DNA of 46,051 nucleotides, from assembly GCA_039679385.1 (NCBI GenBank), contig JBDKVB010000095.1, positions 1-46,051 on the forward strand. The letters are read 5' to 3'. Below are positions 1 through 46,051 of the stretch, piece by piece. The DNA comes from Armatimonadia bacterium (lineage in GTDB: Bacteria > Armatimonadota > Zipacnadia > Zipacnadales > JABUFB01). The stretch's first letter is position 1, and every line of letters begins with the position of its first letter. A model generated the notes under the pieces. It was not told where the DNA came from and made no database searches. It was given only the letters and a program-made list of their open reading frames with translations. The position numbers were made by a program, and so were the translations under genes.

Positions 1-375
1 CTGTGGTGTGATGAGAAGCACTGTGACCTGCACTCCAGCCTGCGCGCCGAGGCACGGGCGGTCAAGGAAGTGCTTGAGCACCTGGAGGAGTTGGGGGTGA
101 CTGGTGGGGCGATCCTGGTGAACGACCGTGTGCAGGCCTTCACCCTTGGCGAACCCCTGAACGAGCACACCGTCGTTTGCCATATCGAGAAGGCCAGCCC
201 GGATCTGCATGGGGCCTTCCAGGTGATCAACCGCGAGTTCCTCGCCCGGGAATGGTCTCAGTGGCGATGCGTGAACCGCGAGCAGGATGTGGGCGAGCCA
301 GGCCTGCGCAAGGCCAAGGAGAGCTATCTCCCGGCCAGGATGGTGGAGAAGTACGTCGTGACGCAGCGGTCCTAG
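1..375 (+). CDS. DUF2156 / phosphatidylglycerol lysyltransferase C-terminal-like protein, 3' part
   Basis: The frame is open from the first base, so the gene starts outside the window and only about 124 C-terminal residues are seen. The stretch has the look of the DUF2156 fold, which is related to the acyltransferase-like C-terminal domain of MprF lysyltransferases. Telling pieces are a strand reading GAILVNDRVQAFTLGEPL, then HIEKASPDLHGAFQVIN, and the closing VNREQDVGEPGLRKAKESY. In this family the domain uses an aminoacyl-tRNA or similar donor, but many members have no known substrate. The gene ends in TAG and is convergent with the next gene. Family assignment is from motif memory; the substrate is unknown. 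Confidence 0.75.
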   Translation: MWCDEKHCDLHSSLRAEARAVKEVLEHLEELGVTGGAILVNDRVQAFTLGEPLNEHTVVCHIEKASPDLHGAFQVINREFLAREWSQWRCVNREQDVGEPGLRKAKESYLPARMVEKYVVTQRS

Positions 376-406
376 CTCCGGCAGGTTCCCCTTGCGTGTC
401 CTGCCT

Positions 407-1726
407 CTAGTACAAAGTCGCATTGCGGCCTGAGCCCAGGGGTGCGTGGTTCGAAGGCTGCAGTCGGCTCGGATTCCGGAAGACGTAGACTGCGGTCGGC
501 GTCGACAGGGCGAAGTCCACGACGCCATCGCCGGTGAAGTCCCCGGTGCGGACCAGCTTCATGCCCTTGTCCTCGACCTTGAGCCTTACCAGGGGCTTTC
601 CGAAGCCGTCGGAGATGACGCAGGGATCGGGCAACAGCAACTCCGCCAGGCCGTCGCCGTTCCAGTCGAGCATCGCGTGGAACCGCGCATAGGGCATCAC
701 CCAAGTGCCCAGCCGTGCCCCTTCTGCATCGTACAAGTGCACCGGGCCTCGTCCTGCGGGATGATGCCCGTCATCGACAGCGATCTGCAGGCCAGGGACG
801 TCCGAGCGCATCTTGCCGAGGTCGAGGGACTCGAAGTGGAGCCCCGTCTGCTCCCAGATCGTCTTCCCGAGCCCGTCGGTCATCACCATGCTCGAGCTGC
901 CGCAGGTGGTCATCACCAGACGCCAGTCTTCGGGCCGCTCGCCGCGAGACATCACGCGGCAGCAATCCAGGTGGCCCTTGCGGAGGTCAACCTGCTTCGA
1001 GGAGAGCGTCCACCGAACCGCACCGTCCGGGCCGAGGAGCGCATAGCCCGCCATGACCTCGTCGCAGCCGTCGCCGTCAAGGTCCAGCGGGTAGGGCTGA
1101 TGAGCCGTGCGGTAACCGCCGGGGTGCTTGACGGTCCACAGCAGGTTCCAGTTGCGGTCATAGGCCCAGATCTGGTCGTAGCGGTCCTTGACGAGGACGT
1201 CCGTCGCTGCCGGGCCACCGGAGAAGTTCGCGAAGACCAGGCAATCGGTCGCCTGTGGGGGCAAGGGGTAACGCGCCTTCACAGAACCCCTGGCGCCGTC
1301 GAGGGCAATCAACTCGCCATCGCCGCAGACCACGATCTCCGGCCGCCCATCACGATCCCAGTCGTAGACCTGGCAGGCGACGTCATGGTGCAGGGCAGAT
1401 CGCCCCAGGTCGCGGCCTCCCCAGCGCCACAGCAGCGAGCCATCCAGACGGTGGACTACCACGGCGCTGGTGTAGTGCACGTCGCCCACGTTGACGTTGC
1501 GGGCGCTGATGACCTCGACCTCACCATCCGCGTTCACGTCTTCCAGAACCACCCACTGGCCGGAGTAGTCAGGGTCCAGTGGCACAACCTTCCAGGGCGC
1601 GACTTCGGGCAGTTCGGCCGGGAGCGGCTGTGTCAGGTCACAGAGGAAGCCGGCGGACGCGCAGGTCGACAGACCAAGGAGTGCGGCAAGGACCGTCAGC
1701 AGGACCCCAGTGGCGGCGGTAACCAT
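407..1726 (-). CDS. Secreted FG-GAP/VCBS-repeat beta-propeller protein
   Basis: This 439-residue protein starts with a typical signal peptide (hydrophobic residues about 5-25, cleavage near ASA-G). The mature part carries repeated calcium-loop signatures of the FG-GAP/VCBS type: DVNADGEVEV, DWDRDGRPEI, DLDGDGCDEV, DWNGDGLAEL and DFTGDGVVDF. Such repeats form integrin-like propellers that work outside the cytoplasm, often in binding or as part of polysaccharide lyases. No catalytic domain is recognisable, so a binding or structural role is an inference. It stands alone: the upstream gene is convergent and the downstream neighbour is divergent. The long frame on the opposite strand is its shadow. 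Confidence 0.8.
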   Translation of the reverse strand: MVTAATGVLLTVLAALLGLSTCASAGFLCDLTQPLPAELPEVAPWKVVPLDPDYSGQWVVLEDVNADGEVEVISARNVNVGDVHYTSAVVVHRLDGSLLWRWGGRDLGRSALHHDVACQVYDWDRDGRPEIVVCGDGELIALDGARGSVKARYPLPPQATDCLVFANFSGGPAATDVLVKDRYDQIWAYDRNWNLLWTVKHPGGYRTAHQPYPLDLDGDGCDEVMAGYALLGPDGAVRWTLSSKQVDLRKGHLDCCRVMSRGERPEDWRLVMTTCGSSSMVMTDGLGKTIWEQTGLHFESLDLGKMRSDVPGLQIAVDDGHHPAGRGPVHLYDAEGARLGTWVMPYARFHAMLDWNGDGLAELLLPDPCVISDGFGKPLVRLKVEDKGMKLVRTGDFTGDGVVDFALSTPTAVYVFRNPSRLQPSNHAPLGSGRNATLY

Positions 1727-2093
1727 CGCGGAGGACCTCCAGGAGCTATCGGTAGCGCACAGAGGGTGGTTCCTCTTGGGCGCCCAAGTGTCCTTGTGCC
1801 CTGACGTGTTCCGCCGGCGACGACCGCCCTGGAGTCAGGGGTCCCCCTGTCAGAAGGACGGCTACAACCGGCGAGGCTGTGATCTGGTCCTTAAGTTAAC
1901 GTAATCAAGATTTTGGGGCGTACCCCTTCCTCGACGCCCTGGTGCTCCGGGGGACGTAAGAGAAAGGCGACGAAGACCACGGCTGAAGGCTTCGAGAGAA
2001 GTGCCCAGGTGTCCGTGCTCAGCGCCCGCCAAGGCTTGCCAAGGCTGGAGGTGACCTGATATACTGCCCTCGGAGCATGGATCAGGCGTTTGT
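1727..2093. other. Divergent intergenic region of 367 bases
   Basis: This gap separates the minus-strand propeller gene from the plus-strand secreted protein and should hold both promoters. A patch at 1891-1920 is unusually AT-rich for the window (TTAAGTTAACGTAATC and then ATTTT). A promoter-like pair for the plus strand lies at its right end. I found no convincing small gene; the minus-strand frame across 1862-2182 has biased composition and no recognisable features. Confidence 0.5.
2036..2065 (+). promoter_or_regulatory. Sigma-70-like promoter for the 2094/2142 gene
   Basis: TTGCCA at 2036-2041 and TATACT at 2060-2065 are separated by 18 bases. Transcription would begin near 2072, just before the first possible start codon. 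The match is by eye only. Confidence 0.45.
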
Positions 2094-2909
2094 GTGCCCC
2101 GCTGTCGGGCAGACGGCCTTCCCGAAGCCACTCCAGGCAAGGTGGGAGACGCCACGGTCAGGACAGGATTCACACCCCGCACGTCACTCCAACCGGCCCT
2201 GCTTGTGTGCTATGCCCTTATGTGGGTGATGGCCGCTGCCTACGGGCAAGAGACCCCGGCTCCGGTCACCCCGGCGCCGCCAACACCTCTTGAGGCCGCC
2301 GATCAGGCTGCCCGTGCCTTCGACTACGCGACGGCGCTGAAGTCACTCGAGCAGGCAGCCAGTTCTGCCTCCGCGGAGGACGCGGCACGCCTCAAGCAGC
2401 GCCAGGCTCTCTACGAGCAGTACCTGGGTCTCACAACACTGGTCGACCTCGCACGTGACAACCCGGACCGTCTGGTCGGTGTGGCGACGACTCGTGGCGG
2501 CAGGAAGCTGGCCGGACTGGTGCAGATGGCTGAGCTGGGCATCAAGCCGGAGGCACGCATCGGTAACCGGGTCATCGACGACGGGGCCTTCGCTCTCGCG
2601 GTCTCTGCCGAGAGCACAGTGACGGTCAAGGCGCGCGAGATTGCTCAGTTTGCTGTGACCTGGGCAGCCCCGACCCCCGAGGGCTGGCCCAACTACTGGT
2701 CCATCGCCAAGATCCATGCGGTGCTGCAGACCGGTGAGGTCGTCGAGGGCAAGCCGACCTGGTTTCTCCCCCTCAGCACCCTCACCGTTCGCGAGACGCC
2801 AGATGCCGAAGACACCACCATCGCGGTCTACCCGGCAATGGGCAAGCCCATCAGCGCGGACGACCTCCTCAGTGAGGTCATCCTCGTGGGCGCCCCGCCC
2901 ATGCCCTGA
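2094..2909 (+). CDS. Putative secreted or membrane-anchored protein of unknown function
   Basis: The open frame starts with GTG at 2094; a second GTG at 2142 is equally plausible, and neither has a strong ribosome site. A hydrophobic stretch, LLVCYALMWVMAAAYG, followed by a Pro/Thr-rich linker (TPAPVTPAPPTP) looks like a signal peptide or anchor. The next about 60 residues are helical and Ala-rich (possibly a tetratricopeptide-like pair), and the C-terminal half is probably beta-rich. I do not recognise the family. It lies 16 bases before the next gene and is probably cotranscribed with it and the radical SAM gene, so the group may share a job. Confidence 0.6.
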   Translation: MPRCRADGLPEATPGKVGDATVRTGFTPRTSLQPALLVCYALMWVMAAAYGQETPAPVTPAPPTPLEAADQAARAFDYATALKSLEQAASSASAEDAARLKQRQALYEQYLGLTTLVDLARDNPDRLVGVATTRGGRKLAGLVQMAELGIKPEARIGNRVIDDGAFALAVSAESTVTVKAREIAQFAVTWAAPTPEGWPNYWSIAKIHAVLQTGEVVEGKPTWFLPLSTLTVRETPDAEDTTIAVYPAMGKPISADDLLSEVILVGAPPMP

Positions 2910-2925
2910 GAGAGAGGCTACCCCC

Positions 2926-3765
2926 ATGGACGACAACATCTTCCCTTTCCCTGGTGACGGAGACCTTGAGGACCTGTCCGACCTTGATCTGGATATGGCC
3001 GCCTTCGGATTCTCGCTGACGGTGGCCGAAGGCAAGCGTCTCATCGCCAAGGGCGTGGTTGCGGATAGCGCGGTGCAGGAGTCGATGGAAGAGGGCATGG
3101 TGGCGGTCTGCAAGGGCTCCACCAACGCCTATGTGCTCGAGGAGCTGCTGGGAGGGGACATCGACAAGGGCAAGTACGTTCTGGGCAAGGTCCTTCCCGT
3201 CGGCGATGAACGCGCGCCGCAGGCCTTCAAGGGCAGTATCCCGGAAGTCATCTTCCGGCAGGGCGAGGTCGTTGAGGGAATGACGGTTGCTCAGGCGGTA
3301 ACGGAGATGTCCGTCGGCGATGTGGTGCTCAAGGGCGCCAACATCATCGACTATGCAACCCGTACTGCCGGCGTACTCATCGGCCATCCGGCGGGAGGCA
3401 CGCTGGGCTCGATCCTCGGCTCAGTCTACGGGAAGGGGCTCTCGCTCATCATCCCGGTGGGCCTGGAGAAGCAGACGGCCACCCCGGCGGTCTTGAGCAA
3501 GATGGCCCCTCCGACCGATGCCTGCGCCGGTTACGGTATCCCTCGCCTGTGGCCGATTCAGGGCACTCTGTTCACGGAGCTCGAGGCACTGAACACCCTC
3601 GCGGGAGTCCAGGTGCTCCAGACCGGCGCCGGTGGTCTGTGTGGCGCCGAGGGGGCAGTCTGTCTGATTGCCTTCGGCTTCGAGGAAGAGGTCGAGGCCG
3701 CCAAGGAAGTCATCAGCCAGGTGCAGGGCGAACCCTCCTTCTGGGACGCAGTCATGGGCAAGTAG
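2926..3765 (+). CDS. Conserved-looking hypothetical protein, Gly-rich core
   Basis: The ATG at 2926 follows GAGAGAGG and gives 279 residues; the frame stays open further upstream, but that part overlaps the previous gene and has poor composition. The N-terminus is very acidic (DLEDLSDLDLDMAAF). The core contains GVLIGHPAGGTLGSILGSVY, then LIIPVGLEKQ, and near the end LQTGAGGLCGAEGAVCLIAF. These Gly-rich segments look like a conserved nucleotide-, cofactor- or metabolite-binding surface. There is no signal peptide, so it is probably cytoplasmic. I cannot name the family. It sits 49 bases before the AmrS gene, which may hint at a shared pathway. Confidence 0.7.
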   Translation: MDDNIFPFPGDGDLEDLSDLDLDMAAFGFSLTVAEGKRLIAKGVVADSAVQESMEEGMVAVCKGSTNAYVLEELLGGDIDKGKYVLGKVLPVGDERAPQAFKGSIPEVIFRQGEVVEGMTVAQAVTEMSVGDVVLKGANIIDYATRTAGVLIGHPAGGTLGSILGSVYGKGLSLIIPVGLEKQTATPAVLSKMAPPTDACAGYGIPRLWPIQGTLFTELEALNTLAGVQVLQTGAGGLCGAEGAVCLIAFGFEEEVEAAKEVISQVQGEPSFWDAVMGK

Positions 3766-3814
3766 GAGGCGCCGGTTGCGGTCGACGCCGGGGAGGAGAC
3801 TGGGGTGAGCTGGA

Positions 3815-4801
3815 ATGCATGAAGCGCGGTACTATGAGGTCGAAGAGGGCCGGGCCCAGTGCCTGCTGTGTCCCTTCCATTGCCGCATCGCAGAGGGACA
3901 GACCGGCCGCTGCAGAGTCCGCGAGTTCCGGGACGGCAAGCTGTGGAGCCGCAACTGGGGGCAGGTGACCTCTGTGGCCCTGGACCCGGTGGAGAAGAAG
4001 CCGCTGTACCACTTCCACCCGGGAGCGCCGATTCTGTCGCTGGGCACCTACGGGTGCAATCTCAAGTGCGACTTCTGCCAGAACTGGGCGATCTCGCAGG
4101 AGACGCCGTCGACCCAAAGCCTGGAGCCGATCCACGCCGTCAAACTGGCGGAGAAGCACCAGGTGGACGGGAACATCGGCATCGCCTACACCTACAACGA
4201 GCCCTTCATCTGGTATGAGTTCGTTCTGGAGACTGCGAAGCTAATCCACGACCGGGGCATGGTCAACGTCCTGGTGACGAACGGCATAGTGGAGGAGGAG
4301 CCCCTGCAGGAGCTTCTCCCCTACATCGACGCGATGAACGTTGACATCAAGAGTATCCGCTCCGACTTCTATCGGCGGCTCTGCGGTGGTGACGGTCACG
4401 CGGCCCGGCGTACGGTAGAGATGGCCTTCGGGCGTTGCGCCGTCGAGATCACGAACCTGGTGATCACCGGCGAGAACGATTCTGACGCGGACCTCGCCGA
4501 CCTGTTTGACTGGGCCGCGTCGGTGTCGCGCAGGCTGCCGGTACACCTGTCGCGCTACCATCCGGCCTACAAGATGCAGGCGCCGACGACGCCCGTCGAG
4601 ACCTTGCGCAGAGCCTACGAGCTCGCCCGTGAGCGTCTGGACTTCGTGTACGTGGGCAACCTGCATCTGAACGGGACGACCGACACGATCTGCCCGCGGT
4701 GCGGAGCAGTGGCAGTCGAACGCGAGGGCTTCTCAGCGTGGCCGAAGACCCGCGATGGCCGCTGCGCCTCCTGCGGAGAGGAGCTTGGTATTGTTGTCTA
4801 G
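3815..4801 (+). CDS. amrS: AmmeMemoRadiSam system radical SAM enzyme (AmrS)
   Basis: A 328-residue radical SAM protein with the [4Fe-4S] motif C-x3-C-x2-C at C81, C85 and C88 (CNLKCDFCQN). It also has the N-terminal Cys set of this family (CLLCPFHC, then GRCRVRE) and a C-terminal Cys-rich knuckle (CPRCG and CASCGEE). Internal blocks YTYNEPFIWYE, VTNGIVEEEP and MNVDIKS are typical of AmrS/PflA-like activases. Homologs are usually coupled to AMMECR1- and Memo-type proteins; neither is next to this gene. The reaction is not established. The gene runs into the next one with overlapping ends, implying cotranscription. Confidence 0.88.
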   Translation: MHEARYYEVEEGRAQCLLCPFHCRIAEGQTGRCRVREFRDGKLWSRNWGQVTSVALDPVEKKPLYHFHPGAPILSLGTYGCNLKCDFCQNWAISQETPSTQSLEPIHAVKLAEKHQVDGNIGIAYTYNEPFIWYEFVLETAKLIHDRGMVNVLVTNGIVEEEPLQELLPYIDAMNVDIKSIRSDFYRRLCGGDGHAARRTVEMAFGRCAVEITNLVITGENDSDADLADLFDWAASVSRRLPVHLSRYHPAYKMQAPTTPVETLRRAYELARERLDFVYVGNLHLNGTTDTICPRCGAVAVEREGFSAWPKTRDGRCASCGEELGIVV

Positions 4802-6479
4802 CAAGTCAGGGCGAGGCCTTGGCCGACGCGCAACCAGCTGGCTGCGACGGGGCCTCCAGGTGGCAAGCATCCTATGGCGTCACGGTTTCGGGCCCCAGTT
4901 GCGCATTCTGGGGCTTTCCCGATTCCTGCCCAGTACCCCTGAGCGTGAGCCGGACCCCACCACCGCAGGACTGGAGTTGCCGGTGCGTGTGCGGCTTGCC
5001 TGCGAAGAGATCGGCCCCGTGACGATCAAACTGGCGCAGGCCCTCGCTTCCCGCCCCGACCTGATCCCGATGGACTATGTCCGGGAGTTCCGGCGGCTGC
5101 AGGACCAGGTGCAGCCTTTCCCCTTTGAGGCCGCGTCCGACGTGATCCAGAGCGAGTTGCACGCGCCGATAGACCGCCTGTATGAGGCCTTCGAGGAGGT
5201 GCCTACCGCCTCCGCGTCCATCGGTCAGGTTCACTTCGCCTCGCTGCCAGACGGCCAGAAGCTGGCAGTGAAGGTGCAGCGCCCGGGCCTTGAGGAGGTC
5301 GTCGAGACCGACCTGCAGATCCTGCAGTTCGCCGCCCGCGAGGCCGAGGTTCACGTGGGACTGCTGCACGACCTGCGCATCAGCGAATGGGCCTCGGAGT
5401 TCGGGCGGTCTCTGCGGGCCGAACTGGACTACACCAACGAGGGGCAGAACACTGACCGCCTTCGTCAGGTGCTCGCTGAGGACCCCAAGGTGGTGGTCCC
5501 GCGTGTCTACTGGGACCTCAGCAGCCGCCGCGTCCTCACGCTGGAGCGCATCGAGGGTGTCCACATTGACGACGTCGAGGGGCTGCGCGGCATCGGCGTC
5601 AGCCGGTCAATGATTGCTGTACATATGGCCGAATCTATCCTCCGGCAGATCTACGTGAACGGTTTCTTCCACGCGGATCCGCACCCCGGCAATGTGCTCG
5701 TGCAGAGCGGCGGCCGGATCGCCTTCCTGGACTGCGGCAATGCGGCGAGCATCGGTCGGGACATCCGCGCAAGCATGGTCCACCTGCTGATGGGGGCGCT
5801 GGACGGCGACGCCACCGAGGTCTGCGACCACATCATTGACATGGGCGCAGTGAGCGAGGATACTGACCTGCAGCAACTGCGCCTTGACATCCAGCGTATG
5901 ATGGCACAATACAGTGCTGTCAGCACCGCCGAGTTCCGGATGGGCGAGGTACTTGAAGACCTGATGGCCGTGATCTTCCGGCACCGAGTGCGGATGCCCT
6001 CCGTCTTCTCCTCAGTCTTGCGGGCGCTGATCATCACTGAGGGAACCTGTCGAAGCCTCGATGCCGGGTTCGACTTCCGGGTTCCCGCCCGTCAGATCAT
6101 CAGCGAAGTGATGAAGACCTGGGTCCAGCCCGCGAACATTATGCGGGAGCTGTGGCGGGCCGTCAGGGACCTTCACCGATATGGGCTGATGCTCCCCCGC
6201 CAAGCGAGCGAAGTGCTGTCACGCGTACAGGCCGGAGCGCTGAAGATCCGCTTCGACATCGAGAACTCCGACGAGACCCTGCATCGTCTCGACGTGATGT
6301 GCAATCGTGTGGCCTTTGCACTGGTCGTCGCGGCGATCATCGTTGGATCTTCGGTCATTCTGGCCAGCGAGACCGCTGTGGCAACCCTGACGCAGCCGGG
6401 AGCGCTTGCCTACGGGCTGGTGGGTGCCCTGATGGGGCTATACCTGCTGTACTCGATTCTGAGGTCAGGCCGACTGTGA
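4791..6479 (+). CDS. ABC1/UbiB/AarF family kinase-like membrane protein
   Basis: About 562 residues. I place the start at TTG 4791 because GGAGAGGAG sits at 4775-4783, seven bases before it; it overlaps the end of amrS by 11 bases. Kinase-like landmarks are PTASASIGQVHFAS (Ala-rich loop), KLAVKVQRPG (ATP-binding Lys), GFFHADPHPGN (catalytic loop) and FLDCGN (metal-binding loop). Two transmembrane helices close the protein (VAFALVVAAIIVGSSVILAS and LAYGLVGALMGLYLLY). Family members support quinone or lipid metabolism, by ATPase rather than protein-kinase activity. Two deviations: the KxGQ motif reads KLAQ, and DFG reads DCG. The start is the least certain point. Confidence 0.88.
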   Translation: MLSSKSGRGLGRRATSWLRRGLQVASILWRHGFGPQLRILGLSRFLPSTPEREPDPTTAGLELPVRVRLACEEIGPVTIKLAQALASRPDLIPMDYVREFRRLQDQVQPFPFEAASDVIQSELHAPIDRLYEAFEEVPTASASIGQVHFASLPDGQKLAVKVQRPGLEEVVETDLQILQFAAREAEVHVGLLHDLRISEWASEFGRSLRAELDYTNEGQNTDRLRQVLAEDPKVVVPRVYWDLSSRRVLTLERIEGVHIDDVEGLRGIGVSRSMIAVHMAESILRQIYVNGFFHADPHPGNVLVQSGGRIAFLDCGNAASIGRDIRASMVHLLMGALDGDATEVCDHIIDMGAVSEDTDLQQLRLDIQRMMAQYSAVSTAEFRMGEVLEDLMAVIFRHRVRMPSVFSSVLRALIITEGTCRSLDAGFDFRVPARQIISEVMKTWVQPANIMRELWRAVRDLHRYGLMLPRQASEVLSRVQAGALKIRFDIENSDETLHRLDVMCNRVAFALVVAAIIVGSSVILASETAVATLTQPGALAYGLVGALMGLYLLYSILRSGRL

Positions 6480-7126
6480 CAGAAGCAAAGCGTAACCTTG
6501 GAAGCACGCTGATACTGGCCTCTTCATCTCCGCGCCGGGATCAGCTTCTGAGCGAAGCCGGTGTCCGCTTCGAGGTATTGGTGCCGAGCGGCCCCGAGGC
6601 CGAACGGAAGTGCGGCGAAGACTGCGCAACCTTCGCTCGTCGTGCCGCTGAGGAGAAGGCACGGCAGGTGGCGCTGGTCTCACCGGGGCGTCTTGTTCTG
6701 GGCGCCGACACCATCGTCGTACTGGACGACGAAGTGCTGGGCAAGCCGAGGGGGCCTGAAGATGCTCTCCGGATGCTTCGCCGTCTGGCTGGACGTGCGC
6801 ATCAGGTGATCACCGGTGTGGCCTTTGCGCGGGCCGGGTCTGGTGGCGAGGTTGACCTGGTGGGTGCGGCAATCTGTTCCGAGGTGGTGTTCCGTCACCT
6901 ATCGGACCAGGAGATCGAGGGTTACGTCGCAACCGGCGAACCCCTCGACAAGGCGGGGGCCTACGGGATACAGGGACTCGGGGGAGCACTTGTCGAAAGC
7001 TATACTGGATCGCATACCAACATCGTTGGCCTTCCGATGGAGTACGTGCTGGAAACGCTGGGACGGGACCTCCCCGACCACAGGACAGCGCAGGACGCTA
7101 CTCTCGCCGGGCGCCGTCAGAACTGA
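6476..7126 (+). CDS. maf: Maf-family nucleoside triphosphate pyrophosphatase
   Basis: The GTG at 6476 overlaps the TGA of the kinase-like gene (GTGA), giving 216 residues of the usual Maf size. Signatures in order are [12 protein letters not shown] near the N-terminus, [29 protein letters not shown] and [10 protein letters not shown]. Maf enzymes hydrolyse non-canonical or surplus nucleotides such as dTTP, UTP or modified forms to the monophosphate, in the cytoplasm. Maf genes often lie next to mreBCD, as here. A longer upstream frame exists but is a shadow of the previous gene. The last about 20 residues are poorly conserved in the family. Confidence 0.92.
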
Positions 7127-7353
7127 CAGCCGGGCCAACTACATCGGGCGAAGCACGAAAGGGACCGGGCCTTACGCCGCTCCCTACACGAAGCAAGCAT
7201 CGCAGATCTCATCGCACCAAGGGAAGCGAGCCTCGTCCCGTGATACAAGAGAACCCTGCCGTGTCACGATTGCGTACACAGTCCTACGGTGAGCGGGCCA
7301 AGATCCTCGAGCGGGCGGTGACGCCCGACCGCTATCATCGTACCCTGGACCGG

Positions 7354-8379
7354 ATGAGCAAGCTGGCCGTGCACTGGATGTCGCATTTCTCCCGGGATAT
7401 GGGGATCGACCTGGGGACTGCGAACACCCTGGTGCACGTCAAGGGTCGCGGAATCCTCCTGCGTGAGCCCTCGGTAGTGGCCATCGATACGGACACGGGC
7501 GAGGTGCTCGCCGTTGGCGAGGACGCCAAGCGGATGGTTGGGCGGACGCCTGCCCGGATCACCGCGATTCGGCCCCTCAAGAACGGCGTCATCGCCGACT
7601 TCGACGCCACCGAGGCGATGCTGAAGCACTTCATCCGTAAGTGCCAGCCGCGGCGCTGGCTTGTGCATCCACGCATGGTGATCGGCGTCCCCTCGGGGAT
7701 CACCGAGGTCGAACGGCGTGCCGTCGAGGACGCCGCTCGCCAGGCCGGTGCGTGGGAGACCGAGATCATCGACGAACCCATGGCCGCTGCGATCGGCGCG
7801 GGACTGCCCGTAGCCGACGCTGTGGGGAACATGATCGTCGACATCGGTGGCGGCACTACGGAGATCGCCGTCATCTCCCTCGGGGGCATCTGTGCCCAGC
7901 GGTCGATGCGGATCGCCGGTGAGGAGATCGACGAGGCCATCTCGAACTTCATCCGGCGCGAGTTCAACCTCTACATCGGAGAGAGTACCTCGGAGCAGAT
8001 CAAGCTGCGCATCGGTTCGGCCTTCCCTCAGCCCGAAGAGGAGACCATGGAAGTGCGCGGCAAGGACCTCCTCTCCGGCCTGCCCAAGAGCGTGATCATC
8101 AGTTCCCTCGAGGTCCGCGAGGCCATTTCGGAGACGGCCGCCGCCATCGTCGAACTCGTGAAGGAAACCTTAGATTCCACGCCTCCGGAACTTGCGGCGG
8201 ACGTCATGAACCGCGGAATCGTCCTCGCGGGAGGCGGCGGCCTGCTGCGCGGTCTGGACCAGTTGATCAGCGCGGAGACGGACATCCCGGTGTACGTGGC
8301 CGAAGATCCCTTGACCTGCGTGGTCATGGGGACGGCAAAGTACCTTGAGGAGCTTGACGGGGTCGTGATGACGCGGTAG
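7354..8379 (+). CDS. mreB: Rod-shape-determining protein MreB
   Basis: The bacterial actin homolog that organises lateral cell-wall synthesis at the inner membrane. Actin-fold motifs are [14 protein letters not shown] (phosphate 1), [30 protein letters not shown] (phosphate 2) and [16 protein letters not shown] (adenosine). ATG 7354 gives 341 residues; ATG 7378 ([13 protein letters not shown]) resembles the usual MreB beginning even better, and a GTG at 7240 would add 38 residues. None has a strong ribosome site. It heads the mreBCD group, 227 bases after maf. Function is secure; only the start is open. Confidence 0.95.
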
Positions 8380-8441
8380 TGTGTGTCCTGGACGCGTTCC
8401 TTGCCACAGTCCCTGGCGCAGCGGGCTCTGCCGAAGTGGGT

Positions 8442-8456
8442 ACCTCCGCAGGAGGT
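8442..8456 (+). promoter_or_regulatory. Hairpin that pairs a Shine-Dalgarno sequence, mreB-mreC leader
   Basis: ACCTCC-GCA-GGAGGT forms a perfect 6-bp stem with a three-base loop, and its right arm is itself a strong Shine-Dalgarno sequence. Downstream is a five-codon frame at 8475-8492 (Met-Leu-Pro-Asn-Leu-stop), 12 bases before mreC, whose own ATG lacks a ribosome site. A role in setting MreC translation is conjecture. Confidence 0.35.
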
Positions 8457-8504
8457 TCCGCTGCCATACCATCTATGCTTCCCAACCTGTGAATCGCACT
8501 CTAC

Positions 8505-9356
8505 ATGGCACCCCTTCACTCCTCATCCGGTTCCACGGACGCGCGCCGTTACCTCACTCTGGCGGCGCTGGCCTTGGTGCTGACGATCTGGCAGCACGGT
8601 GCATGGCGTGCCTCCTCCCTCAGCCTTCCTGAGTACCTGGCGTACACCGCGGTGACACCTCTCGAGTCGGCGATCACGGCGGTCTGCACGCGTATCCATG
8701 ACACGAGTGTCGCGGCACTGACGGCGCCCGCTCTCGTGGCCGAGAACCGCCGGCTGAAGCAAGAGCGCGACGAACTCGAGGCCGAGCGCATCGCGACCGT
8801 TGATGTGCGCCTGCAGCTGAAGGCGATGCAGGAGAAACTTGGCTTCACCCCTGACCAGCCCCTCAGCCGGATTCCGGCTCAGGTGATTGGTCGCTCTTCC
8901 GGCGGAAGCAGTCGCTGGGTCAAGATCCGCACCGGCGGCGGCAAGACGCTGGAGGTCGGCAACGTGGTGCGGGAGGCACGGGGGCTCGTGGGTCGTGTGG
9001 TCGAGGCTCAAGGTGACACCGGCCGAGTCGTCCTGCTCGTTGACCCGCAACATGCCGTGAGGAGTCGTGTCCAACGGACCAATGACGAGGGCATGGTGCA
9101 TGCCTCTCCGGTACTGGAGGCCGGACCGGACCGGCTGCAACTGGAGAAGGTGCGCAGTGGGGCTCAGGTTGCCGTTGGTGACGTGGTCGTCACCTCCAGC
9201 CTGGGCGAGACCTATCCCGGAGACATCCCCATCGGTGTCGTCGAGTCCGTGCGCCGCTCGCCGGCCAGCATGAGCAGTGTCGTCGCCTACATCAAGCCCT
9301 TCGTTGATTTCGAGCGTCTTGACTACGTGTATGTCCTCAGAGCCGGCGAGAAGTAG
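8505..9356 (+). CDS. mreC: Rod-shape-determining protein MreC
   Basis: A 283-residue bitopic envelope protein: short cytoplasmic N-terminus, one transmembrane helix (YLTLAALALVLTIW), a coiled coil (about residues 80-110, AENRRLKQERDELEAER) and the two-lobed beta domain of MreC (RTGGGKTLEVGNVV, GLVGRVVE, LLVDPQHAVRSRV, GDVVVTSSLG, PGDIPIGVV). It is a scaffold between MreB and the wall synthases. An in-frame stop just upstream (8490-8492) fixes 8505 as the first usable ATG. No clear ribosome site precedes it; see the leader hairpin. Confidence 0.93.
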   Translation: MAPLHSSSGSTDARRYLTLAALALVLTIWQHGAWRASSLSLPEYLAYTAVTPLESAITAVCTRIHDTSVAALTAPALVAENRRLKQERDELEAERIATVDVRLQLKAMQEKLGFTPDQPLSRIPAQVIGRSSGGSSRWVKIRTGGGKTLEVGNVVREARGLVGRVVEAQGDTGRVVLLVDPQHAVRSRVQRTNDEGMVHASPVLEAGPDRLQLEKVRSGAQVAVGDVVVTSSLGETYPGDIPIGVVESVRRSPASMSSVVAYIKPFVDFERLDYVYVLRAGEK

Positions 9357-9388
9357 CCGCCGGGACCAGGGCTTTCGAGTAACCGACT

Positions 9389-9868
9389 ATGCAGCCCTAT
9401 GTGATCGGAATCCTCTTGATCTGGGTGTCAACCGCCTTGCAGGCGGCCTGGCCGGTGTGGCTGCGCATTGGTGGTCAGGCGCCGAATGTGCTGGTGGCTG
9501 TGGTCGCCTGCATCGGGCTGGTACGCGGAGCCTATGATGGGTGCCTGGCCGGGCTGGTGGCCGCTCTCCTTCTGGGAGGCACGTGCCATCTGCCCTACGG
9601 CGGCCTGTTCGTCGGCTTCATGCTGGTGGGTGCAGGGGCGGGGACGCTTCGGGGCTCGCTGTTCGCCGAGCGAACCCTCATCGCTGTGCTGATTGCCACT
9701 TGCGGGGCCCTTGTCTTCGGGCTTGTGCGGATGGTGTTTGCGCCTCCCCTGGAGTTCGTCCCTGCAGTCGGGGGCATCTTCGCTTCTGCGCTACTCACCG
9801 CCATCCTTGCTCCGGTCGTCTTCTGGCTGACCTGTCTCACACGTCGCCGCGAGACGATCATCCTGTAG
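9389..9868 (+). CDS. mreD: Rod-shape-determining protein MreD
   Basis: A 159-residue, very hydrophobic protein with about five membrane helices, the expected size and topology of MreD. It lies 32 bases after mreC, and position is a large part of the evidence because MreD sequences are poorly conserved. Helix-breaking loops LPYGGLFVGFMLVGAGAG and RGSLFAERT fit the family. It works with MreC and the rod synthases in the inner membrane. No rodA or pbp2 follows; instead Kdo synthesis genes start 137 bases downstream. Confidence 0.82.
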   Translation: MQPYVIGILLIWVSTALQAAWPVWLRIGGQAPNVLVAVVACIGLVRGAYDGCLAGLVAALLLGGTCHLPYGGLFVGFMLVGAGAGTLRGSLFAERTLIAVLIATCGALVFGLVRMVFAPPLEFVPAVGGIFASALLTAILAPVVFWLTCLTRRRETIIL

Positions 9869-10005
9869 CGTCCAGGCCTTCACACGTCTGCGTTCTGGTT
9901 TCCCCGGCTTCCGTCGAGACCTCCCGCGGTCCCTTCTCCCGGTGACCTTGCGGGGCTCGCCGTGACAGCCGACCGACCGTCTCCGCTTCGTCAGGAAGTG
10001 ACTTC

Positions 10006-10773
10006 ATGAAGATTATCGGCATGATCCCGGCTCGGTATGGCTCCACACGTCTGGAAGGCAAGGCCCTTGCAGACATCGCCGGCAAGCCCATGATCCAGCA
10101 TGTCTATGAACGGGCCGCGCGCGCGGCTCAGTTGGACGATGTGATCATCGCCACGGATGACGAGCGGATCGCCGACGCCGTCGCGGCTTTTGGCGGACGC
10201 TGCGAGATGACCGCTTCCACTCACCAGTCGGGCACTGATCGCCTGGCGGAGGTGGCCCGCCGCATCGACTGTGACCTCATCGTCAACATCCAGGGCGATG
10301 AGCCCATGATCGAGCCTTCCGCGATTGATGCCGCTGTTGCACCCTTCCTGTCGAACCCGGAGGAACGCTTCGGGACGCTCGCCAGGCGCATCACGAGCCT
10401 TGAGGACCACCTGGCGCCCTCCGTGGTCAAGGTCGTCACCGACCGCAAGGGGTATGCGCTCTACTTCTCCCGGGCGCCTATTCCCTACTTCCGCGTCGAC
10501 GGCGACGAGGCCTGGCCGGAGGATCGCCCTCGTATTCATCCGACAACGGGGGTGCAGCCCCTGCATCACATCGGCCTGTATGTTTACGCGCGGGAGACCT
10601 TGCTCTGGTACTCGGCACTGGCGCCGACGCCTCTGGAACAGACCGAGAAGCTCGAGCAGTTGCGTGCCCTGGAGAACGGCTGCCGCATCCGGGTGGTCCA
10701 GGTCGACTATGCGCCCATCGGCGTCGACACGCCCGAGGATCTTGAGCGCGTGCGGAAGGCTCTGGGCGGATAG
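10006..10773 (+). CDS. kdsB: 3-deoxy-manno-octulosonate cytidylyltransferase (CMP-Kdo synthetase)
   Basis: Activates Kdo with CTP to CMP-Kdo for lipid A-Kdo assembly. The 255 residues match KdsB along their length: MIPARYGSTRLEGKAL (CTP-binding loop), ATDDERIADAV, GTDRLAEVA, IVNIQGDEPMIEP, SRAPIPYFR, HHIGLYVYARETL, and the end LRALENGCRIRVV with GVDTPEDLERVR. It opens the Kdo cluster. Its presence implies an outer membrane with lipopolysaccharide or lipooligosaccharide. Confidence 0.96.
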   Translation: MKIIGMIPARYGSTRLEGKALADIAGKPMIQHVYERAARAAQLDDVIIATDDERIADAVAAFGGRCEMTASTHQSGTDRLAEVARRIDCDLIVNIQGDEPMIEPSAIDAAVAPFLSNPEERFGTLARRITSLEDHLAPSVVKVVTDRKGYALYFSRAPIPYFRVDGDEAWPEDRPRIHPTTGVQPLHHIGLYVYARETLLWYSALAPTPLEQTEKLEQLRALENGCRIRVVQVDYAPIGVDTPEDLERVRKALGG

Positions 10774-10827
10774 CCGACGACGGGCACATTTCCAGCGCGA
10801 CCATAACTCACCGATGGTGGGCTCAGC

Positions 10828-11652
10828 ATGAGAACGGTACAGATCACCGATCGCGTCGCAATCGGCCCGGACAGACTGGCACTCATCGCCGGTCCCTGTC
10901 TCGTCGAGGACGAAGACACCACCTTGCGCCTTGCCCTGGAACTGGCGGAGATCTGCGCGGACCTGGACATCCCCTTCGTCTTCAAAGCCTCCTACGACAA
11001 GGCGAACCGGACCTCCATCCGGGGCACCCGTGGACCGGGCTGGGAGAAGGGCCTTGAGATTCTCGCCAGAGTGAAGGACCGGGCCGAGGTTGCGCTCGTG
11101 TCCGACGTCCATGAGACCAGCCAGGTCTCCCGCGCGGCCGAGGTGTGCGACCTCCTCCAGATCCCAGCCTTCCTGTGCCGTCAGACCGACCTTCTCGTTG
11201 CCGCAGGAGAGTCGGGGCGTGCGGTGAACGTCAAGAAGGGGCAGTTCATGGCTCCGGGCGACATCGTGCACTCCGTCGAGAAGGTGACCTCCACCGGCAA
11301 CGAGCGCGTCACTATCACCGAGCGAGGCTTCTCCTTCGGCTACAACAACCTCGTGGTCGATATGCGCGCAATCCCCATCATGCGCGGGTTCGACTACCCG
11401 GTGGTCTTCGACGCCACACACAGCGTCCAGTTGCCCAGTGGCGCCGGCGGATGCTCTGGCGGTCAGCGGGAGTTCGTGGCGCCGCTGACTCGTGCCGCCG
11501 TAGCTGCCGGTGCGGACGCCCTCTTCATGGAGACGCATCCGAACCCTGACGAGGCTCCCTGTGATGGTCCGAACATGGTGCCCCTGGGCGAGCTACGCGG
11601 CCTCCTGGAGGACGCGCTGGGGATCCACGCCCTCGTCCACAGCAAACAGTAG
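10828..11652 (+). CDS. kdsA: 3-deoxy-8-phosphooctulonate synthase (Kdo-8-phosphate synthase)
   Basis: Condenses arabinose 5-phosphate and phosphoenolpyruvate to Kdo-8-phosphate. The 274 residues contain LIAGPCLVEDE, VFKASYDKANRTS, RGTRGPGWEKGL, QIPAFLCRQTDLL, NVKKGQF, ERGFSFGYNNLVVDMR, FDATHSVQ and METHPNPDEAPCDGPNM. The Cys in GPC (residue about 24) is the metal ligand of the metal-dependent class of KdsA; metal-independent enzymes have Asn there. It follows kdsB by 54 bases. Confidence 0.96.
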   Translation: MRTVQITDRVAIGPDRLALIAGPCLVEDEDTTLRLALELAEICADLDIPFVFKASYDKANRTSIRGTRGPGWEKGLEILARVKDRAEVALVSDVHETSQVSRAAEVCDLLQIPAFLCRQTDLLVAAGESGRAVNVKKGQFMAPGDIVHSVEKVTSTGNERVTITERGFSFGYNNLVVDMRAIPIMRGFDYPVVFDATHSVQLPSGAGGCSGGQREFVAPLTRAAVAAGADALFMETHPNPDEAPCDGPNMVPLGELRGLLEDALGIHALVHSKQ

Positions 11653-11728
11653 GGCATCGGCTCAAGCAGTGGGCTCCAGGCCCCTGCTCGGCCAGTCCAG
11701 ACTCGAAAACACGGAAGCGTGAGTACCT

Positions 11729-12712
11729 ATGCCATCGACGCAGATCCTCGACCAAGCCCTACAGACGTTGGAGACCGAACAGGAGGCCATCGCACGCCTG
11801 CGGCAACGCATCGGCGAGCCCTTCGTGGCGGCCTGCGAGTTGCTGCTGGGGATGAAGGGCCGTGCAGTCGTCTCCGGGATGGGCAAGTCAGGTGCGGTCG
11901 GGCGGAAGCTCTCCAGCACCCTCGCGAGCACCGGCACACCCTCTTTCTTCATGCACCCGGCCGAAGCGATTCACGGCGACCTGGGCATGGTCACCGAGGC
12001 CGACGTGGTGATCTTCCTGTCCAACAGCGGCGAGACCGAGGAGATCCTCAATATCTTGCCGGCGGTTAGGCGCCGTGGTGCAGGTATCATCTCGCTTTGT
12101 GGAGCGGCCGAGTCCAGTCTTGCGCAGCACTCGGACGTTACCCTTGACGCCTCCGTCGAGTGCGAAGCCTGTCCCCTGGGGCTTGCACCGACGGCGAGCT
12201 GCATTGCCCAGATGGCCCTTGGCGACGCTCTTGCGATGTCCCTGATGCGGGCCCGCGGCTTCACTACCGAGGACTACGCCCAAAGTCATCCGGGCGGAAC
12301 CCTTGGGCGCAAGGTCCTCTGGCGCGTGGCGGATGTCATGCACTCCGGTGACGACAACCCGACGGTCACGACCAGCGCAACGGTACTCGATGCTCTGCTG
12401 ACCATGAGCGGTGCGCGGGTCCGGGGAGCGGTCTCGATCGTCGATGAGGCCGGTAAGCTGCGAGGCCTCTTCACCGACGGCGACTTCCGCGTACTGATGC
12501 AGCGAGAGCCCGATCGAAACGCCGTGATGTGTCGGGCCATCACTGAGGCCATGACGGCGCAGCCGACCACGACCACGCCCGAGACTCTCGCAGCCCGAGC
12601 GGCCAAGCTGATGCAGGACCGTGAGTTCGACAACCTGCCCGTGGTTGATGCAGAGGGCGTCGCCGTCGGCATGCTCGACATCCAGGACCTGCTGAAAGCG
12701 GGGATTGTGTGA
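11729..12712 (+). CDS. kdsD: Arabinose-5-phosphate isomerase, KpsF/GutQ family
   Basis: Interconverts ribulose 5-phosphate and arabinose 5-phosphate, the entry point to Kdo. At 327 residues it has the standard form: an N-terminal SIS domain (GMGKSGAVGRKLSSTLASTG, HGDLGMVTEADVVIFLSNSG, SHPGGTLGRK) and a C-terminal CBS pair from about residue 205 (ADVMHSGDDNPTV, GAVSIVDEAGKLRGLFTDGD, FDNLPVVDAEGVAVGMLDIQ). The kdsC phosphatase that often follows is not here, and no HAD domain is fused to this protein. Confidence 0.95.
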   Translation: MPSTQILDQALQTLETEQEAIARLRQRIGEPFVAACELLLGMKGRAVVSGMGKSGAVGRKLSSTLASTGTPSFFMHPAEAIHGDLGMVTEADVVIFLSNSGETEEILNILPAVRRRGAGIISLCGAAESSLAQHSDVTLDASVECEACPLGLAPTASCIAQMALGDALAMSLMRARGFTTEDYAQSHPGGTLGRKVLWRVADVMHSGDDNPTVTTSATVLDALLTMSGARVRGAVSIVDEAGKLRGLFTDGDFRVLMQREPDRNAVMCRAITEAMTAQPTTTTPETLAARAAKLMQDREFDNLPVVDAEGVAVGMLDIQDLLKAGIV

Positions 12713-12764
12713 CGCGGGTCGTGACGGCCAACGCTTTCGATGCTCCAGGCCTGCTCTGCGCGCT

Positions 12765-13523
12765 ATGAGGCAACCTTTGGTCCTCCTTCAGACGGCTGAC
12801 TGGCACAACAACATCGGCCTGCAAGAGGCCGGACGTCTGCGCAACCTGCGGATGGAGCACCAGGCCCTGCTCCTTGACTGTGGAGACGCGATCTGGGCGC
12901 CCAACATCCTGGTGAAGCCCGGCGTGGAGCATGCCATCCTGCGCATGAACGAGGCTGGCTACCACGCCATGGCCATGGGGAACCGGGAGTTCTTCTTCCG
13001 CTCCTTCGGCATGCTGATGAAGACCTCGGAAGCGACCTTCCCCGTGCTGAGCGCAAATCTTGCCCCAGCTCCCGGCCGGTCAGCCGGGCACGTTCAGAGG
13101 TGGACGATTCTCACAAGTCCGCAGGGCTCAAAGGTCGGTCTCTTCGGCCTCACGCCGACCATGATCCGGCCGGATTCGTGGATGGAAGTCTTTGCCGACG
13201 TGCGCTTCATCAGCCATGAACGGGCAACGCGCGAGGCGCTCGCGGCCCTAAGGAGTCAGTGCGACTGGGTCGTGTGTCTTAGCCACCTCGGCTATGAGCG
13301 CGACCTGGCTCTTGCGGAGCGGTTCCAGGGCATCGACCTGATCCTGGGTGGTCACTCACATCGTCACACGGACGAGCTGGTGCAGGTGGGCGAGGTGACG
13401 ATTTCCCATATCGGGCCATACGGGCGGGAGATCGCGCTGATCAGGAGCCTGGAGGGGACCCCACGGTTCCAGCGTCGGCTCCTGTCGCTGACTGGCGCGC
13501 GAAGCTCCTCGGGAGGTGCGTGA
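12765..13523 (+). CDS. Calcineurin-like phosphoesterase, 5'-nucleotidase (UshA)-like
   Basis: About 252 residues starting at ATG 12765 (a longer frame begins inside the intergenic gap). Two-metal phosphatase motifs in order: TADWHNN (D-x-H), LLDCGDAIW (GD), MGNREFFF in place of the usual GNHE/GNHD, CLSHLGYERD, and GGHSHRHTD. There is no clear signal peptide and no C-terminal nucleotidase domain, so it looks cytoplasmic and short compared with UshA. It lies 52 bases after kdsD and overlaps coaX. The His-to-Arg change in the fourth motif is notable because that His usually assists catalysis. Substrate unknown; nucleotide or sugar phosphate are both possible. Confidence 0.82.
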   Translation: MRQPLVLLQTADWHNNIGLQEAGRLRNLRMEHQALLLDCGDAIWAPNILVKPGVEHAILRMNEAGYHAMAMGNREFFFRSFGMLMKTSEATFPVLSANLAPAPGRSAGHVQRWTILTSPQGSKVGLFGLTPTMIRPDSWMEVFADVRFISHERATREALAALRSQCDWVVCLSHLGYERDLALAERFQGIDLILGGHSHRHTDELVQVGEVTISHIGPYGREIALIRSLEGTPRFQRRLLSLTGARSSSGGA

Positions 13524-14305
13524 TGGGATTCGTCCTGTATGGTGACGCGGGGAACACGAGCTTCCATGTGGGGCTGTGGGACGGGCAGTGGCTAAGCGAC
13601 CGGCGCTTCGCTACCGAGGAGATTCTGACGGCCCCGGAAGGGTGCCTTACGAGGCTGCTGGGCGAGGCCGGTCTGGCACTGCAGGGCTGTGCAGGGGCAC
13701 TGCTGAGCGTCAATGCGCCACGGAGTGAGGCAGTATCCGCGGCCGTAGAGGGAGTGCTGGGCGTTCCGGTCCGCCTTCTCGGTCGCGACGTCAAGATAGA
13801 CCTTCCGGTGCAGTACGAGACCCCACAGGCTTACGGGAAGGACCGGCTCCTCGGAGTGTTTGCAGCCCGCGAGTTGGTTGGCTCTCCCTGCATAGTGGTC
13901 GATGCCGGAACCTGTATCACCTGCGACGCGCTCACGGCCGAGGGCATGGTTCTGTCCATTGGGATCGCGCCCGGTCTATCTGCCTTCCTCTCCGGAGTGC
14001 AGCGGGAGGCACCGGCCCTCGCGGAAGCTCTGATGCCGATGTCGGAGGACCGGCACTTCGTCACCCTTCTGCCGGCCGAGTCGACTGCAGCCAGTCTCTC
14101 CGTGGGCTTTCTCTGTGCCCTGGCGGGCACTACCGAAGCCCTGGTACGGGCCGCCTACAGAGCTCTTGGTGCGAGGAACGGGGTCAGTGCGGTGCTGACG
14201 GGAGGCGACGGGGACCTGGTCCGGAAGCTGTGCACGATTCCCCTGCGGTCAGAACCGCTGCTGCTCCTCGAAGGCCTGCGGAGGCTGGACATCCCCGATC
14301 GATGA
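13523..14305 (+). CDS. coaX: Type III pantothenate kinase
   Basis: Phosphorylates pantothenate in the first step of coenzyme A synthesis. ASKHA-fold landmarks are LYGDAGNTSFHVGLWDG (phosphate-binding loop), QAYGKDRLLGVFAAREL, IVVDAGTCITCDAL (catalytic Asp loop) and IGIAPGLSAF. About 260 residues is normal for CoaX. ATG 13523 shares a base with the upstream TGA (TGATG), and the 3' end overlaps the dihydrouridine synthase start (ATGATG), so the genes are translationally coupled. The Cys residues in the DAG loop differ from the common DFGTATT form, but overall order and spacing fit. Confidence 0.88.
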   Translation: MGFVLYGDAGNTSFHVGLWDGQWLSDRRFATEEILTAPEGCLTRLLGEAGLALQGCAGALLSVNAPRSEAVSAAVEGVLGVPVRLLGRDVKIDLPVQYETPQAYGKDRLLGVFAARELVGSPCIVVDAGTCITCDALTAEGMVLSIGIAPGLSAFLSGVQREAPALAEALMPMSEDRHFVTLLPAESTAASLSVGFLCALAGTTEALVRAAYRALGARNGVSAVLTGGDGDLVRKLCTIPLRSEPLLLLEGLRRLDIPDR

Positions 14306-15375
14306 TGCCCAATTCCCTGTTGTGCGAGGTTCCAGAACGCTACCGGTGGTCGATCGGCGCCGTCGAGATCGACGGTCCTCTCGTGCTCGGGCCGATGGCC
14401 GGCTACACATCCTTGCCCATGCGTCTTCTGTCGCGGCGTGCGGGAGCTCACCTGGTGTGCTCCGAGATGATCTCGGCCCAGGCCCTCGCCTACCACAACG
14501 CGAAGACCTTTGAGCTCATGCTGACGCATCCGGCCGAGCATCCCGTCTCGCTGCAGCTCTTCGGGTCTGACCCTCAGGTGATGGCCGATGCGGTGCCCTT
14601 CGCGGAGGCCGCCGGAGCAGACATCATCGACGTCAACATGGGCTGCACGGTGCCCAAGATCGTGCGCAGCGACGGCGGTGCGGCGCTGATCACCGACCCG
14701 ATCCGCGCTGCCGAGATCATCGCCGCCATGGTTGAGCGTGCGAAGGTCCCCGTCACGTGCAAGATCCGCGCCGGGCAGTTCAGGGGCGACAACAGCTACC
14801 TCGACCTGGCCTGCCGTCTGGAGCAGGCTGGTGCGGCTGCCCTCGCCCTGCATGCACGCACCGTTCGCCAGCGTTTCTGGGGCGAGGCCGATCACGAGCA
14901 CACCCGACGCCTCGTTGAGACGCTGCACATCCCGGTGATCGCCAGCGGCGACGTGATGTCGCCGGATCGCCCCCGGCAGATCCTCGAAGATACGGGCTGC
15001 GCCGGAGTAATGATCGCTCGGGGCGCCGTCGGACGTCCCTGGGCCTTCACACAGGCCAACCAGGCTCTGCGCGGCGAGGAGCCTTCGCCGGACCCTGAGG
15101 CGCCACAGCGTTTCGGGATCGCCATGTGCCAGGCTCAGATGCTGGTGCTCCAAAGCGACGAGACGACCGCCATGCACCAGATGCGCGGCCAGCTCTCCTG
15201 GTACTCCAAGGGTCTCCCCTACAGCCACGAACTGCGGCGCCGCTTCAGCGAGGTCCGCCACCTGTCCGAGCTTCCGCCGCTCATGTCGGGCTACCTGACC
15301 TATGCCGCCGAGCAGGCTGAATTGGCGGCAGCGCAGATCGCCGCGATGCTCGCCGAGGACGAAGAGTTCGAGTAG
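14302..15375 (+). CDS. tRNA-dihydrouridine synthase (DusB-like)
   Basis: An FMN enzyme that reduces uridines in tRNA. About 357 residues from ATG 14302 (or 14305), overlapping the coaX stop. TIM-barrel motifs are LVLGPMAGYTSLPMRLL (FMN phosphate region), CSEMISAQAL, QLFGSDPQVMADA, DIIDVNMGCTVPKIV (catalytic Cys), TCKIRAG, LHARTVRQRFWGEAD, PVIASGDVMSPD and CAGVMIARGAVGRPW. The C-terminal helical tail is present. Which Dus subgroup it is cannot be settled by eye. Confidence 0.92.
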   Translation: MMPNSLLCEVPERYRWSIGAVEIDGPLVLGPMAGYTSLPMRLLSRRAGAHLVCSEMISAQALAYHNAKTFELMLTHPAEHPVSLQLFGSDPQVMADAVPFAEAAGADIIDVNMGCTVPKIVRSDGGAALITDPIRAAEIIAAMVERAKVPVTCKIRAGQFRGDNSYLDLACRLEQAGAAALALHARTVRQRFWGEADHEHTRRLVETLHIPVIASGDVMSPDRPRQILEDTGCAGVMIARGAVGRPWAFTQANQALRGEEPSPDPEAPQRFGIAMCQAQMLVLQSDETTAMHQMRGQLSWYSKGLPYSHELRRRFSEVRHLSELPPLMSGYLTYAAEQAELAAAQIAAMLAEDEEFE

Positions 15376-15410
15376 GCCTCTGGTGCCCTCTCCCCCGCCG
15401 TTTCCCAGCC

Positions 15411-16133
15411 TCAGCGCGAGTACGTTCCCTCGAGCATGGTCGTGGCGAGTATCTGGCCCTTCATCGCGGCCAGGAGCTTGTCTTTGCTCGCACCGCCCCC
15501 GAGCTTCAGCGGAGCCTTGAGTGCGTAGAGGGTGAACTGGTAGCGGTGAGCCTTGCCCGCAGGTGGTGCGGGTCCGCCGTAGCCCGTCTTGCCGAAGCTG
15601 TTGGCGCCCTGCTTCATTGCGGGCGTCTTCAGCTCACGGTCGGCCGGCAGGGCCTCGGGCAGCGAGGTCGTCTCAGGCTTGATCCCGTAGGCGATCCAGT
15701 GGGTCCACGTCCCGCCCGGCGCATCGGGGTCGTCACAGATCAACGCCAACTCACGAGTCCCTGCGGGCGGCTTGCCCCAGGACAGCGGCGGCGAGACGTT
15801 CTCGCCATCCTCTGTGTACTTGGCCGGGATCTTCACACCTGAGGCGAGGGCCTCGCTCGAGAGCTTCCAGAGGCCTGGCGCAGCCTCCTTCGCGGCAGAG
15901 GCTGGAGTAGTCGTCTTGGCCCCAGGCGTCGGGGCTCCTTCGGCGGGCGTCGCTGTAGCAGCGTTGACCGTCGCCGCAGGGGCTTCCTCGGTCGGCGTCG
16001 GAGCAGCCGTGTTCACCGTCGCCGCCGGGGTCTCAAGACCAGGCGCGGTCCGACGACTGGGACAACCACAGAGCGCCACCACAAACGCCGCAAGCAGGGC
16101 AGCAAGGGCCATTTGACCTATCACACGGGCCAT
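15411..16133 (-). CDS. PEBP-family (YbhB/YbcL, Raf kinase inhibitor-like) lipoprotein
   Basis: 240 residues. The N-terminus is a lipoprotein signal (LLAAFVVALCGC, Cys near residue 24). A low-complexity Ala/Thr/Pro linker of about 50 residues follows, containing two near-copies of a 16-residue unit (PAATVNTAAPTPTEEA and PAATVNAATATPAEGA). The PEBP fold covers the rest: YTEDGENVSPPLSW, LALICDDPDAPGGTWTHWI, NSFGKTGYGGPAPPAGKAHR. PEBP proteins bind phosphate-like or lipid ligands; bacterial roles are mostly unknown. Membrane anchoring with a long linker suggests a periplasmic, outward-reaching domain. It is a single gene, convergent with the dus gene. Confidence 0.87.
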   Translation of the reverse strand: MARVIGQMALAALLAAFVVALCGCPSRRTAPGLETPAATVNTAAPTPTEEAPAATVNAATATPAEGAPTPGAKTTTPASAAKEAAPGLWKLSSEALASGVKIPAKYTEDGENVSPPLSWGKPPAGTRELALICDDPDAPGGTWTHWIAYGIKPETTSLPEALPADRELKTPAMKQGANSFGKTGYGGPAPPAGKAHRYQFTLYALKAPLKLGGGASKDKLLAAMKGQILATTMLEGTYSR

Positions 16134-16297
16134 CCTTGGTCACCTCCGAAACCTATGATAGCACAAGACCGAACCTCTTGAGCCCGGTTCGTGCGAAGCC
16201 TGGGTCCGTCGGCCCCAAGTTGACCTCCGAGGGCGGCTGTGATACTGTGGGCTCCGTCGCGGCGTGATCACGGTCCCCCTCCTGGAGCTCCGAACTC

Positions 16298-17965
16298 ATG
16301 TCCCGCCGCTTGGCTTCGTGGCTTGTCCTCGGGCTTTTCGCCCTCTCCTTCGCCTTCCTCACCTACGCCAATCTGTACTGGCGCGGGTGCCACGTCGACA
16401 ATGACGACACGTATGAGACCCTCCTGGTAGCCCGCAGTCTGCTCCATGGTGACGGCAACGTTGCGCCTGCGCTCGACCTCGACACCCTCGACTATCTGCG
16501 TCAGCATGGCCGGTCGAGGCCGCCCTGGCCGAACATGGAGCGTCCACTCGCCCTGGTTCTCCCGGTGGCTTTCCTGGAGGCACTGGTCGGGGAGCGACTG
16601 GAAGCTGTCCAGGTGTTCTCGCTGCTTTCCTTCCTCGGTTCGCTGGTGCTCGTGTTCCTGATCGGCCGCAGCGCTGCCGGGACGGGTGCCGGGCTCCTGG
16701 GCACTGCGGCCCTCCTGGTGAACCGTGACACCTGGGGTCTGGCCTTGAGCGGTATGTCTGAGTGCTACCAGGCCTTCCTCACCTTGGCCGCAGTTGGTCT
16801 CGCACTCTGCGTGCGAAACCCCTGGGGATGGGCCGGTGCGGGAGCCGTGTCGATGGCGATGGCGACCCTCCGACCGAGCCTCTTGCCCATCGTCCTGCTG
16901 GTCGGGTGGCTGGCCTGGGCGCAGGTGGGGAACGGTTCGTCTGAGGCTACTCGCGGCCGCAGGAGGGCAGTCGGGTGGTTCCTGGCTGCTGTTCTGCTGG
17001 TCGGGCTTGGTTACCTCGTCGCGAACCGGCTGACCACGGGCTTCTGGGTCGCGGATGCACGCGGCGGCTCAGGGATGCGTGAGGGTACGCGGCTGACGTA
17101 CCCTGGGCTGGATGGCTGTTACCCCGACTACCTGGCGCCGCTCGCGGTGTTGAAGGTCTGTGCAGGGGATGTGGCGAAGCGTACGATTGCCAACCTCATG
17201 GACGCTGTCGGATCCATTCATGACATGATTGGCGCGGCCTGGGTGCTCCCGGCCTTTCTGCTGGCCTTTCCGCTTCGCTCGAACCGGACGGCGTGGCGAC
17301 TGGCCCTGGTCTCCGGCGGGGTGTTCGCTACCATGGTGCTGTCCTCGGCCATGACCTTCGCCCAGGCCCGGTACCTGGTTCCCTTCGGCGGGCTGATGTT
17401 CGCCGTTGCAGCAACGGCCGTTGCCCAGCTCATCGGGTTCAGTCCCGCGGGCCTGCGACGGGGAATGTGGGTCGCAGTCGCGGTAGCAGTGCTGCTGTGC
17501 TCAACAGGATGGATCGCCACCCTGTCACTGCGCAGACCGGGGCCCTATGTCCCCGGTGAGGAGATCGGCTACCTCGAAGTGGCTCCTGACAACCAGCGCG
17601 TGATCGAGCGCCTGGTTCCAGAGGGGACGGTAGTGATGTCGAACGTTGCTGCCACCGTCGCCTGGCACGCCGGGCGACCGGCGATCATGCCCTTGCCGCA
17701 GGTCAAGGATATCCCGAGCTTCGAGGAGCGTTTCGGGTTCCAGATCGAAGCCATCTACCTGACGCCGAATACAGTGGAGTCGTGGATGCCGCCTACCTGG
17801 ACCCAGTGGGAGGACCTGCGGGCTGCTCGCACTCCTCCACCGGGCTATGAAGTCGCCTCAGTCTTTCCGAACGGTTCGGTGCTGTTCATGAAACGCGATC
17901 ACGGGGGGAAGCTGCGTGAAGGACAGACGATAGCCGGCCCAGAGGACCGCGACCGCAACTGGTGA
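16298..17965 (+). CDS. Multi-pass membrane protein, GT-C / PMT-like glycosyltransferase
   Basis: 555 residues with about ten hydrophobic helices over the first 410, then a soluble C-terminal part. The N-terminal loop carries DNDDTYE just after the first helix, which resembles the acidic Asp-containing loop of GT-C transferases that use polyprenyl-phosphate sugars. A second extracytoplasmic segment includes TRLTYPGLDGCYPDYL. The C-terminal region (APDNQRVIERLVPEGTVVMS) resembles the periplasmic tail seen in such proteins. It precedes a dolichyl-phosphate-mannose-synthase-like GT2 and a DUF2304 protein, a trio known to work together in lipid-linked sugar transfer. Substrate unknown. Confidence 0.75.
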   Translation: MSRRLASWLVLGLFALSFAFLTYANLYWRGCHVDNDDTYETLLVARSLLHGDGNVAPALDLDTLDYLRQHGRSRPPWPNMERPLALVLPVAFLEALVGERLEAVQVFSLLSFLGSLVLVFLIGRSAAGTGAGLLGTAALLVNRDTWGLALSGMSECYQAFLTLAAVGLALCVRNPWGWAGAGAVSMAMATLRPSLLPIVLLVGWLAWAQVGNGSSEATRGRRRAVGWFLAAVLLVGLGYLVANRLTTGFWVADARGGSGMREGTRLTYPGLDGCYPDYLAPLAVLKVCAGDVAKRTIANLMDAVGSIHDMIGAAWVLPAFLLAFPLRSNRTAWRLALVSGGVFATMVLSSAMTFAQARYLVPFGGLMFAVAATAVAQLIGFSPAGLRRGMWVAVAVAVLLCSTGWIATLSLRRPGPYVPGEEIGYLEVAPDNQRVIERLVPEGTVVMSNVAATVAWHAGRPAIMPLPQVKDIPSFEERFGFQIEAIYLTPNTVESWMPPTWTQWEDLRAARTPPPGYEVASVFPNGSVLFMKRDHGGKLREGQTIAGPEDRDRNW

Positions 17966-17992
17966 CCCGGCTCGACGTTACGGGGGGACTGT

Positions 17993-18724
17993 ATGCGCAC
18001 CCTCATCGTGATGCCGGCGTACAACGAGGCCGCCAACCTTACCGCCACCGTCGCAGGCGTGCGGAGTGTGCTGCCGGGGGTCGATCTCGCGGTCGTCGAT
18101 GACTGCTCCCGCGACAACACCGCCGAGATCGCCCACCGGTGCGGTGCAGTCGTTCTCCCTCTGCCCATCAACCTCGGATACGGTGGAGCTCTGCAGGTCG
18201 GCTTTCTCTATGCCGACCGGGAGGGCTATGACGAGGTCGTCCAGATGGACGCCGACGGGCAGCACGAGCCCACCTGCGTCGCCGATCTTCTGCAGGCCCT
18301 GCGCACCACCGACGCAGACCTCGTCCTGGGCTCGCGGTTCCTTACTCCGGGTGCCTACCGGCCGTCGCCTGCGCGTGCCCTGGGAATGGCGCTGATGCGC
18401 ACCCTTCTGCGGGTGACCACGGGCCAGCGGATCACAGATCCGACCAGTGGCTTCCAGGCCCTCAATCGACGCGCGATCCGCCTCTACGCCTCCGACGTGT
18501 ACCCCACGGACTACCCTGATACGGACGTGCTCATCATGATCTTGCGGGCCGGGCTCAAGGTGCGCGAGATTGCAGTGGTAATGCACCCGCGGTTGTCGGG
18601 AACCTCCATGCACAGTGGCCTGAAGCCCGTGTGGTACATGTTCAAGATGTTGCTATCGATTGCAGTCACTCTCCTGCGCAGACCGCCGGCAGCGGCGGTA
18701 GAGGGAGTGGGTCAGGATGGATAG
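17993..18724 (+). CDS. Glycosyltransferase family 2, polyprenyl-phosphate sugar synthase-like
   Basis: 243 residues with a GT-A fold. Motifs: VMPAYNEAANLTATV (nucleotide-binding start), LAVVDDCSRDNTAEIA, NLGYGGALQVGF, VVQMDADGQHEP (DxD metal site), and DPTSGFQALNRRAIRLYA. It most resembles DPM1/DpmA-type enzymes, which charge undecaprenyl phosphate with a sugar for use by GT-C transferases like the preceding gene. There is no membrane anchor. It overlaps the DUF2304 gene by 8 bases. The acceptor and sugar are inferred from context only. Confidence 0.9.
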   Translation: MRTLIVMPAYNEAANLTATVAGVRSVLPGVDLAVVDDCSRDNTAEIAHRCGAVVLPLPINLGYGGALQVGFLYADREGYDEVVQMDADGQHEPTCVADLLQALRTTDADLVLGSRFLTPGAYRPSPARALGMALMRTLLRVTTGQRITDPTSGFQALNRRAIRLYASDVYPTDYPDTDVLIMILRAGLKVREIAVVMHPRLSGTSMHSGLKPVWYMFKMLLSIAVTLLRRPPAAAVEGVGQDG

Positions 18725-19166
18725 CATCCCGACCATGACGCCACGGCAGGAGCTGATGGCGCTGTGCCTGGCAGCTGCGCTGTTCCTCTTCGTGGTGGAG
18801 CTGGTCCGGCGTCGTCGCCTGCGGGAGGAGTACTCGTGGCTGTGGCTGCTGGCCTGCACCGTGATCCTGGGGGTAGTGCTGTGGCCGGGCGGACTGAAAG
18901 CCGTGACCTGGCTCACGGGCTCGAAAACGCCGACAACGAGTGTCTTCCTACTGGGCATCCTCTTCCTGATGGTGGTCTGCATCCACCTGTGCACGAAGCT
19001 CACGCGCCAGCATGACCAGATCAAGCAAATTGCCCAGCAGGTGGCCCTGCTTCGGGTTCGCAAGCCGGAGGCCCCCCGGGAAGGACCGGAAGGTAGCCCT
19101 ACAGTCGACGAGCGCCGTGACGGTGGAGGAGATACAGGAAGAAGGGGCAGCCCAGCAGGCTCGTGA
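18717..19166 (+). CDS. DUF2304 family membrane protein
   Basis: 149 residues: two or three hydrophobic helices (LMALCLAAALFLFVVELVRR, SWLWLLACTVILGVVLW, SVFLLGILFLMVVCIHLC) followed by a coiled-coil-like stretch (LTRQHDQIKQIAQQVALL) and a charged tail. This is the classic DUF2304 layout, and the family commonly follows GT2 genes as here. It probably helps anchor or activate the transferase. Its last 68 bases lie antisense inside the 3' end of the convergent btuC-like gene, so the two messages overlap. Confidence 0.82.
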   Translation: MDSIPTMTPRQELMALCLAAALFLFVVELVRRRRLREEYSWLWLLACTVILGVVLWPGGLKAVTWLTGSKTPTTSVFLLGILFLMVVCIHLCTKLTRQHDQIKQIAQQVALLRVRKPEAPREGPEGSPTVDERRDGGGDTGRRGSPAGS

Positions 19167-20148
19167 TGATCCCGATGGGGATCTCGCCAGGCGAGAGAAG
19201 CAGTCGGGCAGGGATGTCCGCGAGGACCAGCAGCAGCGCACCGGCCAGCGCCGACACAGGGAGCAGAATCCGGTGGTCAGGCCCAACGATCAGCCGGCAG
19301 ATATGGGGGATGACTAGGCCAACGAAGCCGATGACACCACTGACTGCGACGGCCGCCGCCGCAAGAAGCGAGGAGAGCGCCAGCAACCAGCGCTTGGCTC
19401 GGTGAACGTCGAGGCCGACATGGGTAGCAGCCTCATCACCGAGAAGCAGCACGTTCAGCGGGCGCGCCAGGGCCAGCGAGATCCCCAGTCCGAGAACGAA
19501 CTGCGGCACCATCGCCCACACGTGCAGCCAGGTCCGGCCCGACAGACTCCCCAGCATCCAGGAGAGCACGACCGCCTGGTGCTCGTCTCGGCTCAGCATC
19601 AGGAAGGCCGTGATCGAGGCAACCAGTGAGCCGACGGCGATCCCCGTCAGCAGCAAGGTCGCCGTCTGCACCTTCCCCCCGCGTTGTGAGAGCAGGTAGA
19701 CGAGTAGGGTAACCCCCAGGGCTCCCGTGAAGGCCAGGAGAGGCACGGCGGTGAACCCCGCCAACTCCACGTTGATCCCCAGCATCATCGCCGCGACAGC
19801 ACCCAGTCCCGCACCACCCGACACTCCGACAAGATACGGGTCGGCCATGGGGTTCTGGAACAACGCCTGCATGACGACTCCGGCCAGGGCGAGACAGGCT
19901 CCCACCAGACAGGCCAGGATTGCCCGCGGCAGACGCAGCGAGAGCACGATCGTGTGCAGACTGTCGGCAGGGGCCGCCTGCCCGGTAACCACGCAGCGCA
20001 GGCCGTCCAGCAGCGCGCCGAAGACCGCACCGATAGGTGCACCAGCGGGGCCCACCAGGGTCGACAGCCCCGTACAGACCACCACGGCCACAAGCAACGC
20101 GAACAGGATGAGGAGGTAACGCCGACGCCTGCTCTTGCGGGGTTTCAC
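19099..20148 (-). CDS. btuC: FecCD-family ABC transporter permease (B12-type)
   Basis: 349 residues with about ten membrane helices, typical for BtuC/FhuB/FepD permeases. Diagnostic segments: [59 protein letters not shown], and [20 protein letters not shown] (coupling region). It overlaps the ATP-binding gene by four bases. The riboswitch at the head of the operon indicates cobalamin or a corrinoid as substrate; on sequence alone a siderophore could not be excluded. Confidence 0.92.
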
Positions 20149-20972
20149 TCGGCGCTCACCTCTCCCACGGTAAGGGAGGACTCAGCCGAGAGAAGCACGT
20201 GCGGTCGCCCACTGAGCGGATTTGGCATAACGGTCACACTGACTCCGTAGAGCCGGGCCAGGAGCTCCTCGGTGATAACCTCGGAGGGCGAACCGTCCGC
20301 CGCCACCAGTCCATCGCCGACCATCACGATCCGGCGGCAGAACTCGGAGGCCAGGTTCAGGTCATGGGATACCCACACCGTGGTCAGCCCGCGCTCCTGG
20401 TTCAGCGAGAGCAGCAGTTCGCCGATCTCGAGTTGGTGGTTGATGTCGAGTTGGCTGGTGGGCTCGTCGAGAAGGAGGGCGTCAGGCTCCTGCGCCAGGG
20501 CTCGGGCGATGGTCACTCGCTGCAGCTCTCCCCCACTGAGTTCAGTCACCAACCGGTCGGCCAGGGGCAGGATGTCGGTCCGCTCCAGGGCCCAGCGGAC
20601 GACGTCGCGGTCATGCGAGGTCAGGCCCTTCAGCGGACGCAGGTGCGGATGCCGGCCCATGGCGACGAGGTCCCACACCGCAAAAGCGAAGGTGACCGAG
20701 GTCTGCTGTCCGACCACACCGATCCGGCGTGCCCGGTCCCTCGCTCGCAGCCGCAAGACATCACGTCCGTCGATGGTCACCTTCCCGGTTACCGGGGGCA
20801 GCACACCTGCGAGTACCCGCAGGAGCGTGCTCTTGCCCGAGCCGTTCGGACCGATGATGCCGACCATCTCCCCGGCCCCGATGCGAAGGCTGATGCCGTG
20901 CAGGACCTCCGAGCCGTCGTAGGCGGCACGTATGTTCTGGCACTCGAGGAAGGCGGCAGCCTCTGCAGTCAT
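20145..20972 (-). CDS. btuD: ABC transporter ATP-binding protein (B12-type)
   Basis: 275 residues. Walker A GIIGPNGSGKSTLLR, signature LSGGELQRVTIARAL, Walker B ALLLDEPTSQLD, and the H-loop WVSHDLN are all intact. The sequence LRARDRARRIGVVGQQ is typical of FecE/FhuC/BtuD ATPases. Its start overlaps the binding-protein stop (ATGA), and its stop overlaps the permease start, so the three subunits are tightly coupled. It powers uptake across the inner membrane. Confidence 0.93.
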   Translation of the reverse strand: MTAEAAAFLECQNIRAAYDGSEVLHGISLRIGAGEMVGIIGPNGSGKSTLLRVLAGVLPPVTGKVTIDGRDVLRLRARDRARRIGVVGQQTSVTFAFAVWDLVAMGRHPHLRPLKGLTSHDRDVVRWALERTDILPLADRLVTELSGGELQRVTIARALAQEPDALLLDEPTSQLDINHQLEIGELLLSLNQERGLTTVWVSHDLNLASEFCRRIVMVGDGLVAADGSPSEVITEELLARLYGVSVTVMPNPLSGRPHVLLSAESSLTVGEVSAE

Positions 20973-21994
20973 CAGTGGGAGGCACCCGGCCCGGCGGAGA
21001 GCGGGAATAGGTCAGGGTACACGGCCTGCGAGAGGAGCTTGAGCGCTTCCTGCAGTCGCGGGCCCGTGCGTGTGATGAGATCAGCAGGGATCAGCGCCAC
21101 GCGACCGTCCTTCACAGCGACGACGCTGCGCCAGGCGGTGCTCCTGCGCAGCTCCTCCAATTGCGTCTGAACGTCCTTGGCTCCCGGAGTATGCTCGGCC
21201 GTGAGGATCAGCACCTGGGGGTTCTCGGCAACCGCCATCTCCAGCGAGAACTGCTTCCAGGGGTTCTCGGTCTGCGCGGCGACGTTCTTGGCCCCGCAGA
21301 TTCGCAGCATGTCATCCATGTAGGTCTTCGGCCCCGCCACGAAGAGCGGATCGAGCCAGACGACGAGTAACGCCCTGGCGCGTTTGCTCTCCGGGACCCG
21401 GGCCACCTTGGCCTGGATCTCGGCGGCAGTGTCGCGCATCTGCTTTGCGAGCTTCTCCCCTGCCTCCGGCACCCCACAGACGCGTCCCAGAGTGTTCATT
21501 GCCTCGGCGGCGCCGTCGTAGGTCTTGGGGTCGAGGGACAGCACAGGAATCTGCGCCTTCTCCAGGGCCTCGAGAACGGGCATGGGGTTGCCGACGGTCG
21601 CCAGCACGAGGTCGGGGTTCAGCGACAGTATCTTCTCGACGCTCGGGTCGCTGACGCCGCCGATCTTCTCCTTGCCCTCAGTCTCCTTCGGGTAGTTGCA
21701 GAATCGCGTGACGCCCACCACGCGGTCACCCAGTCCCAGGGCGAAGGCGGACTCAGTCAGTGGGGGACTCAAGGAGACGATCCGCTTGGGCTCCGCCTTC
21801 AGCGTGACCTCCTTGCCGAGGTCATCCTTGACGGTGAGTGGATAGGAAACGGTGGTCTTCGGGGTCGGCGTCAGGGCCTCAGGCACGGCAGAGGGTGCTG
21901 AGGACTGTGGCCGGCAGCCTGTCAGGAGCACCGCAAGGAGGATCGCGGCGAACAGGCAGGCAAGGCAGAGAGTACGAAGCGCTCGTAACATCAT
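20972..21994 (-). CDS. btuF: Cobalamin-type periplasmic substrate-binding lipoprotein
   Basis: 340 residues from ATG 21994, chosen because AGGTGG lies just upstream and because it begins the lipoprotein signal (LFAAILLAVLLTGC). A longer frame upstream overlaps the methyltransferase gene and is unlikely. The mature protein has the type III binding-protein fold: KRIVSLSPPLTESAFALGLG, VVGVTRFCNYP, NPDLVLATVG, then a long backbone helix and ALLVVWLDPLFVAG. It captures the ligand outside the inner membrane and delivers it to BtuC. Ligand inferred from the riboswitch. Confidence 0.92.
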   Translation of the reverse strand: MMLRALRTLCLACLFAAILLAVLLTGCRPQSSAPSAVPEALTPTPKTTVSYPLTVKDDLGKEVTLKAEPKRIVSLSPPLTESAFALGLGDRVVGVTRFCNYPKETEGKEKIGGVSDPSVEKILSLNPDLVLATVGNPMPVLEALEKAQIPVLSLDPKTYDGAAEAMNTLGRVCGVPEAGEKLAKQMRDTAAEIQAKVARVPESKRARALLVVWLDPLFVAGPKTYMDDMLRICGAKNVAAQTENPWKQFSLEMAVAENPQVLILTAEHTPGAKDVQTQLEELRRSTAWRSVVAVKDGRVALIPADLITRTGPRLQEALKLLSQAVYPDLFPLSAGPGASH

Positions 21995-22023
21995 CAACAG
22001 ACGCCACCTATCCTGAAGACTGC

Positions 22024-22893
22024 TTAGGCCAGGGCGGCCGCAAGGGCTGCGATGTGTGCGGGACTGGTGCCGCAGCAACCACCGATGACCTTCGCACCGG
22101 CCTCGAAAAGTCGCTTGCCCAGGGCGGCGAACTCCGGCGGCTCCATCGGGAACACCGACTTGCCCGCGACCAGTTGCGGGACCCCGGCGTTTGCCTTGGC
22201 CCAGATCGGGCGGTTCGTGCTCGCCTTCATGGTTGTGACCACTTGGACCCAGCCCTCGACGCTCAGACCGCCGCAGTTGGCGCCCACAAAGTCGGCGCCG
22301 GCTTCAGAGAGCTCTTGGGCAGCCTGCTCCGGCGTGACGCCCATCAGCGTGGCCGGTCCGCGCCGACCTTCATCGAAGGTCAAGGACACGGCGACCGGCA
22401 GGTCACACAAGCCGTGGATGGCACGTAGAGCACAGCGCGCTTCGGTCAGGTCGGTGAAGGTCTCCACAACGAAGGCGTCCGGATCGCCCTCGAGGATCGC
22501 CGCCACCTGCTCGGCGAAGACACCCTCGATGTCGTCCTCGCTGTAGGTGCTTGTGAGGCCGATTAGTTCGCCGGTCGAGCCGATGGAGGCGAACACGAGC
22601 GCCTGGTCACCGGCAGCCTGTTTGCTCAGGGCAGCCCCGAGGCGGTTGAGCTCAGCAGGCTCCGAGACGCCGGCCTTCGCCATCTTGAGGCGGTTGCCGC
22701 CGAAGGTGTTGGTCAGCACGATCTGGGAGCCTGCAGCCACGTAGTCGGCAGCGACGGCAGACACGCGGTCCGGGTGAGCGAGATTCCAGGTCTCCGGGAC
22801 TTCTGCGGCCAGTCCACGGGCGGCGAGTTGCGTGCCCCAGGCACCATCGGAGATGATCGGGCGAGAGCTGGACAGCAGGTCTGCTAGTCTCAT
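22024..22893 (-). CDS. Homocysteine S-methyltransferase family protein (stand-alone domain)
   Basis: 289 residues from ATG 22893; a longer frame runs back through the riboswitch and is not real. The barrel starts ISDGAWGTQLAARGL, has VLTNTFGGNRLKM, and the zinc-binding Cys set ADFVGANCGG and GGCCGTSPAHI is complete. It lacks the folate, cobalamin and activation domains of MetH. It could act like MmuM/BHMT with an S-methylmethionine- or betaine-type donor (B12-independent), or be the homocysteine half of a split MetH. It is the first gene under a cobalamin riboswitch, 29 bases before btuF. Confidence 0.9.
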   Translation of the reverse strand: MRLADLLSSSRPIISDGAWGTQLAARGLAAEVPETWNLAHPDRVSAVAADYVAAGSQIVLTNTFGGNRLKMAKAGVSEPAELNRLGAALSKQAAGDQALVFASIGSTGELIGLTSTYSEDDIEGVFAEQVAAILEGDPDAFVVETFTDLTEARCALRAIHGLCDLPVAVSLTFDEGRRGPATLMGVTPEQAAQELSEAGADFVGANCGGLSVEGWVQVVTTMKASTNRPIWAKANAGVPQLVAGKSVFPMEPPEFAALGKRLFEAGAKVIGGCCGTSPAHIAALAAALA

Positions 22894-22977
22894 GAGCGTG
22901 TCCCCACAGGCGAGTTGAGGTCCGTCACGGCGGCCGTCCGGCTTCCGGCAGGCGAACGGCTTCCGCTTTGGGATCAA

Positions 22978-23003
22978 CGACAAAAGCCGCCCCGGAGGGC
23001 GGC
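22978..23003 (-). terminator. Intrinsic terminator in the riboswitch leader
   Basis: On the minus strand GCCGCC-CTCCGG-GGCGGC, extendable by pairing inside the loop, is followed at once by TTTTG. It lies between the cobalamin aptamer and the methyltransferase start, about 85 bases before the ATG. This is the usual place for a riboswitch expression platform that stops transcription when the ligand is bound. Confidence 0.82.
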
Positions 23004-23047
23004 CATCATACAGCGAACCACTCATCTCCCGCCCTCGAGGAGACGTG

Positions 23048-23215
23048 CAGCATGTTCGGTGTCCTGGCTTCCGGATCGGCCTACTCGCCACGCCTTCCCA
23101 TCCCGCCCTTGCGAGACAGTGGCTGAGGTGGCTTTCGTCCCCGGTTACAGTTGCGGGGCAGCGCCGGACTTGCACCGGCTTCCCGTTGTCTGGTCCATCT
23201 TCAAGGCAATTGCGT
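23048..23215 (-). ncRNA. Cobalamin riboswitch
   Basis: Read on the minus strand, the region has the conserved pieces of the B12 aptamer in order: GGGAAGCCGGTGCAAGTCCGG, the CCCCGCAACTGTAACC core, a GACGAAAGCCACC segment with the B12-box element AGCCACTGTCT, and the closing AAGCCAGGACACCGAACA. Cobalamin binding normally lowers expression. Downstream are a homocysteine methyltransferase and a B12-type importer, both sensible targets. Ends are approximate. Confidence 0.95.
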
Positions 23216-23238
23216 GATGATAATAGGTCTCGGCCACA

Positions 23239-23256
23239 CCGGAGTCAAGCCTCCGG
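23239..23256 (-). other. Small hairpin between dacB and the riboswitch
   Basis: CCGGAG and CTCCGG pair across a six-base loop. It lies downstream of the dacB stop on the same strand and has no T-run, so it could be a weak terminator or a 3'-end stabiliser that separates dacB from the riboswitch operon. Confidence 0.35.
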
Positions 23257-23281
23257 GGCTCCAACCCAAGCCTCGTGCCCC

Positions 23282-24694
23282 TCACAGCCCGGCCAGGAGC
23301 AGGCAGACCTTGTTCTGGAAGGCGGTCGCCGCTCCCGTGGTCTGGGGCTGGTTCACCAGGATGGAGAAGGTGAGCCGCCTGCCCGACTTGGTGTGCACGT
23401 AACCCGAGAGCGAGCGCACTCCGGAAATGAAGCCCGTCTTTGCGCGCACCCGACCTTCCGCAGCCGTCCCCTTGAGTCGCGACGAGAGCGTTCCGTCCTT
23501 CCCCATCAGCGGCAGCGTCTGAACCCAGGCGTCGCGTCCCTGCATATGGTTGAGCACCTGGACGAAGAACCGCGCCGTGATGGTGGTCGACCGCGAGAGC
23601 CCCGACCCGTCGGCCAGGCTCACGCCCTCCACGTCAGCCCCGAATCCGGCAGCCCACTGTGCAATCAACGCTGCCGAAGCACCACAGGAGCCGACGCCTT
23701 TGGCGGCCATGGAAATGTCGCGGAGCACGATCTCGGCTGCGTTGTTGTCGCTGTTCTTGTTGATGCGCTGCAAGATCTCCACCAGAGGCGGAGAATCCAC
23801 CTGCAGCAGCTTCACATCGTCAGCCGGGGTCCTGCCGGACAGCACGTCGCCGCCGACCTCGATGCCCGCCTTCACCAGCGCGATTCGGAAGAGCGTTGCG
23901 CAGTAGAGGGCGGGCTGGCGCACCGTCAAGGAGGTCTCGATGCGCTGGTTCACGCCGATCGGGCCGGTAAGGGACACCAGATTGCGCCCAAGACTCCGGA
24001 AGGCTCCGGGCTTGGCGTCGCCACTGGTGGTGGTCGCCTCCGGGTCGAGCTTCAGGTACTCAGAGAAGGGTTCGAGTCGGAAGAGCGGGGGCTTACCGGG
24101 CGTCTCAGCGCCGCGGAGGATCACGGTCACGCAGCCGCTGTCCACGGTCAGCGCGCCAAACTCGGCAGCGTACCCGTCATTAAGGTATTGCCAATGCCAG
24201 CCGGTTCCGAGCGAAGCGTCGGAGAAAGCCGTCCCGTCGGCCACCACAGGCCCCGTGACCTTCCGCAGCCCACTCTTGTACAGGCGCTGAGCCATGTCCG
24301 CGAGCTTGTCATGAGTCAGGGTCGGGTCGCCGCCGCCGCGCAGGTACAGAGGACCGGTGACAACGCCTTCAGCGGTCGGCTTTGTCTGCGCGAGAACCCG
24401 CGTCGGTGCCCTGAAGTCGCCGCCGAGAAGCTCGTAGGCAGCCGCCGTCGTGACGATCTTGGTGTTCGAGGCCGGCAGGAGCAGAGCGTCCGGATTGCGA
24501 CTGTACAGCACCTCGCCGGTTCCGGAATCCACCACATGAAGGCCGACGGTCGCGTGGCGCAGCTCACGTGCGGCCAGCAGGTCGTCGATCTCGGACCGCA
24601 AGGACGCCAGGCACGCCACCGGCAGCCCCAGCAACCAGAACAACAGAACCCACGCAAGGGACCACCGGCAGCGATCGACGCAGCGTGACCTCAT
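23282..24694 (-). CDS. dacB: D-alanyl-D-alanine carboxypeptidase/endopeptidase (PBP4 class)
   Basis: 470 residues with a signal peptide (LAWVLLFWLLGLPVACLAS). The three penicillin-binding motifs are present: SxxK as LLPASNTKIVTT, SxN as INKNSDNNAAEIVL, and KTG as RVRAKTGFISGV. Long inserts between SxxK and SxN are characteristic of PBP4/DacB (class C). It trims or cleaves peptide cross-links of peptidoglycan in the periplasm. It lies 34 bases after the transketolase gene on the same strand and may be cotranscribed. Confidence 0.94.
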   Translation of the reverse strand: MRSRCVDRCRWSLAWVLLFWLLGLPVACLASLRSEIDDLLAARELRHATVGLHVVDSGTGEVLYSRNPDALLLPASNTKIVTTAAAYELLGGDFRAPTRVLAQTKPTAEGVVTGPLYLRGGGDPTLTHDKLADMAQRLYKSGLRKVTGPVVADGTAFSDASLGTGWHWQYLNDGYAAEFGALTVDSGCVTVILRGAETPGKPPLFRLEPFSEYLKLDPEATTTSGDAKPGAFRSLGRNLVSLTGPIGVNQRIETSLTVRQPALYCATLFRIALVKAGIEVGGDVLSGRTPADDVKLLQVDSPPLVEILQRINKNSDNNAAEIVLRDISMAAKGVGSCGASAALIAQWAAGFGADVEGVSLADGSGLSRSTTITARFFVQVLNHMQGRDAWVQTLPLMGKDGTLSSRLKGTAAEGRVRAKTGFISGVRSLSGYVHTKSGRRLTFSILVNQPQTTGAATAFQNKVCLLLAGL

Positions 24695-24728
24695 TGGACG
24701 CTCCCGGCTTCAGCTTCCAGCCCCGGGC

Positions 24729-26714
24729 CTACCACCACTCACGGATGGCGGCCAGGACCTTCTCCGGTGTGAAGCCGAAGTGGTCGGCGAGGACCTTGTA
24801 GGGCGCGGACTCGCCGTAGCCCGTCATGCCGATCATCAGGCCGTCAAGCCCGATATAGCGTTCCCAGCCCTGGGCGATCCCAGCCTCGATGGCAACCCGG
24901 CGGCGGCACGCGGAGGGCAGGACACTCTCGCGGTAGGCCGCCTCCTGCTCTTCGAAGACTTCCCAGCTCATCAGGCTGATGGCACGTGCCTTGATGCCGT
25001 CTGCCTGCAGTGCCTGGGCGGCCTCAACGGCCAGCGCAGCTTCCGACCCGCTGCCGAGGATGATCAGCTCGGGTTCGCCCTCGCAGTCGACGGTGACATA
25101 GCAGCCGCGGAGCAGGTCCTTCATGTCCGCCGGACGCGGCAGGTTCTGAAGAGACTGGCGAGTGAGACAGAGGGCCGATGGGCCGGTCTTGCGGCTCAAG
25201 GCGATCGACCAGGCCGCTGCTGTCTCAGCGCCGTCGCCAGGACGCAGGACGGTGAGATTCGGGATGGCGCGGAGAGCGGCCACATGCTCCACCGGCTCGT
25301 GCGTCGGCCCGTCCTCACCTACAAAGATGCTGTCATGGGTGAACACCCAGACGGTCTGCAGATGGGAGAGCGCACCCACACGGATCGAGGGCCGCATGTA
25401 GTCGGAGAAGACCAGGAAGGTGCTGCCGTAGGGGATGAAAGCGCCATAGTAGGCCATACCGTTGCAGATGGCGCCCATGGCATGCTCGCGGATGCCGAAG
25501 TGCAGGTTGCGTCCGCTGAAGTCGGTGCGGCAGATGTCGCCTGCGCCCTTGATGAGCGTCTTGTTCGAGGGAGCCAGGTCGGCGGAGCCACCATACAGAG
25601 CCGGAACCTGCGCAGAGGCAATCTGCATGACCTTCCCGCCGTGGTTGCGGGTGGCGTCGGTGCTGTCGCCAACGGCTTCGAGCATCTTCTCGAACAGGTC
25701 TGCCGGCACTTCCTTACTCCACAGGGCCTTCCACTCGGCGGCCAGTTCCGGCGCAGAAGCCTTGAAGCCCGCGAACAGCTTCTGCCACTCGTCATAGGCC
25801 GGCTTGAGCGCTGCGGCGCGAGCGGTGAAGATCGCCCGCACCTCATCCGGAACGAGGAACCTGGCATCTGCAGGCCACCCGAGGTTGGCCTTGGTGGCCG
25901 CGAGCTCGTCGTCGCCCAGGGGCTCACCGTGCACACCGGAGGTATCCTGCTTGTTCGGGCTGCCCATGCCGATGTGGGTCTTGGTCAGGATGAGCGTCGG
26001 ACGCGCCTTGTCGGCCTGAGCGGCTTCAAGAGCAGCGGCGATCTGCGCATGGTCGTGGCCGTCGGCACGCAGCGTCTGCCAACCATAGGCCTCGAAGCGC
26101 TTCGCAACATCCTCGGTGAAGGCGAGTTCGGTGCTGCCCTCGATTGTGATGGCGTTGTCATCATAGAAGAAGATCAGGTTGCCAAGGCCCCAGTGACCGG
26201 CCAGGGAAGCCGCCTCGGAAGCAACGCCCTCCATCAGGTCGCCGTCGCTGCAGATGCCGTAGACATAGTGGTCGACCAGCCCGGCCTGTGTGGCGTTGAA
26301 CTTGGCCGCGAGGATCTTGCTCGCAAGGGCCATACCAACGCCGTTCGAGATGCCCTGACCGAGCGGTCCGGTGGTAGCCTCGACGCCCGGCGTGCGACCA
26401 AACTCGGGATGCCCCGGAGTCCGACTGCCAAGCTGCCGGAACTGCTGGAGGTCTTCCATCGACAGGTCATAGCCGGACAGGTGCAGCATACTGTACAGCA
26501 GCATCGACCCGTGACCTGCGGAGAGGACGAAGCGGTCCCGGTTGGGCCATTCCGGATCGGTCGGGTTGTACTTCAGGTAGCGGGTCCAGAGCACGTAGGC
26601 GACATCGGCCATGCCCATCGGCATTCCGGGATGGCCGGACTTGGCCTTCTGTACGCCATCGGCGGACAGCAGGCGGATAGTATTCACTGCGAGACGGTCG
26701 AGATCGCAAGCCAT
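24729..26714 (-). CDS. tkt: Transketolase
   Basis: 661 residues, full length. Thiamine diphosphate enzyme of the pentose phosphate pathway that exchanges two-carbon units between sugar phosphates. Motifs: SGHPGMPMGMADVAYVLW, HGSMLLYSMLHLSGYD, ATTGPLGQGISNGVGMAL, CSDGDLMEGVASEAASL (TPP motif), THIGMGSPNKQDT, IREHAMGAICNGM, DSIFVGEDGPTHEPVEH and the C-terminal GYGESAPYKVLADHFGFT. The long frame on the opposite strand is a shadow. It supplies precursors also used in Kdo synthesis. Confidence 0.97.
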   Translation of the reverse strand: MACDLDRLAVNTIRLLSADGVQKAKSGHPGMPMGMADVAYVLWTRYLKYNPTDPEWPNRDRFVLSAGHGSMLLYSMLHLSGYDLSMEDLQQFRQLGSRTPGHPEFGRTPGVEATTGPLGQGISNGVGMALASKILAAKFNATQAGLVDHYVYGICSDGDLMEGVASEAASLAGHWGLGNLIFFYDDNAITIEGSTELAFTEDVAKRFEAYGWQTLRADGHDHAQIAAALEAAQADKARPTLILTKTHIGMGSPNKQDTSGVHGEPLGDDELAATKANLGWPADARFLVPDEVRAIFTARAAALKPAYDEWQKLFAGFKASAPELAAEWKALWSKEVPADLFEKMLEAVGDSTDATRNHGGKVMQIASAQVPALYGGSADLAPSNKTLIKGAGDICRTDFSGRNLHFGIREHAMGAICNGMAYYGAFIPYGSTFLVFSDYMRPSIRVGALSHLQTVWVFTHDSIFVGEDGPTHEPVEHVAALRAIPNLTVLRPGDGAETAAAWSIALSRKTGPSALCLTRQSLQNLPRPADMKDLLRGCYVTVDCEGEPELIILGSGSEAALAVEAAQALQADGIKARAISLMSWEVFEEQEAAYRESVLPSACRRRVAIEAGIAQGWERYIGLDGLMIGMTGYGESAPYKVLADHFGFTPEKVLAAIREWW

Positions 26715-26894
26715 GGGTGACTCCTGAGGATACGGGTAAACGGAATAGACCGGTCCGTGTCACCAGACCGGCTGAAGATGGACCAGGCGATAGTGATCAG
26801 CGTAGCTCAAGGCTGAACCAGAAAGCTGTGCAGAGCGGAGCGCTCCGGCACCGGCCGCCCGACTCACGCCAAGGTCAAAGAATACACCTTCTGC

Positions 26895-26911
26895 GGGTTG
26901 CCTGCCAACCC
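26895..26911 (-). terminator. Hairpin directly after the flavodoxin-like gene
   Basis: GGGTTG-GCAGG-CAACCC on the minus strand starts two bases after the stop codon and is followed by a loose T-rich stretch (TATTCTTTG). A weak intrinsic terminator is the likeliest reading. Confidence 0.45.
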
Positions 26912-26912
26912 T

Positions 26913-27395
26913 TCAGGAGGCCTCTGCGGCCAGGGCACGGGCGAAGCCCCGCAGTTGCTCCCGGTCTGTCTCAGAGGCCACCGGCCCCACCCACAGGCTG
27001 AAGGGTACACCTGCCTTCACCACCGGGCCCGGTGACACGACTTCGCCTCCAGCATCAGCAAGGAACCCCTCGATGGAGTTCACCGTGCGACGTCCCCCGG
27101 CCCCACTGTGCACCGAGAAGGCCCCGACGCGCTTGCCCGCCAGTGACTCGCGTGGCAGCGACCGCAGGAAGCCCTCCACCGGACGTGCAATGCCGGTGCC
27201 CGCGCCCTTGATGGAGCCGGCATGGCATGGGCTGCCAATAGCGACGACCTCTGCCCCACTCAGGTCTGCATCGGCCTCCGTGCGCAGGTTCACTTGCGTG
27301 ACCTCGTGCCCGGCGGCCTGCAGAGCCTGGGCGATATCCTCAGCGGCCCGGCCCGTATGTCCAGTCTTGGTCCAGTAGACGATAACAGCCTTCAT
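26913..27395 (-). CDS. Flavodoxin-like protein
   Basis: About 160 residues. I start it at ATG 27395, which has GAGGTGA close upstream, rather than at the GTG nine bases earlier. The N-terminus MKAVIVYWTKTGHTGRAAED is the flavodoxin phosphate loop (T-x-T-G-x-T), and the flavin-contacting loop GSPCHAGSIKGAG follows. It carries electrons or acts as a flavin-dependent reductase in the cytoplasm; the partner is not evident. It is followed by a 198-base gap before transketolase. Confidence 0.86.
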   Translation of the reverse strand: MKAVIVYWTKTGHTGRAAEDIAQALQAAGHEVTQVNLRTEADADLSGAEVVAIGSPCHAGSIKGAGTGIARPVEGFLRSLPRESLAGKRVGAFSVHSGAGGRRTVNSIEGFLADAGGEVVSPGPVVKAGVPFSLWVGPVASETDREQLRGFARALAAEAS

Positions 27396-27534
27396 ACCGG
27401 TCACCTCATCCCTGCGTCAGTGAAGCCGAAGTTCCTCGCTCCCTGGCTTCCTTCCTGCTCGCTTGTCGCACGGAGGACCCGCGACGACCGGCCGCGAAAT
27501 GACCCACAGACCGCGAATCTGGGAGGGAGCCCCC

Positions 27535-29487
27535 ATGTCCGACACTGTGCCCAACTGGCATCGCAAAGCCTTCTTCGGACTGCACTACGACCTGCACCCG
27601 AACGAGAACGACACGGTTCTTGGTCGCGACACCTCGGAAGAGCACGTCCGCGAGGAGCTTCTCAAGGCCAAGCCGGACTTCGTGCAGTACGACTGCAAGG
27701 GCCATCCCGGGTACACCGGGTACCCGACGAAGGTCGGAACGCCTTCGCCGGGCATCAAGCGCGATGCCCTCAGGATCTGGCGCAAGGTAACCCGGGAGCT
27801 GGGAATCCCACTCTCCGTGCACTACTCCGGAACGTGGGACGGCGTCGCCCAGCAGCAGCATCCCGAGTGGGCACGCATGAAGGCCGACGGCACGCCCTGG
27901 GCCAACAGCCTCTGCGCGAACAAGGGGTATGCCGAGGGGCTCATGATCCCGCAGATGCTGGAGATCGTGCGCGAGTACGATGTAGACGGCTTCTGGGTCG
28001 ACGGTGAGAACTGGGCAGCCCAGATCTGCTGGTGCGACACCTGTCGGAAGCTCTTCACCGAGGAGACCGGCATCACCGAGATCCCGACGGAGCGCGGTCA
28101 GGCCCACTGGGAGGAGTGGCACGCCTTCCAGCGCCGCAGCTTTGAGCGCTACGTAACCCGCTACACCGAAGCCATCCACGAGCTGAAGCCGACCTGTCTG
28201 GTGTGCAGCAACTGGATGTACTCGGTGCGCCAGCCCGACGAGGTCGCAGCTCCGCTGGACTACCTCAGCGGCGACTTCACCCCTTCCTTCGGCACCGAGA
28301 CTGCGCTGATCTAGGGCAAGTTCCTCGACAGTCGGGGCCTGCCCTGGGACCTCATGGCGTGGTCCTTCCTGCGCGTCGGCGACAACCCCTGGACGACCAA
28401 GACCGTAGACCACCTGTGCCAGGAGTGCGCGGTCGTGATGGCCAACGGCGGCAGCGTCTTCATCTACGACGTGCCGCAACGCTCCGGACACGTCATCGGC
28501 TGGCACCAGGACATTCTAGCCCAAGTCGCCGCCTTCTGCCGCCGACGCAAGGCCGTCAGCCAGCATACAGAGTCCGTCCCCCAGGTGGCGCTGCTGCACA
28601 GCCAGAGTCACTACTACGCCTCGAACCAGGGCCTCTATGCCATGGGCTCGGCCCTGACCCCGGTCACGGGAGCATTGTTTGGGCTCCTGGAGAACCACTG
28701 GCACGTCGATGTTCTCAATGAAGATGCGCTTCTCCGCCGCCTGGAGGAGTACCCGGCAGTCGTCGTCGCCGAGCAGACGCATCTTCCGACGAAACTCGTG
28801 CAGGCCCTCGAACGTTACGTACAGGAGGGCGGGCATCTCGTGGTGAGCGGCGCGGAGACCTGTCAGGCCTTCCGGCGAATCCTGGGGGCCAAAAAGCGCG
28901 GCAACCTGCGGGAAGAGACGCTGTTCGTGGGAGTGGGAGACGAGTCCGTGCCCGTGACAGGTCCCTGGCAGCCGCTGCGGCCTGAGGAGGCCGGCGAAGT
29001 TCTGCCGCTGCTATCCGACCAGGAGCCCGAGCGCGACGGGCTTGGCTTGCCGGCGGCAATCTCGAATCGCGTCGGCAAGGGCACCGTGGTGGCGGTTCCC
29101 GGCCCGGTCTTCGCGGCGTATGGACGGGCAAGGTACCCGCGCCTTCGGGCGGTCATCGGGCGGATCATGAAGGCGGCCTTGAGCAAACCCCTGGTCGAGC
29201 TGAGCGGGCCTCCTTCGGTGCAGTTGTCGCTCCGGCGCAAGGGCAACCGCCTTCTGGTCCACCTGTACAACCTCGGAGCGGAGCCGACCCTGAGCCCGAC
29301 GGCGCACATGGTCGAATCGGTGCCTGCTGCGGGACCGCTGAAGCTGTCCCTGCAGTGCCCTTCAGAACCAAAGCAGGTCTCTCTGCAGCCCGGGAAGCAG
29401 AGCCTGGGATGGTCGTACAAGAACGGGAAGCTGCAGGTGGCCATCAGCAGTCTCCACATCCATGAGGTCCTAGTGGTTGAGCTCTGA
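27535..29487 (+). pseudogene. Glycoside hydrolase-like protein (fucosidase/galactosidase-type) interrupted by an in-frame TAG
   Basis: One continuous frame of 650 codons with a single stop, TAG at 28312-28314 (codon 260). ATG 27535 follows GGGAGGGAG. Residues 1 to about 330 look like a TIM-barrel hydrolase: GLHYDLHPNENDT, LSVHYSGTWDG, and VDGFWVDGENW, which resembles the nucleophile loop of alpha-L-fucosidases. The reading continues without frame change after the stop (GKFLDSRGLPWDLMAWSF) into a Rossmann-like domain similar to beta-galactosidase trimerisation domains and a C-terminal beta domain. GAG to TAG would explain the stop. The halves might be expressed separately, but 28354 has no good ribosome site. 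No signal peptide. Confidence 0.75.
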
Positions 29488-29538
29488 AGCATGGCCCCGG
29501 AGTAGCTACGAACTGCACCCTGGTAGGAGGTCGCAACT

Positions 29539-30918
29539 GTGAAGCCTGGTCGAAGGTACAACTATGCCGGTCTGCTGGTTCTGCTCCTGGCGCTGAGCGT
29601 CACGACGCTGTGCGCTGCTGCGCCACAGGTCTCCAGCCTGACCGTGACGGACACCGACGGCAACCCCCTGCCGGCACGGGTGACACTGACCCGTGTGGGC
29701 ACACCCACGCCGGATATCTACGTGTTCTTCACCGACCGCGGTGGCCTTTGTCGCGTGGATTCGTGCCCGGCCGGTGAAGCGACCGTCGAAGTCACCCACG
29801 GACCGGAGTGGAGCATCGAGACCTCGACCGTCGAGGTCGTACCGGGGTCAGCCGGGAAGCTGTCTGTGAAGCTGCAGCGTCTCTTCGATCTCAACGCCCA
29901 AGGGTACTTCGCAGGCGACGGTCACCTACACTCGACCGCCAGCGACGGCAAGCAGACGCCGGCAGAGGTCGCCTACCATTGCCGCTGCGAGGGCCTCAAC
30001 TGGGCCTTCCTCACTGACCACCGCGCGGTACGCGGACACGCTGAGTTCCTTGCGCAGGCAGCTCCGGGGTTTCTGCCCCTCGGCGGCCAGGAGGTCACGA
30101 CGAAGCTCGGCCACATCCTCGGCCTGGGCACCACCGCGGTCATCAGCGACAAGACGGATGAGGGCTCGGCGGACGTTGCACGGATCATGGGCGAGATCCA
30201 TCAGCAGGGCGGCATGGCGGTCATCGCTCACCCCATGACGCCGACCATGTCCTACACCCAGTGGGACGTCATGGACTTCGACGCGATCGAGATCCTCAAC
30301 GGGTCGCTTCCACCCTATCGCGGGCTCTTCGACTTTGTTCAGGCACGGACGCGCTGGCACCAGCTACTCAACGAGGGCAAGCGCGTCCCGGCGGTTGGCG
30401 ACTCCGACAACCACGACAACACCAACGGCATGGTCCGCGCAACGCTCAAGGACCCGGAGACGGCGCTGAAGAAGGAGCCCCGTCTCAACCTGTTGTGGAA
30501 CCTGCCGAATCGCGACGAGCTCCTGGTGCCCTGGGCGCTGAAGGGCCTCTACCCGGGCACCTATCGCACGTGTGCGAAGCTCTCCAACCTCGCACAGCCC
30601 GAGATCATGGGTGCGCTGAAGGCCGGGCGCAGCTTCGTGACCAACGGGCCGCTGCTGCTCGTAACTGTGGAGGGCACGGATCCGGGGAGTTTGGTCGAGG
30701 GCACTGAGGCGACCGTGAAGTACCAGGCCGTCTGCAACCGCGGGCTTGAGCGCCTCGACCTTGTGGTCGATGGCAAGGTCGCCAAGTCCTGCAGCCTGAC
30801 CGGCCTGACAGCATCGGGCGAGTTGACTGTGTCCTTGCAGGGCGCGCATTGGCTGACCGTCGAGTGCTACGGGAAGTGGCCGGAGTTCGCCACCACGAAC
30901 GCCTGGTACGTGAAGTGA
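29539..30918 (+). CDS. Secreted PHP-domain metal-dependent phosphoesterase-like protein (CehA/McbA type)
   Basis: 459 residues from GTG 29539, with GGAGG nine bases upstream. A signal peptide (YAGLLVLLLALSVTTLCAAA) precedes a short beta domain like carboxypeptidase-regulatory folds (residues about 30-115). The PHP metal motifs are then GDGHLHSTASDG, FLTDHRAV, GGQEVTTKLGHILGLG, AVIAHPM and VGDSDNHDN. A C-terminal beta domain ends the protein. CehA-type members hydrolyse esters or phosphate esters outside the cell. It follows the hydrolase-like gene by 51 bases, suggesting a common operon of extracellular or carbohydrate breakdown. Confidence 0.88.
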   Translation: MKPGRRYNYAGLLVLLLALSVTTLCAAAPQVSSLTVTDTDGNPLPARVTLTRVGTPTPDIYVFFTDRGGLCRVDSCPAGEATVEVTHGPEWSIETSTVEVVPGSAGKLSVKLQRLFDLNAQGYFAGDGHLHSTASDGKQTPAEVAYHCRCEGLNWAFLTDHRAVRGHAEFLAQAAPGFLPLGGQEVTTKLGHILGLGTTAVISDKTDEGSADVARIMGEIHQQGGMAVIAHPMTPTMSYTQWDVMDFDAIEILNGSLPPYRGLFDFVQARTRWHQLLNEGKRVPAVGDSDNHDNTNGMVRATLKDPETALKKEPRLNLLWNLPNRDELLVPWALKGLYPGTYRTCAKLSNLAQPEIMGALKAGRSFVTNGPLLLVTVEGTDPGSLVEGTEATVKYQAVCNRGLERLDLVVDGKVAKSCSLTGLTASGELTVSLQGAHWLTVECYGKWPEFATTNAWYVK

Positions 30919-30921
30919 GCC

Positions 30922-31593
30922 TCAGGCGAGGTGCTGGAGCTTGCCCGTCTCGATGTAGTGGACGCGCTCCACAACGTTGACGGTGTGGTCGCCGATCCGC
31001 TCGAGATAACGGGCCACCAGCAGCAGGTGCGTCCCCTGGAAGACAAGGCTGCCGTCGCGCTTCATGTGCTCCATGAGCTGGTTGCGCAGTCGCGTCCAGA
31101 GCTCGTCGACGGCCTTGTCCATCTCGGCTACCTGACGCGCAGCCTCCAGGTCGCGGTTCACGAAGCAGCGGATCGCGAGGTTGATCATGGCCTCCACCCG
31201 CTGGGCCATGAGGGGGATATCCTCCAGCGGGCAGAAGAAGGGTTCGGGACTGAGGCGCCGGGCGATCTTGGCGATGTCCTTGGCATAGTCGCCCATCCGC
31301 TCCAGGTCGGAGCCCATTCGCACTGCCCCGATGATCAGCCGCAGGTCTCGGGCAAGGGGCTGCTGAGTGGCCAGCAGTCGTGTGCTGACGGACTCGATCT
31401 CCAGGTCGAAGGCGTCGGCGACGTCATCGCTGCGTCGGACCTCCTCCGCCAACTCACGATCCTGCGTCACGAGGGCCTGCATGGCCCGTCCCAGCATGGC
31501 CTCGACAAAGGTGCCCATGCGCAGCACGGTGTCGGCTAGCTCGCCTAGTCTGCCTGCGAAGGCCGACCGGATCCCCTGCCCCTGTTCAGCCAT
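30922..31593 (-). CDS. phoU: Phosphate-specific transport system accessory protein PhoU
   Basis: 223 residues, the standard two-repeat helical PhoU. Both metal-binding signatures are present: first repeat RMGSDLERMGDYAKDIAKIA, second repeat VARYLERIGDHTVNVVERV. It links the Pst transporter to the PhoR sensor and keeps the phosphate regulon off when phosphate is plentiful. Its ATG shares one base with the pstB stop (TAATG), so it is translationally coupled. It is the last gene of the phosphate module. Confidence 0.95.
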   Translation of the reverse strand: MAEQGQGIRSAFAGRLGELADTVLRMGTFVEAMLGRAMQALVTQDRELAEEVRRSDDVADAFDLEIESVSTRLLATQQPLARDLRLIIGAVRMGSDLERMGDYAKDIAKIARRLSPEPFFCPLEDIPLMAQRVEAMINLAIRCFVNRDLEAARQVAEMDKAVDELWTRLRNQLMEHMKRDGSLVFQGTHLLLVARYLERIGDHTVNVVERVHYIETGKLQHLA

Positions 31594-32444
31594 TACCCGA
31601 ACCTTCCTCGGATGTAGTCTTCCGTTCGCGTGTCGGAGGGCGTCTCAAAGATCCGCACCGTATCGTCGAACTCGATGAGCTCGCCCATCAGGAAGAAGCC
31701 CGTCTTCTGTGACACGCGGGCCGCCTGGTACATGTTGTGTGTGACAATGACGACTGTGTATTGTTCCCGGAGCTGCATCATCAGCTCCTCAATGCGGTAG
31801 GTCGCGCCTGGGTCGAGGGCCGAGCAGGGCTCGTCCATCAGGATCACCTCGGGCTCGACGGCCATGACCCGCGCGATGCACAGGCGCTGCTGCTGGCCAC
31901 CCGAAAGTGAGAAGGCCGAAGCCCGCAGCTTGTCCTTCACCTCGTCCCACAGGGCTGCTCCCCGAAGTGTCCGCTCGACGATCTCCGCAAGCTCCGACCG
32001 GCTATGGGTGCCGTGCAGACGCGGTCCGTAGGCGATGTTGTCGAAGATTGACATCGGGAAGGGATTCGGCTGCTGGAACACCATCCCCACGCGCTTCCGC
32101 AGGGCAACTACGTCCACACGCCGGTCGTAGATATCCAGCCCATCCATGGAGATGGTGCCCTGGGTCCGGACACCGTCGATGACGTCGTTCATCCGGTTCA
32201 GGCAGCGCAGGAAGGTCGACTTGCCGCACCCCGAGGGGCCGATCAGCGCCGTTATCTCCCGGTTGGGAACCACCATGTTGATCCCCTTGAGCGCATGGAA
32301 CTTCCCGTAGTAGAGCTGCCAGTCCCGGACCTCGAACTTGCCCGGCCCCGAGGTGCCGGCCGGCTCTTCGGATTCAGTGACCACGCCCGCCGAGGGCGCT
32401 GGCTGCTCACTGGTTGTCCGTTTGTCGGAAAGCACTGCAGTCAT
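31593..32444 (-). CDS. pstB: Phosphate ABC transporter ATP-binding protein
   Basis: 283 residues. Walker [21 protein letters not shown], the Q-loop [10 protein letters not shown], signature [15 protein letters not shown] and Walker [14 protein letters not shown] are intact, and [11 protein letters not shown] is PstB-typical. An extra N-terminal stretch of about 35 residues (Ser/Pro/Glu-rich) precedes the normal start of the fold; a later start is possible, but no better codon is obvious. It lies three bases after pstA. Confidence 0.96.
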
Positions 32445-32447
32445 CCC

Positions 32448-33407
32448 TCAGTTCCTCTTCCTGCGTAGGTACGCACGCAAGGCGATCGCCACTGCGTTGA
32501 ACCCCAGGACCAGCGCCAGCAGGACCAGCGCGGTCCCCCACTTGGTCGACTCGGGAGCGTTTGGAAGCTGGGTCGAGATCGCGTAGAGGTGGTAGGGCAG
32601 CGCCATGAAGGGCTTCAGAAGCGCCTCCGCAGGCCCCGGCGTATGGGTAGCATAGAACACGGCTCCGGTGAGCAGGATCGGCGCCGTCTCTCCCGCTGCT
32701 CGTCCAACCGCCAGGATCAGGCCAGTGAGTATCCCCGGCAGAGCGTTCGGGAGGACGATGCGCCGGACCGTCTGCCACTTCGTGGCCCCAAGCGCCAGGC
32801 TCGCGTTGCGCTGATGCTGCGGGACCTGTCGGAGGGCCTCCTCAGTCGTCGTGATCACCATCGGCAGCACCAGCAGCGCAAGCGTGCCGGCTCCCGCCAG
32901 GAGACAGCTCGGGGTGGCCTGCTGCGGCGTGAGGTGCAGCCATCGGATCAGCGCGGGCATGACCACCATCACCAGCAGACCAAGCCCGAACAGCCCATGC
33001 ACGATCGACGGGACGCCTGCGAGGTTCATGATCGCCAGTCGGACGGCGCGGACCAGCGGGCCCTGACGTGCGTACTCGGTCAGGTACACAGCCCCCAGGA
33101 TGCCCACGGGAAGACTGAGCACTATCGTCACCAGGACCAGGTACAGCGAGCCAAGGATCGCCGGGAAGATACCACCGGCGGTCATTCCCTGCTCCGGCGC
33201 GGCAGTCAGGAACCGCCAGGATATCCCCGGCAGGCCCTTGCTCGCCACAAACCAGACCAGCAGGACTGCGGGCACGATGACTGCGACCGACACCAGCCAC
33301 ATCAGCGTGAAGGCCACTGCCTGCTGGACACGCTGCCGGTAGGCGCCCTGGTAGAGGCCCCGAGCGGCCGAACCCTCTGTCGCTTGCCTGCTAGCGCTGC
33401 TCGACAT
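32448..33407 (-). CDS. pstA: Phosphate ABC transporter permease PstA
   Basis: 319 residues from ATG 33407, which has AGGAG upstream; a GTG at 33428 is less likely. Six membrane helices, and the conserved permease loop RNASLALGATKWQTVRRIVLP. The segments GIFPAILGSLYLVLVTIVL, GVPSIVHGLFGLGLLV and GRAAGETAPILLTGA are typical of PstA. It overlaps the end of pstC by 17 bases. Forms the inner-membrane channel with PstC. Confidence 0.94.
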   Translation of the reverse strand: MSSSASRQATEGSAARGLYQGAYRQRVQQAVAFTLMWLVSVAVIVPAVLLVWFVASKGLPGISWRFLTAAPEQGMTAGGIFPAILGSLYLVLVTIVLSLPVGILGAVYLTEYARQGPLVRAVRLAIMNLAGVPSIVHGLFGLGLLVMVVMPALIRWLHLTPQQATPSCLLAGAGTLALLVLPMVITTTEEALRQVPQHQRNASLALGATKWQTVRRIVLPNALPGILTGLILAVGRAAGETAPILLTGAVFYATHTPGPAEALLKPFMALPYHLYAISTQLPNAPESTKWGTALVLLALVLGFNAVAIALRAYLRRKRN

Positions 33408-34341
33408 GCCTGCTCCTGTTGGTGACACAGTCGGCTGCCGTGTTGACCAGGAAGGTGATCGCGAAGAGCAGCAGGCCGATCATGAACAGCGCGTGGTAGT
33501 GCTCCGACCGGTGCGCAGTCTCCCCCATCTCCGCCGCGATGGTTGCAGTCATGGTGCGAACCGGCCGGAACAGCCCTCGCGTTAAGGAGGGCATGACCGG
33601 CGAGTTCCCGGTCACCATCAGCACCGTCATCGTCTCGCCAACGGCACGCCCGATGCCCAGCATGATGGCGGCGATGATGCCCGACTTCGCGGCAGGAAGG
33701 GTCACACCGATCAGCGTCTGCCAGGGAGTCGCACCGAGCGCCAGCGACCCCTCGCGGTAGGACCGAGGCACCGCCTTGATCGCATCCTCCGCGACGGAGA
33801 CGATGGTCGGCAGCGTCATGATGGACAGCATGACTGCCCCGGTGATCGCCGCCAGACCGGTCGGCATGTTCAGCGCGGTAGTCAGCCACTCGGGCCCGGG
33901 TATCGCCTTCGAGCCCGCCACGCACAGCGTCTTGATCCACGTGCCGACCAGCAGCAGACCGACGAAACCGAAGACAACCGAGGGGATGGCCGCGAGAAGC
34001 TCCACCACCGGCTTCACGATCTCACGCAGCCACCCGGGCGCTACTTCCGCCACGAAGGCCGCACAGGCGACCCCGGTGGGAATGGCGATCAGCACAGCCC
34101 CGACCGTCACCAGCAGGCTGCCCAGAATCAGCGGCAGTAGACCGAACTGGGGTGGCGTCGCCGTCGGGTTCCAGCTCGTCCCCCCGAGCAACTCCCCAAG
34201 GCTGGTGTTCTTGAGCACCGGCAGGGCGTCGCGGGTCAGGAAGAACAGGAGGAGAGCCACGAAGGCAATGGAGGCCATGCCACAGGCGTGGATGGCGACC
34301 TCGACAAGGGACTCCCATACTCGCTGGATTCGTCTCGACAT
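33391..34341 (-). CDS. pstC: Phosphate ABC transporter permease PstC
   Basis: 316 residues with six membrane helices. PstC hallmarks are FGLLPLILGSLLVTVGAVLI, PTGVACAAFVAEVAP, IPSVVFGFVGLLLVG, SLALGATPWQTLIGVTLPAA and GIGRAVGETMTVLMVTGN. The gene begins 111 bases after pstS; a hairpin in that gap probably gives separate mRNA levels for the binding protein and the membrane parts. Confidence 0.95.
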   Translation of the reverse strand: MSRRIQRVWESLVEVAIHACGMASIAFVALLLFFLTRDALPVLKNTSLGELLGGTSWNPTATPPQFGLLPLILGSLLVTVGAVLIAIPTGVACAAFVAEVAPGWLREIVKPVVELLAAIPSVVFGFVGLLLVGTWIKTLCVAGSKAIPGPEWLTTALNMPTGLAAITGAVMLSIMTLPTIVSVAEDAIKAVPRSYREGSLALGATPWQTLIGVTLPAAKSGIIAAIMLGIGRAVGETMTVLMVTGNSPVMPSLTRGLFRPVRTMTATIAAEMGETAHRSEHYHALFMIGLLLFAITFLVNTAADCVTNRSRHVEQR

Positions 34342-34416
34342 TCGGTCCCGCTCCGGTTGACTTGGGGCGGGGTCGGTGGTAGATCTCTGAGGGAGCGCCG
34401 ACCCCGTCCGGGGGAC

Positions 34417-34440
34417 ACAGGCGCAGAAGGGTGCGCCTGT
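34417..34440 (-). other. Intercistronic hairpin between pstS and pstC
   Basis: A perfect 9-bp stem (ACAGGCGCA and TGCGCCTGT) with a six-base loop lies in the 111-base pstS-pstC gap, close after the pstS stop. No T-run follows, so it looks more like a 3'-stabiliser or partial attenuator, which would let pstS be made in excess over the permeases. Confidence 0.6.
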
Positions 34441-34452
34441 CCTGTTGAGCCT

Positions 34453-35391
34453 CTACTTCACGGGCACAAAGCCCTTGGCTTCGACGATCTTCTGACCCTC
34501 GGCACCCAGGACCCAGGTCAGGAAGTCCTTGACCTCTTGCCGGGCGTCGGACCGGGTGTACATGAATAGCGGTCGCGAGATCGGATAGGTGGCGTCGCGG
34601 ACGGTCTGGAGGCTCGGGGTGATAGGCTTCCCGGCCTTGTCAACGATCGGCACGACCTTGACTGTGTCGGTGAGGTACCCCAGGCCGACGTAGCCGATCG
34701 CGCCCTCGACGGAGGCGACCTGATCGCGGATCTGGTCATTGGACTGTAGCCGCTGAGCGGCGGCGGCGAAGTCGCGCTTGCTGTTCTTGTCGCCCTTCTG
34801 GATGACGTGCTCCTTGAAGTACTCGTAGGTGCCGGAGGTCGAGTCGCGCGACAGCAGCACGACTTCGCCCTTGCCTCCGAGGGCCTGCCAGTCAGTGGTC
34901 TGGCCGATGAACAGGTCGGAGAGTTGGTCGATAGTCAGCTTCTGAATCGGGTTGGCCTTGTTGACGATCACGGCGATGCCGTCGTGCCCGACCAGGTTCT
35001 CCACCGGCTGCACGCCCTTGGCCTCACAGGTGCTCTTCTCTTCATCTTTGATCTTGCGCGAGGCATCGGCAATGTCGCAGGTGCCGTCGGCGAGCGCTGT
35101 GAACCCCGTGCCCGTCCCTCCGCCGGTCACGCTAACGGGGACGTCGGTCTTCGCGGTCTTGTAGGCCTCTGCGAGCCCCTGGGCAACCTGAAGCAGTGTG
35201 TCCGAACCCTTTAGCTGGATGCCGCCTGCGGCAGGAACCGCTCCGGCGTTCTCGGAGGGAGTGCCGGCCTCTGGGGCAGTGGACGGCCTTGACTCTCCGC
35301 CGGGGCTCTCTGGGCCGGTCTTGGGGCAGCCGGACAGCAGCACGGATACGGTCACGAGGAGCGTGAGGAAGACAGGCAGCGTGCGGTGCAT
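34453..35391 (-). CDS. pstS: Phosphate-binding lipoprotein PstS
   Basis: 312 residues. The lipoprotein signal ends in VTVSVLLSGC, followed by a Pro/Ser/Glu linker of about 35 residues. The binding fold begins GGIQLKGSDTLLQVAQGLAE, then SVTGGGTGTGFTALADGTCD and LLSRDSTSGTYEYFKEHV, which hold the phosphate-contacting Ser, Thr and Asp residues. AAGGAG precedes the ATG. Upstream are four 11-bp pho repeats. It captures phosphate in the periplasm for PstCAB. Confidence 0.96.
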   Translation of the reverse strand: MHRTLPVFLTLLVTVSVLLSGCPKTGPESPGGESRPSTAPEAGTPSENAGAVPAAGGIQLKGSDTLLQVAQGLAEAYKTAKTDVPVSVTGGGTGTGFTALADGTCDIADASRKIKDEEKSTCEAKGVQPVENLVGHDGIAVIVNKANPIQKLTIDQLSDLFIGQTTDWQALGGKGEVVLLSRDSTSGTYEYFKEHVIQKGDKNSKRDFAAAAQRLQSNDQIRDQVASVEGAIGYVGLGYLTDTVKVVPIVDKAGKPITPSLQTVRDATYPISRPLFMYTRSDARQEVKDFLTWVLGAEGQKIVEAKGFVPVK

Positions 35392-35477
35392 ACCTTGCGT
35401 TTCTCCTTCTCGATGAGGGTGTGTCGGGGACGTGCTATCGCATCGGCCTCCGACAACCTTCAGGCTAAACGTAGGGC

Positions 35478-35515
35478 GTCAACGAGCGGTTAATGCTCGG
35501 TTAAGAGCGAGTTAA
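35478..35515 (-). promoter_or_regulatory. Pho box of pstS: four tandem 11-bp repeats
   Basis: On the minus strand TTAAC, TTAAC, TTAAC and TTGAC begin at exact 11-base steps (their plus-strand images GTTAA/GTCAA start at 35511, 35500, 35489 and 35478). Eleven-base direct repeats are the known binding pattern of PhoB/PhoP-type regulators, and the site is 87-124 bases before pstS and just after phoR. No obvious -10 can be picked. Confidence 0.85.
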
Positions 35516-35536
35516 GGTGGCCGTTGCGCGAGGGGA

Positions 35537-37303
35537 TCAGGTCTTCTCCGGGGGCTGCGGGAGGACGATCACAAACCGCGAGCCGCCCTCTTCGGGGGCT
35601 TCCACCCACACACGGCCGCCGCTGGACTCGACGGCATGCTTGACGATACTCAGGCCCAGTCCAGTTCCGCCAAGTGCCCTGGAGCGACTTCGGTCCACCC
35701 GGTAGAAACGCTCAAACACCCGTGTCCGCGCTTCTTCAGGGATTCCCGGTCCCGCGTCGGTGACGGTGATCCGGACCTCTCCGCTGTCGGTCGCTTCGCC
35801 TGACACCTGGATCGAGCGCTGCGCGGGCGTGTACTTGACCGCGTTGTCGATCAGATTCACCAGGGCCGAAAGCAGGTTGTCCTCCGAGCACCACACAGAG
35901 AGCCCCTCGGGGGCAGTGACCGTGACTTGCAGCTCCTTCGCCGCCGCCTGGGGAGCGAGGCGCGAGGCGGCCTCCTGAAGGGAAGCTATCACTTCCAGCG
36001 AGCGGGGACGTGGCTGGCCCTCGAGGCTGTCAAGTCGGGCCAGAGTCATCATGTCGTCCAGCAGACGGCCGAGGTTCTCGGTGTTCTCCACGATCTGCGA
36101 GACAAAACGCCGCGAGGCCTGAGGGTCCTCAAGGGCACCGCCTTCGAGAGTCTCGGCGAGTGCCCTGATCGAGGCCACAGGCGTGCGCAGCTCGTGCGAG
36201 GCATTGGCCACGAAATCCTGGCGCACCTTCTGCAGCCGCATCAGCTCGGTGATGTCGCGCAGAGACACTACGGTCCCCAGCGGCTCGCCTCTGTCATCGA
36301 GGATAGGGTTCGCACTCAGGGCAAGGGTGCGTGCCGGTTCGCCATGGGAGACAATCTGGTCTCGCACAAGGGTCCGGAGACGGACCGCCCGGTGGCAGAA
36401 CTCCACGAGGTCGTAGTTCAGCGCGACCTCCGAAAGCCTGCGTCCCACGGCGCGTTCCGGCTCAATGCCCAGCAACTCGCCGGCGGCCGGGTTCAGGGTC
36501 TGCACTCGCTCCTCCAGCGAGACCACGACGACCCCATCGGCCATCTGTCCGAGCACCGAGCGCAGATGAGCGGCGCTGCGTTCGAGCCCGTGACGTGTGG
36601 TCTGCAGGTTGTCCGCCATCGTGTTCAGCGCCAGGGCCAGTTCAGCGGTCTCGTCCTTGCTCTCCAGGTGCGCGCGAGCCGTCAGGTCACCTGCTCCCAG
36701 GGAGCGCGCGACCCGGAGCAGCTCATCCAGTGACCGGGCCATTCCCCTCGTCAGCCAGCCACCAGCCACGGCAGCAAGGACAGCGGCAGCTAGCGCCGCC
36801 AGGAGGATAGCTCTCTGCAGCGCCTCAGCCGCCTCATGAACGGTGGTCATGGGAAGTGCGAGACGGACCACGGGCGCCTGCGGCCCGGAGCAGGAGGCCA
36901 CGTACATCATGTCGGCTCCAACGGTGACGCTGTGTCGGACCGACCACCCGGTCCCCTCCCGGCGTGCCTCGGCGACCTCCATACGGGTGTCGTGAGGGTC
37001 CATCTGCCCGACGTCGCCCTCGCTGTCTGCGAGAACGCGCCCCGAGGCCGCCACAACCGTTACCCGCGCCCCGGTCATGTTCGCGATCCGCGCAACAGGG
37101 GCGGAAAGCCGCTGCTCGCCGGCCGCTGCGATCATGTCCCCGGCCAACTGACACTGCTTGAGAAGATCGACGCGGAGCTCGCGGGTAAGGTAGTCCTCCC
37201 CCACGTCCTCAAGATGTGCCGCCAGCAGAAGCATCACGACGCCAATCAGCGCCGTGTAGGCTCCCACGACCTTCCACTTCAGACTCAGACGCATCGAGTT
37301 CAC
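35537..37303 (-). CDS. phoR: Phosphate-regulon sensor histidine kinase PhoR
   Basis: 588 residues. Two membrane helices (about 12-30 and 164-184) flank a periplasmic domain of about 130 residues; then HAMP (185-240), PAS (about 247-352), and the kinase core. The phospho-acceptor is H370 in FVANASHELRTPVASIR; N-box LVNLIDNAVKYTPA; G boxes VTDAGPGIPEEARTRVFERF and GGTGLGLSIVKHAV. The GTG start overlaps the phoB stop (GTGA). The large periplasmic domain, as in Gram-positive PhoR and unlike E. coli, may allow direct sensing. It phosphorylates PhoB under phosphate limitation. Confidence 0.94.
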   Translation of the reverse strand: MNSMRLSLKWKVVGAYTALIGVVMLLLAAHLEDVGEDYLTRELRVDLLKQCQLAGDMIAAAGEQRLSAPVARIANMTGARVTVVAASGRVLADSEGDVGQMDPHDTRMEVAEARREGTGWSVRHSVTVGADMMYVASCSGPQAPVVRLALPMTTVHEAAEALQRAILLAALAAAVLAAVAGGWLTRGMARSLDELLRVARSLGAGDLTARAHLESKDETAELALALNTMADNLQTTRHGLERSAAHLRSVLGQMADGVVVVSLEERVQTLNPAAGELLGIEPERAVGRRLSEVALNYDLVEFCHRAVRLRTLVRDQIVSHGEPARTLALSANPILDDRGEPLGTVVSLRDITELMRLQKVRQDFVANASHELRTPVASIRALAETLEGGALEDPQASRRFVSQIVENTENLGRLLDDMMTLARLDSLEGQPRPRSLEVIASLQEAASRLAPQAAAKELQVTVTAPEGLSVWCSEDNLLSALVNLIDNAVKYTPAQRSIQVSGEATDSGEVRITVTDAGPGIPEEARTRVFERFYRVDRSRSRALGGTGLGLSIVKHAVESSGGRVWVEAPEEGGSRFVIVLPQPPEKT

Positions 37304-38016
37304 TCTGCCATCTTGTAGCCGACACCGCGGACGGTGAGGATGTGCTGCGGCGCACTCGGGTCGTCCTCGAGCTTCTCGCGTAGCCAGCGGATGTGCACGT
37401 CTACCGTCCGTGGATCGATGTACTCACTCTCGCCCCAGGCCTGCTGGAGGATCACCTCGCGCGTCAGCGCCCGACCGTGGTTCCGTGCCAGACACTCCAG
37501 GAGGGCAAACTCCTGGGGTGTCAGCGTCACCTCTCGGTCGCCGGCCGTGACGGTCCGTCGGGCTCGGTCGATGCTGATGCCCCGGACGCGAAGGACCTCC
37601 TCGGAGGGCTCAGCGCCGGCCTGGGCGCGCCGGAGAACCATCTTCACTCGCGCCACCAACTCGCGCATGTAGAAGGGCTTGACGATGTAGTCGTCTGCCC
37701 CCATCTCAATCCCCGCAACGCGGTCGCTCTCCGACGCCTTGGCCGTCAGCATGATCACCGGCACCGTGGAGTGTTTGCGCAAAGCCCGGAACACGTCGAG
37801 GCCGTCCATCCCGGGGAGCATCAGGTCCAGGATCACCAGGTCCGGCTGTCCGGCCAGGGCCTCAGCAAGGCCGGTGGGTCCGTCCGCAGCGCTGATTGTC
37901 CGGAAGCCCTCCTGCCCAAGTGTGTAGGCTACTGACTCTGCGATGCCGGGGTCATCCTCCACGATCACCACGGTCCCCTTGTGCCCCGCGTCCTTTGACT
38001 TTGCCAACTGCCTCAC
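37300..38016 (-). CDS. phoB: Phosphate-regulon response regulator PhoB/PhoP
   Basis: OmpR-family regulator. From GTG 38016 it has 238 residues, the usual size; the frame is open to 38145, but that part crosses the operator repeats. Receiver: TVVIVEDDPGIAES, phospho-acceptor Asp in LVILDLMLPGMDG, IMLTAKA, and DDYIVKPFYMRELVARV. The winged-helix domain has LTPQEFALLECLARNHGRAL, then RTVDVHIRWLREKLEDD and HILTVRGVGYKM. It binds the 11-bp repeats upstream of pstS, of itself and of the neighbouring pseudopilin gene. Confidence 0.94.
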   Translation of the reverse strand: MRQLAKSKDAGHKGTVVIVEDDPGIAESVAYTLGQEGFRTISAADGPTGLAEALAGQPDLVILDLMLPGMDGLDVFRALRKHSTVPVIMLTAKASESDRVAGIEMGADDYIVKPFYMRELVARVKMVLRRAQAGAEPSEEVLRVRGISIDRARRTVTAGDREVTLTPQEFALLECLARNHGRALTREVILQQAWGESEYIDPRTVDVHIRWLREKLEDDPSAPQHILTVRGVGYKMAE

Positions 38017-38077
38017 CGCCCTTATCGCCTTCTGGCCAGACCTCAGCCCGTGTATTCCCGGACGGTACCAGCCGGCG

Positions 38078-38115
38078 ATTAACGGCCTGTTAAGGTGTCG
38101 TGAATCCGCGATTAA
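38078..38115 (-). promoter_or_regulatory. Pho-type operator upstream of phoB: four 11-bp repeats
   Basis: Minus-strand units TTAAT, TTCAC, TTAAC and TTAAT start at exact 11-base steps (plus-strand images at 38111, 38100, 38089 and 38078), ending about 60 bases before the GTG of phoB. The units are partly palindromic, so the direction is less sure than at pstS. Autoregulation of phoBR is the natural reading. Confidence 0.7.
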
Positions 38116-38174
38116 CGGCTCCCGCCAGAGCCGGTTCTGGTACACCGGTTCCTCACTGCTCGGCCAGAGGAGAG

Positions 38175-38228
38175 CTAACCTCGGCCTAACCGGGACTTAA
38201 GCCTCCCGTAACCCCGGCACCCTATGCT
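38175..38228 (+). promoter_or_regulatory. Pho-type operator and -10 for the DUF1559 pseudopilin gene
   Basis: CTAAC, CTAAC, TTAAG and GTAAC begin at 38175, 38186, 38197 and 38208, exactly 11 bases apart. A -10-like TATGCT lies at 38223-38228, close after the repeats, an arrangement known from PhoB-activated promoters where the box replaces the -35. The ATG is 58 bases further on. Confidence 0.65.
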
Positions 38229-38286
38229 GAAGCTGCCCACGACCCTTCCGGGCCGTGGAGTAACGCTCGCACAAGGAGCACGCGAA

Positions 38287-39213
38287 ATGTCCCGACGTCA
38301 CGGTTTCACGCTCATCGAACTGCTCGTGGTGATCGCGATCATCGCGATCCTGGCATCCATCCTGTTCCCGGTGTTCGCGCGGGCACGCGCCAAGGCTCGC
38401 CAGACAAGCTGCCTCAGCAATGAGAAGCAGATCGGCCTGGCTATGCTCATGTATTCCTCCGACTACGACGATACGCTGCCGTCCTCCTACTACTATGTCA
38501 ATGGCTCCAACAAGAACAACGGCTACGTGCAGTGGAGCGGCGCGGTGCTCCCCTATGTGAAGAACCAGCAGATCTTCGTGTGTCCTGAGCATCAGGTCAA
38601 GGGTTGGGCACCGACCTGCTTCACCACGCCTCCGGTCGATCCGCCCGCGGGCCAGACCTCCGCAGTTGCCGGTGTCAACGACGTCCAGGCTCCACGGCTC
38701 AGCTATGTAGCCAACGAGCTCCTGATCCCGCGCAAGAAGTACGCTTCCATCCCGCAGCAGGTTGTGAGCCTGTCGAACGTTGACGCGCCTTCCGACGTGA
38801 TCCTGCTTGCCGAGTACACGGACAGTCTCTCGTCGCTCCTCGACAGCTCGCCAACCGGCGGAGATGCCATCAAGTCTCACCGGCCGACGAATGCCGTGAG
38901 CATGGGTGGAGCAGTCTTCGACGGCGAGAGCTACGTCCCCGGCACGCCCGTGATCGCCCTGACACCTGCACAGTGCAAGACCGCAATCGACGCCGCGAAG
39001 ACCAGCAGCGCCATGGGCAACCACCATATCTGCTACATCAACCCGGAAATGCACAATGGCGGCAGCAACTACGTGTTCGCCGATGGCCATGCCAAGTGGT
39101 ACAGCCTGGGCCAGACTCTCGACCCCAACAACTTCCTCTGGGGCAAGCGCGCGTACTCCTGCCCCGGCTCACCGGCCATCCAGCGAGCCGACGGTAGCGG
39201 CCCCGTCAACTAG
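38287..39213 (+). CDS. DUF1559 pseudopilin with prepilin N-terminus and H-X9-DG motif
   Basis: 308 residues from ATG 38287 with AAGGAG eight bases upstream. The prepilin peptidase site and helix are textbook: [20 protein letters not shown], with cleavage after Gly and Glu at +5. The helix is followed by [35 protein letters not shown], and near the end [12 protein letters not shown] (H-X9-DG). Such proteins are numerous in Armatimonadota and Planctomycetota and are thought to be type II secretion/type IV pilus-like surface proteins. A single gene, apparently under the pho operator before it. Most of the globular part has no known function. Confidence 0.93.
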
Positions 39214-39263
39214 GGCACCAAGCGGATGCCCCTTTGGCCTATGAGGCACCGCAGAGACCATCT

Positions 39264-39301
39264 CCCGATCATGGCGCCGGCTTGTCCGGTGTCATGATGG
39301 G
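39264..39301. terminator. Long hairpin between convergent genes
   Basis: CCCGATCATGGCGCCGG pairs with CCGGTGTCATGATGGG across a five-base loop, allowing two G-U pairs and one bulge. It sits between the stops of the pseudopilin gene and the YbjQ gene. No T-run on either side; a bidirectional 3'-end or Rho-assisted terminator is likely. Confidence 0.55.
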
Positions 39302-39345
39302 TTCTGGGGTGCGCCGTCAGACTACCGGGCGGAAGAGGAGCCGGC

Positions 39346-39714
39346 CTACTGGGAACCCGTCGGCGGACCGGCCAGGGGACTCGCCTCGACGACCACCGCA
39401 GCCCCGTAGGCAAGCACCTCCGTGATCCCCTGCATGACCTCGTTGGCATCGTAGCGCATTCCGATGACAGCGTTCGCGCCCATGGCGTCGGCGTGCTGCA
39501 TCAGGAGGTCGAAGGCTTCCTCCCGCGCCTGCTCGCACAGCTCCGTGAAGACCGTGATGCGACTGCCGAAGCCGCCGAAGAAGGCTTCGATACCCCCGAT
39601 GAAGTTCCCAACGACACTGCGCGACCTTACGGTGATGCCGCGTACAATCCCCAGGTTCCGGACGATACGGCATCCTGGAAGCTCAAAGGCGGTTGTGATG
39701 AAGGCTGGGTCCAT
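39346..39714 (-). CDS. YbjQ/UPF0145 family protein
   Basis: 122 residues. The family pattern is complete: TAFELPGCRIVRNLGIVRGI, then SRSVVGNFIGGIEAFFGG and AREEAFDLLMQHADAMGANA followed by VIGMRYDANEV. YbjQ-like proteins form small ring-shaped oligomers and are sometimes called heavy-metal-binding; the physiological role is unknown. Cytoplasmic. It is followed by the large sialidase-like gene on the same strand but upstream of nothing else. Confidence 0.9.
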   Translation of the reverse strand: MDPAFITTAFELPGCRIVRNLGIVRGITVRSRSVVGNFIGGIEAFFGGFGSRITVFTELCEQAREEAFDLLMQHADAMGANAVIGMRYDANEVMQGITEVLAYGAAVVVEASPLAGPPTGSQ

Positions 39715-39779
39715 GCGGTCGGCCCTCCGTTCAGGGTGTGATGATCGGCACCGTGGCCAGGCCCGGCACCCTTGGTCTC

Positions 39780-42137
39780 CTACTGTCTCGTTGTGGCAGG
39801 TGCGTCCCCTCTGCTCACTCGTGTGCGTACTGATGCCACCGACATGACAACGCTACCAGGCCTCGGGGCTGCAGACCGGTAGCCCTCGCCCAGGTATAGC
39901 CAGGTGTCGGTCGGTGAGTGCCGCACTGTGACCGCCGGGCCGCCGTTGAGGCGGACCGTCGTCTGGTCACCAGCCGTGACGAGGGCGAGTTCCGTCCAGT
40001 TGGTCGGCCTTGCCTCGCCGCAGCGCAGATCCTGACCGGCAGCCTGTAGGCGTACCTCACCTTGCCGGCAGATCACCCGTGCCGGGCTCTCGGCATCGCC
40101 CACGGTGCACAGGACTGCCTCCTCCGCCGACACGGGACGGAAGCGGAGCACCAGCTCGACCCCGTCGCCCCGGTCACGGCAGTTTTCGTCCACGTCGACT
40201 CCGGCGGAAGCACCGGCGCCCAGTCGCAGGACCCTCTCGCCCTCCAGTTGCTCCGACTGAAGCACCGGCCCCGAGGCCGTCTCGGTAGCGAAGTCCCGCT
40301 TCGTGGCAGCCTTATCGGCGGCATCGAGCCAGAGCACCGGCGCCATCGCGGGTGCCGTCGGCGTCGCCTCAGACCCCGGTAGAGACCCTCCGAGCTTCTC
40401 CGCGACCCAGGCGTGCTCCGCCGCCGAGAGACTCGGCGCAGGATACAGGGCCATGCCTCGAATCTCACCGGTCAGCCCCCGAAGTGCACTGGTGGGGTTT
40501 CGGCGGTCACCGATCGATCCGGTCGCACCGTCGATCGGCGCGGCCTTGTCGGCGCTGAACTTCACCTGCTCCGCGCGGTCATTGACGCGGAAGGTCATCA
40601 GCCCGGCCTGGAGGTCCACCGACACAGCCACGTAGACCCACTCGCTCGTCCCGAACCCCAGGGACGGGGTCACGTTGCGCTCCGGGCTGTCCACGAAGCC
40701 AAAGGGCCTGAGGCCCTGTTGCTCGCCTGGAGTCAGCGCAAGGACGAACCCGGAGCGTCCTCTCGATGCGCGTGTGTCGAGGAGCACTCCGGCCTCCTGC
40801 GCTCTTAACCGCGCACAAAGCGTAAACCCCGCTTTGCCGAGAGTCACAGGCTCACGCGTCAGGAGGCGCTGGCGACCGTCGAAGCGCAAGGCATCGTCCA
40901 CTCGTACGGGAGCGGGATCGGCGGTCCAGTAGGTGCGCGGAGACAGGTAGTAGCGCGAGGGGTCCGGAAGCGGTGACACTCGCACCCAACAGATGGATCG
41001 GGTGTGGAGCCCCTGGCTGTAGCTCACCCAGACTGCGTTGTCGCGCAGCCACATCTGCGGGTAACAGACCACGGGCTGCCCTTCACTAAGGCCGGGGCCG
41101 GCGACGAAGTTGCGCCCCGAACCGCGGGTGAAGAACAGGGCCAGGTTCTCTCGGTCGGAGACGAAAACCCCGGCCGGCCAGTCGTTATGCACCATCATGA
41201 ACCGGTCGCCACCGGCGGCGAGCACGTGCATCCGCGAGGCCACGGTCTCCAGCCGCACCGGCTCGTGGGGCGTCCAGGTCAGTCCACCATCGGTGCTGCG
41301 AGACTCGAGCAGCATCTCCGACGGATGGGGCCCACCCTCTCGCGGCGGCCGGTTGTCGTTGTTGCGTGAGACCATCCTCACTGTGCCGTCCGGTTGCTCC
41401 CACACCGTCGGCTCCCACTGCGCCCAGGTGCGTCCAGGCTGCACAGCCCCCGGCGATACAGTCCAGGTGACCCCGCCATCGTCGGTGATCAGGACCGAGT
41501 CCCGTTTCTCAGTGCCCCACCAGTTCCTGCTCATGCTCTCGGGCGCATCCCTGGCAGGTGGACCGATCATCGTAGCAGGTGCCAGGACGCGACCCGAGCG
41601 AAGCTGGACCGGGTTCTGCGTCGGGAAGAGCCGCCAATGCTTGCCCTCCACCAGCGGGCCTGGCTCACCCTCCCACAGCAAGCGACGGTTCTCCCACTTG
41701 CCCGAAGGGGTGCGCAACCGCGAGAAGTAGCACCCGTTGTACTCGTCCCGCGAGTTCTGGCTCCAGAGGCACCACAGTTCCTGGTTCATCACAATCAGGT
41801 TCGGCTGCCATTGGGTGCCCGTCGGACAAGGGATCGGGTTCGCCGCGTGCTCTGCATCCGAGAAGGCAGGCACCGGCGGCGTCCAGGTCCGGCCGTCGCT
41901 GCTGGTGCTCATGTAGTTCAGTTGCCCCGGTTTGCCCTCGGCGGGAGGCTGGTTGCCGTTCCACAGGCAGAACCAGCGGTCGCCGAACCACGCGATGCTG
42001 CTGTCGTGGTTGTACTTGAGCGCACTCGCCCTGCCGTCCACCACGAAGCCTCGCTCAAAGGCCGGCTGGTACAGTTCATAGCTGCGCCACGGCCCGGCAA
42101 GGAGCATGGGCATCGCCCACAGCAGACTCCACGGCAC
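39780..42137 (-). CDS. Sialidase-like (Asp-box) protein with C-terminal LamG-like domains
   Basis: About 785 residues from GTG 42137, chosen for AGGGAG seven bases upstream; the frame is open to 42290, and ATG 42113 is another option. The N-terminal half is a six-blade propeller-like domain with Asp boxes: SSDGRTWTP, ITDDGGVTWTV and STDGGLTWTPH. From about residue 430 follow two beta-sandwich regions like LamG/concanavalin domains (FTLCARLRAQEAGVLLDTRA; VELVLRFRPVSAEEAVLCTV). Family members cleave or bind sialic acids or other glycans; the Arg triad of true sialidases was not verified. The signal peptide is weak (SLLWAMPMLLAG), so secretion is uncertain. Confidence 0.8.
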   Translation of the reverse strand: MPWSLLWAMPMLLAGPWRSYELYQPAFERGFVVDGRASALKYNHDSSIAWFGDRWFCLWNGNQPPAEGKPGQLNYMSTSSDGRTWTPPVPAFSDAEHAANPIPCPTGTQWQPNLIVMNQELWCLWSQNSRDEYNGCYFSRLRTPSGKWENRRLLWEGEPGPLVEGKHWRLFPTQNPVQLRSGRVLAPATMIGPPARDAPESMSRNWWGTEKRDSVLITDDGGVTWTVSPGAVQPGRTWAQWEPTVWEQPDGTVRMVSRNNDNRPPREGGPHPSEMLLESRSTDGGLTWTPHEPVRLETVASRMHVLAAGGDRFMMVHNDWPAGVFVSDRENLALFFTRGSGRNFVAGPGLSEGQPVVCYPQMWLRDNAVWVSYSQGLHTRSICWVRVSPLPDPSRYYLSPRTYWTADPAPVRVDDALRFDGRQRLLTREPVTLGKAGFTLCARLRAQEAGVLLDTRASRGRSGFVLALTPGEQQGLRPFGFVDSPERNVTPSLGFGTSEWVYVAVSVDLQAGLMTFRVNDRAEQVKFSADKAAPIDGATGSIGDRRNPTSALRGLTGEIRGMALYPAPSLSAAEHAWVAEKLGGSLPGSEATPTAPAMAPVLWLDAADKAATKRDFATETASGPVLQSEQLEGERVLRLGAGASAGVDVDENCRDRGDGVELVLRFRPVSAEEAVLCTVGDAESPARVICRQGEVRLQAAGQDLRCGEARPTNWTELALVTAGDQTTVRLNGGPAVTVRHSPTDTWLYLGEGYRSAAPRPGSVVMSVASVRTRVSRGDAPATTRQ

Positions 42138-42355
42138 CTCCGATACACTCCCTTTACACCGGCCCGTAGTCGGACAGCGGCTATGGCCCGACGATTGCAG
42201 AACCCTCCGGCAAGCAGGGACCGTCGGCGGCCCTGCACAGATCACCAGGGACGTGTCGTGTTTCGGCCCGCAAGGTCCGAACTCCTGCACCGGCCCTGCC
42301 GCCGTAGCTCTTCCGCCAATCGCGCCGCGATCGTGCCACGCCTTGGAGGTATCCC

Positions 42356-42817
42356 GTGAAGCTCAGAGCCCTTGTCATCGACGACTCACGTATCATGCGC
42401 CGTATGGTCATGGACGGACTGCAGAAGACAAACCTGGCGACTTTCGAGTTCATCGAGGCCGAGGATGGCGTCGACGCCCTCAGCAAGTTCAGCCCCGACG
42501 ACATCGACATCGTGTTCGCCGACTGGAACATGCCTCGCATGACCGGCATCGAGTTCGCCCACAAGATCCGGGCCATGCCCAACACCGACCACATCCCCAT
42601 CATTATGGTCACCAGCGAGAAGACCATGGGCAAGATGGAAATCGCCCTCGACAAAGCGGGAGCCAGCGCCTACGTGAGCAAGCCCTTCACAGTGGAGGAG
42701 CTCCAGCGCAAGCTCGCCCGGGTGATCGCCGGCATCCAGTCTCGTCCCCAGACCCCAAAGCCTCCGAAATCCGGTGGCGGCGGGTTCTTCAGCAAGCTCA
42801 TGCGTGACATGGGCTAA
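42356..42817 (+). CDS. cheY: CheY-like response regulator
   Basis: 153 residues from GTG 42356, with GGAGGT nine bases upstream. Receiver landmarks: acidic pocket VIDDSRIMRRMVMD (D9, D10), phospho-acceptor D56 in VFADWNMPRMTG, the Thr of IIMVTSEKT, and the Lys of YVSKPFTVEEL. A 25-residue Pro/Lys/Gly tail follows the domain. It is the output regulator for the CheA encoded 0.6 kb downstream. Whether it acts on a flagellar motor or on pili cannot be told here. Confidence 0.92.
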   Translation: MKLRALVIDDSRIMRRMVMDGLQKTNLATFEFIEAEDGVDALSKFSPDDIDIVFADWNMPRMTGIEFAHKIRAMPNTDHIPIIMVTSEKTMGKMEIALDKAGASAYVSKPFTVEELQRKLARVIAGIQSRPQTPKPPKSGGGGFFSKLMRDMG

Positions 42818-42904
42818 CGCCGCTGCCGCACCAAGTCTGCGTCCACGAGCCTGCAGCGTGAACTGCGCCTGCGCTCCTGGAGCGATTCCTCAGAGGTTAC
42901 ATCT

Positions 42905-43399
42905 ATGGCGACCACCACTTCTGTCCCAGAAACCTATCCGCTCGACGCACAACTCGCCTGCGCAAGGGACTCCGTCCTCACCACGCTCTCCTCGGCCTGC
43001 TCGACGGAGGGGAGCTATGCGGGCAACGACGACGAGACCTGTCCCTGTGACGGTGTCGCAGGAATCATCTCGCTGGTCGGAGACATCAGTTGGTCCCTGA
43101 TGTGGACCTTTCCGCAGCAGGTCGCGACACAACTCGCCGTGCGTTTCGCAGGCTTCGACATCGAGTATGAGAGCGACGACATGACGGACGTTGTGGGCGA
43201 GCTCGCGAACGTCCTCGCCGGCGAGGCACTTGCAAGACTTGATGCACTTGGGGTTAAGGCGACGATGGGTTTGCCGATGGTTGTACGGGGCACGAACCTG
43301 AACCTGATGCTGCCCGACGGCACCCCGCGGATACACCTGCGCTTTTCCTGCGACGAGGGTCCCTTCTACCTCATTCTGGGTGCCCGCAAACAGGCGTAG
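42905..43399 (+). CDS. cheX: CheX-type chemotaxis phosphatase
   Basis: 164 residues. The CheC/CheX active helix is visible as DMTDVVGELANVLAGEALARL, with the Glu and Asn (ExxN) that stimulate loss of phosphate from CheY. A beta core (LNLMLPDGTPRIHLRF) surrounds it. AGAGGT precedes the ATG. Between cheY and cheA, its natural substrate is the neighbouring CheY. CheX works as a dimer in known members. Confidence 0.88.
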   Translation: MATTTSVPETYPLDAQLACARDSVLTTLSSACSTEGSYAGNDDETCPCDGVAGIISLVGDISWSLMWTFPQQVATQLAVRFAGFDIEYESDDMTDVVGELANVLAGEALARLDALGVKATMGLPMVVRGTNLNLMLPDGTPRIHLRFSCDEGPFYLILGARKQA

Positions 43400-43410
43400 T
43401 CAGCCAAGCC

Positions 43411-45930
43411 ATGATGGGAGGTCTGACCAGACACCCTATGGATCCAACACCCGCCGATGTCCTGGGACGAGCAGTAGCGCAACTCAGCCGCCTGGACCCG
43501 GGCGACCGTGATGCAGTCGTCGAGATGGGAACGATGCTCGAGGAAGCGTTCTCTGGGCTGTCCCCGGAGCAACCGCAGGCCCAGGCACACCTCATGACGG
43601 CCCTGTCTGGCCTGCAGGCCGTATTCACCGGCACGGCAGACAGTCCCGCGTCGGTCATCTCCCAGGTCAAAGACGCTGTGGCGCACGCTCTCGAAGCCCT
43701 GGCCGAAACACCCGCCGAGGAGCCGACCGTGCCGGAGGCGTGCGAAGACACTTACGCCACGCCGCCGACCCTCGACGAGGTGGCCAGCCTGCTGGTGCGG
43801 ACCAATACCGAAGACCCGGAGCAGTTGCAGCAGCTTGCGACCGCCCTGCATGCCGTCGGAAGCCGGCCGGACCTCCCGGAGGAGGTTGCCCTCGAGCTTC
43901 ACGAGGCGTGCGCAGCCGCAGACGACCTTGGAGGGGCAACTCCCGAGCAGTGGCCCGCCCTCCTGGACCAGATCAGCACGCACCTACAGGCCGCGATGCC
44001 CGAGGAGGCCCTGACGGAGCCGACGCCAGACTCAGAGGCCGCTGTCTCCTTTGATACGGACACGGACACAGAGGCCGAGACCAGTACACCCTGGGGCCAA
44101 CTGCCGGACGACGCCGACCCCGACCTCCTCAGCGAGTTCATCACCGAGACGCGCGACAACATCTCAGGCGCCGAGGCCGCACTCCTTGCCCTGGAGACCG
44201 ATCCCACCGACGAGGAGAGCGTCAATACCGTCTTCCGCGCCTTCCACACGATCAAAGGGACCTCCGCCTTTCTGGGTCTGGATGCGATCACCGGGATGGC
44301 TCATCGGGCGGAGTCTCTTCTGAGCCGTGTGCGAGATCACGAAGTCGTGTTTGCCGATGCCTGCGCAGACCTTGCGCTCCGGGCCATCGACATGCTCAAG
44401 GAGCTCACGCACGCCCTTCAGGATGCCCTCGGCGGCGTGCCAATGACCGAGCCGGCGACCTATGCAGACCTGATGCGGTGCCTCAATGACCCCGACTTGT
44501 CCGCCCAGGCTGACCCGGGACCGCAGGCGCCCCGTGTTGGCGACATCCTCGTGGCCGAGGCCGTCGTGCCCCGCGACGACGTCGAGTTGGTGCAGGCGTC
44601 GCAGGGGCAAAGGCCCATCGGTGAGGCGCTCGTGCAGTCCGGCCTGGCAAAGGTCACCGATGTGGCCCGAGCCCTGCGCACTCAGCGTCGGATGAGCACC
44701 GACACTCGGGCGGCGGAGAACACTGTTCGTGTTCGCACCGACCGTCTCGACAAGCTCATTGAGGCCGTCGGCGAGCTGGTGATCGCCCATTCGATGATTG
44801 CCCAGGACCAAGGCGTGATCGATCAGGGGCACCACGAACTCGCCAAGAAGATCACGCGCACGACCAAGATCATCCGGGAGCTGCAGGACCTGAGCATGGC
44901 CATGCGCATGGTGCCTCTCAAGCCCACCTTCCAGAAGATGGCGCGACTTGCCCGAGACGTCAGCCACAAGTGCGGCAAGCACGTCGAGTTTCTCACCGAG
45001 GGCGAGGACACCGAGATTGACCGGAACATGGTGGACATCATCGGTGACCCGCTGGTGCACCTCGTCCGGAATGCCGTTGACCACGGCGTCGAGTCCCCGG
45101 AGGAGAGAGCTGCAGCAGGCAAGCCGACTGTCGGTCGGGTTCGTCTCGTCGCCTACCACGCCGGCGGCAATGTCGTGGTCGAGATCCAGGATGACGGCAA
45201 GGGCCTGGACCGTGAGCGCATCCTGACGAAGGCCGCCAGTCGGGGCATCATCGAGGCCGACCGCGGGATGTCCGACAGCGAAGTGTACAACCTCATCCTC
45301 GCGCCGGGCTTCTCGACGGCCGACAAGGTAACCGATGTCTCGGGCCGTGGCGTCGGGCTCGACGTTGTGAAGCGGAACGTCGAGTCTCTGCGTGGACGTG
45401 TCGACATCAGCTCCTCGCCCGGCCAGGGCTCCACCTTCTCCCTCCGGCTGCCTCTCACCCTGGCAGTCACCGACGGGATGTTGGTGCAGGTTGGCGCCGA
45501 ACGCTACATCATCCCGACCGCCAACATCGACGTCAGCCTCCAGCCTACCGAGGACTCGCTATCCACAGTAGCCGGTCACGGGGAGATGGCGATGGTGCGT
45601 GACGAGCTGATGCCCATCGTGCGCGCACACCGTCTCTTCGGGGTCCGTGATGCCGTCGAGGACCCCACGAAGGGGCTGCTGGTGGCGGTCGACGATGGGG
45701 ACCATCGCTACGCCTTGCTGGTCGATGCCTTGCTGGGACAGCAGCAGGTGGTTGCCAAGTCCCTGGGCGACGGAACCTGGCGCGTTCCCGGCGTGAGTGG
45801 TGGTGCGATTCTGGGAGACGGACGGGTCGGGCTCATTCTGGACACCTCGGGTGTCTACGCCCTCGCACGGGAAGGTACGGGGCCACGTCCTGCCTCGACC
45901 GGAACGAGCCCGACCCTTGCTCTAGCCTGA
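43411..45930 (+). CDS. cheA: Chemotaxis histidine kinase CheA with extra N-terminal and MshEN-like modules
   Basis: 839 residues (ATG 43411; ATG 43438 after GGGAGG is an alternative). Residues 1-225 are an acidic helical region, apparently with two similar units and no known family. Hpt domain about 228-340 with phospho-acceptor H279 (AFHTIKGTSAFLG). At 377-426, GDILVAEAVVPRDDVELVQA followed by IGEALVQSGLAKVTDVARAL resembles the N-domain of GspE/MshE ATPases, in the place of the usual P2. Then dimerisation, ATPase (HLVRNAVDHGVE, DDGKGLDRERIL, GRGVGLDVVKRN) and CheW-like domain (GMLVQVGAERYIIPTANIDV). It receives receptor signals and phosphorylates CheY. Confidence 0.93.
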   Translation: MMGGLTRHPMDPTPADVLGRAVAQLSRLDPGDRDAVVEMGTMLEEAFSGLSPEQPQAQAHLMTALSGLQAVFTGTADSPASVISQVKDAVAHALEALAETPAEEPTVPEACEDTYATPPTLDEVASLLVRTNTEDPEQLQQLATALHAVGSRPDLPEEVALELHEACAAADDLGGATPEQWPALLDQISTHLQAAMPEEALTEPTPDSEAAVSFDTDTDTEAETSTPWGQLPDDADPDLLSEFITETRDNISGAEAALLALETDPTDEESVNTVFRAFHTIKGTSAFLGLDAITGMAHRAESLLSRVRDHEVVFADACADLALRAIDMLKELTHALQDALGGVPMTEPATYADLMRCLNDPDLSAQADPGPQAPRVGDILVAEAVVPRDDVELVQASQGQRPIGEALVQSGLAKVTDVARALRTQRRMSTDTRAAENTVRVRTDRLDKLIEAVGELVIAHSMIAQDQGVIDQGHHELAKKITRTTKIIRELQDLSMAMRMVPLKPTFQKMARLARDVSHKCGKHVEFLTEGEDTEIDRNMVDIIGDPLVHLVRNAVDHGVESPEERAAAGKPTVGRVRLVAYHAGGNVVVEIQDDGKGLDRERILTKAASRGIIEADRGMSDSEVYNLILAPGFSTADKVTDVSGRGVGLDVVKRNVESLRGRVDISSSPGQGSTFSLRLPLTLAVTDGMLVQVGAERYIIPTANIDVSLQPTEDSLSTVAGHGEMAMVRDELMPIVRAHRLFGVRDAVEDPTKGLLVAVDDGDHRYALLVDALLGQQQVVAKSLGDGTWRVPGVSGGAILGDGRVGLILDTSGVYALAREGTGPRPASTGTSPTLALA

Positions 45931-45967
45931 AGCCGGCCGCGCCGGTCACAGCTTGAAAGGAGACACC

Positions 45968-46051
45968 ATGAGCGGCGTTACCACAGACGCACAGACGGCG
46001 GTCCCCGCGAGGGGGCCCGACGACGACCTCGTCGAGCGGAGCCGAGGCGGG
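45968..46051 (+). CDS. 5' part of a gene downstream of cheA, function not visible
   Basis: AAAGGAG at 45956-45962 and ATG at 45968 start a frame that is open for all 28 codons to the window end (MSGVTTDAQTAVPARGPDDD, then an Arg/Gly-rich stretch). By position it should be another chemotaxis component such as CheW, a receptor or CheB/CheR, but the visible residues are not diagnostic. Confidence 0.6.
   Translation, partial: MSGVTTDAQTAVPARGPDDDLVERSRGG

Follow-up and report, generated by a model that had tools for sequence, protein, structure and literature searches.

The window analysed here is the whole of contig C95 (46,051 nucleotides), one of the 184 contigs of a 5.6 Mb Armatimonadia genome, and its last complete genes are cheY, cheX and cheA, all on the forward strand. 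The first, cheY (42356..42817; 153 aa; Pfam Response_reg, 2.4e-23), begins with GTG after a ggaggt ribosome-binding-like site and is followed by the phosphatase gene cheX (42905..43399; Pfam CheX, 8.1e-16). The third, cheA (43411..45930), is an open reading frame of 839 aa, whose translation may start at the second ATG (43438, residue 10). Domain analysis revealed an Hpt domain (P1; residues 238-328, 44122..44394; 6.9e-14) with His279 as phospho-acceptor, the dimerisation domain P3 (H-kinase_dim; residues 437-498, 44719..44904), the HATPase_c kinase domain P4 (residues 546-683, 45046..45459; 9.1e-19) and the CheW-like domain P5 (residues 689-815, 45475..45855), all over the Pfam cut-off and in CheA order, confirming membership of the CheA family. 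His279 is the same residue in every row of a 22-row alignment of CheAs. The overall architecture is P1-[MshEN_N-like]-P3-P4-P5 with an extra N-terminal region; a preliminary description of this DNA had put about 225 residues ahead of the Hpt domain, and Pfam bears this out with about 237. The genome as a whole gives one match each to H-kinase_dim and the CheW domain, making this its sole CheA.

To place these genes in context, we compared them with contig C173 of the same genome (G000), which opens (positions 1-4086; L060/L119) with the end of an mcp gene, cheR, cheD, a second cheX and cheB. This mcp end, from base 3 of the contig on, is the genome's sole MCP match. In two relatives (G232 and G233), the gene order, read from gene clusters and Pfam on part of them, is cheY-cheX-cheA-cheW-mcp-cheR-cheD-cheY-cheX-cheB. 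From this order, C95 probably adjoins C173, and the gap between them would contain cheW and most of mcp. With cheY and cheX upstream of cheA and the C173 genes in the order of both relatives, these genes make up a che operon of the ordinary type. An assembly gap at window position 46051, the contig end, apparently interrupts it.

Genes for both kinds of motility are present in the genome. It encodes FliG, FliM, flagellin, FliD and FliS, together with 11 T2SSE matches (pilus-type ATPases), one of them below the family cut-off; a check for flagellar versus pilus genes, suggested in the preliminary description, finds both. The same description proposed that the kinase might dock to pilus machinery and that CheY could act on twitching, a proposal that gains no support from the sole CheA, the flagellar genes and the ordinary che operon. 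Nor does the kinase resemble the Tfp class, which combines several Hpt domains with a C-terminal receiver domain (PMC10782961): by Pfam it has one Hpt and no receiver domain. Three consecutive PilT-like T2SSE ATPases on C173 (L119, 11003-15026), about 7 kb downstream of cheB, are at most a hint of twitching; flagellar output of the chemotaxis system is the simplest reading, with twitching a possible one. Elsewhere in the window, a prepilin-like N-terminus was seen by eye at 38224-39213. As for c-di-GMP, the genome has three GGDEF matches and no PilZ match; a search for receptors of the MshEN and PilZ families found only the MshEN type.

Between the Hpt and dimerisation domains, the usual place of P2, the kinase carries a four-helix module (residues 375-425, 44533..44685) identified by profile search, AlphaFold2 and structure matching. 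It consists of two 24-residue MshEN-type motifs, motif I at residues 375-398 (RVGDILVAEAVVPRDDVELVQASQ) and motif II at residues 402-425 (PIGEALVQSGLAKVTDVARALRTQ), joined by a 3-residue spacer (residues 399-401). No Pfam match to P2, the CheY-binding domain, was found in this CheA, and Pfam misses most P2s (PMC10782961). The preliminary description had placed a module like the N-domain of pilus/secretion ATPases at the P2 site within residues 370-430, and our analysis supports it. The proposed Pfam profile check for MshEN nevertheless came out negative, the whole CheA being without a match at E <= 10; likewise, Pfam MshEN (PF05157) matched 0 of 23 CheA module segments at E <= 1. The same model does match two pilus-type ATPases of this genome. 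DUF4388 matched 7 of the 23 modules weakly (best 0.0089). Despite the silent Pfam MshEN model, the module is divergent, not absent, as the following comparisons reveal.

Searched alone against the PDB, the window module matched Thermus PilF at E = 5e-4. A profile built from the 23 CheA modules (A3) retrieved 22 distinct PDB sequences at E <= 10, of which the best 13 are all MshE, PilB or PilF GSPII domains (8.5e-23 to 1.5e-4; PilF at 8.5e-23, 5htl at 5.8e-7), the first unrelated match being annexin I at 0.056. Structure prediction agreed with this assignment: AlphaFold2 gave four helices with pLDDT of about 93-96 over the module, and the 14 best Foldseek rows consist entirely of N-domains of MshE, PilF or PilB, at weak E-values (0.087-1.1). 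VIA-align of the model to c-di-GMP-bound MshE (5htl_B) yielded Z 9.6 and an rmsd of 1.4 A over 56 residues, with unrelated folds at Z <= 5.9. Homology to the MshEN/GSPII N-domain of pilus and secretion ATPases is thereby established. A chance match of short amphipathic helices would accord with the modest single-sequence E-value, the silence of Pfam and the Z of 5-6 reached by small helical folds such as fumarase C-termini. We consider it very improbable, given that the profile sets 13 GSPII sequences more than two orders of magnitude apart from everything else, that the fold match is close, and that carriers more distant from the window (L066, L067 and L075) hold more canonical, indeed near-canonical, motifs in the same position. 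The MshEN_C subdomain is absent, since motif II ends at residue 425 and P3 begins at 437, leaving about 11 residues between; isolated MshEN_N still binds c-di-GMP (PMC5013675).

The ligand site of Vibrio cholerae MshE (5htl) comprises R9, L10, G11, L25, L29 and Q32 plus R38, L39, G40, L54, L58 and Q61, with a 5-residue joint; R9, G11, G40 and Q61 contact guanine, ribose or phosphate, and L29 belongs to a leucine triad beneath guanine 1 (PMC5013675). At these 12 positions the window reads, in order, R, V, G, V, Q, Q and P, I, G, V, L, Q. The preliminary description held that lack of the MshEN ligand-binding residues would count against its idea, and here the outcome was mixed: six of the 12 base- or phosphate-contact positions are identical (R9, G11, Q32, G40, L58 and Q61 in MshE numbering) and four conservative (L10V, L25V, L39I, L54V), with D12 also kept, whereas two are non-conservative (L29Q, R38P) and the spacer has 3 residues. 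The strict c-di-GMP-binding class is defined by two motifs RLGxx(LVI)(LVI)xxG(LVI)(LVI)xxxxLxxxLxxQ with a 5-residue spacer (PMC5013675), from which the window module departs at L10V, G18A, L25V, L29Q, R38P, L39I, L54V and in its spacer; the authors' relaxed pattern is passed by motif II only. Compared with V. cholerae MshE, the module therefore shares the paired 24-residue motifs, the four-helix bundle and the six identical residues, but differs in the shorter spacer, the substituted site positions and the missing MshEN_C, and in sitting inside a chemotaxis kinase (PMC5013675).

These departures are largely shared by related kinases. Across 13 modules with a 3-residue spacer, drawn from several phyla, R9, G11 and G40 are kept in 13/13, D12 in 12/13 (E in the other) and Q61 in 12/13. 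Position 29 is A in 11, Q in one (the window) and E in one; Q32 is kept in 6/13, and position 38 is P in 11/13. The counts indicate that the polar and backbone contacts are conserved and part of the leucine stack is not. The best sequence match of the window module, GSPII-C of Thermus thermophilus PilF (6f8l/6ejf; PMC11731258), binds c-di-GMP with MshEN-like affinity despite a motif II starting with P (PMC11731258) and, as read from the window-PilF alignment, has V at the L54 position as the window does; it differs in keeping L29, in its longer spacer and in belonging to a pilus motor ATPase. In the non-binding XpsE, by comparison, the lost residues include G11, G40 and Q61 (PMC5013675). The window module fails the strict consensus and is a borderline case beside relatives whose binding has been measured, so that c-di-GMP binding appears possible from these residue comparisons. 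Because the site is partly altered, a link between second messenger and navigation is plausible at most.

To investigate the prevalence of the module, we assembled relatives from 22 loci of named genome contigs and from 291 genomes of the phylum, 135 of which have a CheA-like match at 1e-60. Judged by eye, 24 of 39 CheA sequences carry the module, or 23 of 38 distinct ones, as two share a contig. Using a profile of the module plus P3 (A5), and counting the module where the query start lay at or before position 18, we found matches reaching the module in 14 of the 291 phylum genomes, out of 78 with any match at 1e-10; some of these loci are also in the profile, and the 14 include the uninspected G009. 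Named carriers comprise Desulfobacteraceae, a Gemmatimonadales MAG, an Acidobacteria MAG, Planctomycetota MAGs and an Abditibacteriales MAG. Motif II of two CheA rows, L069 and L076, is misaligned in the motif-by-motif comparison. In two carriers, L075 and L076, additional sequence separates Hpt from the module; there is room in it for a P2, of which Pfam found none.

We then mapped the module, with presence set by eye, onto a 51-row kinase-core tree, after dropping L073 (long branch), L047 and L041 (duplicates), L072 (on the contig of L009) and L012 (a fragment). Its distribution requires 9 changes, and 0 of 500 shuffles were as low; a well-supported clade (100/97) of 31 rows holds 20 of the 22 carriers. 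This clustering indicates that the module is mostly inherited, with repeated loss (in L003, L007, L011 and L068) or some gain. Its absence from these four relatives indicates that it is dispensable. A nearly neutral role is another reading: the module would be a relic or a spacer, inherited as an MshEN domain and doing no more than fix the length of the P1-P3 linker. This accords with its loss in several relatives, the truncated motif II of L069 and the broken strict consensus. We regard this as unlikely: the three invariant columns of the 23-row module alignment are MshEN positions 11, 40 and 61, the module persists across several phyla, and its fold is predicted with high confidence.

The N-terminal region ahead of P1 is also structured. 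AlphaFold2 predicted two four-helix bundles, D1 (residues 14-99, 43450..43707; pLDDT mostly 92-98) and D2 (residues 121-201, 43771..44013), which hhalign shows to be homologous (probability 92, E 5.6e-7, 83 columns), the other nine pairings among the five CheA domains reaching probabilities of 0.1 to 4.5. By position, D1 and D2 could dock partners. A reading of the bundles as degenerate Hpt domains was rejected, as hhalign gave probabilities of 0.7 for D1-P1 and 4.5 for D2-P1, with no profile link; Hpt was also not among the best 25 of the 44 Pfam families matched by the N-terminal regions of 17 relatives. The D1 structure does match CheA P1 (1i5n_C; Z 10.5, rmsd 2.5, 95 residues), but this match ranks below designed four-helix bundles (Z 13) and may reflect just a common arrangement. 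True second Hpt domains occur at about the D2 position in L008, L013 and L015, and profiles give no connection between them and D2. As a separate observation, L008, L013, L015 and L018 carry an extra Hpt-type motif before P1, around the site of the N-terminal bundles of the window clade.

Alignment of the CheY proteins revealed a C-terminal FFx[KR]L tail, in the window GGFFSKLMRDMG (42779..42814, forward strand), after a flexible-looking linker. It is present in 11 of 11 closest CheYs (the window and 10 distinct relatives: L061, L062, L063, L064, L065, L068, L070, L003, L004 and L009) and in 0 of 22 other receiver-domain matches of the same loci, including the second CheY of the same operons; within this set, CheYs of other CheA clades are also without it. 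All 11 tailed CheYs lie near CheAs with D1 and D2, and two such CheAs (L003 and L068) are without the module. The tail could be a docking peptide replacing P2, or a membrane-targeting tail of the kind found in MinD.

This distribution bears on whether the module serves protein contacts instead of a ligand. It may no longer bind nucleotide and act as a landing pad taking over the role of P2, with the module or D1-D2 docking CheY, CheX, CheB or an array neighbour, for instance through the CheY FFxKL tail. We hold this to be a real possibility and rank it second among the readings considered. The restriction of the tail to the closest CheYs and the altered L29, R38 and spacer are in keeping with it, as are two precedents: PilF GSPII-A does not bind c-di-GMP and is proposed to be a protein landing pad (PMC12002112), and the N-domain of X. 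citri PilB binds PilZ (structures 7lkm/7lko). However, R9, D12 and Q61 are conserved, though a plain scaffold would not need them, and tail and module do not occur in step: in L003 and L068 a tailed CheY accompanies a module-less CheA, and in L066 and L067 the module is present and the nearest CheY has no tail.

The reading we prefer, with a probability of about 0.4, makes the module an input domain placed on the P1-P3 linker and binding a c-di-GMP-type ligand. Under this proposal, the module would be a regulatory input that still binds a c-di-GMP-type cyclic dinucleotide in an altered and probably weaker site, its motif II resembling PilF GSPII-C and its motif I being changed at L29. Binding would alter the freedom of P1 to reach the kinase core, and the second messenger could thereby adjust the phosphotransfer that CheY receives, in addition to the control exerted by receptors. 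In a kinase without P2, CheY capture would proceed differently, perhaps through the C-terminal FFxKL tail of CheY itself. Several lines of evidence point to this input-domain reading: conservation of R9, G11, D12, G40 and Q61, three of which (G11, G40 and Q61) are among the losses in XpsE; binding by PilF GSPII-C with the same P at the start of motif II and the same V at L54; the GGDEF proteins of a genome with no PilZ match; and the homology, fold match and clustering of the module on the CheA tree. Against it stand the change at L29, the retention of Q32 in 6 of 13, the 3-residue spacer, the silence of Pfam, the absence of MshEN_C, the dispensability of the module and the example of PilF GSPII-A, a close relative, that binding can be lost.

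Whether a cell moves or settles is governed by both c-di-GMP and chemotaxis, for the most part through separate proteins. With a nucleotide-receptor fold inside the central kinase, the second messenger could govern kinase output without an intermediary. A wider reading, which we consider doubtful, is that these proteins represent a widespread, largely overlooked CheA family, in which an in-kinase cyclic-dinucleotide receptor would directly gate phosphotransfer from P1 and, within the core clade, the CheY FFxKL tail, docking on the N-terminal bundles or the module, would stand in for P2; as part of this joint reading, the ligand would be c-di-GMP, or else a related dinucleotide to which the changed pocket at L29 and the short spacer are better suited. 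The ligand question can be reduced to one small domain and a binding assay.

The association of MshEN with CheA is itself known since 2016, when Wang et al. mentioned MshEN fusions with CheA and CheX (PMC5013675); this is a text mention, with no sequence class, binding test or operon in the available part of that paper. P2 is missing from more than half of CheAs, according to a survey of their architectures published in 2023 (PMC10782961), and the window kinase likewise has a P1-P3-P4-P5 core without a Pfam P2. For CheAs without P2, the survey regards the stretch as lacking structure, whereas here it is a folded domain, and a term search of its available text returned no MshEN, GSPII or T2SSE (PMC10782961). 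Because Pfam is blind to the divergent module, a class of kinases may be mis-described. Our literature searches found no study of a CheA with an MshEN-like module, and in the literature searched the variant module, the paired N-terminal helical bundles and the conserved CheY FFxKL tail appear unreported.

The number of motifs also varies among these proteins. PilF has three tandem GSPII motifs, unlike the window CheA with its single pair, and in a Desulfobacteraceae CheA (L010, 6805-7167) an extra copy of motif I (PRVGDLLVAQGK...) precedes the usual motif pair.
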